A stretch of DNA of 40,590 nucleotides. Origin: a virus. Below, in pieces: positions 1 to 40,590 of this stretch. Under the pieces are notes generated by a model. That model did not search any database, was not told the DNA's origin, and saw only the letters and a list, made by a program, of their open reading frames with translations. A program made the translations under genes and the position numbers. Position 1 is the stretch's first letter; every line of letters begins with the position of its first letter. The stretch covers positions 1 through 40,590 of IMG/VR virus record IMGVR_UViG_3300036791_000599. One strand, written 5' to 3'.

Positions 1-595
1 CGTCCATTGCGGCGCGGACGACGTCCGGGATCGGTGACCCGGGCGCGGCGTCCTTCACGACGTCCGACACGGTCCGGGTGACCTTCTTCCCGTCCTGCTC
101 AACCGTGACCTTCTTCGCTCCGAGGCCAGGCGTCGTCTTCACGACAAACGCCGCGGCGTTCACGGCGTTGTCCCCATTGCGGGACCGGGACGACGTGATT
201 GCGGAGCGCAACCGGTTGACCCGGGTCTGATCCTTCAGGGCCTCGCGGTAGACCGACACGACGCGGGCGTCCAGGACGCTGCGCCAGAGATCCGTACTGC
301 CCGCGAGGTCCGGCATCCCGTCCGACCGGAGCACGGACGCCCGCATTGCGGTCTCGGTCAACGTCAGGTCCCGGACGATGCCGTCCAACGCGTCCGCAGC
401 GGACGCGTACTCCGACACGAGCGGTGTCGCGAACGCCAGCGCGGACGCGAACGCCGCGCCGGTGCCATCGGCGAACCTGGACCCGTCCTTCACGCCCGAC
501 AAATCGAACGCGTCGGGCGCGGCGTCCGCGGGCGTCGCAGCGGTCTTCGCGGCGGTCTTCGCGGGCGCGGTCTTACTTGTGGCGTTGGTAGCCAT
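1..595 (-). CDS. Unknown protein, N-terminal part; continues at 40590
   Basis: This minus-strand frame starts at ATG 595 behind a good ribosome site (AGAGGAGA, about 603-610) and runs off position 1 without a stop. The first 25 residues are Ala/Thr/Lys rich and look disordered; the rest is an ordinary soluble sequence. The frame leaves the window one base into a codon, and the frame entering at 40590 supplies exactly the two missing bases, so the full product is probably 275 residues with its stop at 40358. It is the first leftward gene after the repeat-rich control region, hence likely the first gene of the early transcript. I do not recognise the family. Confidence 0.7.
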   Translation of the reverse strand, partial: MATNATSKTAPAKTAAKTAATPADAAPDAFDLSGVKDGSRFADGTGAAFASALAFATPLVSEYASAADALDGIVRDLTLTETAMRASVLRSDGMPDLAGSTDLWRSVLDARVVSVYREALKDQTRVNRLRSAITSSRSRNGDNAVNAAAFVVKTTPGLGAKKVTVEQDGKKVTRTVSDVVKDAAPGSPIPDVVRAAMD

Positions 596-646
596 TTGTG
601 GTGTCTCCTCTGGAAACGTCAGACCCCCTCTGACAGGGGAACGGCG

Positions 647-712
647 TTGGTGCCGTTCGCGCGAGGCCGCGTCACGCGTGACACGGACCCGGTCCCGCGC
701 GAACGGCACCAA
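647..712. repeat. 17-bp inverted repeat enclosing an operator palindrome
   Basis: TTGGTGCCGTTCGCGCG (647-663) is perfectly repeated in inverted orientation at 696-712. The 32-nt interior contains the palindrome GTCACGCGTGAC (671-682), almost concentric with the outer repeat. The right arm ends just before the ribosome site of the small ORF at 726. The element could fold as RNA in the leader of that ORF or present paired protein sites on DNA. Confidence 0.6.
671..682. promoter_or_regulatory. Dispersed palindrome, copy 1 (GTCACGCGTGAC)
   Basis: A perfect 12-bp palindrome, followed by ACGGACCCGG; the same flank follows copy 2 at 876-895. It lies between the leftward early gene (start 595) and the small rightward ORF (726), a position suited to an operator. 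The regulator is not identified. Confidence 0.55.
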
Positions 713-725
713 AGAGGAGAGACAG

Positions 726-845
726 ATGAGTTTTCAAGGTCCCGTTGCGGCGTCGTCTTCGCCGCGCCCGTTTCTGTGTTCCGGGTCAAGTATCCCACGT
801 CAAGCTAGGACGGGTCAAATACCTAGCGTCACTAGGTATCCCTGA
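726..845 (+). CDS. Possible 39-residue protein or leader peptide
   Basis: ATG 726 follows AGAGGAGAGACAG, a good ribosome site with proper spacing, and the frame closes at TGA 843-845. The product is Ser/Pro/Arg rich with no recognised motif. Its 3' half coincides with the GTCA direct repeats, so base composition there is constrained by another function. It sits just downstream of the 17-bp inverted repeat and palindrome copy 1. It may be a leader peptide or a fortuitous ORF; the ribosome site is the only strong evidence. Confidence 0.35.
   Translation: MSFQGPVAASSSPRPFLCSGSSIPRQARTGQIPSVTRYP
785..841 (+). repeat. Iteron-like array, four GTCA repeats
   Basis: GTCA begins at 785, 799, 814 and 828, spacings of 14, 15 and 14 nt; the first three units read GTCAA. 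The last two units contain an inverted repeat, ATACCTAG (819-826) and CTAGGTAT (832-839), with a 5-nt gap. Regular direct repeats of this kind are typical of initiator or regulator binding arrays. The function is inferred. Confidence 0.5.
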
Positions 846-875
846 TTCCGACGTCTGTACAGACAACGTAGTGAC

Positions 876-895
876 CCGTGTCACGCGTGACACGG
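876..895. promoter_or_regulatory. Dispersed palindrome, copy 2 (20 bp perfect)
   Basis: CCGTGTCACGCGTGACACGG is a perfect 20-bp palindrome. The identical 20-mer occurs again at 33100-33119 upstream of a leftward gene, and shorter versions occur between genes elsewhere, so it is a candidate operator recognised by a dimeric protein. Confidence 0.65.
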
Positions 896-913
896 ACCCG
901 GCGTTGGCATCGG

Positions 914-927
914 TGACGACGTCGTCA
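914..927. repeat. 14-bp palindrome TGACGACGTCGTCA, copy 1
   Basis: A perfect palindrome; an identical copy lies exactly 70 bp downstream at 984-997. Two identical 14-bp palindromes in one non-coding stretch are unlikely by chance and suggest a second dimeric binding site type in the control region. Confidence 0.55.
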
Positions 928-983
928 TGCGCGACAACGCGTCCGCGTCCGCCGCACTGGCAACGCGCACGCGTAAGCAGGAC

Positions 984-997
984 TGACGACGTCGTCA
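984..997. repeat. 14-bp palindrome TGACGACGTCGTCA, copy 2
   Basis: Identical to 914-927, 70 bp away, close to seven helical turns, so both sites would face the same side of the helix. Confidence 0.55.
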
Positions 998-1087
998 ACA
1001 CTGGCGACGCGTCACGCGCGGACGGGGCGCGAGCCAGCCCGATTCGGCGACCCCGCCCCGGAGGGAGTCAGCGCCTCAGCCGTAGTC

Positions 1088-1140
1088 GCGCGGGGGGGCA
1101 ACGTACTTCCATCCGCCGTTTTCAAATCGCCCCCCCGCGC
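1088..1140. repeat. 12-bp G/C inverted repeat, 29-nt loop
   Basis: GCGCGGGGGGGC (1088-1099) pairs perfectly with GCCCCCCCGCGC (1129-1140). No T tract follows on either strand, so it does not look like a simple terminator. The right arm lies inside the spacer of the candidate promoter at 1121-1149, so folding could affect that promoter or its leader. Confidence 0.55.
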
Positions 1141-1149
1141 GGGTACGAT
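1121..1149 (+). promoter_or_regulatory. Candidate promoter for the 1229 gene
   Basis: TTCAAA (1121-1126) and TACGAT (1144-1149) are separated by 17 nt and point toward the rightward gene at 1229 (or GTG 1169). The match to TTGACA is only partial, so this is a weak call. Confidence 0.3.
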
Positions 1150-1228
1150 TCCAGCGCTCGGGCCGGACGTGGCGGGTTACCTCGATGAGACGACAGCCCC
1201 GTCGCACCTACATGACCGAGCTTCCCCG

Positions 1229-1537
1229 ATGGCCGTGAACGTGTGGATCGAACCGGAGTACGACGACTTCGGGGCGCCGACGGGCTTGTACTCGGTCTTC
1301 GGCGACGAGGAGGTGTGGCGTTACGGCCGGGGCGCGGTGCTGGTGGACGCGTGGGTGGTGGCGAAGAGCTACGACCCGAACGCGGTTCTGAAGAACCCGA
1401 ACCCGTGGCGGGTGAGGCCGTTGCCGTTCCCGGAACTACAGAAGCCTCGACGTCGGGGCAAGGTGAGGATCAGGCCGCACCCGCTCCACCGAGGGATCCA
1501 GGCGGCGCTTCTACGGATGAACGGCCGCACGTTCTGA
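1229..1537 (+). CDS. Unknown 102-residue protein
   Basis: The frame is open from GTG 1169 to TGA 1535-1537; ATG 1229 is chosen because the residues before it read poorly, but neither start has a clear ribosome site. The product is rich in Trp, Tyr and acidic residues in its first half and basic (Pro/Arg/Lys) in its last third, resembling a small nucleic-acid or virion-associated protein. The overlapping frames on both strands are Arg/Gly-rich shadows. It is an isolated rightward gene facing the lysis cluster, ending 8 nt before that cluster's last stop. Family not recognised. Confidence 0.5.
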   Translation: MAVNVWIEPEYDDFGAPTGLYSVFGDEEVWRYGRGAVLVDAWVVAKSYDPNAVLKNPNPWRVRPLPFPELQKPRRRGKVRIRPHPLHRGIQAALLRMNGRTF

Positions 1538-1544
1538 AAAGGCC

Positions 1545-1817
1545 CTACGCCTGGATGAGGGTCGACCGTGGTGGTGTCGGGCCGAGCGGCAGGAACATCT
1601 GGCCGGTGGCGTTGCCCCATCCGCTCCACGGGTTCGCTCTGCCAGCCCCGTAACCGACCTGGTCGGGGGTGATCATCGGCGAGTAACCCCACAGGTTCGG
1701 CTGGGCGCGGAGGATGCTGAGGAGGGATTGCCCGGGCGGCGTGGTGTTCGTGAACCCTGGGATCGGGTTTCCCATCCTCGGGATCCTCGGAACCGTCGGG
1801 GCGGCCGTTCTCGCCAC
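1545..1817 (-). CDS. Unknown 90-residue protein
   Basis: Last gene of the leftward lysis cluster; it starts at ATG 1817 two bases after the stop of the upstream zinc protein, so it is translationally coupled. The sequence is rich in Pro, Gly, Trp and Asn, without membrane segments, and resembles a short structural or disordered phage protein. The opposite-strand frames here are Arg-rich shadows. No function can be assigned. Confidence 0.55.
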   Translation of the reverse strand: MARTAAPTVPRIPRMGNPIPGFTNTTPPGQSLLSILRAQPNLWGYSPMITPDQVGYGAGRANPWSGWGNATGQMFLPLGPTPPRSTLIQA

Positions 1818-1819
1818 GG

Positions 1820-2125
1820 CTAGACCCTAGCGCGCGCCTCGCACTCCTTCGTGCAGAACATCCAGGTGGGCGGCTGCGTGCGGTCGTGAACCGCCGAGAT
1901 CAGCTGCCGCCCGCAGCCGGGGCAGTCCCAGGTGGCGCAAAGGGTGCCGCCCGCGATGCCCTCCCAGGCGTTGATGGACGGCAGGTAGGTGCGGGGCGGT
2001 TCCATGACCGTCGAGTGCAGATGCACGGAGGCGTGCGGGTGGCCGATCCTGTGGCGCATGTCCTCGGGTTCGTGGCCGAAGATCGGCTTCTTCGGAAGCT
2101 GATGACCGGTCATCCGAACGGCCAC
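1820..2125 (-). CDS. Small zinc-ribbon-like protein
   Basis: The 101-residue product carries CPGC in the middle and CTKEC near the C-terminus, a four-cysteine pattern consistent with a structural zinc site, plus several His residues. Start at 2125 overlaps the stop of the 37-residue membrane protein upstream; an internal Met four codons later is an alternative. It belongs to the compact leftward lysis cluster. Family not recognised. Confidence 0.6.
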   Translation of the reverse strand: MAVRMTGHQLPKKPIFGHEPEDMRHRIGHPHASVHLHSTVMEPPRTYLPSINAWEGIAGGTLCATWDCPGCGRQLISAVHDRTQPPTWMFCTKECEARARV

Positions 2126-2223
2126 GCGTTCACGTGCTTCGCCACCTCGATCGACAAGTAGATCAACCAGACGGCGACGACGACGCCGAGGATCCCGAAC
2201 GGTCTCAGGTCGTTACGGTTCAT
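2110..2223 (-). CDS. 37-residue single-span membrane protein
   Basis: ATG 2223 follows AAGGAG at good spacing; TGA at 2110-2112 lies inside the next gene. Residues about 9-26 (GILGVVVAVWLIYLSI) form one hydrophobic segment after a short polar N-terminus, with a short tail ending in WPFG. It is coupled by a 4-nt overlap to the membrane gene upstream. Three tiny membrane proteins directly after the endolysin gene fit holin, antiholin or pinholin roles, but which does what cannot be told from sequence. Confidence 0.6.
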   Translation of the reverse strand: MNRNDLRPFGILGVVVAVWLIYLSIEVAKHVNAWPFG

Positions 2224-2408
2224 GGCAGATCAGGCTCCTTCTGCTCGGGCCAGCCGTGCGGCTGGGTCGGCTTCTCGGAGGTGGGCAGCATCGCCACCGC
2301 TGTTCGGGTGCGACGCGCTCGCCTGTCGGCGAAGCTCAGGAGTACCACCAGCACGGCCAGGAGAAACAGGCAGCCGACACAGAAGGCGACGAGGGTGTTG
2401 CTGCTCAC
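2220..2408 (-). CDS. Small membrane protein, holin-cluster candidate
   Basis: A 62-residue protein with a hydrophobic N-terminal segment (about residues 5-27, including two Cys) followed by a strongly basic stretch and a polar Pro-rich tail. This gives one membrane span with a positively charged cytoplasmic side. Its start overlaps the stop of the upstream membrane gene by 4 nt. Position between the endolysin and another membrane protein suggests a role in lysis timing. Confidence 0.6.
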   Translation of the reverse strand: MSSNTLVAFCVGCLFLLAVLVVLLSFADRRARRTRTAVAMLPTSEKPTQPHGWPEQKEPDLP

Positions 2409-2587
2409 TTCTTCCCGTTTCCGTTCGTGGGCAGGGAGACGACGATGATGGCTACGGCTCCGACGATACCCAGCACGGCGAGAAGGTCGCTGGGCGTGTC
2501 ACGGTTCAGGATCAGCACGACGATCGCGAGCACGAACGCGATCACGCCGCACAGGATCAGGTAGACCGTTCTTCTGACCGGGTTCAT
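2405..2587 (-). CDS. Putative holin, two membrane segments
   Basis: The 60-residue product has a short basic N-terminus, hydrophobic segments at about 8-27 and 37-53, a polar turn with RDTPSD, and a charged C-terminus ending NGNGKK. Two spans with a charged tail is the class II holin layout. It is the gene immediately after the endolysin, overlapping it by 4 nt (ATGA), the usual phage position for a holin. The call rests on topology and neighbourhood, not on homology. Confidence 0.6.
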   Translation of the reverse strand: MNPVRRTVYLILCGVIAFVLAIVVLILNRDTPSDLLAVLGIVGAVAIIVVSLPTNGNGKK

Positions 2588-3468
2588 TCCGCGACACGGA
2601 CAAACCAGATCTGGGCTTGCGAGGTGGAGCGGTTGCGACGGTAGACACCGCCCCCGTTCGACTGGCTGCCGCTGGAACCCTCCGGGCTGGTGTTCGCCTC
2701 CACCGTCTTGAAGCTGGTGGCGTTCCCGGACTCGAACAAGCCCACGTGGTCGGCGACCCCGTCCCAGCCGAAGTCGAACAGCACCACGTCACCGGGCCGC
2801 GGGTCCTTCGTGATCGACAAGCCCCGGTGCCCGGCCCTCGCGTCGGCCAGCATGTAGGGGCAGTAGGAGTAGGCGGAGCCTTGCTGAAAGCTCGATGAGC
2901 CGCCCGCGTCGACCTCGTACCAGTAGCTGACCGCCATCGCGCAGTACGGCTGGTAGTTCATCCCGTACCAGCGGCCGTAGAAGGTGTCGTTGTTGCCGGT
3001 CTCGACGTAGCCGATATCCGCCTGGGCGGCGGCGAGCGCGCGCTCCCTCGTCGTTTTCTGTGGGGCCGGGGGCGGGTTGAACCGCTTGTAGGCGAGCGCG
3101 ATCAGGTTCTGGGCGTTCGTGTCCATGCACGGCTCACCCGCGTGGGGCAAGCCCTCCGGGACTCGCATGGAACGGAACGTGTTGAACGTCGGCTCGCCCA
3201 CGTTGCCGGTCGGCTGGATCCCCTGCTGGCGCTGCACCCCGGCGACACCGGAGTCACCCACGTTGCCGCCCGGCTTGCCGAGCGAGAACTGCTTGGAGAA
3301 CGCCCTGTCGAAGTTCTGCCAGGGCCAGCGGCCACCGCGGCTGACGGTGCGCTTGTACGCCTCCACGTCCTCCCCGTCCTCGTCACCGACATGGAGCGGA
3401 CGTGGGAACCCGACCACCGGAACCATCGGCCCGCCCGGGTAGCCCTTCTCCCACCAGCTGTCGCCCAC
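2584..3468 (-). CDS. Endolysin with C-terminal CHAP peptidase/amidase domain
   Basis: The 294-residue protein has an N-terminal half (about 1-130, with AYKRTVSRGGRWPWQNFDR) that looks like an actinophage-type wall-binding or lysin-associated domain, and a CHAP domain from about 140. The likely catalytic Cys176 is in NYQPYCAMAVSYWY, His241 in ADHVGLFES, with Glu258/Asn259 in KTVEANTSP. CHAP enzymes cut peptidoglycan peptide or amide bonds. The start is GTG 3468: no ribosome site is visible, but TAAGCT at 3480-3475 lies 6 nt upstream, fitting a leaderless mRNA. It heads the lysis block and is followed by three small membrane proteins. Confidence 0.85.
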   Translation of the reverse strand: MGDSWWEKGYPGGPMVPVVGFPRPLHVGDEDGEDVEAYKRTVSRGGRWPWQNFDRAFSKQFSLGKPGGNVGDSGVAGVQRQQGIQPTGNVGEPTFNTFRSMRVPEGLPHAGEPCMDTNAQNLIALAYKRFNPPPAPQKTTRERALAAAQADIGYVETGNNDTFYGRWYGMNYQPYCAMAVSYWYEVDAGGSSSFQQGSAYSYCPYMLADARAGHRGLSITKDPRPGDVVLFDFGWDGVADHVGLFESGNATSFKTVEANTSPEGSSGSQSNGGGVYRRNRSTSQAQIWFVRVAE

Positions 3469-3474
3469 CCCGTT

Positions 3475-3480
3475 AGCTTA
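3475..3480 (-). promoter_or_regulatory. Candidate -10 box for a leaderless endolysin mRNA
   Basis: On the minus strand TAAGCT is followed after 6 nt by GTG 3468, and no Shine-Dalgarno sequence intervenes. TAAACT boxes at 5199 and 20800 have the same spacing. A separate promoter would let the lysis genes be controlled apart from the genes at 3551-4831. Confidence 0.45.
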
Positions 3481-3550
3481 CGACCTCGGGCGGACATTGT
3501 TCCGCGCCGCTGGGGGCGGGGACGTTGGGGGGACTTGCGTCCCTGCCCCT

Positions 3551-4210
3551 CTAGTTCCTGCGGGCGATCGCCGAACTCTGGAGGATCCGGGTGATCATCG
3601 CCATCCGATCGGCGGGGTTCGCTGGAACCAGCCCGCGTCCGCGCGCAGCCCGTGCCGCGATCAGACGGGTCAGGTAGGCGGCAGGGAAGCCGCGCTCCGG
3701 ATACAGGCCCGCCCGGGACATGCGATTGATCCCGGAGGTGAGAGTCGGCGCGTCCGACCCGGAGATCCGGTCGAGCGGGTTCTTCGCCTCCGAGATCCCG
3801 GGAAGGGACGAATACTGGACGTCGGGTCTGCCGATGCTGTGACCGGGGCCACCGGCCCTGACGAGGGCACGCACCGACGGGTCGGCGAAGTTGAAGGCCG
3901 CGTTGATACCCGGGGTGGTGGAGCGGCTGGAGAAGTGGATCGCGGAGAGCAGGGCCTCCTGAGCGTCGGTCGGCAACCCTGCGCCCTTCCCGGGCACAAG
4001 GATCGTCGCCAGGTTGAACAAACCGGAGGGGGTGCGGGGGTCGAACGCCTTCGCGTTCTCGGTCAGGTACTGGGTGATCGAAGGGCGGGACGCGTCCAGG
4101 TTCGTCATCGGCGGCAGCCCCGCTGACGAGCGCTGTGGCGTGAACGCTCTCTCGATCGCGCCAGCCCCGCTCGCGATCGCACCCCCGACACGGCTCAGGA
4201 TCGGAGCCAT
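3551..4210 (-). CDS. Unknown 219-residue protein
   Basis: ATG 4210 overlaps the upstream stop by one base (TGATG). The N-terminus is small-residue rich (about 1-25), the middle is mostly helical and polar, and the C-terminus is Ala/Arg rich, ending in ARRN. No catalytic motif, signal peptide or clear membrane span is visible. It leads the chain of small genes upstream of the endolysin; its composition would suit a minor virion protein. Family not recognised. Confidence 0.65.
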   Translation of the reverse strand: MAPILSRVGGAIASGAGAIERAFTPQRSSAGLPPMTNLDASRPSITQYLTENAKAFDPRTPSGLFNLATILVPGKGAGLPTDAQEALLSAIHFSSRSTTPGINAAFNFADPSVRALVRAGGPGHSIGRPDVQYSSLPGISEAKNPLDRISGSDAPTLTSGINRMSRAGLYPERGFPAAYLTRLIAARAARGRGLVPANPADRMAMITRILQSSAIARRN

Positions 4211-4422
4211 CAGATGAACTGGAAGTGGCGCCGGTCGATCGGGGACCGGTCGTAAGACTCAGCCGTCTTCTCCAGGGCTGTAACCCAGGCGTCGACCAGC
4301 ATCGGCTGGACGAACTTGTCGGTGAGGCAGCCGCTCTCCTCAAGCATCGCCCCCATGTAGCCGAGGGCGCGGAGCGCGTGCGTGATGCTCAGAAACGACT
4401 CCTGGGTGAGTTCGTAGCTCAC
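4210..4422 (-). CDS. Unknown 70-residue protein
   Basis: GTG 4422 overlaps the preceding stop (GTGA). The sequence is soluble and largely helical, with two Trp-free acidic stretches and a C-terminal RRHFQFI. No motif is recognised. It is translationally coupled on both sides within the leftward cluster. Confidence 0.6.
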   Translation of the reverse strand: MSYELTQESFLSITHALRALGYMGAMLEESGCLTDKFVQPMLVDAWVTALEKTAESYDRSPIDRRHFQFI

Positions 4423-4529
4423 GTCGGCACGAACCAGGGGATCACGCGGAAACAGGCGGAGCAGACGAACCGTCCCTGCTCATCCCGGAACACCCTCACA
4501 AGCCCGTTGCTCTGACAGAAGATCGTCAC
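4419..4529 (-). CDS. 36-residue Cys-containing microprotein
   Basis: GTG 4529 overlaps the previous stop and TGA 4419-4421 overlaps the next start, so this short frame exactly tiles the space between two genes. It has one Cys near the N-terminus (FCQSNG) and a CSAC pair, the arrangement of a degenerate zinc ribbon, and ends in a hydrophobic patch, VIPWFVPT. Precise tiling is the main evidence that it is real. Confidence 0.55.
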   Translation of the reverse strand: MTIFCQSNGLVRVFRDEQGRFVCSACFRVIPWFVPT

Positions 4530-4831
4530 TGAGCCTGCTGACGGAGGTTCCCTGAACTCTTCAACAGCCGAAGGAACTGCGCCTGAGTCTGAGGGTTCTG
4601 GTTGTAATGCCCGTAGGCCAGCATCCGTGACAGCTGCAGGGCCGTCCCAGAGTCGACGCCGTTCCTGCCCAGGCTCGACGCCATCCGCATCTGGTCGTTC
4701 CGCGCGCTGTCAGTCGGCGTCGCGATCTTCCCCAGGATGTTCCCGATCGTGTGGATCAAACCCTGACTCGCAGCTGAAGCCACGGCCCAGACGTTACGTG
4801 ACGTGAAGAGCGAGTGCGCCCTACTTCTCAT
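4526..4831 (-). CDS. Unknown 101-residue protein
   Basis: First gene of the leftward cluster that ends with lysis. The frame is open back to 4867; ATG 4831 is chosen, with GTG 4783 and GTG 4867 as alternatives, because none has a convincing ribosome site. The body is rich in Gln, Asn, Ser and Leu and predicted helical (ASSLGRNGVDSGTALQLSRM). No known motif. Overlaps the next gene by 4 nt. Confidence 0.5.
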   Translation of the reverse strand: MRSRAHSLFTSRNVWAVASAASQGLIHTIGNILGKIATPTDSARNDQMRMASSLGRNGVDSGTALQLSRMLAYGHYNQNPQTQAQFLRLLKSSGNLRQQAQ

Positions 4832-5145
4832 CCTGCCGGTGGGTAGATCTGGGGGCGGTGGGCGCACTCCCCCCAGGTGCAGGAGAGTGCGTGCTGCCGT
4901 TCGGGTGAGTCCGAGGTATGGCTACAGCGCAGCCTTTCGGCCGGAGGCTCGAACGCGTCCAGGTCCGCCTTTACCGCTCGCCTCCGCTCCCGCGCTCTCG
5001 CGCCGGGACGGGTTTCTCTAGGTCTGGAAGTAGGAGAGGGCGCATCCCTGATAACCGGCGCGCAGCCCGGAAGTCCTTCTGAATGAGCGGGGAGCCATCT
5101 CTCCTGTTAGGCTTCCACCGCTGCTTTTGGAAGAGCGCAGACGAT

Positions 5146-5181
5146 ACGCCTCGGGGAGCCTTCCGGTCAACCCCGAGGCGT
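5146..5181. terminator. Strong 11-bp hairpin before the fibre gene
   Basis: ACGCCTCGGGG (5146-5156) and CCCCGAGGCGT (5171-5181) pair perfectly around a 14-nt loop. No T tract follows on the rightward strand, and it lies only 18 nt before the -10-like box at 5199. It could stop upstream read-through or act as an insulator or protein site. Confidence 0.4.
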
Positions 5182-5198
5182 TCGTCGTTCCAGGGACG

Positions 5199-5204
5199 TA
5201 AACT
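5199..5204 (+). promoter_or_regulatory. Candidate -10 box for a leaderless fibre mRNA
   Basis: TAAACT is followed by CGCGGC and then GTG 5211, with no ribosome site. At 20800 TAAACT is followed by CGCGTC and ATG; the two 12-mers differ at one base. Confidence 0.45.
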
Positions 5205-5210
5205 CGCGGC

Positions 5211-6302
5211 GTGGCCGTAACGCCCCCGGCGATCGACAACGCCGAGCGCCTGTTCCAGGGCGGCGACTACCTCTCCAGCGCGCTCGTCGACTACCTGGCC
5301 TGGCTGCAGCGCAGGATCTCCGACCTGGAATCGACAGGCGGAAACCCCGATCTCACCAACTACCAGCTGCGGAACGAGAAGGGAGTGGCGAACGGCTACC
5401 CGACCCTGGACGCCACCGGGATCGTTCCCCTCTCCGAGCTTCCGCCCATCTCTCCTGGCCCCCCAGGAGCGACAGGCCCTGCGGGTCCCGGCGGACCGCA
5501 GGGCCTCCAAGGTCCGATCGGCCCCACAGGCCCCACAGGCCCGCAGGGCGGCGCAGGCCCGGCAGGCCCACAAGGCCCGCAGGGGCCGACAGGGGTGACG
5601 CCCGACCTGTCCGCCTACCAGCTGCTGTCGGCGCGAGGGAACCCGAACGGCTACCCGTCGCTCGACCCGACCGGGAAGGTTCCGCTGGCCCAGCTGCCAG
5701 CGATCGGCGCTGCCACCGCCGCGATCCCCGGCGAGATCCGCATGTGGGGCGGGGCGGCGATCCCGTCCGGTTACGGCAACTGGGTGTGGGCGGACGGCAC
5801 CGCCTACCCGAACGCCACCTACCCGAGCGCCGCCGCGAACATCGCCGCGGCCTGGCGCACGTTCGCGGGTGCGGTCGACCCGGGCGGCTCGAACTTCCGT
5901 GTCCCCGACCTGCGCGGGCTTGTCGCGATCGCCCTCGACGCGATGCCCGGCGGCGCGAGAGCGAACCGTCTCTCCCGCGCGGTCGCGGCGACGCTCGCGG
6001 GCAGAACCGGCGAGGAGTACCACACCCTCTCCACCGCCGAGCTTGCCTCGCACAACCACGGGGTAAACGATCCCCAGCACGAACATTCGGCGAGCGTCAC
6101 CGCCGCCTACAACTACGGCGCCGACGGCAGCGAGAACGTCGAGGTGGGGTCGCCGCAGACGCACATCGACAACGCCGGTCTGACCGTGGCGATGAGCTAC
6201 GCCGCGACCGGGGTCACGGTTCAGGCGAACGGAGGAGGAGGTGCCCATGAAAACGTCCCCCCGGCAGTCTTCGTCCCGTACATCGTCAAGCTCGACGGAT
6301 GA
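5211..6302 (+). CDS. Tail fibre with collagen-like repeats and tail-collar domain
   Basis: The 363-residue protein has an N-terminal helical part (1-45), a module [18 protein letters not shown] near 48-80, a Gly-X-Y collagen-like stretch (about 83-130), a second copy of the module ([18 protein letters not shown], about 133-165), and a phage tail collar domain from about 172 ([20 protein letters not shown], later [11 protein letters not shown] and ELASHNHGV). Collar domains sit at the distal end of fibres, so this is probably a trimeric receptor-binding protein. It starts at GTG 5211 behind a leaderless-type promoter and opens the virion module. Confidence 0.85.
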
Positions 6303-6534
6303 CGAGAAGGCGGAGGCCAAGGCCGGTATCCACGACAACGAGAAGGCGGAGAAGACGGCTAGCTCCGACAAGTTCATCCAGAAGGCGCTGAAGCGCCCGG
6401 GCGCGTTGACGAAGAAGGCGAACAAGGCGGGGATGACGCCGCTGGAGTTCGCCCGCGCCCACCAGTCCGACAAGAGCCTCACCGGCCAGCAGTCCCGTTT
6501 CCTCCTGAACGTTCTGCACGGGCGGCACAAGTGA
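6247..6534 (+). CDS. Small basic protein of 95 residues
   Basis: ATG 6247 is preceded by GGAGGAGGTGCCC, one of the strongest ribosome sites in the window, and overlaps the end of the fibre gene by 56 nt. The N-terminal third is Ser/Lys/Glu rich and disordered; the rest is Lys-rich and helical, with [20 protein letters not shown]. It could be a DNA-binding virion or packaging accessory protein. No family recognised. Confidence 0.6.
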
Positions 6535-6896
6535 GCGAGCAGGAGAACGACCCGAGAGGGTCGCTCGCACGGGCGCTCCAGGGCTACCTGACCCCGGAGC
6601 AGATGGACAAGCTCGTCAACGAGGTGCTGGCGATCGAGAAGCGCACCTCCGTCGAGTTCCACTGCAAAAAGTGTGGGCATCTGCAGCGGCAGTACGGCTC
6701 GGTCAGCGATGCGAAAGCGGTGGCTGTGGCCCTGCCGGATCTCCTCAACCAGGCGTACGGCCGTCCGGTCGAGGCGACCGTGATGGCCGACCCGATCCGC
6801 TTCTACCGCCTCACCGACATGAGCGAGCTTCCCGAGGATGCTCCCAGGAGCGCGCAGGAGCGCCCAGGAGCGGCTGCGGCGCCCGAGGCGGCCTAG
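6531..6896 (+). CDS. Unknown protein with CxxC zinc motif
   Basis: GTG 6531 overlaps the previous stop (GTGA). The 121-residue protein has an N-terminal helical segment (TPEQMDKLVNEVLAIEK), a CKKCGHLQRQYG knuckle at about 45-56, a second helical part, and a disordered Ala/Pro/Glu-rich tail. It lies at the head of the packaging module, and no other small terminase candidate is seen, so a packaging accessory role is possible but unsupported by a motif. Confidence 0.6.
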   Translation: MSEQENDPRGSLARALQGYLTPEQMDKLVNEVLAIEKRTSVEFHCKKCGHLQRQYGSVSDAKAVAVALPDLLNQAYGRPVEATVMADPIRFYRLTDMSELPEDAPRSAQERPGAAAAPEAA

Positions 6897-7064
6897 ATGA
6901 GCCCCTATTCCATCGCGAAGGCCCTCGGGGGCGACACGCCTGCTGTGGACACCAAGATGGAGAGGTGCATCGCTGATCTTCAGGCGCAGGGCAAGCCGAA
7001 GATAACTAGTCTAGTTATATGCAAATCGTCGATCCAACGATCTCTAGCCAAGAAGAAGAAGTAA
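6897..7064 (+). CDS. Short conserved-type phage protein, 55 residues
   Basis: ATG 6897 directly follows the preceding stop TAG (6894-6896); TAA ends at 7064. The sequence begins MSPYSIAKALGGD and continues MERCIADLQAQGKPKITSLV, a layout I associate with a common small phage protein of unknown role (ME+C, then an A/GK segment followed by +IC). The last 46 nt overlap an HNH gene, and base composition becomes AT-rich there, suggesting that the HNH insertion rewrote the 3' end of this gene. Confidence 0.5.
   Translation: MSPYSIAKALGGDTPAVDTKMERCIADLQAQGKPKITSLVICKSSIQRSLAKKKK
7002..7018. promoter_or_regulatory. AT-rich inverted repeat abutting the HNH start
   Basis: ATAACTAG (7002-7009), one T, then CTAGTTAT (7011-7018), ending directly before ATG 7019. 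It contains TAGTTAT in a -10-like position. It resembles the inverted repeat at 819-839 (ATACCTAG/CTAGGTAT). It may be the operator/promoter of the HNH gene or part of its insertion boundary. Confidence 0.4.
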
Positions 7065-7486
7065 AGGTCTGCACCAGCTGTGGGATCGAGAAGCCCTTCA
7101 GCGAGTTCTGGAAGCACCCGCTCGGCAGGCACGGCCTCAGACCCAGATGCAAGACCTGTCTCAACGCCCAGATTCGCTCCTATCAGCGAGCGAACCCCGA
7201 AAAGCTGCGCGCGGCGACGAAGCGTTGGTACGACCGTGACCCCGAGAGGGCGCGGAGAATGGCAAGAGATCAGAAGGCGAAGAACCCTCGGCGCGAGCGC
7301 GCCCACAGGCTCGTGCGAGAGGCTGTTCGTCGTGGCGAAATCGTTCGTCCCGTTTTCTGCTCGACGTGCGGGCGATCCGATCTTAGGATCGAGGCACATC
7401 ACGAGGATTACGACATGCCTCTCGACGTGAACTGGCTCTGCTCCTCATGTCACGGGGCGACGCACGCGAAGAAAGGACGCCGATGA
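7019..7486 (+). CDS. HNH endonuclease (homing type)
   Basis: A 155-residue protein with four cysteine pairs: CTSCG near the N-terminus, RCKTCL, CSTCGR and CSSCH, and an HNH-like core EAHHEDYDMPLDVNWLCSSC. A Lys/Arg-rich middle part would contact DNA. Such free-standing HNH enzymes make nicks or breaks in phage genomes and spread by recombination. It overlaps the end of the 55-residue gene, starts from an AT-rich inverted repeat and has a more mixed codon use than its neighbours, all signs of insertion into the module. Confidence 0.8.
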   Translation: MQIVDPTISSQEEEVKVCTSCGIEKPFSEFWKHPLGRHGLRPRCKTCLNAQIRSYQRANPEKLRAATKRWYDRDPERARRMARDQKAKNPRRERAHRLVREAVRRGEIVRPVFCSTCGRSDLRIEAHHEDYDMPLDVNWLCSSCHGATHAKKGRR

Positions 7487-8076
7487 GCACGATGGTTGGA
7501 ACCGTCGAGATCCCCGCGAAGTCCACGGTGGCGGCGATGAACCGCTCCGACCTGGACGCCCTCTCCGACGAACTCGGCCTCGACACCGACACGTTCTCTA
7601 CCCGCGCGGACGTGATCGAGGCGATCGAAGGCGCACGGGCGGGGACGCCCGAGCCGACCGAAGGCGAAGAGGATTCGCTCTACCCGCCCTACATGGACAT
7701 TGTCCCCGGCGAACGCCCCGACACCGAGGAGCCGGTCGCAGACCCCCTCACCGGCTTCATCCTCGTCAACGTCACCAACCCCGACCAGGATCCGGTGAAC
7801 GGCGACACGGTCTTCTTCAACACCGACCTCCCGCCGCAGGATCCCCCCCGCTTCGTGCGCGTCCTGGTTGTCCACGAGGACGGGACGCCACTCTTCCAGC
7901 TGGACACCCCCGCCGAGCCGATGCGAACCCAGCCGTTCGTGCTCGGAGGGACAAGCCTGTGGACGGAACATCACGACGAGGGCGGCCAGGGGACGGCGAC
8001 GTTCGTCACGGTCGGCAGCGACGGCGAGGAAGTCGAGGGTGCCAGCATCAGCTTCACGGTCGCCGACAAGGTCTGA
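7483..8076 (+). CDS. Virion-module protein with SAP-like N-terminus
   Basis: ATG 7483 overlaps the HNH stop (ATGA) behind AAAGGA. Residues about 18-50 (NRSDLDALSDELGLDTDTFS) resemble a SAP/Rho-N-like helical motif often found at phage protein N-termini; a Pro/Glu-rich linker follows, then a beta-rich domain from about 95 to the end (ISFTVADKV). It stands next to the fibre adaptor and fibre genes, so a fibre-associated or head-surface protein is plausible. Function not proven. Confidence 0.55.
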   Translation: MSTMVGTVEIPAKSTVAAMNRSDLDALSDELGLDTDTFSTRADVIEAIEGARAGTPEPTEGEEDSLYPPYMDIVPGERPDTEEPVADPLTGFILVNVTNPDQDPVNGDTVFFNTDLPPQDPPRFVRVLVVHEDGTPLFQLDTPAEPMRTQPFVLGGTSLWTEHHDEGGQGTATFVTVGSDGEEVEGASISFTVADKV

Positions 8077-8400
8077 ATGGCGGGCGAGCTTCCGGTCACG
8101 GTCAACCTGGACGCCTACCAGGGCGACTCCTGGTTTCAGACGTTCCGGCTGCTCCAGGACACCACCCCCGTCGATCTGACCGGGGCGTCCGTCACCAGCG
8201 AATGTCGCGGCCCCGGCACGCTCGTCTACGACATGCCGGTGCAGATCGGCGACCCGACCACCGGGCAGATCACCCTGGTTCTCCCCGACGGGATCAGGGC
8301 CGGAAGCTACCGCTACGACGTGCAGGTGCAGAAGGCCGGGACCACCACCACCTGGGTCAGCGGCCACCTTGAGGTCGCCTCGGAGATCACCCCGTCGTGA
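8077..8400 (+). CDS. Small beta-rich fibre/baseplate adaptor-like protein
   Basis: The 107-residue protein is almost entirely beta-strand by pattern ([18 protein letters not shown], then [14 protein letters not shown] and [13 protein letters not shown]). This resembles the N-terminal domain of baseplate upper proteins (BppU type), which links fibres to the tail. It starts directly after the previous stop and overlaps the collagen-like fibre gene by 4 nt, consistent with forming a fibre attachment unit. Confidence 0.6.
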
Positions 8401-9563
8401 GCGTCGTCGAGGTCGTCGAAGGGCCAGCCCCGGTCATCGAGATCGTCCAGGGCACCTCCTCGGTCGTCCAGGTGTTCGAGGAGCAGGGGCCGATGGGGCC
8501 TCAGGGAGTCCCAGGCCCGGAGGGGCCGCAGGGGATCACCGGCGCGCAGGGGCCTGTGGGGCCGACCGGTGCGACCGGCTCGACCGGCGCCCAGGGGCCG
8601 CAAGGGTCGACGGGCGCGACAGGCCCGCAAGGCCCCCAGGGCACCACCGGTTTGACCGGCCCGCAAGGCCCGGTCGGAAACACGGGGCCGCAAGGCCCGG
8701 CTGGCCCAGCTGGCGCCGACTCGACCGTCCCCGGGCCACAAGGCCCGCAGGGGAACCCGGGCGCGACCGGGCCACAAGGTCCGACGGGCGCCACGGGCGC
8801 GACAGGCCCGCAAGGCCCGACAGGCTTGCCGGGCTACCCCTCCACCACCGGCAAGCTCAACGACATTCTTACCGTCACCACCGACGGTGGCCCCCCGACC
8901 TGGCAGCCGGTGTCGGGCGGCACGATCGACCCGGCGGTGTGGCAGGCGAAGTCCGAGAAGAACCAGCCCTCGGGCTATGTCGGCCTCGACGCGAGTAGCA
9001 ACATCAACCTCGTCGCCGCCGCCCAGGTCTACTGGGGCGGCGACACAAGCGTCTATCGCTCGTCGGCGGGTGTGCTCAAGACGGACGGGACTATGCGCGT
9101 CGGTCAGTACTTCGACGTGGCTTTCAGTGACACGGGGCAACTGCGCTTTGGGTCGTTGGTGGACACAAACCTTTACCGCGCGGGGCCATCGAACCTCAAG
9201 ACAGACGGGCGGCTAGATGTTGGTGCCGACCTTACTTCGGCGGCGAACCTGTGGGCGCGGTACGGGGCCGCGATCCAGGTAAGGATCGGGTACGTCGGGT
9301 CGGGAGTGTCGGGTCTTGAGTTTGGTTCGGCAGCCGACACGAACCTCTACCGCTCGGCGGCTAACAGTCTCAAGACCGACGGCAACCTCACCGTCGGCGC
9401 GGGGGTCGGAGTTGTGGGCGGCGTGACCGTCAGTGGCGACCCCGGGACCGCCGGTTACACGTCCCTGTACCTGCTCGTCAGCGGGACGGGGTCGCGTCAG
9501 GTCGCGGTTGGCGCGCCTGACTCAGGCGGGACGGGTGCTAGGGCGCTCATCGTGCCGAACTGA
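8397..9563 (+). CDS. Collagen-like tail fibre with repeated C-terminal modules
   Basis: The 388-residue protein has a short beta-rich N-terminus ([19 protein letters not shown]), a Gly-X-Y region at about 31-146 broken once at ADSTVPG, and a C-terminal part with three related modules: [35 protein letters not shown] and [18 protein letters not shown]. Collagen-like stretches form trimeric shafts, and the repeats probably form a beta-helical segment near the tip. No chaperone or peptidase domain is seen at the C-terminus. Start is GTG 8397, overlapping the adaptor stop. Confidence 0.8.
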
Positions 9564-9757
9564 TGGCCTACCGTCCCTACAAGTTCCTGGTCGTGCCGGT
9601 CGTCCAGGACGTGAACGACGAGGGCGAGGTGACCCAGGAGTTGCAGCCGGAGCAGCCGATCATCATCTTCGGCATCGACGGTCTGCGAAAGTTCGTCGAC
9701 AGCTTCGAGATGGATCTGGTCGCCCAGCAGAACGGAGGAACACGTGCCCGCAACTGA
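9563..9757 (+). CDS. Unknown 64-residue protein
   Basis: ATG 9563 shares a base with the fibre stop (TGATG). The sequence is beta-strand-like at the N-terminus (YKFLVVPVVQDVNDEGEV) and then amphipathic. Small proteins in this position often accompany fibres, but no motif is recognised. Confidence 0.55.
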   Translation: MAYRPYKFLVVPVVQDVNDEGEVTQELQPEQPIIIFGIDGLRKFVDSFEMDLVAQQNGGTRARN

Positions 9758-9974
9758 GGAGACGGTGCTGCACATCGTCTGCGACAACAGCGTCTGCCCC
9801 GGAAACACGCTCGACCCGGCCGAGCGTCAAGGGTGGACGTTCGCGAGCGTCGAGATCTACGGCGAGACGGGGACGACCCAGTTCGTCTACTGCTCCGCGA
9901 CGTGCGCCGCGAGCCTGGAGGCTGCGATCGAGTCGATCCCGAAGCTCGTGCAGCCGCCCGCCCCGGGTGTCTGA
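9744..9974 (+). CDS. Small zinc-ribbon-like protein before terminase
   Basis: GTG 9744 follows GGAGGAACAC. The 76-residue product has CDNSVC near the N-terminus and CSATC in the middle, a CxxxxC...CxxxC pattern that probably binds zinc. It overlaps the terminase gene by 8 nt. It could be an accessory to packaging; no family recognised. Confidence 0.6.
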   Translation: MPATEETVLHIVCDNSVCPGNTLDPAERQGWTFASVEIYGETGTTQFVYCSATCAASLEAAIESIPKLVQPPAPGV

Positions 9975-11490
9975 GCCGCTCGTCTCGATCTTCAAGCCCC
10001 TCCCGCCGCAGCAGGGGCTGATCACCTCGAAGGCGAAGATCCGCGGCTACGGCGGGGCGATGGGCGGGGGCAAGTCACGCGCGGGCTGCGAGGTGGTGTT
10101 CGACGCCGCCCTCGAACACCCGGGGATCCTGGCGGTGGTGGCGAGGCAGACGCACACCTCGATCACGGCCACCACCAGGCGGACGATGATGACCCAGGTC
10201 GTCCCGCCGCAGGTGATCACGAAAACCCGCAACTCGAACGGCGAAGACTGGATCGAACTCTGGAACGGCTCCCTGATCCACTTCGTCGGTCTCGACGACC
10301 CGATCCGCTGGTACTCCTCGGAGATCGGGCTGATCTTCTTCGACGAGGCGCAGGAGATCGAGGAGGACACGGTGCTCAGGCTGATCACCCGTCTGCGCCA
10401 GCAGGGGATGCCGAACCGGGCCATCCTCACCTTCAACCCCGGCAACCCGGGGCACTGGCTTCAGCGCTGGTTCATCGAGGACGCCGAGCAGACCACCTAC
10501 GGCCTCTACAAGCCGGAATTGTGGATGGAGGGCGGCACACAGCCGATCGGGGATGCCGAGTTCTTCTTCGCCCGCGCCCACGACAACCCGTACCTGACCG
10601 ACGACTACATCGGGATGCTCCAGGGCCAGAAGGAGTGGATCCGTCGCCGCTACCTGGAGGGCCTGTGGGAGTTCATCTCCGGCAACAGCTTCTTCGACTC
10701 GGACGCGCTGCGCTTCTACCAGCTGCTCGCGGAGAAGTCGCCGCCGCTCTTCAACGGCACCACCCGAGGGTCGATCGCCGACGACGTCGCGATCCGGCTC
10801 GGGAAGAAGAAGGACGCCTCCGACGACCCGGTGAAGATCGACACGCACGGCGGCCCGCTTGCCGTCTGGAAAAGGCCGGTCAGGAACAAGATCGACCCGG
10901 AGACCGGCCTGGACGTGAAAGGCCACCGCTACGTCGTCAGCGTCGACGCGTCCTCCGGGCGCGGCTCCGACTTCTCGGCGGTGCAGGTGATCGACATTGA
11001 GACCTTCGAGCAGGTCGCCGAGTGGCAGGGCAAGCAGGAGACCGGGCTTGTCGCCGACCAGGTCTACCGGATCGGGCGTCTCTACAACGACGCCGTCGTC
11101 GTTTGCGAGCTAACCGGCGGCTGGGGCCTCGCGATCGACCAGGTGCTGAAACGCTACGCCTACCCGCGGCTCTACACCCGCCGGGTGATCGACCGGCTCA
11201 GCAACAAGTGGACGGACAGAACCGGCTTCGACACGACGGTGAAGATGCGCTCCGTGATCCTGGAGGCTTTGGAGTCGGCGATCCGGGAGCGGGAGTTCGG
11301 CCTCTACTCGCTGCGGGCCGTCAACGAGCTTGGCACCTTCGTCTGGAGCGACAAGGAGAAGGCCGAGGCGCAGCCCGGCTGCAACGACGACCTGGTGCTG
11401 GCGCTCGCGATCGGGGTGCACGTCGCCGCCGGGATGCCGCGCGCCGACGTGAAAGCCCCCGCGACGAGCATGTCCACGGTCGGTTTCTGA
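9967..11490 (+). CDS. terL: Terminase large subunit
   Basis: The 507-residue protein packages DNA into the prohead. Walker A is GGAMGGGKS (29-37), Walker B is LIFFDEA (122-128) followed by EIEEDT; a motif III-like segment LTFNPGNPGHW comes next. The RNase H-like nuclease domain starts near 320 with VVSVDASSGRGSD, then CELTGGWG, and ends in CNDDLVLALAIG. Both ATPase and nuclease signatures are intact. GTG 9967 gives the family's usual length; the frame is open further upstream, but that part is a shadow of the fibre gene. Confidence 0.92.
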   Translation: MSEPLVSIFKPLPPQQGLITSKAKIRGYGGAMGGGKSRAGCEVVFDAALEHPGILAVVARQTHTSITATTRRTMMTQVVPPQVITKTRNSNGEDWIELWNGSLIHFVGLDDPIRWYSSEIGLIFFDEAQEIEEDTVLRLITRLRQQGMPNRAILTFNPGNPGHWLQRWFIEDAEQTTYGLYKPELWMEGGTQPIGDAEFFFARAHDNPYLTDDYIGMLQGQKEWIRRRYLEGLWEFISGNSFFDSDALRFYQLLAEKSPPLFNGTTRGSIADDVAIRLGKKKDASDDPVKIDTHGGPLAVWKRPVRNKIDPETGLDVKGHRYVVSVDASSGRGSDFSAVQVIDIETFEQVAEWQGKQETGLVADQVYRIGRLYNDAVVVCELTGGWGLAIDQVLKRYAYPRLYTRRVIDRLSNKWTDRTGFDTTVKMRSVILEALESAIREREFGLYSLRAVNELGTFVWSDKEKAEAQPGCNDDLVLALAIGVHVAAGMPRADVKAPATSMSTVGF

Positions 11491-11492
11491 AC

Positions 11493-11498
11493 TATGCT
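11493..11498 (+). promoter_or_regulatory. Candidate -10 box upstream of the 11507 gene
   Basis: TATGCT lies 8 nt before GTG 11507 in the 16-nt gap after TerL, with no ribosome site between. The same hexamer appears on the minus strand at 33437-33432. This could launch a leaderless transcript for the portal and capsid genes. Confidence 0.4.
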
Positions 11499-11506
11499 CT
11501 GGAACC

Positions 11507-11851
11507 GTGGCAATCCCTCCTGACCTTCTTGCCGCACTTCAGCAGGGCCAGGGCGCGCCCCCAGGGGGTCCTCCGGGTGGAGGGCCTCCAGGGCTTCAAG
11601 GGCTACCCCCGCCGGGCTTGCCGCCCGATCTCGGCAGCATGGGCCAGGGCCAGGGCGACGGCGGCTACGACTCCGGCGAGTCACCGCTGGAGGTGCTCCA
11701 GGACTGCATCCAGGGGCTCCCCCGCGTGATCGCGGCGCTCCCCGATCCGAAAGACGTCCAGGACGCAACCAAGGCGATGGTGCTGCTGACCGGGATCCAG
11801 GTTCGGCTGATGGGGCAAGGTGGCAACGGCCAGTCCCCCTCAGGGCGCTAA
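11507..11851 (+). CDS. Gly/Pro-rich protein before portal
   Basis: The 114-residue product has a low-complexity Gly/Pro/Gln-rich first half and a helical second half (EVLQDCIQGLPRVIAALPD, then ATKAMVLLTGIQVRLMGQG). Start GTG 11507 has no ribosome site but lies behind a TATGCT box. It overlaps the portal gene by 32 nt. A small head or packaging accessory is likely from position; no motif supports a specific role. Confidence 0.6.
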   Translation: MAIPPDLLAALQQGQGAPPGGPPGGGPPGLQGLPPPGLPPDLGSMGQGQGDGGYDSGESPLEVLQDCIQGLPRVIAALPDPKDVQDATKAMVLLTGIQVRLMGQGGNGQSPSGR

Positions 11852-13571
11852 CCCGCCACAGCAGGTCGTCAGGGAGACGATCAACCAGACGAACCCCGGC
11901 TGGCTGGAGCATCAGCAGCGGATCCGGCGGTTCGACAAGGCGTACGACGTCTACCGCGCGAACGTGCCGAGGCCCAGGGGCGCGAACGCGAGGGACTCGA
12001 ACGCGAAAGACTGGCGCACCCGCCTGTACGTGAAGTACGGGATGCAGGTGATCGACCAGTGCATCGCCAACATGGTCCAGGGGATGCCGCGCGCCGTCTG
12101 CACGCCCAGGCGCCAGCAGGACGAGATCCCCGCACGGGCGATGGAGGTGGTGCTCGGCTACTACGGCGACCAGGACCACCTCGACGCCAAAGAAGAGATC
12201 GTCATCAAGCAGGGGCTTCTGTACGGCGTCTCGCCCGGGAAGACGATGTGGTGCTACCGGGAGGGGAACAAGATCACCCAGGACGGCCCGGTGAAAGCGG
12301 TCGAGTCGGACAGGCCCACCTTCATCCCCTGGAACGCCTACGACTGCTGGTGGGACCCGTACGCCCGCGACGTCGACTGCTCCTCCTACGTCGTCCTGCG
12401 GGACTGGCTGACGAAAGAGGATCTGCTCGACCGCCAGTACAACGAGCAGACCGGCGTCGGCCAGTACCAGAACCTGGACATTCTCTTCCGCTCAGGCCCC
12501 GGCCAGCAACCGCCCTCGACCGCCCAGAACCGGCTGATGGGCCAGGTCGTGAACCCGTACAAGGACCGCTTCGAGATCCTGGAGGTGTGGCGCGACGACC
12601 GTCTGACGGTGGTCGGAAACCGCCAGGTGCTGCTCGCCGACGGGCCGAAGCCCTACTGGATGAACGGCAAGCCGTGCGTCGTCTCCTCCAGCCGTCCCGA
12701 CCTGTTCAAGATCGAGGGGATCTCCGAGACCGAGCTTGTCGACGACCTCCAGCAGGCTCTGTGGATGGTCGCGAACCTGCGGATGGACAACCTGAAGTTC
12801 ACGGTGATGCGCGGCGCCACCTACCGCGAGACCCTCCGCGACCCCTCCCAGCTAGTGCTTCAGCCCGCGTTCCTGTGGCCGGTCACCGACCACGACGACA
12901 TTGACTTCAAGGACGCCCCGCCGCTCCCGCGCGAAGCCTACGAGGAGGAGGAGACGCTGCTCGGGCGCCTCCAGTACGTCACCGGGATCAGCCCCTACGT
13001 GACGGGCGCGACCGGCACCGGGGTCGACCAGAACACGGCCACCGGTGTCTCCCTCCTGTCAGAGAGCGCCAGCCGTCTTCTTACGTTCAAGGCGAACCAG
13101 ATCCGCATGAACACCTGGCAGCGGGTGTTCGAGCAGTGGGGCGACCTGACCAAGCAGTTCCTCACCAACGACATGGCCCTGAAGATCGAGGGTCCCGGCG
13201 ACACGTACGCCTGGGTGAACGTCGGCCCGAACGACATTGCGGGCGAGTTCGACGTCAGGATCCAGGCCGGGTCGGAGAGCCTGATGCGCCAGCAGGAGCG
13301 TTCGGAGGCGATCGCCGTCCTGAACGCGCTCGCGCCGTTCGCGCAGATGGGCCTCGTCGACGTGAAGCCGCTGCTGGAGAAGCTCGCCCAGGCGTACGAC
13401 CTCACGAACCTGCAGGCGCTGTTCCCGGCACCGCAGCCGCAGGCGCCCCAGGCCGCGCCCACGCCGCAGCTGAACCCGACGAACCCGCCGATGCCCGGCC
13501 AGGGCACCACCCTCCCGAACGGCTTCCAGCGCCCACCGGCTGCCCAGGAAGTCCTGCGCGGTAACCGGTGA
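11820..13571 (+). CDS. Portal protein
   Basis: A 583-residue protein directly after terminase with the organisation of podoviral portals: an N-terminal helical part (WLEHQQRIRRFDKAYDVYR), a mixed alpha/beta wing (FIPWNAYDCWWDPYARDVDC), a long stem/crown-like helical region (ATGVSLLSESASRLLTFKAN), and a Pro/Gln-rich tail. Portals form the dodecameric DNA gate of the head and dock terminase. Length fits the family (500-700 residues). Identity is from order and fold pattern rather than a short motif. Start GTG 11820. Confidence 0.75.
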   Translation: MATASPPQGANPPQQVVRETINQTNPGWLEHQQRIRRFDKAYDVYRANVPRPRGANARDSNAKDWRTRLYVKYGMQVIDQCIANMVQGMPRAVCTPRRQQDEIPARAMEVVLGYYGDQDHLDAKEEIVIKQGLLYGVSPGKTMWCYREGNKITQDGPVKAVESDRPTFIPWNAYDCWWDPYARDVDCSSYVVLRDWLTKEDLLDRQYNEQTGVGQYQNLDILFRSGPGQQPPSTAQNRLMGQVVNPYKDRFEILEVWRDDRLTVVGNRQVLLADGPKPYWMNGKPCVVSSSRPDLFKIEGISETELVDDLQQALWMVANLRMDNLKFTVMRGATYRETLRDPSQLVLQPAFLWPVTDHDDIDFKDAPPLPREAYEEEETLLGRLQYVTGISPYVTGATGTGVDQNTATGVSLLSESASRLLTFKANQIRMNTWQRVFEQWGDLTKQFLTNDMALKIEGPGDTYAWVNVGPNDIAGEFDVRIQAGSESLMRQQERSEAIAVLNALAPFAQMGLVDVKPLLEKLAQAYDLTNLQALFPAPQPQAPQAAPTPQLNPTNPPMPGQGTTLPNGFQRPPAAQEVLRGNR

Positions 13572-13882
13572 GCCTCACCGGCTTCGAGGACGTCCGCGAA
13601 GACCTGGAGGGGATGGAGGAGGCGGAGCTTCGCGCGCTCGTCGAGCGGGCCGCCCGGATCGTCGAACTGACCGAGCATCCCGGCTGGAGCTTCTTCGTCG
13701 ACTACCTGATGGCTTTGACGACCGGGGCGCAGCGCCGGGTGCTGAACGGGCGCCTGAAGACGATGGAGGAGTACCGATACGAGACGGGTAGGATTGCTGG
13801 CTTGCGCGAGGCGATCGAAGCCCCACAGCAGCTTCTGAACCAGGTGAGCGCCCGCCAGCGACAAGTCGAGCAAGCCGAGTAG
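13568..13882 (+). CDS. Unknown small helical protein
   Basis: The 104-residue frame starts at GTG 13568, overlapping the portal stop by 4 nt. It is acidic at the N-terminus (EDVREDLEGMEEAELRALVE) and helical throughout, ending in a Gln-rich segment. Between portal and scaffold, it may be a head-assembly accessory. No family recognised. Confidence 0.6.
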   Translation: MSLTGFEDVREDLEGMEEAELRALVERAARIVELTEHPGWSFFVDYLMALTTGAQRRVLNGRLKTMEEYRYETGRIAGLREAIEAPQQLLNQVSARQRQVEQAE

Positions 13883-13891
13883 GAGGGACGC

Positions 13892-14629
13892 ATGTCCGAG
13901 CAAGCCCCCGAACCGCAAGAGCCTCAGCGCCCCGAGTGGCTGCCCGACAAGTTCAAGTCACCGGAGGAGATGGCGCGCTCCTACTCGGAGGCGGAGCAGC
14001 GGCTGCTTTCGATGCAGCAGCAGATCGAGGATGAGCGCGGCCAGTTCCAGCAGGCGCTCCAGAACATGGAGGCGATGCAGCAGCAGACCCAGCAGCAGCG
14101 CTGGGACCCGAACGGCGACCCACTGATCCAGCACTTCCAGCGCGCCGTCGACGAGGGCGATGCCCAGGCGATGCTCTCGATCCAGCTGGAGTTGAACCGG
14201 CAGATAGCCCGTCAGGAGATGCAGGGGGCGATGCAGGAGATGGGCGGCAGGCTCGACCGTTCCAGCGAGTCGGACAGGGAGACGGCGATCACGCTCGCCA
14301 CTGAGCGGGTGTCCCGCAACTACCCCGACTGGGACTCGCTCGCGCCCAGGATCGGGGAGTTCCTCCAGGCCCGGCCGCACTGGATCCCGGAGAACTCCTC
14401 GGTGGACGCGTTCGAGCGCACCCTGACCGAGGCCGCCTCGGTGCTCCTCGCCCAGGACACGATCCAGCAGCGCTCCGCCGACGAGGCAGACAGGGTGGCG
14501 AAGCTCTCCCAGCAGGGTCTCACCGGTCAGAGCGCCGGGGTCAGGAACCCGGAGGCCGACCAGGCCGAATGGGAGAAGATCAAGGCGACGCCGCTCGGCG
14601 GCTACTCCGAACTGTTCCGGCGCAGCTAG
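13892..14629 (+). CDS. Scaffolding protein
   Basis: ATG 13892 follows AGGAGGGACGC. The 245-residue protein is Gln/Glu rich, highly charged and nearly all helical, with coiled-coil stretches at about 30-75 and 100-130 (RLLSMQQQIEDERGQFQQAL). It begins with a disordered Pro/Glu segment and ends with a helical tail (WEKIKATPLGGYSELFRRS). Composition, size and position directly before the capsid gene fit an internal scaffold that guides prohead assembly. No protease domain is seen. Confidence 0.8.
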   Translation: MSEQAPEPQEPQRPEWLPDKFKSPEEMARSYSEAEQRLLSMQQQIEDERGQFQQALQNMEAMQQQTQQQRWDPNGDPLIQHFQRAVDEGDAQAMLSIQLELNRQIARQEMQGAMQEMGGRLDRSSESDRETAITLATERVSRNYPDWDSLAPRIGEFLQARPHWIPENSSVDAFERTLTEAASVLLAQDTIQQRSADEADRVAKLSQQGLTGQSAGVRNPEADQAEWEKIKATPLGGYSELFRRS

Positions 14630-14632
14630 GGC

Positions 14633-14662
14633 TTGTCACGCGTGACAGACGTCCGGTAGTTT
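14633..14662 (+). promoter_or_regulatory. Candidate capsid promoter overlapped by an operator palindrome
   Basis: TTGTCA (14633-14638) and TAGTTT (14657-14662) are 18 nt apart, just after the scaffold stop and 135 nt before the capsid start. The -35 overlaps TGTCACGCGTGACA (14634-14647). A separate capsid promoter would explain high capsid output, and the palindrome could let a regulator compete with polymerase. Confidence 0.5.
14634..14647. promoter_or_regulatory. Dispersed palindrome, copy 3 (TGTCACGCGTGACA)
   Basis: Perfect 14-bp palindrome in the scaffold-capsid gap, overlapping the candidate -35. Same core as the copies at 671 and 876. Confidence 0.6.
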
Positions 14663-14796
14663 TCTCGCTGGACTCCAGAGCCGGGGTAGGCAAACCGGAC
14701 GGACCCGCCACCGGCGGACAATCCGAGCTACCGGTCTCTCCCGACGGCGACGGGCAATCCGAGATCCCGTAAGCACGCGAACAGACGGAGGTTTCG

Positions 14797-15930
14797 ATGC
14801 CGCCTGCACCACCCGTCGTCCTTCTCCCCGGGCCGGAGTCGTCGCTTCAGAACGTCGACAACAACATCCGGGGCATGGACGCGAACGTGTACGAACTGGA
14901 GCCGTCCGCGGCTCCGCTTTGTGCGCTCTCGGACGCGATGGGGTCGGTGAACGCCGACAACCCGAAGTTCGAGTGGCTCGAAGACGAGTCGATGCCGCGC
15001 ATCACCACCGCGACCGCAGCCGTGGCTGCGTCCGGGAACGTCGTCGGCGTTGCCAACGACATTTTCCGCGTCGGCGACGTGATCCGCTTCTCGGGCCTCG
15101 GCTTCGGGATGCTCGTCACGGCGACCGCCGCCGGGGCGATCACCGGTACCAACATCGGGGCCGCGTTCGTCGCAGTTCCGTCCGCGTCCGAGATCTACCT
15201 GGTCTCGAACGCGAACGCCGAAGGTGCGACCCTCCGGGAGATCAAGTTCCCGCAGCAGGTCACACAGTTCAACTACGACGAGATCTTCCGCACCCCGTTC
15301 GGTCTCACCACCACCGAACTGGGGACGCTGCACTACGGCGGCGACGAGCGCGCCAGGCTCAGGAAGAAGTTCGGGATCGAGCACGCCCGGACGATCGAGC
15401 AGTCCGCGTTCTTCGGGATCCGCTCGATCACGTCGTCGACCCGCACCGCGGGCGGTCTGCTCGACATGATCAAGACGAACGTCGTCGCCGACACCGGCGG
15501 TCTCACCGAGGCCGACTGGATGACGTTCCTGATCCCGGGCTTCCGCTACGGCTCCCAGACGAAGACGGCGTTCTGCTCCCCGAAAGCGATCGCCGCGATC
15601 GAGGGCTACGCCCGCAACAACATCCAGGTGCCGAACCCGTCGGTGGCGAACACCTACGGGATCGAGATGACCCGGTACGTCTCCGGTCAGGGTGAGGTAC
15701 ACCTGATCAAGCACCCGGACTGGAACGACTCCGCCATCTTCGGCGGCTACGTCTTCCTGGTCGACATGGACGCGGTTCGGCTGCGCCCGCTCCGCAACGT
15801 CGGTGGAACCCGCCTGCTGCCCGACCGGCAGGCCCCCGACTACGACGGGGTGAAGGACGAGTACCGCTCCGAAACCGGCCTTCAGGTGATGCACGAGCGG
15901 CGCTGCGCGCTGCTCACCGGAGTCACGTAG
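14797..15930 (+). CDS. Major capsid protein (HK97-fold, DUF5309/SU10-like)
   Basis: ATG 14797 follows GGAGGTTTCG. The 377-residue protein follows the scaffold gene and has features of the SU10/DUF5309 capsid family: an N-terminal arm (SLQNVDNNIRGMDANVYELE), a beta-rich insertion with Ala/Thr/Val repeats (about 65-145), then FNYDEIFRTPFGLTTTE, the segment TRTAGGLLDMIKTNVV, and a C-terminal P-domain with KHPDWNDSAIFGGYVFLVD. It is expected to form the icosahedral shell. The preceding 167-nt gap carries its own candidate promoter, and a hairpin follows the gene. Confidence 0.85.
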   Translation: MPPAPPVVLLPGPESSLQNVDNNIRGMDANVYELEPSAAPLCALSDAMGSVNADNPKFEWLEDESMPRITTATAAVAASGNVVGVANDIFRVGDVIRFSGLGFGMLVTATAAGAITGTNIGAAFVAVPSASEIYLVSNANAEGATLREIKFPQQVTQFNYDEIFRTPFGLTTTELGTLHYGGDERARLRKKFGIEHARTIEQSAFFGIRSITSSTRTAGGLLDMIKTNVVADTGGLTEADWMTFLIPGFRYGSQTKTAFCSPKAIAAIEGYARNNIQVPNPSVANTYGIEMTRYVSGQGEVHLIKHPDWNDSAIFGGYVFLVDMDAVRLRPLRNVGGTRLLPDRQAPDYDGVKDEYRSETGLQVMHERRCALLTGVT

Positions 15931-15939
15931 GCCGTAGGA

Positions 15940-15982
15940 TCCTGGGGCGGGACCGGCAGCAGTCGCCCGCCCCGCCCCAGGA
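15940..15982 (+). terminator. 12-bp hairpin after the capsid gene
   Basis: TCCTGGGGCGGG (15940-15951) pairs perfectly with CCCGCCCCAGGA (15971-15982) around a 19-nt loop. No U tract follows, so it may slow polymerase, protect the capsid mRNA 3' end or reduce read-through into the genes behind it. Confidence 0.55.
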
Positions 15983-16001
15983 CACCGACAAGGGAGAACG
16001 C

Positions 16002-16562
16002 ATGGCCCTCTACAAGTCCGCGTACTCAGCCTTCATGGTTCTCGTCCGCTCGGAGGCGGTGATGTTCCACCCGGCGACCGGCGTCGAGATCAACCGTGTC
16101 CCACCTCTGACGGCCGAGTTCGGCGAGCACGGCGGGACGTTCAACGCCGAGAACCCGCTCACCGGTCAGATGGAGGAGCACGCGATCATCAACGGCCACT
16201 TCTTCGACTCCGAGTCGGCCCAGGAGATGCTCGGCTGGACGGACGAGGAGCGCGAGTCGGTGGAGATGGCGATCGAGAAGATCAGCCAGCGCGAGCCGTA
16301 CCTGGTCGCGAAGGTCGAGTTGACCGAGGCCCCCGCCAGGAAGCCGTGGCCGACCTACGACGAGTTGAACGCCGAGTCGGTGCTCAGCTTCGCGAACGCG
16401 CTCGGCCTGCTCGACGAGGCGCTCGCCTACGAGCAGGAGAACAAGGCAAGGAAGACCCTGATCGCGCAGCTGGAGATCGCGCTGGAGGAGGCACGTGGAG
16501 AGACTGGTGGAACACCTGCTCCCGCCGCAGTCGGCGCCGAGCACGAGGCGATCACGCTGTAG
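16002..16562 (+). CDS. Unknown protein after capsid
   Basis: ATG 16002 follows AAGGGAGAACGC. The 186-residue protein has a beta-rich first half (HPATGVEINRVPPLTAEFGE) and a helical, Glu-rich C-terminal part that looks coiled-coil (EQENKARKTLIAQLEIALEE). In many head modules a small protein follows capsid and acts as head decoration or head-tail connector. No motif fixes its role. The last 68 nt overlap the glycosyltransferase start. Confidence 0.6.
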   Translation: MALYKSAYSAFMVLVRSEAVMFHPATGVEINRVPPLTAEFGEHGGTFNAENPLTGQMEEHAIINGHFFDSESAQEMLGWTDEERESVEMAIEKISQREPYLVAKVELTEAPARKPWPTYDELNAESVLSFANALGLLDEALAYEQENKARKTLIAQLEIALEEARGETGGTPAPAAVGAEHEAITL

Positions 16563-17787
16563 CGCGCCCGCGACCTTCTACGCGATCACGGGCGGCAACG
16601 ACGCCTTCTGGCGGATCGAAGGCCCGGCGAAGGCGCTCGGTGCGAACGTCGTCCTGATCCCGGAGGTGGAGGCCGACGACATTTACGGCCAGCCGAACCG
16701 GGGCGACCTGTTCCCCTGGTCGATGACCATGACCCTGGTCGACGGGACGCAGAAGCGGATCCTCACGAAGGGAGGCTGGGAGCGCCTGCGGGCGCACAAG
16801 CCGCCCCACCGCTTCGTCGGCCTGGAGGCGTCGTTTCCGAGGCACGAGGGCGTCGCTGTCTTCACCCGGCCCATGTTCCCGCAGGCCGTGCTCGCCCAGG
16901 CGATGCGGAAGCAGGGGATCCGCACCGTCGCCGAGACGGACGACAACTACTTCGCGAAGAACTCGCAGACGCTCTTCTTCCGTCAGCGCAACTACGGCGA
17001 GGAGATGCGCTCCGTGCACTCGAAGGCGTTCGCTCAGCAGGACGCCTGCGTGTTCTCGACGGCGTGGCTCCGCAGCCGCTACTACCGGGAGCTTCGGGAG
17101 CGGTTCGGCAAGCAGCAGATCCCGGAGATGCACGTCTGCCAGAACTCGATCGACGTCGCCGACTGGCCGGAGCGGGTGGAGCGCGACGGGCCGCTGCGGG
17201 TCGGGTTCATGGGGTCGATCTCCCACCTGTGGGACGTGAACATCGCCTACGCCGCCTTCGTGACGGCCAGGGAGATGGGCGCGAAAACGGTGATGATCGG
17301 CTACAACCCGGGCGACCCGGAGCCTGGCGTCCCCGACACGATCACCACCGAGGAGGGGACCGAGCACGTCATCCACAACACGAAGTCGATCGCCCACCGC
17401 AACCGCTGGGCGGCCGTGATCAGCGAGCACATCCCCTGGATCAACCCGGTCGACTACCACCGGGCCGCCCTGCCGCTCGATATCGGTCTGTGCCCGCTCG
17501 TCTCCGACGACTTCAGCCTGTCCCGCTCCGACGTGAAAGCGATCGAGTACACGATCTCCGGGGCCGCCGTCGTCTGCACCAACAACCCGGTCTACAACCA
17601 CTTCTGGGAGCACGAGAAGACGTGTCTGATGGCGAACAGCTACGTCGAGATGGCCCAGGCGGTGCGACGTCTGATCCGCGACCCGAAGCTACGCTTCGAC
17701 CTGGTCACCGCCGCGCAGGAGAAGGTCGCATCGGAGCGCGGCCTGGAGACGCTCAGGTCAGAATGGCGCGAGGTGCTCAGTGGCTGA
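16495..17787 (+). CDS. GT-B fold glycosyltransferase
   Basis: The 430-residue protein has a GT4/GT-B-like layout: an N-terminal acceptor domain (NVVLIPEVEADDIY, FVGLEASFPRH), a linker to a second Rossmann domain at about 233 (PLRVGFMGSISHLWDVN), and a nucleotide-sugar part near 340-360 (SLSRSDVKAIEYTISGAAVV) with the acidic residue typical of the family. It would transfer a sugar from a nucleotide donor. GTG 16495 follows GGAGGAGGCAC, inside the preceding gene. Being between capsid and tail genes, its acceptor may be a virion protein; modified DNA or the host surface are alternatives. Confidence 0.75.
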   Translation: MERLVEHLLPPQSAPSTRRSRCSAPATFYAITGGNDAFWRIEGPAKALGANVVLIPEVEADDIYGQPNRGDLFPWSMTMTLVDGTQKRILTKGGWERLRAHKPPHRFVGLEASFPRHEGVAVFTRPMFPQAVLAQAMRKQGIRTVAETDDNYFAKNSQTLFFRQRNYGEEMRSVHSKAFAQQDACVFSTAWLRSRYYRELRERFGKQQIPEMHVCQNSIDVADWPERVERDGPLRVGFMGSISHLWDVNIAYAAFVTAREMGAKTVMIGYNPGDPEPGVPDTITTEEGTEHVIHNTKSIAHRNRWAAVISEHIPWINPVDYHRAALPLDIGLCPLVSDDFSLSRSDVKAIEYTISGAAVVCTNNPVYNHFWEHEKTCLMANSYVEMAQAVRRLIRDPKLRFDLVTAAQEKVASERGLETLRSEWREVLSG

Positions 17788-18172
17788 CCGTTCCGCAGCG
17801 ATCAAGGCCCAGGTGAAAGGGTTCCTCAACCCGATCTTCGTGGAGCGCGACCCGCGCACCGGCGAGGTTCTCGCCTCCGGGCTTGCCCCCGACGACTTCC
17901 AGATGGTCGCCCAGGGCTTCGCCTGCGCTCGCTGCCTCGCGATCTTCGACACCTACACGATCACCTGTCCGGCCTGTCTGCTTCAGCGCGACTTCAGCGC
18001 CGACGTCCCGCAGGCCCCCGAACTGTGGCTCGCCCATCTGCGCGAGCAGCAGCAGGAGGAGCCGACGCCCCGGGAGCCGCGGAGCTTCGACGAGGCGATG
18101 GCCGCGAAGCTCGCAGCCGCTGACGTCGACACGATCCCGCTCTCGAAGATGCGGAAGCGCAGACGCCGGTGA
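17780..18172 (+). CDS. Zinc-ribbon protein of 130 residues
   Basis: GTG 17780 overlaps the glycosyltransferase end by 8 nt. The protein has CARC and CPAC pairs 14 residues apart (about 50-67), a classic four-Cys zinc ribbon, then a Glu/Pro-rich linker and a very basic end (KMRKRRRR). A role in nucleic acid binding is possible; its place in the head-tail region suggests a minor virion or assembly protein. No family recognised. Confidence 0.6.
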   Translation: MADRSAAIKAQVKGFLNPIFVERDPRTGEVLASGLAPDDFQMVAQGFACARCLAIFDTYTITCPACLLQRDFSADVPQAPELWLAHLREQQQEEPTPREPRSFDEAMAAKLAAADVDTIPLSKMRKRRRR

Positions 18173-18852
18173 CCGTCTACGCCGCCAGCTGCCAGGACCT
18201 GATCGACGCCGTCACCGACAAGCTGCGCCTCGACACCGACGAGGATCTCGCACGCGCCCAGGGCTGGGTGAACGCGGCGATCGCGAAGATCGCGATCTCC
18301 ACCGGCTACTTCCACGGCACCGCGACCGGGACAGCGCTCCAGCCCGGCGACGAAACCCAGGGTTTGCCGACGTCGATGGTGAGGCTCGACTACATCGTCT
18401 GCTTCCAAGGGTCGGTGAACCGCATCCTCGCGGAGGCGACAAGCCTGGAGCGGATCCTGAGCCTCCGCTACCTGAACGTCACCACCGGCTCGCCCCGGAT
18501 CTACTACCTGTGGCAGGGCCTCGTCGAGTTCTGGCCGACGGCGCAGGGCAGCGAGGTGTTCACCTACTACGGCTCGATCCTCCCCGACGCGATCGCCGCC
18601 TACGACCTCTGTCCGATCCCGGAGCCGTTCTCGAAGCTGGTCGAGTACGCCGCTTGCTACGAGGCCGCCCAGTACAAGAAGGACCCGCTGATCGAGGAGT
18701 ATCGCGGCCTCGCGAACGAGTGGATGATGCAGTTCCACGCCTATCTGAACCAGCGGCGTGGACGGAAAGGTTTGCAGTTCGACCTGCGGACGTTCGAGGA
18801 GACGAACTACAGCCCGCACGATCCTTCGACCGACCTGATGACGTGGCCGTAA
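18169..18852 (+). CDS. Head-tail adaptor / tail tubular A-like protein
   Basis: GTG 18169 overlaps the previous stop (GTGA). The 227-residue protein has an N-terminal helical pair (QDLIDAVTDKLRLDTDEDLA, then GWVNAAIAKIA), a beta-rich middle (IYYLWQGLVEFWPTAQGSEV) and a helical C-terminal part (EYAACYEAAQYKKDPLIEEY). This resembles gp11/gp4-type adaptors that join portal to tail nozzle in podoviruses. The large nozzle-like protein follows directly. Assignment rests on size, order and fold pattern. Confidence 0.6.
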   Translation: MTVYAASCQDLIDAVTDKLRLDTDEDLARAQGWVNAAIAKIAISTGYFHGTATGTALQPGDETQGLPTSMVRLDYIVCFQGSVNRILAEATSLERILSLRYLNVTTGSPRIYYLWQGLVEFWPTAQGSEVFTYYGSILPDAIAAYDLCPIPEPFSKLVEYAACYEAAQYKKDPLIEEYRGLANEWMMQFHAYLNQRRGRKGLQFDLRTFEETNYSPHDPSTDLMTWP

Positions 18853-20366
18853 AGCTCGGCGCCGACCAGACGATCTCGGAGACGTTCCAGCGCGGGGTGG
18901 TGCGCGACATGCCGCGGCACGTGATCCCCTCCGGCGGCGTCTACGACGCGGTCGACTACCTGTTCGACCGGGCCGGGATGATCCGCAAGCGGGGAGGGTT
19001 CACCGCCCACTCCGCGGCGATGGGCGCGAACGGGCGCACGATCGGGATCATCGACCCGCCCGACAGGATCGTCTCGATCGACGCGAACCACGACGTCTAC
19101 GACGTCACCAGCGAGGGCGGCCCGACCGCAGCCCACATCGGCAACACCGGCTTCTTCACCTCCGAGAACCCGTCGTTTTTCCTGGGCAGGCTGATCTTCA
19201 CCGACGACAACGCCCAGTTCAGCGGTCTTGGCAACCCGCCACAGAAAGCCCAGTGGGTCGATCCGAACGTCGTCCTCAGCGTCCTCGGTGGCACACCCCC
19301 GGTCGCCTTCCGCTCCTGCGTCCACTCCGGGTACCTGTGCCTGGCGCGCAACTACGCGAACCCGAACAGGATCTGGTTCTCGCCGTCGCCCGATCCGGAG
19401 GCAGCCTGGGACGTCGACTCCTACCAGGACACCACCTGGCCGATCACCGGGCTTGCCTCAACCCAGGGTGTCCTGCTCGTCTTCAGCGACAAGGCGATCG
19501 AACGTGTCCTCGGCGACACCCCGCCGACGAGCGTCGCCACCAACGACAATCTGCTGCTGCAGCCGCTCGCGAACATCGGCTGCTCCGACGCGCGCTCGAT
19601 CGTGCACATCGACTCCGGCGTCGTCTTCGCGAACCCGTCCGGCGTCTACATGACGAACTCGGCTGGGATTCAGTCCCTCACCGAGAAGGGCGACGGTTCC
19701 GGGATCTCCATGTTCTGGCGCAGCCTGTTCCCGTCCGACGAGAAGACCGGGATCGCCTGCGGTCTTCTCTCCCGCGACTACCTGAAGGTCGACGTTTTCG
19801 ACGCGGACGACTTCACCAGGATCGAGAGCCTCCTCTGTTACATGCCGTCGTTCACCTGGACGCGGATCTCGAACATCGCCGGGGTCAGCTACGCCACCGG
19901 AGCCTCGGTGAACGCCACCCCGGTCGAGGAGTTGTACGCCGCCCAGGGCGACCGCCTGACGACGGTGAGACTCTCGACGATGCTGTTCCCGGACGGGACG
20001 GTGAAGCTCGACCCGGACGGCACACCCGTGTTGCCGACGCTGCGGACGCGCTCCTTCCAGGGCAGCCCCTGGCTGAAAGCGTGGGGGCACGGCTCGATGA
20101 CGATGAACATGGAGGACGCCAACGTCGACGACCCGCAGCTGACGGTGACGGCGTACAAGGGCTTCGGGGCGGGAACGCCGAAGCTGCTCCGCGCCAACCC
20201 GGTTCGCGACACGCAGGGCTACCGCCGCCAGGAGTTGATCGTGAACTGCGACACGCCGACGCTCGCGCTCGACATTGTGCAGACGAACCCGTCGGCGAAA
20301 ACCGAGATCACCACCATCGACCTGGACGTGCGCGAGTACCCGACCGGGGCGGCGCGGCTTGAGTAG
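18843..20366 (+). CDS. Tail nozzle / tail tubular B-like protein
   Basis: The 507-residue protein starts at GTG 18843, overlapping the adaptor by 10 nt; the upstream continuation of the frame is a shadow. It is beta-rich with many Gly/Asp turns and repeated hydrophobic strands (RIVSIDANHDVYDVTSEGG, GVVFANPSGVYMTNSAGIQS), as expected for the beta-propeller platforms of podovirus nozzles. It begins with a helical hook (ISETFQRGVVRDMPRHVIPS). Position after the adaptor and before internal virion proteins matches T7-like tail order. No sequence motif proves it. Confidence 0.6.
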   Translation: MAVKLGADQTISETFQRGVVRDMPRHVIPSGGVYDAVDYLFDRAGMIRKRGGFTAHSAAMGANGRTIGIIDPPDRIVSIDANHDVYDVTSEGGPTAAHIGNTGFFTSENPSFFLGRLIFTDDNAQFSGLGNPPQKAQWVDPNVVLSVLGGTPPVAFRSCVHSGYLCLARNYANPNRIWFSPSPDPEAAWDVDSYQDTTWPITGLASTQGVLLVFSDKAIERVLGDTPPTSVATNDNLLLQPLANIGCSDARSIVHIDSGVVFANPSGVYMTNSAGIQSLTEKGDGSGISMFWRSLFPSDEKTGIACGLLSRDYLKVDVFDADDFTRIESLLCYMPSFTWTRISNIAGVSYATGASVNATPVEELYAAQGDRLTTVRLSTMLFPDGTVKLDPDGTPVLPTLRTRSFQGSPWLKAWGHGSMTMNMEDANVDDPQLTVTAYKGFGAGTPKLLRANPVRDTQGYRRQELIVNCDTPTLALDIVQTNPSAKTEITTIDLDVREYPTGAARLE

Positions 20367-20802
20367 CGCCCCCACCCCGTCGCCTCCGCCGGGGCCTCCG
20401 AGCCTGCTCTCCCGTCCGGGGCCGCCGCCGAAGATCGACACGATCTACGACTTCTCCAACCGGGGTCTCGGCGAGTTGAAAGCCTGGATCGAGACCTGGT
20501 TCATCCCGGAGCGCGCCGCGATGACCTCGCCCGCCGGTGCGCTCTCAGGGCCACAGGCCGCCCGCGTCGCACAGCAGCCCTACTGGGCAGGGGCGACGGG
20601 GGTGGTGTCGAGCGGTGGTGGCTCCGAGACGATCCTCCCGCACCCGCTCGGGGCCGCGCCGCTCGCGGTGGCAAGCCCGGCCAGCGGCAGCACCCAGGGC
20701 GTGTACGTGACAGGGGTCACCTCCGACGAGGAGAAGGTCGTGGTCTCGTGGTCGCAGCCGAACGTTCCCGTCGCTGCGAACGTGATCGCGGTCGTCCCCT
20801 AA
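20359..20802 (+). CDS. Unknown virion-module protein, 147 residues
   Basis: No ATG or GTG precedes the conserved-looking part, so TTG 20359, overlapping the nozzle stop by 8 nt, is the best start. A Pro/Ser-rich linker (1-30) leads into a helix (DFSNRGLGELKAWIETWFIP) and a beta-rich tail ending in VAANVIAVVP. It might be a small tail spike base or nozzle cap. Family not recognised. Confidence 0.55.
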   Translation: MSSAPTPSPPPGPPSLLSRPGPPPKIDTIYDFSNRGLGELKAWIETWFIPERAAMTSPAGALSGPQAARVAQQPYWAGATGVVSSGGGSETILPHPLGAAPLAVASPASGSTQGVYVTGVTSDEEKVVVSWSQPNVPVAANVIAVVP

Positions 20803-20805
20803 ACT
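20800..20805 (+). promoter_or_regulatory. Candidate -10 box for a leaderless mRNA
   Basis: TAAACT overlaps the stop TAA of the preceding gene and is followed by CGCGTC and ATG 20812, nearly identical to the arrangement at 5199-5211. No ribosome site is present. Confidence 0.45.
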
Positions 20806-20811
20806 CGCGTC

Positions 20812-21765
20812 ATGGCTGAGCCGTACGACTCTCTGCTCGCCCAGGACGACACGCTTCAGGCGGCGCTGACCGCGATCGGGCAGGAAGAACTCTCGGACAG
20901 GGCGGCCCTGATCGCTGCCGGGCAATCCCAGCTGATCCCGTACGGTCAGATCCCCGACTTCCCGCAGACCTTCATCCCTTCCGCCACCGTCCCGGGCGGT
21001 CAGGACAGAGGCACGATCCTCAACGACATTGCCGACCCGTTGACGCGGCAGCTGGCGCAGCAGGCGACCCAGTCGGGCGTCTCCACCGTCGCCCAGGCCC
21101 AGCACGCCCAGGACGTCAACTACGCGAACATGATCGGTTCGCTCACCGGCAGGGGCGCGATCCGCTCCGGCGCGTTCGCCTCGCACGACGCCGACCTGAT
21201 CAGGCAGTTCAACCTGCAGAACTTCACCGACAAGACGACGCTGATGAACGCCCTCGGCACCTCCTACACGGGCTACCTGAACGCGCTCGCCGGTCGCAGA
21301 CAGGAGCGCTCCGACGCGGTGAACGCAGCGCTCGGGCGCGCGATCGCGAAGATCCAGGCGGGGATCTCCCTGCCGGGCCTGGCACCGACCGACCCGAACG
21401 TCCCGCCGGGCTACGTCCCTCCGTCGCCGTTCCAGATCAACTCGCCGCAGGCGGTCGATCCGACACAGCTGTCCGACCCGGGAGCGCCGGACTACCCGAC
21501 GAACCAGGTGTACACGCCGGTCTACGTCGGTTCGAACCAGACGTTCGAGCCGAAGATCACCGACACCAACGCGTACGCGGACGTCTCGAACCCGGTCGCG
21601 CCGCCTTCGACGCCGACGCCGAAGCCCGCGGCTCCGTCGGAGCCGTACCTTCAGAGCCAACCGACTCCCGAGGTGAGGCCACCGAAGCCAGCTGCCCCGA
21701 CAGTGCCGGTGATCGGCTACGGCGGCGGACGCACCTCCGGTCAGGTCAAGCGCAACCAGCTGTAG
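20812..21765 (+). CDS. Putative internal virion protein, 317 residues
   Basis: The first two thirds are helical and Ala/Gln/Leu rich (TRQLAQQATQSGVSTVAQAQ); the C-terminal third is Pro/Thr rich with low complexity. There is no signal or membrane segment. It is the first of three consecutive genes of this style, the other two very large, a pattern that matches internal core or ejection proteins of T7-like podoviruses. Specific role unknown. Starts at ATG 20812 behind a leaderless-type box. Confidence 0.55.
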   Translation: MAEPYDSLLAQDDTLQAALTAIGQEELSDRAALIAAGQSQLIPYGQIPDFPQTFIPSATVPGGQDRGTILNDIADPLTRQLAQQATQSGVSTVAQAQHAQDVNYANMIGSLTGRGAIRSGAFASHDADLIRQFNLQNFTDKTTLMNALGTSYTGYLNALAGRRQERSDAVNAALGRAIAKIQAGISLPGLAPTDPNVPPGYVPPSPFQINSPQAVDPTQLSDPGAPDYPTNQVYTPVYVGSNQTFEPKITDTNAYADVSNPVAPPSTPTPKPAAPSEPYLQSQPTPEVRPPKPAAPTVPVIGYGGGRTSGQVKRNQL

Positions 21766-24700
21766 ATGGCTGCTGGGGCGCCCAGAAGCGTCCTGCTCTC
21801 CCCGGTCACAGGGGCCACGACCCTGATGCGCCAGGACCAGGGGCAGGACTACCAGGGGAGTGCTGGCGGCCAGGTTCTCGCGCTCGGCAACGCGCGGGTC
21901 GACGCGATCAAGCCTGACCCGGGCGGGTTCGGAACCGCCCTCTACTACACCCTCGTCGGGGGTCCGAACGCCGGGCAGCAGTTCTACGTCGGGCACGCAC
22001 AGCCGACGGTGAAGGTGGGGCAGATGCTGAAGCCCGGGCAGCCGATCGCGAGGCTCGTCTCGCCCGGCCTCGGGCCGAGTCCGTCGTACTGGACGGAGAT
22101 CGGGTTCGCGAAAGGCGGTGTCCCCGAGTACGGGATGGATCAGGGCGGCGCCAAGTTCGACGCGTATCTGAAGGGCCTCCCAGGAATCCAGCCCTACAAG
22201 CCTCCGTCGGTTGTTCCTCCCGGTACGTCCGCCTACACGCCGCTGAAGGCCGCCCAGATCGACACGTTCCTGAAGGCACGCAACTCGCCGCTCGCGGGGA
22301 TGGGCGCCGCGTTCGTCGCCGCTGGCGCCAAGTACGGGGTCGACCCTGGTGTTCTCGTTGCCATCTCAGGCGGGGAGTCGAGTTTCGGACAGAAGCTCTT
22401 CCGTCCTTTCAACCCGTTCGGGTACGGGAAGCAGGCGTTCCCATCGTTCCAGGCGGCGATCAACCGGGTCGCCTCGGATCTGGGGACGAACTACAACCTC
22501 AGTTCGATCTCCTCGATCGGGAGCAGGTACTCACCGCCCGCCTCGAACCCGAACTGGGTTCCGAACGTTCTGAACTTCTACCAGGCGCTCACGGGCCATC
22601 CCTACGGGCACGGGACGGTGCCCACCGCGACCGATTACAGTACGCCGAATGGGAGTGGTGCTCCAGCTGGGGGCGGCGTCACACCCGCCGGGGCCGCGGG
22701 GTTCACCGTCACCGCTGTTCCGCCGGGACAGGGAGTAGGGGGAACAGACACGGCCGCCACGGCAGCCCCACAGACGGTCTACGTCGGGCCGACGCTCACG
22801 TCGCGCACCAGGGACCCGCTCGGTGGCGAAGCGCCGATCCTGAGTCCGCAGCCGAAGGTGACAGCAGCGCCAGCGGCGGGGTCTCCGGGCGTCGCAGCCA
22901 CCGGCCCCGCCGTGGGCGGGATCGACATTCCCTCGATCATCGCCCAGGTCAACCAGCAGTCGCTCGAAGCCGCGAAGGCGGCGATCGCCGCCCAGGTCAC
23001 CGGGTTCACGAACGCGCAGCAGTTCGAGACCGGCCTCGGTCAGCAGCAGGCGGCGGCGATCGCGGGCATGGCCGACGCCGCCGCGAAGTATCTGCAGCCG
23101 TTCGGAGCGTTGGCGAACCAGCAGTACCAGGAGGGCGTCGCGAGCGAACAGAACCTGGCGCAGGGTTTCAGCGGCGCAGCCGCCCAGGACGTGAGCGACC
23201 GGGCCGCTCAGATGAACCGCGACCTGCAGGCGGCAGGCTCGCCGATCGGAGTTCCCGACCAGGGACAGACCCTTGGTGGCGTGCTGATGGGGACGACCGG
23301 AGCGATCCCCAGTCGTCTTCTCGGCGTGCAGGGCGGGGCCGCGACAGCCGCCGCGCTCAACCAGCCGTTCTCCGCGATCGCCCAGGGTGAGGCCGGACAG
23401 ACCGCAGCCCAGGGCGCGGCGATCGAGAAGGCACGCGCCTACCAGGGTCAGATTCTCGCCGCGCAGGCCCAGCTGCCGACGCTCTACAACCAGTTCCGCA
23501 CGGCAAGCCTGGGAAGCGCGATCCAGCTGGCGGCGCTGCAGAAGCCGATCGTGACCCGCACGCCGTCCGGGATCGCCCTGGTGAACCCGATCACCGGCGC
23601 GGTGACGATCCCCCCGAACGTCGGCAACGCACGGATCAGCCCGCAGATCTCGAAGAGCACCGGCTGGTGGACGGACATTTTCGGCACGAAGATCGTCGAC
23701 TCGAAGGGCAACTACATCCCGTACCCGACGGGCGGCGCGGGGGTTGTCCCGGGCGGGATCACGAAGGTCGGCAACGCCCTCGTCAGGATCAACCCGGACT
23801 ACAGCACCACGGTGCTCTACCAGGGGCCGTCGTCGGGCAACAGGATCTCTTCGGGCGGCAACGTGTACGAGGAGAACCCGAACAAGCCCGGCCAGTGGAC
23901 GCAGATCATCAAGGCTGGCGACAAGCCCGCCCAACTCATCCACGATTCCAGGACCGGCTACACCGCGACCTTCAACCCGAGCACGGCGTCCCTGACGGTT
24001 ATCGACCCGGGCACCGGTCCCGCCTCGATGCAGCCGCAGGTGAGGAACAACGCGAACGGCGTGCCGGTGGTGGTGTACCCGGTTCAGAACAAGAACGGAA
24101 CCATCTCCTGGAGTTCGGTGACGCCGTCAGGCCCGGCTGGGGCGGCGAAGGTCACGACCCCGAGAAACGCGCAGACGGGGACGACCGTTGTCCGCGGGAT
24201 CACCTACCAGACCGAACGCCAGCCGGATGGTTCGTGGGCGATTTCGGTTGCCCCAAACGGCCAGCCGATCGTGGTGAAGGGGCCGAAGGCAGCCGGTGGT
24301 CTCACCGGGTCGGGCATCGGTTCTGTCACCGCCAGGGCTTTCGCGGCGATCAAGGCCGCAGCGGCGAACATCGCGCCTCTGAAAGGCGCGGCGGGGCAGG
24401 TCACGAACGCGGGGCACAGCCCGGAGCCGTACCAGGCGACCCTCCAGAACGCGATCAACATGTACCCGTCCCCGAACCCGCCGAAGTGGTGGGTGAACAA
24501 GGTCACCCAGAGAACCAACAACGCCTACCGCACGTACGTGAACGGGCTTGCGACCGCCTTCCAGAAGGGCACGTCGGACACCCCCGCCCAGGATTCGGTG
24601 ACCACCTTCCGGGCGCTGAACGCCGAAGGCTTCCCGCCCGCGATGGTGCTCAACGCCGTTCTGTCCGCCTACGGGATCAGCAGGGCGCAGCTGCAAAGGC

Positions 24701-24906
24701 AGCTGAATCTGTCCACCAACCCGTTCGCGAACGCGATCACGTCCGGGGTTGTCGGGCCGACGGCACAGCCCCCGGCCGCGGGCACGGCAGCCGCCTTCCG
24801 GCCGACCGGCAGGTTCGCCGTCGACCTGGTGCAGGCCATCCAGTCTGCGAAGCAGGGTGACCGTGGCGCGCAGGCGTGGCTGACCGCGCGAGGTCAGACC
24901 TGGTGA
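21766..24906 (+). CDS. Virion-associated lysin: degenerate M23-like plus glucosaminidase-like domains
   Basis: The 1046-residue protein starts with a LytM/M23-shaped domain (about 1-125) that keeps YVGHAQPTVKVGQMLKPGQP but lacks the first metal motif and has SYWTEIGF where HLHFEV is expected, so it is probably inactive. Residues about 160-278 look like a glucosaminidase/lytic transglycosylase domain with a likely catalytic Glu near 204 (AISGGESSFG) and NPFGYG. The rest is Ala/Gln-rich helix and Gly/Thr/Pro-rich beta sequence. It probably opens the host wall during DNA entry. ATG 21766 directly follows the previous stop. Confidence 0.7.
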   Translation: MAAGAPRSVLLSPVTGATTLMRQDQGQDYQGSAGGQVLALGNARVDAIKPDPGGFGTALYYTLVGGPNAGQQFYVGHAQPTVKVGQMLKPGQPIARLVSPGLGPSPSYWTEIGFAKGGVPEYGMDQGGAKFDAYLKGLPGIQPYKPPSVVPPGTSAYTPLKAAQIDTFLKARNSPLAGMGAAFVAAGAKYGVDPGVLVAISGGESSFGQKLFRPFNPFGYGKQAFPSFQAAINRVASDLGTNYNLSSISSIGSRYSPPASNPNWVPNVLNFYQALTGHPYGHGTVPTATDYSTPNGSGAPAGGGVTPAGAAGFTVTAVPPGQGVGGTDTAATAAPQTVYVGPTLTSRTRDPLGGEAPILSPQPKVTAAPAAGSPGVAATGPAVGGIDIPSIIAQVNQQSLEAAKAAIAAQVTGFTNAQQFETGLGQQQAAAIAGMADAAAKYLQPFGALANQQYQEGVASEQNLAQGFSGAAAQDVSDRAAQMNRDLQAAGSPIGVPDQGQTLGGVLMGTTGAIPSRLLGVQGGAATAAALNQPFSAIAQGEAGQTAAQGAAIEKARAYQGQILAAQAQLPTLYNQFRTASLGSAIQLAALQKPIVTRTPSGIALVNPITGAVTIPPNVGNARISPQISKSTGWWTDIFGTKIVDSKGNYIPYPTGGAGVVPGGITKVGNALVRINPDYSTTVLYQGPSSGNRISSGGNVYEENPNKPGQWTQIIKAGDKPAQLIHDSRTGYTATFNPSTASLTVIDPGTGPASMQPQVRNNANGVPVVVYPVQNKNGTISWSSVTPSGPAGAAKVTTPRNAQTGTTVVRGITYQTERQPDGSWAISVAPNGQPIVVKGPKAAGGLTGSGIGSVTARAFAAIKAAAANIAPLKGAAGQVTNAGHSPEPYQATLQNAINMYPSPNPPKWWVNKVTQRTNNAYRTYVNGLATAFQKGTSDTPAQDSVTTFRALNAEGFPPAMVLNAVLSAYGISRAQLQRQLNLSTNPFANAITSGVVGPTAQPPAAGTAAAFRPTGRFAVDLVQAIQSAKQGDRGAQAWLTARGQTW

Positions 24907-24923
24907 GCGCGACGGGGTAACAG

Positions 24924-27900
24924 GTGGCCCTTCCCCAGAGCATCATTGATGCTGCTGGCTCCGGCCCCTCCATCACGCTCGGCGATCTCCCCCAGAGCAT
25001 CATCGACGCGGCGGGTGGCGGCAGCGGCGGCGGTGGCAAGAAGAAGTCGGGCTTCCTCAGCGGTGCCCTCACCCAGCTGAAAGACGCCGTCTACGGCGCG
25101 ATCCCCGGCACGATCGAGCTTGCCGGGCAGATCATCCACTCCGGGCCGCCCGAGCAGATCTACCGCTCCCTGTTCCAGGGCAAGCCGATCAACTGGGGCG
25201 ACCTGGCGGGCAAGCCGATCTGGAAAGGGACGATCGAGCCGACGATCAAAGCCCAGGAGACCTACTGGCAGCACCCGCTCCGCTACACCGAGCAGGGTGA
25301 CATTTTCGACCCGCTGCTGATCCCCTCGCTCGTCGTTCCCGCGGTGGCGGGGCGGATCGCAGCGGCGAGACTCGCCACCACCGGGGCGGAGACGCGGGCC
25401 GCTCTTCTCACCGGGAAGATCCAGGGGCCGCTGCGGACGATCACGGCGCCCACCGACGCCGGGGGCACCCAGGTGCTGCGGGTGCTGCCCGAGTCGGGCT
25501 GGCGTGCCGGACGGATGATGGGGACCGACAAGGTGCTGCGGGCGGTCACGAACCCGGAGACGCCGATCGTCGGCCTGAACGCCCGCATCGCCAGGGCGGG
25601 CACCAGGGGCGCCCAGCGCAACTACCTGCGGATGCTCGCGAACCCGGTCGTGAAGCAATGGGTGAGCGCGTTCGGGAAGCTCAACGACAACCAGAAGGTC
25701 GCCTTCGGGATGCTGAAGCGCACACCGCTCCCGGAGGATCTGGAGCGCTACAAGACGACCCTGGCCGCGAAAGGCACGCCCGTCGCCGCCCAGACGCTGC
25801 ACATGCTGGAGCAGCCGGAGGTGAACCACGCCTTCCAGAACTGGGAGCAGGTCCCGGCGATGAAGAAGGTGATGGACGCCTACGACAAGATGGGGCCTGC
25901 CGCCCAGAAGATCCTGGAGGACCGGGGCGCGATCGACCCGGAGCAGATCGCGGAAGGGCATTTCGCGCACACGATGCTGGCGCGCGGCGCCTACCAGCTG
26001 ACGAAAACGAAGGTCTACAACCACCTCCGCAACGTCGACGCGCGCCTGTCACGTGTGATGAACATCAAAGGCAACGCGGTGCAGCGCGCCGAGAAGCTGG
26101 GGATGCCCGAACTGAACTCGGCCATCTACCGGCAGGGCATGATCCAGCGGGCGATCGCGAAGATCCCCGGTCTGCAGGAGCGCTACGACCAGGTGAGCGC
26201 CGAAGCCGAGAACGCGGCGATCCCGGCGAGACGTCTGCGTCAGCAGGCGAAGCTGCTCGCCGAAGGACAGCTGGACACCTCCACCCTGCACGACCTGGGG
26301 ATCGAGATCCCGCCGGAGACAACCTCGATCAGCGGCGTCGGCGCGGCCTTCCACCGAAGCGAGCTTCAGGGCAAGCTGGACACGCTGCAGAAGCGGCTCG
26401 GGAGGGTCGACAAGGAGACGGCCACCCCCGGCTGGGAGCAGCCGCACATCGACAAGATCACCAAGCTCCAGACCCAGGTCGACAAGCTCGACCCGGTCAA
26501 GCAGGCTCCGTGGCGCGAACGGGTGCAGGGCGAACTGAGCGACGCGAAGGCGCGGCTGAAGTCGCTGCGCGGCCACGCCCAGAACCGCGCCGGGCTGGAG
26601 GGCCAGATCGCGAAGGTGAAGCAGGACCTCGCCGACGTGAACTCGGGCGCGCTCGTCTCCGAGCCGTTCAAGGACATTCGCCACGACGCGCTCGGGATGA
26701 TGCAGGACAGGCTGGAGCAGCGGCTCGGTCCCGCCTACGACCGCTACGAGAAGGCGATCATCCAGCAGCAGAAGCTCGACCGTCAGATCGAGCGCGCCCT
26801 GGAAGCCTCCGAGCGCGAAGGCAAGGCCACGTCGGACGTCGCCGCGGCACGCGAAGCCAGGATCGCCCTGCTCCAGAACGCCCGTGCCCGCCTCCACGAC
26901 GCGATCGACACCCAGGGTTCTCTGCAGGAGCTTCGCTCAAGGATCGGCGCGAACAAGGGCAGGCTGTACCTGCCCGGCCCTCCCGACGTTCACGGCGTCC
27001 CGACCCGTCTCGGCCCCGAGGAGCTTTCGAAGGAGATCGAGGCGGCCGGGCGTCCCCAGCCTGGCTACCTGCCCGACCAGCCCGCAGGGCAGGTGCCGGG
27101 CGGCTACGCGATGGCGCTCCCCGGGATCGGCGCGGTCAGGGCGAAAGGCACCGTGTTCGGGATCGGCGGCGACCTGTTCCGCAAAGGCATGTTCGACCTC
27201 ACCGGCGACGTGCTCACCCAGCGCTACATGGCGAACGCGAAATGGGCCTACCAGCACGACCTGCACCAGTGGGCCGCCTCGATCGCGAAACGGATCCCGA
27301 AGGGCGACGACCTGCCGCCCGGGTACGAGTGGCTCCGCACCTACCGGGGTCAGCGGATCCCCTACGCGCAGGGTGTCAGGGCGGAGCACCTGCTCGCGAA
27401 CGAGAAGGCGTTCGACCTTTCGGATCTCCAGGATCTGACCAGCAAGGATCCGGGGCTGAAAGAGTCGGAGATCGCCAGCGACGGCGAGAGCCTGCTGGCG
27501 GTGCCGAAGGGCGTCGCCGACCATTTCCGCAACGACTACCGCCGGGCGCAGAGCGGGGTCAGCAAGATGTTCGACAAGTACACCCAGGCCTGGCGGCGTC
27601 TGATCCTGCACCTGCGGATCCCCTGGCTCGAAAACAACATCTTCGGGAACATGGTGCTGGCCGGGATCCGCTTCGCCGGGGTGAACGGGCTGAAGGCGTT
27701 CGCCGACGTGATCGGACAGACGAAAGGCGGGCAGGCTTTGCAGCGGCTCGCGCACATGCCCGTCACCGAGCGCGGCCTCAACCTCGAAGACCAGCTGCAC
27801 ATCTTCCCGGAGCAGGCCCGGCCCGGCACCGCCTTCGGCGCGAACCTCCCCGGCGGGATCTACGACCGCAAGGGCCTGCGGACGATCCAGAAGCTCGGCT

Positions 27901-28712
27901 CGGCGACGCTGGGCCTGCTGCCCCGCGGCGATATCGCCGTCGAGACCGGGCTTCGCCGCGCCGCCATCAACACCGTTCTTCGCGGCTCCACGGAGGTGAA
28001 GGCGCTCTACAAGGCGATGCCGAAGCAGACGCGCAGCTGGCGCGCGGCGATGAAGCAGGGCCTTGAGAACAACCCGAACCTGGTCGACATGGTCAGCCGT
28101 GAGGTGAACGACGCGCTCGGCGACTACCTGTCGCTCAGCCCGGTGGAGCGCGGGGCGATCCGCGGCATCGTGCCGTTCTACGCCTGGTACCGGGAGATCA
28201 CCCGGATCGCGCTGAAGCTGCCCCTGGACGCCCCCGCTCGGACGGCGATCTTTCTGCAGCTGGGCAAGATCGGTGCCCAGACCTCGCCGAGCGACGTCCC
28301 CTCGTATCTGCGCGGCGGCTTCCCGATCGGCCTCAGGAACGGCCAGCAGACGATCATCTCGACGAGGGCCGCGAACCCGTTCTCCAGCGTGATCGACCTT
28401 GGCTCCGCGATCGCCCCGCTGTTCACACACCCCACCCCGACAAGCCTGTCGAACCTCGCGGGGGTCACGAACCCGCTGGTCTCCTCGGTCGCGGACGCTC
28501 TCCTGCACCCGACAAGGAGCTACCCGCTGGCGGTGCAGCCGTTCCTCGGGATCGGTCAGGGGCTGCCGCAGTACCGGGCGGCGTTCCCCTCGAAGTCGAC
28601 CCTCTACCCGACCCGCTCCCAGGGCGATCTGATCCTGCAGTCGATCCTCGGTGACCCGCGCCGCACCTACGACGTCGGCCAGGCGTCGTCGCGCCACGCG
28701 CTCGGGCAGTAA
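24924..28712 (+). CDS. Giant internal virion / ejection protein (1262 residues)
   Basis: This is the largest gene. The N-terminus carries a tandem repeat LPQSIIDAAG (residues 3-12 and 22-31) before a Gly/Lys linker. A long charged helical region at about 430-680 has strong coiled-coil character (LQGKLDTLQKRLGRVDKE). The C-terminal third has several amphipathic and weakly hydrophobic segments (GNMVLAGIRFAGVNGLKAF). Last large gene of the virion module, after a wall-degrading protein, it fits a T7 gp16-like ejection protein that forms a channel across the envelope. No enzymatic motif is seen. Start GTG 24924. Confidence 0.65.
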   Translation: MALPQSIIDAAGSGPSITLGDLPQSIIDAAGGGSGGGGKKKSGFLSGALTQLKDAVYGAIPGTIELAGQIIHSGPPEQIYRSLFQGKPINWGDLAGKPIWKGTIEPTIKAQETYWQHPLRYTEQGDIFDPLLIPSLVVPAVAGRIAAARLATTGAETRAALLTGKIQGPLRTITAPTDAGGTQVLRVLPESGWRAGRMMGTDKVLRAVTNPETPIVGLNARIARAGTRGAQRNYLRMLANPVVKQWVSAFGKLNDNQKVAFGMLKRTPLPEDLERYKTTLAAKGTPVAAQTLHMLEQPEVNHAFQNWEQVPAMKKVMDAYDKMGPAAQKILEDRGAIDPEQIAEGHFAHTMLARGAYQLTKTKVYNHLRNVDARLSRVMNIKGNAVQRAEKLGMPELNSAIYRQGMIQRAIAKIPGLQERYDQVSAEAENAAIPARRLRQQAKLLAEGQLDTSTLHDLGIEIPPETTSISGVGAAFHRSELQGKLDTLQKRLGRVDKETATPGWEQPHIDKITKLQTQVDKLDPVKQAPWRERVQGELSDAKARLKSLRGHAQNRAGLEGQIAKVKQDLADVNSGALVSEPFKDIRHDALGMMQDRLEQRLGPAYDRYEKAIIQQQKLDRQIERALEASEREGKATSDVAAAREARIALLQNARARLHDAIDTQGSLQELRSRIGANKGRLYLPGPPDVHGVPTRLGPEELSKEIEAAGRPQPGYLPDQPAGQVPGGYAMALPGIGAVRAKGTVFGIGGDLFRKGMFDLTGDVLTQRYMANAKWAYQHDLHQWAASIAKRIPKGDDLPPGYEWLRTYRGQRIPYAQGVRAEHLLANEKAFDLSDLQDLTSKDPGLKESEIASDGESLLAVPKGVADHFRNDYRRAQSGVSKMFDKYTQAWRRLILHLRIPWLENNIFGNMVLAGIRFAGVNGLKAFADVIGQTKGGQALQRLAHMPVTERGLNLEDQLHIFPEQARPGTAFGANLPGGIYDRKGLRTIQKLGSATLGLLPRGDIAVETGLRRAAINTVLRGSTEVKALYKAMPKQTRSWRAAMKQGLENNPNLVDMVSREVNDALGDYLSLSPVERGAIRGIVPFYAWYREITRIALKLPLDAPARTAIFLQLGKIGAQTSPSDVPSYLRGGFPIGLRNGQQTIISTRAANPFSSVIDLGSAIAPLFTHPTPTSLSNLAGVTNPLVSSVADALLHPTRSYPLAVQPFLGIGQGLPQYRAAFPSKSTLYPTRSQGDLILQSILGDPRRTYDVGQASSRHALGQ

Positions 28713-28725
28713 ACGGGACAAAAAA

Positions 28726-28749
28726 AAGGGGACCCTCTCGGGTCCCCTT
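28726..28749. terminator. Terminator between convergent modules
   Basis: AAGGGGACCC (28726-28735), loop TCTC, and GGGTCCCCTT (28740-28749) form a 10-bp hairpin. On the minus strand it is followed by a run of T (plus-strand A run 28720-28727), an excellent intrinsic terminator for the leftward cluster. On the plus strand only TTGG follows, so rightward termination would be weaker. It lies between the end of the virion module and the end of the early cluster. Confidence 0.85.
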
Positions 28750-28753
28750 GGTA

Positions 28754-28819
28754 CTACTCGTCGTCGTCCGGCTTCGGATCCGGCTCCGGGTCCGGCTTCG
28801 GTGTCTCCACTGTCTCCAT
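28754..28819 (-). CDS. 21-residue acidic Pro-rich microprotein
   Basis: ATG 28819 is preceded by GGAGGGATGC, a strong ribosome site, and the frame ends with TAG at 28754-28756, four bases from the terminator. The product alternates Pro with Asp, Glu or Lys (PKPDPEPDPKPDDDE), giving a very acidic, extended peptide. It is the final gene of the leftward transcript. Function unknown; the ribosome site and position support it being translated. Confidence 0.5.
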   Translation of the reverse strand: METVETPKPDPEPDPKPDDDE

Positions 28820-28884
28820 GCATCCCTCCTCTCCGAGGCTTGATAGAACAGGGACCCGACCCCCCGCCGCAACAGGGGGCCGGG

Positions 28885-29298
28885 CTAGTCAGGTCTTCTG
28901 AATCGCGACGGAGAGCTTCCGTTTTTCCGTCGCATGTAGTGCCTAGCGATTCTGCGTCTGCACTCGATGCAGACCCTGTTGTTTCCTTCCAGCCTGTACG
29001 ACCCCTCCACGTATGGGTGCCCGTGACTACACGCGTCGCGGCCACGCCAGTGGATGGCCGCGTGCTCATGGGCCGTCATCTCGACGAGGTGCCCGACGAA
29101 CACGCAGAGACGGTTCCCGCACGTGTGGTGCAAAACCCCATCGGGCCACCTCCCATTCGCCAGCCGGAAGGCAGCCCGATGGGCTGTGCCGGAACGTCCG
29201 TCTAGAAGGCAGTAGCCGTACCCGCCTCCCTTTCCTCTCGTCCAGACGAGGCAACCGTTCTCTACTCTGGTGCTAGCCCAGAAGGTCTGTTCATCCAT
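28885..29298 (-). CDS. HNH endonuclease (homing type)
   Basis: The 137-residue protein begins with the usual cap of phage HNH enzymes (FWASTRVENGCLVWTRG), then carries the core AHRAAFRLANG...LHHTCGNRLCVFVGHL and a downstream zinc cluster (CSHGHPY...CIECRRR). Catalytic His residues and metal-binding Cys appear intact. It stands alone near the end of the leftward cluster, typical of mobile HNH genes. Confidence 0.8.
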   Translation of the reverse strand: MDEQTFWASTRVENGCLVWTRGKGGGYGYCLLDGRSGTAHRAAFRLANGRWPDGVLHHTCGNRLCVFVGHLVEMTAHEHAAIHWRGRDACSHGHPYVEGSYRLEGNNRVCIECRRRIARHYMRRKNGSSPSRFRRPD

Positions 29299-29319
29299 GA
29301 CCTTCTGAACCTATAAAGA

Positions 29320-29724
29320 TCAGAGCAAACGGTACAACTCCTCGTCGGGCGAGACGCTGATCGTCTTGTTCGACGCCAGCGAGAGCACCCGGACGAACTT
29401 CTCCAGGCTGTTCTCGTTCGGCGTCTGCTTCACCGCGACCGGCGTGAAGTCGGTGTCCTCGAACAGGCGCGTCACCTGCACGAGCGACTCCTCCCAGTTG
29501 CGGAAGCCGAGGCCGCGGGCGACGTAGCCCGCCACCTCGTCGGCGTGCTCGGCGAGGAACGCCTTGAACGCGTTCATCGACGCGATCGTCGCCGCGTTCT
29601 TCTCCTCCCGCTCCGCAACGGCCTTGTCGAGGTTCGTCTGGAGCGTCCCGATCAGGGTCTCCCTGGGGATCTCCAGCGGCTCCTTCACGTCGGAGCGGTA
29701 GTTACCGTCGTCGTCGTACGACAT
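29320..29724 (-). CDS. Unknown 134-residue protein
   Basis: ATG 29724 is preceded by AGAGGAGACAC. The protein is acidic and mostly helical, with a likely coiled coil at about 30-50 (LDKAVAEREEKNAATIASMN). No motif is recognised. The 53-nt gap upstream holds a copy of the dispersed palindrome. Confidence 0.6.
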   Translation of the reverse strand: MSYDDDGNYRSDVKEPLEIPRETLIGTLQTNLDKAVAEREEKNAATIASMNAFKAFLAEHADEVAGYVARGLGFRNWEESLVQVTRLFEDTDFTPVAVKQTPNENSLEKFVRVLSLASNKTISVSPDEELYRLL

Positions 29725-29759
29725 GCGATGTGTCTCCTCTCGTCATTCGCGAATGTGCC

Positions 29760-29773
29760 TGTCACGCATGACA
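29760..29773. promoter_or_regulatory. Dispersed palindrome, variant copy 4
   Basis: TGTCACGCATGACA differs from the consensus TGTCACGCGTGACA at one base. It fills most of the gap between two leftward genes (stop 29778, start 29724), where an operator for the 29724 gene would be expected. Confidence 0.5.
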
Positions 29774-29777
29774 GGGC

Positions 29778-30689
29778 CTACGCGGTGGCTGCAGCCACCG
29801 GCTCGGGGGACTTCTCCGCGGGTGTCTCGTCAGGCTTCACCTCCTCGTCGGGCTTGTCGTCGGCCGCCTTCACGGCAGCCGGTCTCGGGTAGCCCGGCTT
29901 GCACTGCCCCACCTGGTCGAGGGTCGCGCAGCACTCGCACTGGATCGCGAAGTCCGACAGCATCTCGTCGACTCCGGTCACCGTGAACCCCTGCTTGCCT
30001 GGGCAGCAGAAGTTCGTGTGCGGGGCGAGCTTCGTCTCCGCCCACCAGTGCCCACACCCGGGGCAGCGGAAGCGGATCCCGGCGGGCATCGTCGGCGTCT
30101 TTGGCGCTGCCTTCTTTGCCGGTGTCGGCGCGTAGCCGTACCCGCCGGGCAGAGCCGACCGTGGCGGGGCCGTGTAGATCGACTTCGGCTTTGGCTCCTG
30201 AAGCGCCTTCGGCCACAGCATCGGGTGCTTCGGCTCCAGGATCCGGGAGATCTCATCCGGGAGCACGTACACCCGGTAGAGGAAGTTGCCCGGCGTGCCC
30301 TCGCCGGAGCAGACCCAGGAGTCGAACCGCTCGTGCGCCGGGATCGACTGCATCATCCCTTCGGTGATCACGTTCTCCTCGACGAGCGTGAGCAGCCAGT
30401 CGCCCTTCGCCCAGATGAAGACGGGCGGGATGTTCGCCTCCATGATCCCGTTGGTCAGATCCACCTTCGCGAACCCGGACGGCTTCTGGTTGTTGAACGT
30501 CCCCGGCCTCAGCCCCGTCTTCTCGTCGGAGACGAAGTCGTACGGGGTGTGGTCTTTCGGCCCGTGCGGGAAGCGGAAGCCGACCATCATCGGGTCGACC
30601 GGCTCCTTCTCCTCAGAAGGGGCTGACGACCCCGACTGCGCTCGCTTCGGGACCGGACGCTGGGGCGCCCGCGGCTTGCGTGTCGCCAT
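29778..30689 (-). CDS. Unknown protein with zinc-ribbon segment
   Basis: ATG 30689 follows AAGGAGGTCACGA. The 303-residue protein has a basic disordered N-terminus, a globular middle (VFIWAKGDWLLTLVEENVIT), a Pro/Lys linker, then Cys pairs (RCPGCGHWW, FCCPGKQ, CECCATLDQ) that probably bind two zincs, and an acidic Lys/Pro/Glu tail. It overlaps the upstream gene by 77 nt, an unusually long overlap here. A DNA- or RNA-interacting early protein is plausible. Family not recognised. Confidence 0.65.
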   Translation of the reverse strand: MATRKPRAPQRPVPKRAQSGSSAPSEEKEPVDPMMVGFRFPHGPKDHTPYDFVSDEKTGLRPGTFNNQKPSGFAKVDLTNGIMEANIPPVFIWAKGDWLLTLVEENVITEGMMQSIPAHERFDSWVCSGEGTPGNFLYRVYVLPDEISRILEPKHPMLWPKALQEPKPKSIYTAPPRSALPGGYGYAPTPAKKAAPKTPTMPAGIRFRCPGCGHWWAETKLAPHTNFCCPGKQGFTVTGVDEMLSDFAIQCECCATLDQVGQCKPGYPRPAAVKAADDKPDEEVKPDETPAEKSPEPVAAATA

Positions 30690-31236
30690 TCGTGACCTCC
30701 TTCGTCACGTGGGTGATCCCTTCGATGCCCTCGACGTTGTTGGCCCTGAGGATCGCGACGAACGCACGGATCATCATCTGGGCCGCATCGGTGGGCATGT
30801 CGGGCTGGGTGGGGAGACACTGGACAAGCTGGTTCCAGTTCTCCAGGAGGTTCCGGTCGACGATCCCGGCGTACTCACCCGAGTACCGCTTCGGGTCGTA
30901 GAAGCGGATCAGCTCCCACATCTGTCTGGCAGCCGTCCGCTCCTCAGCGATCATGTGTTGGAGCGCCTCCAGTCGCGCCAGGATCTCGGACGTCCGCCGG
31001 GTTTTCGCCGCCTGCCTCAGGGCCTCGACCGCCTCACTCGTGTTCAGCCACGAGGCCCTGTAGGTCGTGTGGGCCGCTCTGATCGCGGAGACCCTGTCGG
31101 TGAAGCTCTTGTAAGCGATCACCACGTCCGGCAACTTCCCGGCCGGTGACGACTTCTTCAGAGCCAGCTTGATACCGATGCGAAGCTGCTGAGCCGCCTG
31201 GTGCGGCGGGATCGTCGGCAGCTTCACCTTCGCCAT
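30613..31236 (-). CDS. Unknown helical protein, 207 residues
   Basis: ATG 31236 is preferred over GTG 31245; neither has a clear ribosome site, so coupling to the gene upstream (stop 31248) is likely. The protein is soluble, basic and helical (SEAVEALRQAAKTRRTSEI, ARLEALQHMIAEERTAARQM), followed by WELIRFYDPKRYS and a low-complexity tail that lies in the overlap with the next gene. No motif recognised. Confidence 0.6.
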   Translation of the reverse strand: MAKVKLPTIPPHQAAQQLRIGIKLALKKSSPAGKLPDVVIAYKSFTDRVSAIRAAHTTYRASWLNTSEAVEALRQAAKTRRTSEILARLEALQHMIAEERTAARQMWELIRFYDPKRYSGEYAGIVDRNLLENWNQLVQCLPTQPDMPTDAAQMMIRAFVAILRANNVEGIEGITHVTKEVTNGDTQAAGAPASGPEASAVGVVSPF

Positions 31237-31247
31237 GTCGACCACGG

Positions 31248-31574
31248 TCAGACGTTGTAGTGCGGGAACTTCTCACCGTCGAAGGCGCCGATCACGCGCC
31301 GCATCCCCTGCGGCGCCGTCACCGAGTTGCCCGATCTGCGCTGGCCCCAGATCTCAGCGACGAGCGCGGCCTGCCGCTCGCTGCTGAAGCTGACGTTCGA
31401 GCCGGACACACCGGTTGCCCCGCAGTCTGCGAGCGCCCGGTAGTACAGGCACGCCGCCGGGTCGCCCATCGTCGCGTTCGGCAACTCGCTGAGCGGCGCG
31501 TGACCGAACGCCACCCTCGCCATGTTCACGATCGCCAGGGTGTCGCCGATCTCCTCGTGGAACTGCGTTCCCAT
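31248..31574 (-). CDS. Unknown 108-residue protein
   Basis: ATG 31574 follows GAGAGGAGAACGTG. The sequence is mixed alpha/beta with two Cys (AACLYYRALADCGATG) and a Ser-rich middle. No motif is recognised. It follows a 236-nt non-coding stretch with strong inverted repeats, so it may have its own promoter or leader. Confidence 0.6.
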   Translation of the reverse strand: MGTQFHEEIGDTLAIVNMARVAFGHAPLSELPNATMGDPAACLYYRALADCGATGVSGSNVSFSSERQAALVAEIWGQRRSGNSVTAPQGMRRVIGAFDGEKFPHYNV

Positions 31575-31607
31575 CACGTTCTCCTCTCTCGTACAAGCGC
31601 CCACCAC

Positions 31608-31682
31608 GGACGCTCTGCAGCGACCAGCGCTCGAAGACGGCTGGAGCCGTGAGCCGGAGCAGCTGGTCGCTGCACAGCGTCC
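31608..31682. repeat. 21-bp inverted repeat with one mismatch
   Basis: GGACGCTCTGCAGCGACCAG plus C (31608-31628) is matched in inverted orientation at 31662-31682 with one mismatch; the 33-nt loop contains a smaller hairpin (CGGC/GCCG). It is the longest inverted repeat seen in the window. Confidence 0.6.
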
Positions 31683-31786
31683 AAAGGTGGGTGCGGGGCG
31701 AGGGCGAGGATCACTTCGGGGTCCCCCGCCCCGCATGGGGCGCGTGGGGCGAGGCGAGAGAAGACGAGCGCCCCGCCCCACGCTGG

Positions 31787-31807
31787 CCGCGGGAACCAAC
31801 CCCGCGG
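31787..31807. terminator. Hairpin downstream of the transglycosylase-like gene
   Basis: CCGCGGG (31787-31793), 7-nt loop, CCCGCGG (31801-31807), followed on the plus strand by TTTCTAG. It sits just past the leftward stop at 31811. A T tract exists only on the plus side, so leftward termination is uncertain. Confidence 0.4.
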
Positions 31808-31810
31808 TTT

Positions 31811-32176
31811 CTAGGTCAGCCCGCAGACGCGAGCCGTCGTCCACTCCCTCCACGAGTGGCTGTCACGTTTCCAGACCAGGTAGGCACGGTAGGTCTGCTC
31901 CGACGGGGACGCCTGGGCAGGCGATCCCCGTCCACCAACCGACCACCAGGTCGTGAGGCTGAACTGGTATCCGCCGACTCCACCGCCGGACACCGTCCAC
32001 TCGTCGGAGCGGCCTACGTGTCCGTAGACCTCGTACCGGTGGATGCAGGCGGCCTGAGATAGCCACCACGCCGGATAGTGCGGGTACGCCGCTGCCAGAG
32101 CAGCAGGTGAATCGACGAGGCCGTAGCCGAACCAGCCAAGAACGAAAGCAAGTAAGAAAGCCAGGTGGGCACGAAT
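31811..32176 (-). CDS. Secreted Rpf/transglycosylase-like protein with no canonical start
   Basis: The frame has a hydrophobic secretion or anchor segment (AHLAFLLAFVLGWFGYGL), AAAYPHYPAWW, then CIHRYE with the likely catalytic Glu, GGYQFSLTTWWSVGG and a C-terminal AYLVWKRDSHSWREW, the pattern of small actinobacterial transglycosylase-like (Rpf/lysozyme fold) proteins. No ATG, GTG or TTG lies between the in-frame stop upstream and the catalytic part. ATT 32176, spaced well after AAAGGAGAGGGGGTC, is used here as the provisional start. The alternative is GTG 32172 in another frame followed by a -1 shift, or a one-base sequence error. It probably cuts peptidoglycan. Confidence 0.55.
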   Translation of the reverse strand: MRAHLAFLLAFVLGWFGYGLVDSPAALAAAYPHYPAWWLSQAACIHRYEVYGHVGRSDEWTVSGGGVGGYQFSLTTWWSVGGRGSPAQASPSEQTYRAYLVWKRDSHSWREWTTARVCGLT

Positions 32177-32204
32177 GACCCCCTCTCCTTTCCTCGCTTA
32201 CAGG

Positions 32205-32615
32205 TCATTTGCTCCAGATCGACGAGCGGGGCGATGTGCCGTACTGGAACTCTCTTCGCAGCATCGTCGCCATGACTGAATCGCCGAGCCTGTAGCGGGC
32301 GGTGACGTGCGCCATCACGTCGATCATCGAGACGTCCGGCACCGCTTCGATTGACTTGATCGCACTCGCCTTCGACTTCGCGGCGACGATCCTCATGCCG
32401 CTCTCCGACAGCCGCCAGTTGCGCTTCGCCGGGTCGAAGTCGAGCATCCCGTACCTTTTCATCCACGAGCAGCGGATGGCAACTGAGGCCAGCTGGTCGT
32501 CCAGTCCGAGCGACGAGGCAAGCTCGGCTGTTGTGACCCAGCCCTCGTTGTCGCCGAGGTCTGCGATCTTCAGCATCAGATCCAGGTCGCGGAAGTCGTA
32601 GAGCGTGAGGCTCAT
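32205..32615 (-). CDS. Winged-helix-like protein
   Basis: ATG 32615 overlaps the upstream stop (ATGA); the longer frame is a shadow. The 136-residue protein has an N-terminal winged-helix-like pattern (NEGWVTTAELASSLGLDDQL, then KRYGMLDFDPAKRNWRLSES), like small phage wHTH regulators. The C-terminal half is helical with AHVTARYRLGDSVMATMLRR. It is coupled to another wHTH-like gene upstream, so the two may act together in transcription control. Confidence 0.6.
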   Translation of the reverse strand: MSLTLYDFRDLDLMLKIADLGDNEGWVTTAELASSLGLDDQLASVAIRCSWMKRYGMLDFDPAKRNWRLSESGMRIVAAKSKASAIKSIEAVPDVSMIDVMAHVTARYRLGDSVMATMLRREFQYGTSPRSSIWSK

Positions 32616-33079
32616 GCGACGAACCTCCAGAATCTCGCCCCTCCGTGACCCTTGTGGTCGAGGCGGATCGTGCCCCGCTCGTGTAGGGCGCCCAGGACGG
32701 TGTCGAGCGTGTGCCGCCCGACGATCTTGAACCCGTGTTCTCTGATCAGCCCTGAACCCGAGAAGCCCCCATTCTCGTCCGAGTCGATCCGCTCGCGGTT
32801 CTCGATCAGCCAGTTCTCGACATTCGCGAACGTCTCCGGGTGGACGCCCCACGGACTCCCGTCACCTTTCTGCGCTCGCTTCCGTTTCACCACCGGCTTC
32901 TCCGGGGCGAGCAGGTCGAGCACCCGTCGCATGTTGCTCGCCGAGCGGCGAAGCTCCTTCAGGTCGGACTCCTTCGCTTCGATCATCGCGAGTGTCCGCT
33001 CCAGTTGGCCTGTGAGCGGCTCGACGAGATGCTCCAGTTCGGAGCGCATCTCCGCCGCCGCTGTGTCTATGTCTGTCAT
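32612..33079 (-). CDS. Coiled-coil protein with C-terminal wHTH-like part
   Basis: ATG 33079 follows AAGGAGCCAG. The 155-residue protein has an N-terminal coiled coil (about 5-55; LTGQLERTLAMIEAKESDLK), a basic hinge (VVKRKRAQKG), and a C-terminal region (HTLDTVLGALHERGTIRLDH) shaped like a winged helix. The 20-bp palindrome 33100-33119 lies just upstream of its ribosome site, so it is a candidate regulator under that operator, possibly autoregulated. Confidence 0.6.
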   Translation of the reverse strand: MTDIDTAAAEMRSELEHLVEPLTGQLERTLAMIEAKESDLKELRRSASNMRRVLDLLAPEKPVVKRKRAQKGDGSPWGVHPETFANVENWLIENRERIDSDENGGFSGSGLIREHGFKIVGRHTLDTVLGALHERGTIRLDHKGHGGARFWRFVA

Positions 33080-33099
33080 CTGGCTCCTTCGTTGACAGT

Positions 33100-33119
33100 C
33101 CGTGTCACGCGTGACACGG
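33100..33119. promoter_or_regulatory. Dispersed palindrome, copy 5 (20 bp perfect)
   Basis: CCGTGTCACGCGTGACACGG, identical to the copy at 876-895, located 21 nt upstream of ATG 33079. Binding here would block the transcript of the coiled-coil/wHTH gene pair. Confidence 0.65.
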
Positions 33120-33176
33120 CGCTTTCCTGCGGCGCCGAAGACCTCAAGGCACACCGCATTACTTGCTACCTAAATA

Positions 33177-33401
33177 CTATCCGCTCAAGGTATCCTCTGG
33201 CAAATCTGAGCCACCGTTTTGCGACTCCAAATATCCGATGTGAGCGGCGAAGCTACGCACCGCTGTCCGCACTATTTCCGATTTGGAGCAGCCGAAGTGC
33301 TGGGCGAGATCTGCCACCAGCTTCTGATCCTGCGGATACATCATCACCCCGGTCATCTTCACCCGGGTCGGCTCATGGCTGAAACCAGATCGTGTCTCCA
33401 C
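33177..33401 (-). CDS. Ribbon-helix-helix DNA-binding protein
   Basis: GTG 33401 is chosen because AAGGGAGG lies 5 nt upstream; GTG 33407 would sit on the ribosome site. The 74-residue product has a beta-strand (TRVKMTGVMMYP) followed by two helices (QDQKLVADLAQHFGCSKSEI, VRTAVRSFAAHIG), the CopG/Arc-type fold that binds palindromic operators as dimers. It is a leading candidate for the protein recognising the dispersed palindrome. It is divergent from the small rightward gene at 33444 and they share a 42-nt promoter region. Confidence 0.75.
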   Translation of the reverse strand: METRSGFSHEPTRVKMTGVMMYPQDQKLVADLAQHFGCSKSEIVRTAVRSFAAHIGYLESQNGGSDLPEDTLSG

Positions 33402-33430
33402 GTCCACCTCCCTTAGATGGGTGAGGTGGG

Positions 33431-33437
33431 TAGCATA
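33431..33437. promoter_or_regulatory. Overlapping face-to-face -10 boxes
   Basis: TAGCAT (33431-33436, plus) lies 7 nt before ATG 33444; on the minus strand TATGCT (33437-33432) points toward the RHH gene with a 30-nt leader carrying AAGGGAGG. Both derive from the palindrome GCATATGC (33433-33440). The two promoters could not be occupied together. Confidence 0.45.
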
Positions 33438-33443
33438 TGCCCG

Positions 33444-33626
33444 ATGCCTGTGGACGCCCCACGTCACCCGAAGCCGTTCTGGGCGATCGAGTGCCTCGAC
33501 ATGGAGGAGGCTCTCGCCCTGCTCGACAAGGCCCCGGAGCACTCGCACATCGAGCAGGACGGGCCGCTGGTGATCCTGTGGGTGCCAGTCCCGGCCGACG
33601 TGATCGCCGCCCAGCTGGGCCTCTAG
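33444..33626 (+). CDS. 60-residue protein, lone rightward gene in the leftward cluster
   Basis: ATG 33444 has no ribosome site but a -10-like box 7 nt upstream, fitting a leaderless transcript. The protein (starting MPVDAPRHPKPFWAIECLD) is small, acidic and alpha/beta, without a known motif. It is read opposite to all its neighbours and ends on the stop of the leftward gene at 33623. Its promoter overlaps that of the RHH regulator. Confidence 0.6.
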   Translation: MPVDAPRHPKPFWAIECLDMEEALALLDKAPEHSHIEQDGPLVILWVPVPADVIAAQLGL

Positions 33627-33868
33627 GTCTTCCAGCAGTCGGCGCACCAGTCGTTCATCGTGTTCTCACATTCCGGGTAGCACCATCGCTTCCTCAGGAG
33701 TTGAACCTGGTAGCCGTGCCGCTGGAGCTTCTCCAGGACGTGCTGGATCGGACGTCCCAGCATCGTTTTGCGCCCGTACGGCGCGCACGAGACGACAAGC
33801 CCACGGACGACGGTGAAGCCGAACGTCGCCCGCGGGCCTGAGGCCCGGTAGAAGCCGTCAGCTGCCAT
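33623..33868 (-). CDS. Small Cys-rich protein
   Basis: ATG 33868 overlaps the upstream gene by 11 nt. The 81-residue product has a beta-like N-terminal part and a C-terminal cluster CYPECENTMNDWCADCWKT, with four Cys likely to hold zinc. The stop meets the convergent rightward gene. No family recognised. Confidence 0.6.
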   Translation of the reverse strand: MAADGFYRASGPRATFGFTVVRGLVVSCAPYGRKTMLGRPIQHVLEKLQRHGYQVQLLRKRWCYPECENTMNDWCADCWKT

Positions 33869-34337
33869 CGACGCTCCCGGCCGCGAGAGCAGCACCGAGC
33901 ACGTCGTCCTGAATCGCCATTGCCCGCGCGGCTATCTCCGTTACGTCAGTGTCGGAGAATCCCCACTCGTCCTCGGACGTCGATCGTTCGATGAACCACC
34001 ACAGATCGCGTCGTGCCTGCGCGATCGCTTCCCGCGCCTGTGCCAGGTCGGCCTCAGCCGCATTCGCGCGCTGATACTCCGCGGCCACCTCTAGCCCCAG
34101 GCGCTCAGCGGAAACGACGCCGTCATCCCGCGCATCCTTGAGCGCCGCCCCAGCCGCCTCTAGCTGTTCTCGAACCTCAGCTACCTTCCACGCAGTCTGC
34201 ACTCGCGCGTCCAGCGTCTCGGCCTGGGATTGTTCTAACTCGTCAGCGAGCGCGTTCAGAAGCTCTACCGTGTGCGGCATCAGGTCGTGACGCCAAGCAC
34301 GTGCCTGCGCGATCAGCTTGTCGGTGTCGGCGCTCAT
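33858..34337 (-). CDS. Coiled-coil protein of 159 residues
   Basis: ATG 34337 starts the normal-looking sequence; the upstream extension is Arg-rich shadow. The protein is highly helical with heptad-like stretches (about 25-110; ELEQSQAETLDARVQTAWKV) and an acidic segment near 130 (STSEDEWGFSDTDVTEI). No recognised domain. Confidence 0.6.
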   Translation of the reverse strand: MSADTDKLIAQARAWRHDLMPHTVELLNALADELEQSQAETLDARVQTAWKVAEVREQLEAAGAALKDARDDGVVSAERLGLEVAAEYQRANAAEADLAQAREAIAQARRDLWWFIERSTSEDEWGFSDTDVTEIAARAMAIQDDVLGAALAAGSVDGS

Positions 34338-34347
34338 GAGGTGGCGC

Positions 34348-34608
34348 TCATCGCCGCATCGCCTCCGCCGCCGCTCGGAGCGCCGCGGCTCTGCGCTCAA
34401 GTCGAAGAGCTACCTCGTCGAGGTCGTCAGCAAGCGCGACTGGAAGGTCGTCCTCGACGAGTCGCACGACCTCGGCGGCGTAGGGCCGCCGCACGCCACC
34501 GGGCAGCGAGCGCGCCCGGAGCCGCCCGGAGCCGATCCAGTTGCGGATGGTGTTCTCGTGGACGTCAAGGATCGAGGCGGCCTCGCGCACGGTCATCGTG
34601 GCGTTCAT
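34348..34608 (-). CDS. Excisionase-type helix-turn-helix protein
   Basis: ATG 34608 overlaps the stop of a 30-residue gene. The 86-residue product opens with MTVREAASILDVHENTIRNW and continues IGSGRLRARSLPGGVRRPY, the MerR/excisionase-family HTH (HTH_17, BldC-like) that recognises a short DNA site. A helical C-terminus (ERRAAALRAAAEAMRR) may form dimers. Without an integrase in the window it more likely regulates transcription or DNA architecture than excision. Confidence 0.75.
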   Translation of the reverse strand: MNATMTVREAASILDVHENTIRNWIGSGRLRARSLPGGVRRPYAAEVVRLVEDDLPVALADDLDEVALRLERRAAALRAAAEAMRR

Positions 34609-34697
34609 CTCAGCACCCGCCACACGACGAGGATCACGATCAGGATCGCCACCGGCCAGGCGAGCGCCTGTACGAAGGGCAACGCGTCGGCGATCAC
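34605..34697 (-). CDS. 30-residue single-span membrane microprotein
   Basis: GTG 34697 overlaps the previous stop (GTGA) and TGA 34605-34607 overlaps the next ATG, so the frame tiles the gap exactly. The product is nearly all one transmembrane helix (FVQALAWPVAILIVILVVW) with a basic end (RVLR), suggesting the N-terminus outside and the C-terminus inside. Such early membrane peptides may alter host membrane functions or superinfection; that is inference. Confidence 0.55.
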   Translation of the reverse strand: MIADALPFVQALAWPVAILIVILVVWRVLR

Positions 34698-35011
34698 GGG
34701 ATCGCACCCCCCGGATCCGACCATCCCGGCGGTGGCCCGAACCGCTCGTGCAGAGACCGCTCCAGGTCGCCCCAGTCGAGACCCTCGATCCAGGCCGTCT
34801 CGCCGACCTGGCGCAGGATCCCGTCCTTGTCACGCCACAGAAGCGACGTCCCGAGCGGCGTCTCCGGGTCCAGGTCGTTCTCATCCTCCTCCGGCGTCCA
34901 GATCACGGTGACGTTCGGCGGTGCCTGGTAGACAGCGACGACCTGCATCGTCCTGATCTTCAGTGCTTCCGCGAACTCCGCAAACCACATCGCTGGCGCT
35001 GGGGTTGCCAT
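34694..35011 (-). CDS. Unknown 105-residue protein
   Basis: ATG 35011 is preferred (GTG 35014 one codon earlier) with GGGGAGGTGAAG upstream. The protein has an aromatic N-terminus (MWFAEFAEALK), a beta-rich middle (VVAVYQAPPNVTVIWTPEED) and a Trp-rich C-terminal part (AWIEGLDWGDLERSL). No motif recognised. Confidence 0.6.
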   Translation of the reverse strand: MATPAPAMWFAEFAEALKIRTMQVVAVYQAPPNVTVIWTPEEDENDLDPETPLGTSLLWRDKDGILRQVGETAWIEGLDWGDLERSLHERFGPPPGWSDPGGAIP

Positions 35012-35451
35012 CACTTCACCTCCCCGACCATCCGTACGCCGCCCTGGCCCTGGGAGTTGCCGATCCGGTCACGCTGTTCTCGGAGGCGGCCTCGACCGCC
35101 ACCTCCTCCACCTCCAGGCCCAGCTGGGCCATCAGGGCTTTCTGGTCGTCGACGATCTCCTGCAGCATCAGGGACACCGTCCGCAGGTCGTCGTCCAGGT
35201 GGGTCAGCTTCTCCTTCATCTCGTCGGACAGGTCGACGACGACGCGCGTCGTTCGCTTGAACATGGGGACTCTCCTCTCTAACCGCCATTCCGACCAGGG
35301 CCGTCACCGGCCCGGTCGGCTGTCTCACCGTTAGCACCTGGACGTCCCAGCCCTCGGCCCGGAGCTTCCGCCACGAGTCGATCCAGCTGGCTACCTCCGA
35401 GGCGCTTACCCCTTTCAGATCCAGCCGCTCGATTTGCGAGCGCACGGCCAC
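35011..35451 (-). CDS. Overlapping frame, only the first ~57 codons look coding
   Basis: From GTG 35451 the frame reads as a natural protein (SQIERLDLKGVSASEVASWI, DSWRKLRAEGWDVQVLTVRQ, PTGPVTALVGMAV), but after about 35280 it becomes an Arg/Gly/Pro-rich shadow under the 35264 gene. A stop TAG (35279-35281), just before the next ribosome site, is available only in the neighbouring frame used by the 35548 gene. The simplest readings are a one-base error or mutation near the end, or a frameshift. The coding part is about 35282-35451. Confidence 0.4.
   Translation of the reverse strand: MAVRSQIERLDLKGVSASEVASWIDSWRKLRAEGWDVQVLTVRQPTGPVTALVGMAVREESPHVQANDARRRRPVRRDEGEADPPGRRPADGVPDAAGDRRRPESPDGPAGPGGGGGGGRGRLREQRDRIGNSQGQGGVRMVGEVK
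35016..35264 (-). CDS. Small coiled-coil regulator-like protein
   Basis: ATG 35264 follows AGAGAGGAGAGTCCCC. The 82-residue protein begins KRTTRVVVDLSDEMKEKL, a strand-helix pattern like a ribbon-helix-helix start, then a helical coiled-coil segment (DDLRTVSLMLQEIVDDQKAL) and a basic tail. It may bind DNA. The codon third positions are mostly G/C, so this is the coding frame here; a longer frame at 35011-35451 overlaps it completely. Confidence 0.65.
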   Translation of the reverse strand: MFKRTTRVVVDLSDEMKEKLTHLDDDLRTVSLMLQEIVDDQKALMAQLGLEVEEVAVEAASENSVTGSATPRARAAYGWSGR

Positions 35452-35548
35452 CTCCGAGCCGGTAGTGGGGATCGAGGTTCGGCAGGTCAGCGTGGAACGA
35501 GCAGGTGAGGTTCTTGCACGGGTAGCCGCAGTAGATGCACCTGCTCAC
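35279..35548 (-). CDS. Small Cys protein; C-terminal half may be out of frame
   Basis: GTG 35548 overlaps the previous stop (GTGA). The first 30 residues (SRCIYCGYPCKNLTCSFHAD) carry four Cys in a zinc-ribbon-like pattern and look genuine. After about residue 32 the sequence turns Arg/Gly/Ala rich, as shadows do, while the +1 frame (35451) reads naturally. The frame closes properly at TAG 35279 before the next ribosome site. Either this is one short protein with an odd tail, or an indel has split two genes. Confidence 0.5.
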   Translation of the reverse strand: MSRCIYCGYPCKNLTCSFHADLPNLDPHYRLGGGRALANRAAGSERGKRLGGSQLDRLVAEAPGRGLGRPGANGETADRAGDGPGRNGG

Positions 35549-35865
35549 GTCACGACGTCGAGGAACGCGTCCAGCGGCATCGCGACGCGCCACGGCTCAC
35601 GTGAGCGCCTCCACACCACCGTCGGCACGTAGATCTCACGGGAACGCTCCTGCTCCGCCTGGTGGCACCAGGCTTCGATGCGGGTCTGCTCCCGACGCTT
35701 CACCTCCACGTGGTAGAGCACGCTTGAAAGCTCGACCAGGTGGTCGCCCTGGCCGTCCAGGTTCAGGACGACGCCGCCCGCCGCCTCGAAGATCTTGAAC
35801 ACGTCGCGTTCGCTGCGTACTCCCTTGTCGCGCGCAGCACGCCCAGCAGCGGAGCGGTCGGTCAT
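35545..35865 (-). CDS. PD-(D/E)XK nuclease, Holliday-junction-resolvase-like
   Basis: ATG 35865 overlaps the upstream stop (ATGA). The 106-residue protein has the compact Hjc-like pattern: a Glu in an N-terminal helix (RSERDVFKIFEAAGG), an Asp in GQGDHLVEL and the E-x-K motif in YHVEVKRREQ, followed by a helix with WCHQAEQERSREIYVPTVVW. Such enzymes cut branched DNA arising in replication and recombination, which would prepare DNA for packaging. All three acidic/basic catalytic positions seem present. Confidence 0.7.
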   Translation of the reverse strand: MTDRSAAGRAARDKGVRSERDVFKIFEAAGGVVLNLDGQGDHLVELSSVLYHVEVKRREQTRIEAWCHQAEQERSREIYVPTVVWRRSREPWRVAMPLDAFLDVVT

Positions 35866-36032
35866 CTCGGCTTCTCCTGCTCGGCGCGCAGCGCCATCAA
35901 CTCCAGGTAGGTCGCCTGATCCAGCCACGGCGGGCACTCCGGGATCAGGTACTCGCGGTTCCACTCCTGTGTCTCGTTCGAGGCGTGCTTCTTGTGTCTG
36001 CCTCGGCGAATGTCGTACTTCGGGGACTTCAT
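35862..36032 (-). CDS. Unknown 56-residue protein
   Basis: ATG 36032 overlaps the SLOG gene stop and its own stop overlaps the resolvase start, so it is tightly coupled on both sides. It is basic at the N-terminus (KSPKYDIRRGRHKKHASNE) and helical at the end (ATYLELMALRAEQEKPR). The longer open frame upstream is a shadow of the SLOG gene. No family recognised. Confidence 0.6.
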   Translation of the reverse strand: MKSPKYDIRRGRHKKHASNETQEWNREYLIPECPPWLDQATYLELMALRAEQEKPR

Positions 36033-36406
36033 GCCACCTCCAGCGAAACAGGTTCGATCGGGATCACCTCGGTCGGGATACCCCGACGTCGAGCCTCGGT
36101 GATCGTGTGACGCGTCCCCGACGAGGAGCCGTTCCAGAAGGCGAAGACCCGGTCGGGTTTCGTGTCGAGCATCGCCAGGTTGCGGAGGATCCCGGCGCGC
36201 AGCCCGTACATCGACCAGTCCGCGGGCCATTGTTCGACGTGCAAACCGAGCGCCCAGGCGATCGAGTCGGCCCAGGTGTCGATGCCTTCGGCTCCGCCGT
36301 GGATCACGGTCGAGTCGCTGGGGAGGGAGGAGAGAAGCTTGGAGACCAGGGCGCGGGCGGACTCCGGATCCCCGGTCTCGCGCGAGCCGCACACCAGGAC
36401 CCTCAC
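36029..36406 (-). CDS. SLOG-family protein (DUF2493-like)
   Basis: The 125-residue protein starts with MRVLVCGSRETGD, has VIHGGAEGIDTWADSIAWAL in the middle and a final Rossmann part (RVFAFWNGSSSGTRHTITEA). This is the YspA/DUF2493 SLOG fold, whose Gly-rich loops bind nucleotide-like ligands; relatives are linked to nucleotide signalling or base processing. In phages its exact job is unknown. It overlaps the next gene by 4 nt and lies among nuclease genes. Confidence 0.75.
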   Translation of the reverse strand: MRVLVCGSRETGDPESARALVSKLLSSLPSDSTVIHGGAEGIDTWADSIAWALGLHVEQWPADWSMYGLRAGILRNLAMLDTKPDRVFAFWNGSSSGTRHTITEARRRGIPTEVIPIEPVSLEVA

Positions 36407-37224
36407 ATCCCACCTCCCTGCACGAAAAGTCCGAGCGCGGCCGTAAGAACGAAGTAGCGAACCGATGACTCCTCCCCGTAGGGGAGACCTGCGCGCGCCA
36501 TCACGTCCCGGCTCGCCTCCAGAAGCTCGTCCAGGACGTCGGCGCCGTTCTCGCGCTCATCCACGGGCACGGTGATCGACCAAGTGCGCCTCGGACGCTT
36601 CGCCTCGTGCGGTTTGTCGAGCTTCGCGTGCGGGAGCGGGCGCTTGCAGGACGGGCAGATGTTCGGGTCGCCGCCGTCGGCGAGCACGGCGGCCTCCGAG
36701 CGTGGCAGCGGCTTCCCCACGACAACCTCAAGCTCGCCCGGCTGCACGTCGTAGATCGGGATCGGGTCGAGTGTCGGGCTTGTCGAATCGTCACGGTTCT
36801 CAGAGTCGAGGCTGTCACGCGTGATAGGCGGGACGTCCGGGATTGGAAGCGGTGAGACTGTGTCGATCAGCGGCTCCGCCTTCGAGAGCGGCGGCTGGTA
36901 GACAAGCCGCTGGGATGCCGCGAACACGGTCGTCCAGTAGAAGCCGATCCCGTGGTCGGCGTGAAACTCCAGGGTGATCCAGGCCGCGCCCGCCTCGATC
37001 TGGTTGTGGTGGGCACGGCAAAGCCCGATCACGTTGCCGGAGATCAGGTTCAGGCCCTCGATCAGCACGTGGTCGTAGGCGCCCGCGAGGAAGCTGCGAC
37101 GCCAGCAATGATGTGCGTCGGCCGTAGGCTCCCCACAACCCGGCGCCGCACAGATCACGTTCAGGTCGTACGGTGGCCGATCTACCGGCACCACGTTATG
37201 GTCTTCAAGCGGGAGTTTCGCCAC
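36403..37224 (-). CDS. HNH-domain protein with C-terminal zinc ribbon
   Basis: GTG 37224 follows GAGAGGAAAGCCC; the longer frame overlaps the next gene. The 273-residue protein has an N-terminal HNH-type fold (CAAPGCGEPTADAHHCW, later GNVIGLCRAHHNQIEAG), a beta-rich part (EFHADHGIGFYWTTVFAASQ), a polar linker, a CPSCKRPLPH zinc half-site and a C-terminal conserved-looking domain (RRTWSITVPVDERENGADVL). With these extra domains and its gene position it may be a working phage nuclease rather than a homing enzyme. Confidence 0.6.
   Translation of the reverse strand: MAKLPLEDHNVVPVDRPPYDLNVICAAPGCGEPTADAHHCWRRSFLAGAYDHVLIEGLNLISGNVIGLCRAHHNQIEAGAAWITLEFHADHGIGFYWTTVFAASQRLVYQPPLSKAEPLIDTVSPLPIPDVPPITRDSLDSENRDDSTSPTLDPIPIYDVQPGELEVVVGKPLPRSEAAVLADGGDPNICPSCKRPLPHAKLDKPHEAKRPRRTWSITVPVDERENGADVLDELLEASRDVMARAGLPYGEESSVRYFVLTAALGLFVQGGGM
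36813..36826. promoter_or_regulatory. Dispersed palindrome, imperfect copy 6, inside a gene
   Basis: TGTCACGCGTGATA differs from the consensus at one base of the right arm and lies within the linker-coding part of the HNH-zinc protein gene. It may be a binding site within the transcript unit or a chance match. Confidence 0.3.
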
Positions 37225-37609
37225 GGGCTTTCCTCTCTCGTTGGCGGCGGGCTTTGCAGTCGAGGCAGTAGCTTCCATTCGGCCTGCCGTTGCGGTACTG
37301 CTGCTTCCGACGCGTGCTTCCGCAGATCCCACAAGCCTCGGTCTGTCGGTGATGACGGACGTGGTCACCGGGGGTGAGAAGCTCCAGGTGATCGGGGTTG
37401 ATGCAGGCACGGTTCCCGCAGCGGTGGTGGAGATGGAACCCGCTGGGGATCTCCCCGACGTACAACTCGTAGGAGAGACGATGAGCGGCGAACGTCCACC
37501 CCGCTGTTGAGAACGCGCCGTAGCCGGTCACCGGGTTGATGTAGCTCGTCCAGATCCAGCAGCCGTTCTCGTCGATCCGACATCGGGACTCCAGCTTGTC
37601 CGGCGTCAT
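37205..37609 (-). CDS. HNH endonuclease (homing type)
   Basis: ATG 37609 overlaps the exonuclease stop (ATGA). The 134-residue protein has the cap RCRIDENGCWIWTSYIN, the HNH core AHRLSYELYVGEIPSGFHLHH, then CGNRACINPDHLELLTPGDH, and a C-terminal zinc cluster (CGICGSTRRKQQYRNG). The catalytic region is intact. Insertion exactly between two coupled genes is typical of mobile HNH genes. It carries the window's only GACATC hexamer (37579-37584), which fits recent arrival. Confidence 0.8.
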   Translation of the reverse strand: MTPDKLESRCRIDENGCWIWTSYINPVTGYGAFSTAGWTFAAHRLSYELYVGEIPSGFHLHHRCGNRACINPDHLELLTPGDHVRHHRQTEACGICGSTRRKQQYRNGRPNGSYCLDCKARRQRERKARGETPA

Positions 37610-38418
37610 TGCTTCACTCTCCACGCTGGGCAGATGGGATCTGGATTGAGCGGGCCTGCCAAGCAATACCGGCACTGGTACTGGTGCATCAGGCCGTGAA
37701 GCGGCCAGGTCTCGTCGGGGCCGTAGCGGGCGTACAGGTCGTTGATCTGCTCCACCGCCAGCAGCACGGTGCGCGCCGTCACGTCATGGTCACCGACCGG
37801 CAGGTGCAGGCCGGGAGCGTTCGAGGGCTGGTAGACCTTCGGCGTCACCTGCCGGGTCGTGATCAGGAAGTCGACGGGCAGGTCGGTGAACAGCTGGTAG
37901 ATCCGTGCCTGGGCCACCCATTTCGCCTTCGGGGTCGCCGTCTTCTGCCCGGTCGTCTTCAACTCCAGCGTCCGGTTCTCCTCGCAGACGTCGATCTTGC
38001 CGACGATCGGAACCGGCACGCCCGGGATCGTCTCCTCCACCCACTCCTCGGTCGTCAAAGCCTGGATCGACGGGTACGCCTCGTCGACGAACGCCCCCAG
38101 CATCTTCAGGCCGTTCGCGGCCACCCTGTCGGGCGGGTCCTTCCATTCCGGCTCTTCGTCGAACAGCGACTCCGCCCACGAGCGCTCGTACGCGGCCGTG
38201 ATCTCGCCGCCGAGCGGATCGACACCCGTCTTCATCTTGTCGCCGATCAACCGCTCCACGGCCCCGTGATGAACCGAGCCGATGAAGCCCTCAAGGCCGC
38301 GCCGGGACTTCATCCGCTTCACCCGCTCCAGCCGGAACTGCTCCGGGCAGACCATGAACGTCGCGATCGACGTCGCCGAGAGACGGTCGACCGGGAGGGT
38401 GAACCCTGCGAGCCTCAC
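37606..38418 (-). CDS. Cas4/RecB-like PD-(D/E)XK exonuclease with Fe-S cysteines
   Basis: GTG 38418 overlaps the microprotein stop (GTGA). In the 270-residue protein Cys24 (FMVCPEQFRLERV) and a C-terminal triad (CRYCLAGPLNPDPICPAW) match the four-cysteine iron-sulfur pattern of AddB/Cas4 nucleases. The nuclease core has His near 50 (GSVHHGAVERL), Asp near 142 (VGKIDVCEE), E-x-K near 153-155 (LELKTTGQKT) and a QxxxY-like helix (AQARIYQLF). It probably resects DNA ends in recombination, with SSB encoded two genes upstream. Confidence 0.85.
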   Translation of the reverse strand: MRLAGFTLPVDRLSATSIATFMVCPEQFRLERVKRMKSRRGLEGFIGSVHHGAVERLIGDKMKTGVDPLGGEITAAYERSWAESLFDEEPEWKDPPDRVAANGLKMLGAFVDEAYPSIQALTTEEWVEETIPGVPVPIVGKIDVCEENRTLELKTTGQKTATPKAKWVAQARIYQLFTDLPVDFLITTRQVTPKVYQPSNAPGLHLPVGDHDVTARTVLLAVEQINDLYARYGPDETWPLHGLMHQYQCRYCLAGPLNPDPICPAWRVKQ

Positions 38419-38486
38419 GGTCGGCACCGCTGACAGAACATGCACCGGCAGCCCTGCACCGGCTTGCCACGGCCGCCGCAGGTCAC
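38415..38486 (-). CDS. 23-residue microprotein with five cysteines
   Basis: GTG 38486 overlaps the stop of the preceding gene and TGA 38415-38417 overlaps the exonuclease start, so this tiny frame fills the gap exactly. Cys residues at 3, 13, 15, 18 and 21 (CRCMFCQRC at the end) with Arg/Lys between them suggest a metal- or nucleic-acid-binding knuckle. Exact tiling is the evidence; otherwise it is too short to judge. Confidence 0.5.
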   Translation of the reverse strand: MTCGGRGKPVQGCRCMFCQRCRP

Positions 38487-38731
38487 GGCCGCACCTCCTC
38501 CATCCACCGCTTGAACTTCGCGCACGTCCGCTCGTGCACCGTCCTGGTGGTCGGCTTGTCGAGTCCGTCCCAGCGCCGTTTCACCTTGGCTGGCTCGCAG
38601 GAACAGCGCCGGGCCGCGATGTTCGCCAGCCGCTTCTGCTCCGTCAGGCTCGTCTCGCCCTTCTGTTCGGCGTACCACCGCTCCTGATCCGAAACCGTGA
38701 AGATCGAACCCGGGGCGAGCTTGCCCGTCAT
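38483..38731 (-). CDS. Unknown 82-residue basic protein
   Basis: ATG 38731 shares a base with the SSB stop (TGATG). The protein is basic and helical, with RCSCEPAKVKRRWDGLDKP and TVHERTCAKFKRWMEEVRP; three Cys could join a metal site. It sits between SSB and exonuclease genes, so a recombination accessory is a reasonable guess without motif support. Confidence 0.6.
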   Translation of the reverse strand: MTGKLAPGSIFTVSDQERWYAEQKGETSLTEQKRLANIAARRCSCEPAKVKRRWDGLDKPTTRTVHERTCAKFKRWMEEVRP

Positions 38732-39345
38732 CAGAAGGGAATGTCATCGGCCATGCCGTCGTACTGTCCGGGCTGCGGCCCCGGGTCGTTCTGGTGGTAG
38801 GCCGCAGCGTTCGGCCGCTGCATCGACTCGGCTGTCTGCTGGGTCGCGACGGTCTGCGGGATCTGCCCGGTCTCGAACCAGTGGAAGATCGCCTGCACGT
38901 TCGACCAGAACTCGTCGGCGGTGCTGCTGATCCCCGCCGCCACCTTCCCGGCCGTCTGCCGGTGGATCGACTGCTGCCGCTCCCGCTCGGTCTGAGCCAT
39001 CATCGGCTGAACCGGGATCTGCTGGGTCTGCTGCGGCGTCGGCGCGTACTGCGCCTGCGCGGTCTGCGCCTGCTGGGCGGGCACGTAGGTCGGCCCTCCA
39101 CCAGCCGGATCGACCGAGTCGATGAAGAAGTTGGTGTACTGGCCGTTCTGCTCGACACGGCAGACGGCCGTCACCAGCTGACCGATCAGCGGCAGCGCGT
39201 GGTTGTAGACGTCCTGGCGCACCACCCATTTGCCGCCCTGGTTGTCGAAGATCTCGTACAGCGTGAACGCGTTCTTCGACGGGTCACGCGGCGTCACCAG
39301 ACGGGGCTGCGCGGACATGAGAGTGAACGTCCTGACTTCCGGCAT
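38731..39345 (-). CDS. ssb: Single-stranded DNA-binding protein
   Basis: ATG 39345 follows AGGAGGTCCCG. The 204-residue protein has a beta-rich OB-like N-terminal domain (about 1-95; KNAFTLYEIFDNQGGKWVVR, LVTAVCRVEQNGQYTNFFID), a Gln/Pro/Ala-rich linker, a helical insert with DEFWSNVQAIFHWFETGQIP, and an acidic tip MADDIPF. DDIPF is the classic SSB tail that recruits replication and repair enzymes. The OB domain is divergent, but the tail makes the call firm. It likely coats DNA during phage replication and recombination. Confidence 0.82.
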   Translation of the reverse strand: MPEVRTFTLMSAQPRLVTPRDPSKNAFTLYEIFDNQGGKWVVRQDVYNHALPLIGQLVTAVCRVEQNGQYTNFFIDSVDPAGGGPTYVPAQQAQTAQAQYAPTPQQTQQIPVQPMMAQTERERQQSIHRQTAGKVAAGISSTADEFWSNVQAIFHWFETGQIPQTVATQQTAESMQRPNAAAYHQNDPGPQPGQYDGMADDIPF

Positions 39346-39425
39346 CGGGACCTCCTGTAGGGAGGCCGAAGACTAACAAGCCTGTCGGACGTAGTCGAGC
39401 GACAAGCCCGGACTTTGCGGGGACT

Positions 39426-39439
39426 TGTCACGCGTGAGA
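39426..39439. promoter_or_regulatory. Dispersed palindrome, imperfect copy 7
   Basis: TGTCACGCGTGAGA, one mismatch in the right arm, lies in the 139-nt gap between the unknown gene (stop 39485) and the SSB start (39345), an operator-like position for the SSB operon. Confidence 0.5.
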
Positions 39440-39449
39440 GGTTCAGCGC

Positions 39450-39471
39450 CCGAGGCTCAAGGCAGCCTCGG
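39450..39471. terminator. Hairpin after the 39485 gene
   Basis: CCGAGGCT (39450-39457), 6-nt loop, AGCCTCGG (39464-39471). Located 14 nt past the leftward stop at 39485. No T tract follows on the minus strand, so attenuation rather than full termination is likely. Confidence 0.35.
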
Positions 39472-39484
39472 ACGCTCAGCCTCG

Positions 39485-40186
39485 CTAGTGGCCTTCTTCG
39501 GGCTTCGAGTCGTACACGTGCGACTCGACGACGCTCGCGAACGTCTCCCAGAGCGCGTCGTCGGCGAGACACTCGTGGGCGAGCACTTCGAGCCGCTCGT
39601 CGTCGACCTCGTTCACCCACTCCTTCGACGTGTCGTCGTCGCTCCAGCCGCGGAAGTGGTCGCGGATCGCCTCCGGGGTGAACCACACCGCCAGCCTCTC
39701 GTTGCGGGCGACGTAGTCCTTCGACGCCTCCACCGCTTTCGCGTCGGCGCAGGTGACCGTCATCTTGTAGCGGGTGTCGGCGACCACCATGAAGAACCAC
39801 GCCTCCGGGTCGTCGAAGCGGGCGAAGTACAGTCCGCTCATCGTCTCGGCGTCCGGGCCGTAGGCTGTCAGCGCCGTGCGGATGGAGATCGTCACCGCCT
39901 TCAGCCGGTCGATCAGCGACGGGGCTTTCACCGCCAGGCCCGCGCCGTCGGACGACCACAGCACCTCCGCGCCCTCGAAGTCGTTCGAGTCGGCGTCCCG
40001 GTGCTTGATCGCGGCGCAGGGCACGCCGTTGCGCTCGAAGAACTCAGGCCCGGCACGGAGCACGTACTCGGGCCGAGGCCACGGCGCCGAACAGTGCCCG
40101 TCCTTCACCTTCGTTTCGAACTCCTTCGAGTCCGGTCTGATCCAGCCGCCCTCGGCCGTGCGGATCACCACGCTGTAGTACGCCAT
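39485..40186 (-). CDS. Unknown early protein, 233 residues
   Basis: ATG 40186 follows AAAGGAGCCAGA and is preferred over the start five codons upstream. The protein is mixed alpha/beta and acidic, with ISIRTALTAYGPDAETMSGL, FARFDDPEAWFFMVVADTRY and a very acidic C-terminus (DDDTSKEWVNEVDDERLEVL). No catalytic motif is obvious. Just upstream of SSB and the exonuclease, it might belong to the replication/recombination set, for example as a single-strand annealing or DNA-metabolism protein, but I cannot place it in a family. Confidence 0.6.
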   Translation of the reverse strand: MAYYSVVIRTAEGGWIRPDSKEFETKVKDGHCSAPWPRPEYVLRAGPEFFERNGVPCAAIKHRDADSNDFEGAEVLWSSDGAGLAVKAPSLIDRLKAVTISIRTALTAYGPDAETMSGLYFARFDDPEAWFFMVVADTRYKMTVTCADAKAVEASKDYVARNERLAVWFTPEAIRDHFRGWSDDDTSKEWVNEVDDERLEVLAHECLADDALWETFASVVESHVYDSKPEEGH

Positions 40187-40209
40187 TCTGGCTCCTTTCA
40201 AGGGATGAA

Positions 40210-40235
40210 GAGAGGGGCCGTTTCCGGCCCCTCTC
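40210..40235. terminator. 11-bp hairpin in the early operon
   Basis: GAGAGGGGCCG (40210-40220), loop TTTC, CGGCCCCTCTC (40225-40235). On the plus strand GGTTGTTCTT follows, a weak U tract; on the minus strand TTCATCCCT follows. It separates the membrane microprotein gene from the 40186 gene and may attenuate leftward transcription. Confidence 0.55.
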
Positions 40236-40259
40236 GGTTGTTCTTCGGCTGAGGCAGAC

Positions 40260-40361
40260 TCAGCTGAGGCTGAGGATCTCCGCCCTCACCACCAGGAGCA
40301 CGGCCAGGACGACCACAGCCACGCCCAGCAGCACCTCGGCGACGAACACCAGCCGGGTCAC
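40260..40361 (-). CDS. 33-residue single-span membrane microprotein
   Basis: GTG 40361 overlaps the previous stop (GTGA); TGA is at 40260-40262. Almost the whole product is a transmembrane helix (VAEVLLGVAVVVLAVLLVV) followed by a short polar end (RAEILSLS). It is the second gene of the putative early transcript, and a hairpin follows. Role unknown; an early inner-membrane effector is possible. Confidence 0.55.
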   Translation of the reverse strand: MTRLVFVAEVLLGVAVVVLAVLLVVRAEILSLS

Positions 40362-40590
40362 ACCGTCACCCGCTTCCCAGCCCGCACCGAACGCCTCAGG
40401 TCGCGGAGCAGATCAGCGGACGGCACGAGCGGCGCCTGCCTCTTGCCCAGCTTCGGCGTCGTGCCTTTCACCTTCGCGTTCACGAGGGCGCGCAGGGCGA
40501 CCTCGTCGGGCCGAACCAGGTCGACCTCCTCCTCGATCGACCCGAGCTTGCCCCGGACGATCTGGGTCGCGACGTCGAGACCCTCCTTGC
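40358..40590 (-). CDS. Unknown protein, C-terminal part; begins at 595
   Basis: The frame enters from the right edge and stops at TGA 40358-40360. It reads KEGLDVATQIVRGKLGSIEE, then a charged helical stretch (EVDLVRPDEVALRALVNAKV) and a basic C-terminus (RDLRRSVRAGKRVTV). The two leftover bases at 40590-40589 complete the split codon from position 1, giving Gly at the junction and a continuous 275-residue protein if the molecule is circular. The basic end may bind nucleic acid. Family not recognised. Confidence 0.65.
   Translation of the reverse strand, partial: KEGLDVATQIVRGKLGSIEEEVDLVRPDEVALRALVNAKVKGTTPKLGKRQAPLVPSADLLRDLRRSVRAGKRVTV

Follow-up and report, generated by a model that had tools for sequence, protein, structure and literature searches.

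How does a phage gene begin translation when its reading frame offers no ATG, GTG or TTG ahead of the catalytic part of its product? The question is raised by an Rpf/transglycosylase-like gene in a 40.6-kb virus record, analysed here over its whole length of 40,590 nucleotides (the window), in which podovirus-type terminase, portal, head and internal virion genes are present. To our knowledge, starts other than ATG, GTG and TTG occur in just a handful of bacterial genes. Gene finders disregard such starts, so that genes carrying them are missed or cut past the catalytic residue, as the window gene would be. The features at issue are as follows.

32205 to 32615, minus strand: upstream gene, 136 aa, without a family match, ending 28 nt 5' of ATT 32176
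32185 to 32190, minus strand: Shine-Dalgarno sequence AAGGAG, within the longer purine run GAGGAAAGGAGAGGGGG
32174 to 32176, minus strand: proposed start codon ATT, 8 nt past AAGGAG, aligned with ATC, CTG, TTG, GTG and ATG in 28 relatives
31811 to 32176, minus strand: Rpf-like transglycosylase gene, 121 codons from the ATT plus TAG, assigned from the open frame, PF06737 and the family alignment
32093 to 32176, minus strand: hydrophobic, signal-peptide-like leader, hydropathy 2.28, ending ALA|A, with a modelled helix at residues 2-20
31811 to 32050, minus strand: Rpf/transglycosylase-like domain with CIHRYE (Glu49 at 32030-32032), GGYQFS and SWREW
32014 to 32172, minus strand: alternative GTG frame, 52 codons, hydrophobic in the window, rejected as the gene, and not a trait of the family
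31248 to 31574, minus strand: downstream gene, 108 aa, with ATG and AGGAG, without a family match
2584 to 3468, minus strand: CHAP-domain gene (PF05257), adjoined by small ORFs, for example 2405-2587

The minus-strand frame that contains the leader, CIHRYE and GGYQFS is open from 32197 to the TAG at 31811, and its translation reads ARKGEGV-IRAHLAFLLAFVLGWFGYGLVDSPAALAAAYPHYPAWWLSQAACIHRYE...GGYQFS...SWREW...CGLT. The first in-frame canonical codon is GTG 31993, which lies 3' of the Glu49 codon (32032-32030). Upstream, AAGGAG at 32190-32185 ends 8 nt before the ATT, and in its best register the purine run forms a duplex of -10.5 kcal/mol with the anti-Shine-Dalgarno sequence. A GTG at 32172, 12 nt past AAGGAG, opens a different hydrophobic frame that closes at TAG 32016-32014. 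These observations bear out three claims of an earlier note on this DNA: that the Rpf frame lacks ATG, GTG and TTG ahead of its catalytic part, that a strong ribosome site precedes ATT 32176, and that GTG 32172 opens another hydrophobic frame of 52 codons with its stop at 32014. Codon-usage scoring of the leader gave no decision between the ATT and GTG frames, and RNA folding of the start region revealed no unusual stability (z 0.66). Automatic flagging picked out five other window frames with a possible missing canonical start; on inspection these proved to possess an obvious canonical start, to lie at a contig end or to have weak or later starts, and a flagged late-start gene at 15939 has a good ATG with a Shine-Dalgarno sequence. 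The Rpf-like frame is thus the only coding frame of the window that truly lacks a canonical start.

The product matches PF06737 with an E-value of 2.3e-7 (31.8 bits, against a curated cut-off of 27). A profile search of the PDB returned Rpf structures exclusively, with RpfE, RpfC and RpfB best, and a fold search with a structure model (pLDDT 79; leader helix) gave top matches that were all RpfC, RpfE or RpfB (E 0.13, probability 0.96), residues 54-67 forming a low-confidence loop. All 15 aligned family members also match PF06737 (E <= 0.1), and the catalytic-type Glu49 is invariant in family alignments A3 and A4, at a Cys-to-Glu spacing unlike that of RpfE. Judged from sequence and model, the gene product is predicted to be an Rpf-type muralytic enzyme, and its leader is probably a Sec export signal. 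RpfB, RpfC and RpfE share with it the PF06737 domain, the catalytic-type Glu and an exported leader, whereas the window gene is phage-borne and very short, has CI-x3-E in place of the CESGG spacing and lacks a canonical start.

Searches at the nucleotide and single-protein levels found no close relative of the window phage in the collections covered, so the window ATT is a single observation. A capsid-based search returned many distant phages, and PF06737 was above its cut-off in none of the 23 records scanned. Distant phage homologues of the gene were aligned, and three scans of viral contigs were run with successive alignments, together with genome searches. These recovered about 28 distinct relatives sharing the hallmarks C[IV]-x-x-x-E, GG-x-QF and SWREW, and with the window 29 members were tabulated. 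Every member has a hydrophobic leader when read in the Rpf frame (hydropathy 1.95-3.35), the other frames being much less hydrophobic except for moderate values in the window, L238, L244 and L246. Shine-Dalgarno 4-mers lie 8-10 nt upstream of the assigned start in most, being weak in L212 and L239.

Like the window gene, its nearest relatives, L095/L220 and L096/L224, lack a canonical start. By a strict count, which requires that no canonical codon stand just beside the assigned start, 14-15 of the 29 members, the window included, have no usable canonical start ahead of the leader. Those with CTG are L220, L230, L234, L237 (where a TTG is present far upstream) and L242; those with ATC are L221 (where a CTG after the ATC may be the start), L224, L225, L228, L231, L232, L239, L254 and L212. 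The starts of L229, L247 and L240 are ambiguous, because each has a CTG with a canonical codon two to three codons later (GTG in L229 and L247, ATG in L240). An ATG overlapping the Shine-Dalgarno sequence in L224, L225 and L230 was rejected as a start; it lies in another frame and is missing in L220. TTG, GTG or ATG occupies the position homologous to the ATT in 11 of 29 members, and the full column reads ATC 9, CTG 8, TTG 5, ATG 5, ATT 1 and GTG 1. ATG-like codons thus fill this column in 29/29 members and reach at most 4-5/29 in the six preceding and five following columns, a statistic that is partly circular, since the position was assigned by eye before tabulation, and so supportive rather than independent; ATC and CTG codons are also common in GC-rich hydrophobic leaders. 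The near-twins L225 and L230 differ in starting with ATC and CTG, respectively. In the domain tree, of which few branches are well supported, canonical and non-canonical members are interspersed with at least seven switches.

Other Rpf genes, viral and cellular, with an identifiable leader and processed in the same way, have a canonical start before the leader in 86 of 87 cases. At the homologous position, 17 of 29 family members lack a canonical start compared to 1 of 87 other Rpf genes (Fisher p 8e-12), and by this sequence comparison the deficit in the family exceeds chance. A more distant phage Rpf gene, L099 (frame from 2683), has no canonical start before its leader; it has ATC CGA 9 nt past GGAGGAGG, with an out-of-frame ATG between.

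Copies of the family were also found in 7 of 399 genomes of one class and in 0 of 395 genomes of the class of Actinokineospora, in the same phylum; the E-value limits differed between the two classes (1e-15 and 1e-22), and the weakest of the seven matches, 1.6e-28, meets both. An additional CTG case comes from a cellular assembly, L283, in which the CTG follows GGAG. The genome-borne L282 and L283 have the common context CAT CTG CGT ATC, L282 with an in-frame ATG further upstream; this context suggests that integrated copies may also use CTG starts. A further copy, L284 (G1060 C348), is broken by two stop codons and is probably a decayed prophage gene. The prophage that holds L240 is part of a sequenced genome.

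The earlier note had offered three explanations for the window gene, namely initiation at ATT, a -1 shift of ribosomes or an indel, and had proposed comparing the N-termini of homologues. That comparison, in which relatives carry ATC or CTG, or else TTG, GTG or ATG, at the ATT position, favours the first, disfavours the second and excludes the third as a general cause. Initiation at GTG 32172 or in an upstream frame, followed by a -1 shift into the Rpf frame, would make use of a GTG just past the Shine-Dalgarno sequence whose frame is hydrophobic in the window. The 12-nt spacing to this GTG argues against it, as do the lack of any slippery site seen by eye, the mutually unrelated upstream genes of relatives and the orthologues with TTG, GTG and ATG that start exactly at the ATT position. 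In most relatives, moreover, the GTG frame is unconserved and non-hydrophobic (maximum hydropathy of frame f1 includes 0.08, 0.12, 0.14, -0.28 and -1.31), and in many it meets a stop at the start codon, making a frameshift very unlikely. Alternatively, two overlapping genes could share one Shine-Dalgarno sequence, a 52-residue holin-like membrane peptide starting at GTG 32172 and the Rpf enzyme at ATT. The GTG frame does have a hydrophobic segment and a tail rich in Arg, and the +1 frame is moderately hydrophobic in the window, L238, L244 and L246 (1.47-1.57 for the three relatives). However, Ala/Leu codons yield such frames as a by-product, which is probably their origin in these three relatives; a hydrophobic +1 frame is missing in L220, L224, L225 and most others, and the codon score of the GTG frame is negative in the window. 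We consider this arrangement quite unlikely.

A sequencing or assembly error could have deleted a canonical start codon or put the frame out of register in a lone metagenomic virus record that has no close relatives. Yet 14-15 distinct sequences from independent assemblies of many metagenomes equally lack a canonical start, and error is the least probable of the explanations weighed here. Initiation one codon 5' of the ATT, at GTC 32179, has a precedent in Streptomyces sigR (PMC5472188). This GTC lies 5 nt past AAGGAG, whereas the ATT has the more usual spacing and is the codon that aligns with the ATC, CTG, TTG and ATG of relatives; we judge a GTC start unlikely.

Initiation at the ATT itself is the reading we favour: the gene product is probably a small muralytic enzyme of the Rpf type, exported by the Sec route and translated from ATT 32176, with a near-cognate start that throttles translation and a purine-rich Shine-Dalgarno sequence that rescues it. 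The ATT would be decoded as fMet; the near-cognate codon, disfavoured by IF3, would hold translation to a fraction of ATG output, and the strong Shine-Dalgarno sequence would keep it above zero. Near-cognate starts are repressed by IF3, and an extended Shine-Dalgarno sequence gives partial rescue at the GTC of Streptomyces sigR (PMC5472188). In poor medium the AUU of S. aureus cvfC1 and the AUA of ccpN give roughly 10% of the output obtained with AUG, and infC starts with AUU in E. coli and AUA in S. aureus (PMC13009471). The parallel between the phage family and starts of the sigR, cvfC1 and ccpN type is close. Like the window gene, sigR, which belongs to an actinobacterium, has a non-canonical start past an extended ribosome-binding site (PMC5472188), but it is a host regulatory gene whose GTC start was demonstrated experimentally. 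Like the family, infC, cvfC1 and ccpN combine a weak start with a strong or extended Shine-Dalgarno sequence (PMC13009471); these genes are bacterial with a conserved codon, whereas the family's codon switches among ATC, CTG, ATT and canonical starts.

The unusual starts in many related phage genes suggest that production of the enzyme may be deliberately kept low. Throttling would matter in that, without it, export of a wall-cutting enzyme early in infection, or by a lysogen, would damage the host cell prematurely. We infer that selection has favoured weak initiation as a means of restricting an early, secreted wall enzyme, early expression being putative; the main alternative is that some near-cognate codons are tolerated rather than selected. 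Tentatively, and with some doubt, the genes may form a mobile early wall-enzyme family selected for a weak start, in which the codon turns over (ATC, CTG, ATT, TTG) and the weakness and strong Shine-Dalgarno sequence are kept. If so, production would track the IF3 level or physiological state of the host, and enzyme dose would be set by host condition. With its many independent cases, the phage family offers a natural series for relating weak starts to protein dose. Searches of the open-access literature found no earlier description of the family, and none of phage enzymes that as a family use near-cognate start codons.

The genomic setting bears on what the enzyme might do. The Rpf-like gene lies in the early cluster beside non-lysis genes, about 29 kb from the CHAP gene, which is likely the endolysin of the window phage; a lysis-cassette location with a holin, as for a terminal endolysin, was not found for the Rpf-like gene. 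For terminal lysis the phage has this separate CHAP gene; the Rpf-like enzyme likely brings its benefit through wall remodelling of limited extent, or by stimulating slow-growing hosts in the manner of an Rpf. The earlier note had found it unusual for a wall enzyme to lie in the early cluster, which holds for the window phage; among relatives, however, an early or integration-region location recurs, with integrase, RDF, ERF and RecT genes as neighbours in several cases. The phages carrying the relatives otherwise differ from one another, and no portal protein was found in the first six relatives (some of these records being fragments), which implies that these phages have the gene in common but not the backbone. 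Why phages of GC-rich actinobacteria should possess an early, secreted Rpf-like enzyme is a question that the family raises.

Start codon and +1-frame stop share nucleotides in many members, as CTGA, TTGA, ATGA, ATC followed by CTGA, CTAA or CTAG, or TAATC. Part of these overlaps arise by themselves, since codon 2 often starts with A (Arg or Lys). A long upstream ORF forms the overlapped frame in at least five relatives (L228, L239, L242, L247 and L254); it is an integrase in L242 and L247 and a recombination directionality factor in L239. Because the start overlaps an upstream stop, translational reinitiation probably contributes in these five; non-AUG reinitiation has been demonstrated in the literature using matched mutant initiator tRNAs. 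The window gene does not need such coupling, since its upstream gene ends 28 nt before the ATT.

Rpf-type domains are used by phages elsewhere. The Rpf motif of mycobacteriophage tape measure proteins belongs to a virion-borne entry enzyme (PMC1796659), whereas the window gene is predicted to be an early gene on its own with a secreted product. Mycobacterium phage prophi79-1 gp102, annotated as RpfC-like, and Streptomyces phage 'hydrolases' are likewise small free-standing Rpf genes, some beside non-lysis genes, but they have annotated canonical starts and are more distant (35-40% identity). The window phage may carry further virion-borne wall enzymes, because a 1046-aa virion protein (21766-24906, plus strand) weakly matches M23 peptidase and SLT transglycosylase, both close to the N-terminus. 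A glycosyltransferase-like gene (PF13524; 16495-17787, plus strand) is flanked by the major capsid protein and adaptor genes, and collagen-like repeats occur at 5211-6302 and 8397-9563 (plus strand), one of the two with a tail collar domain.
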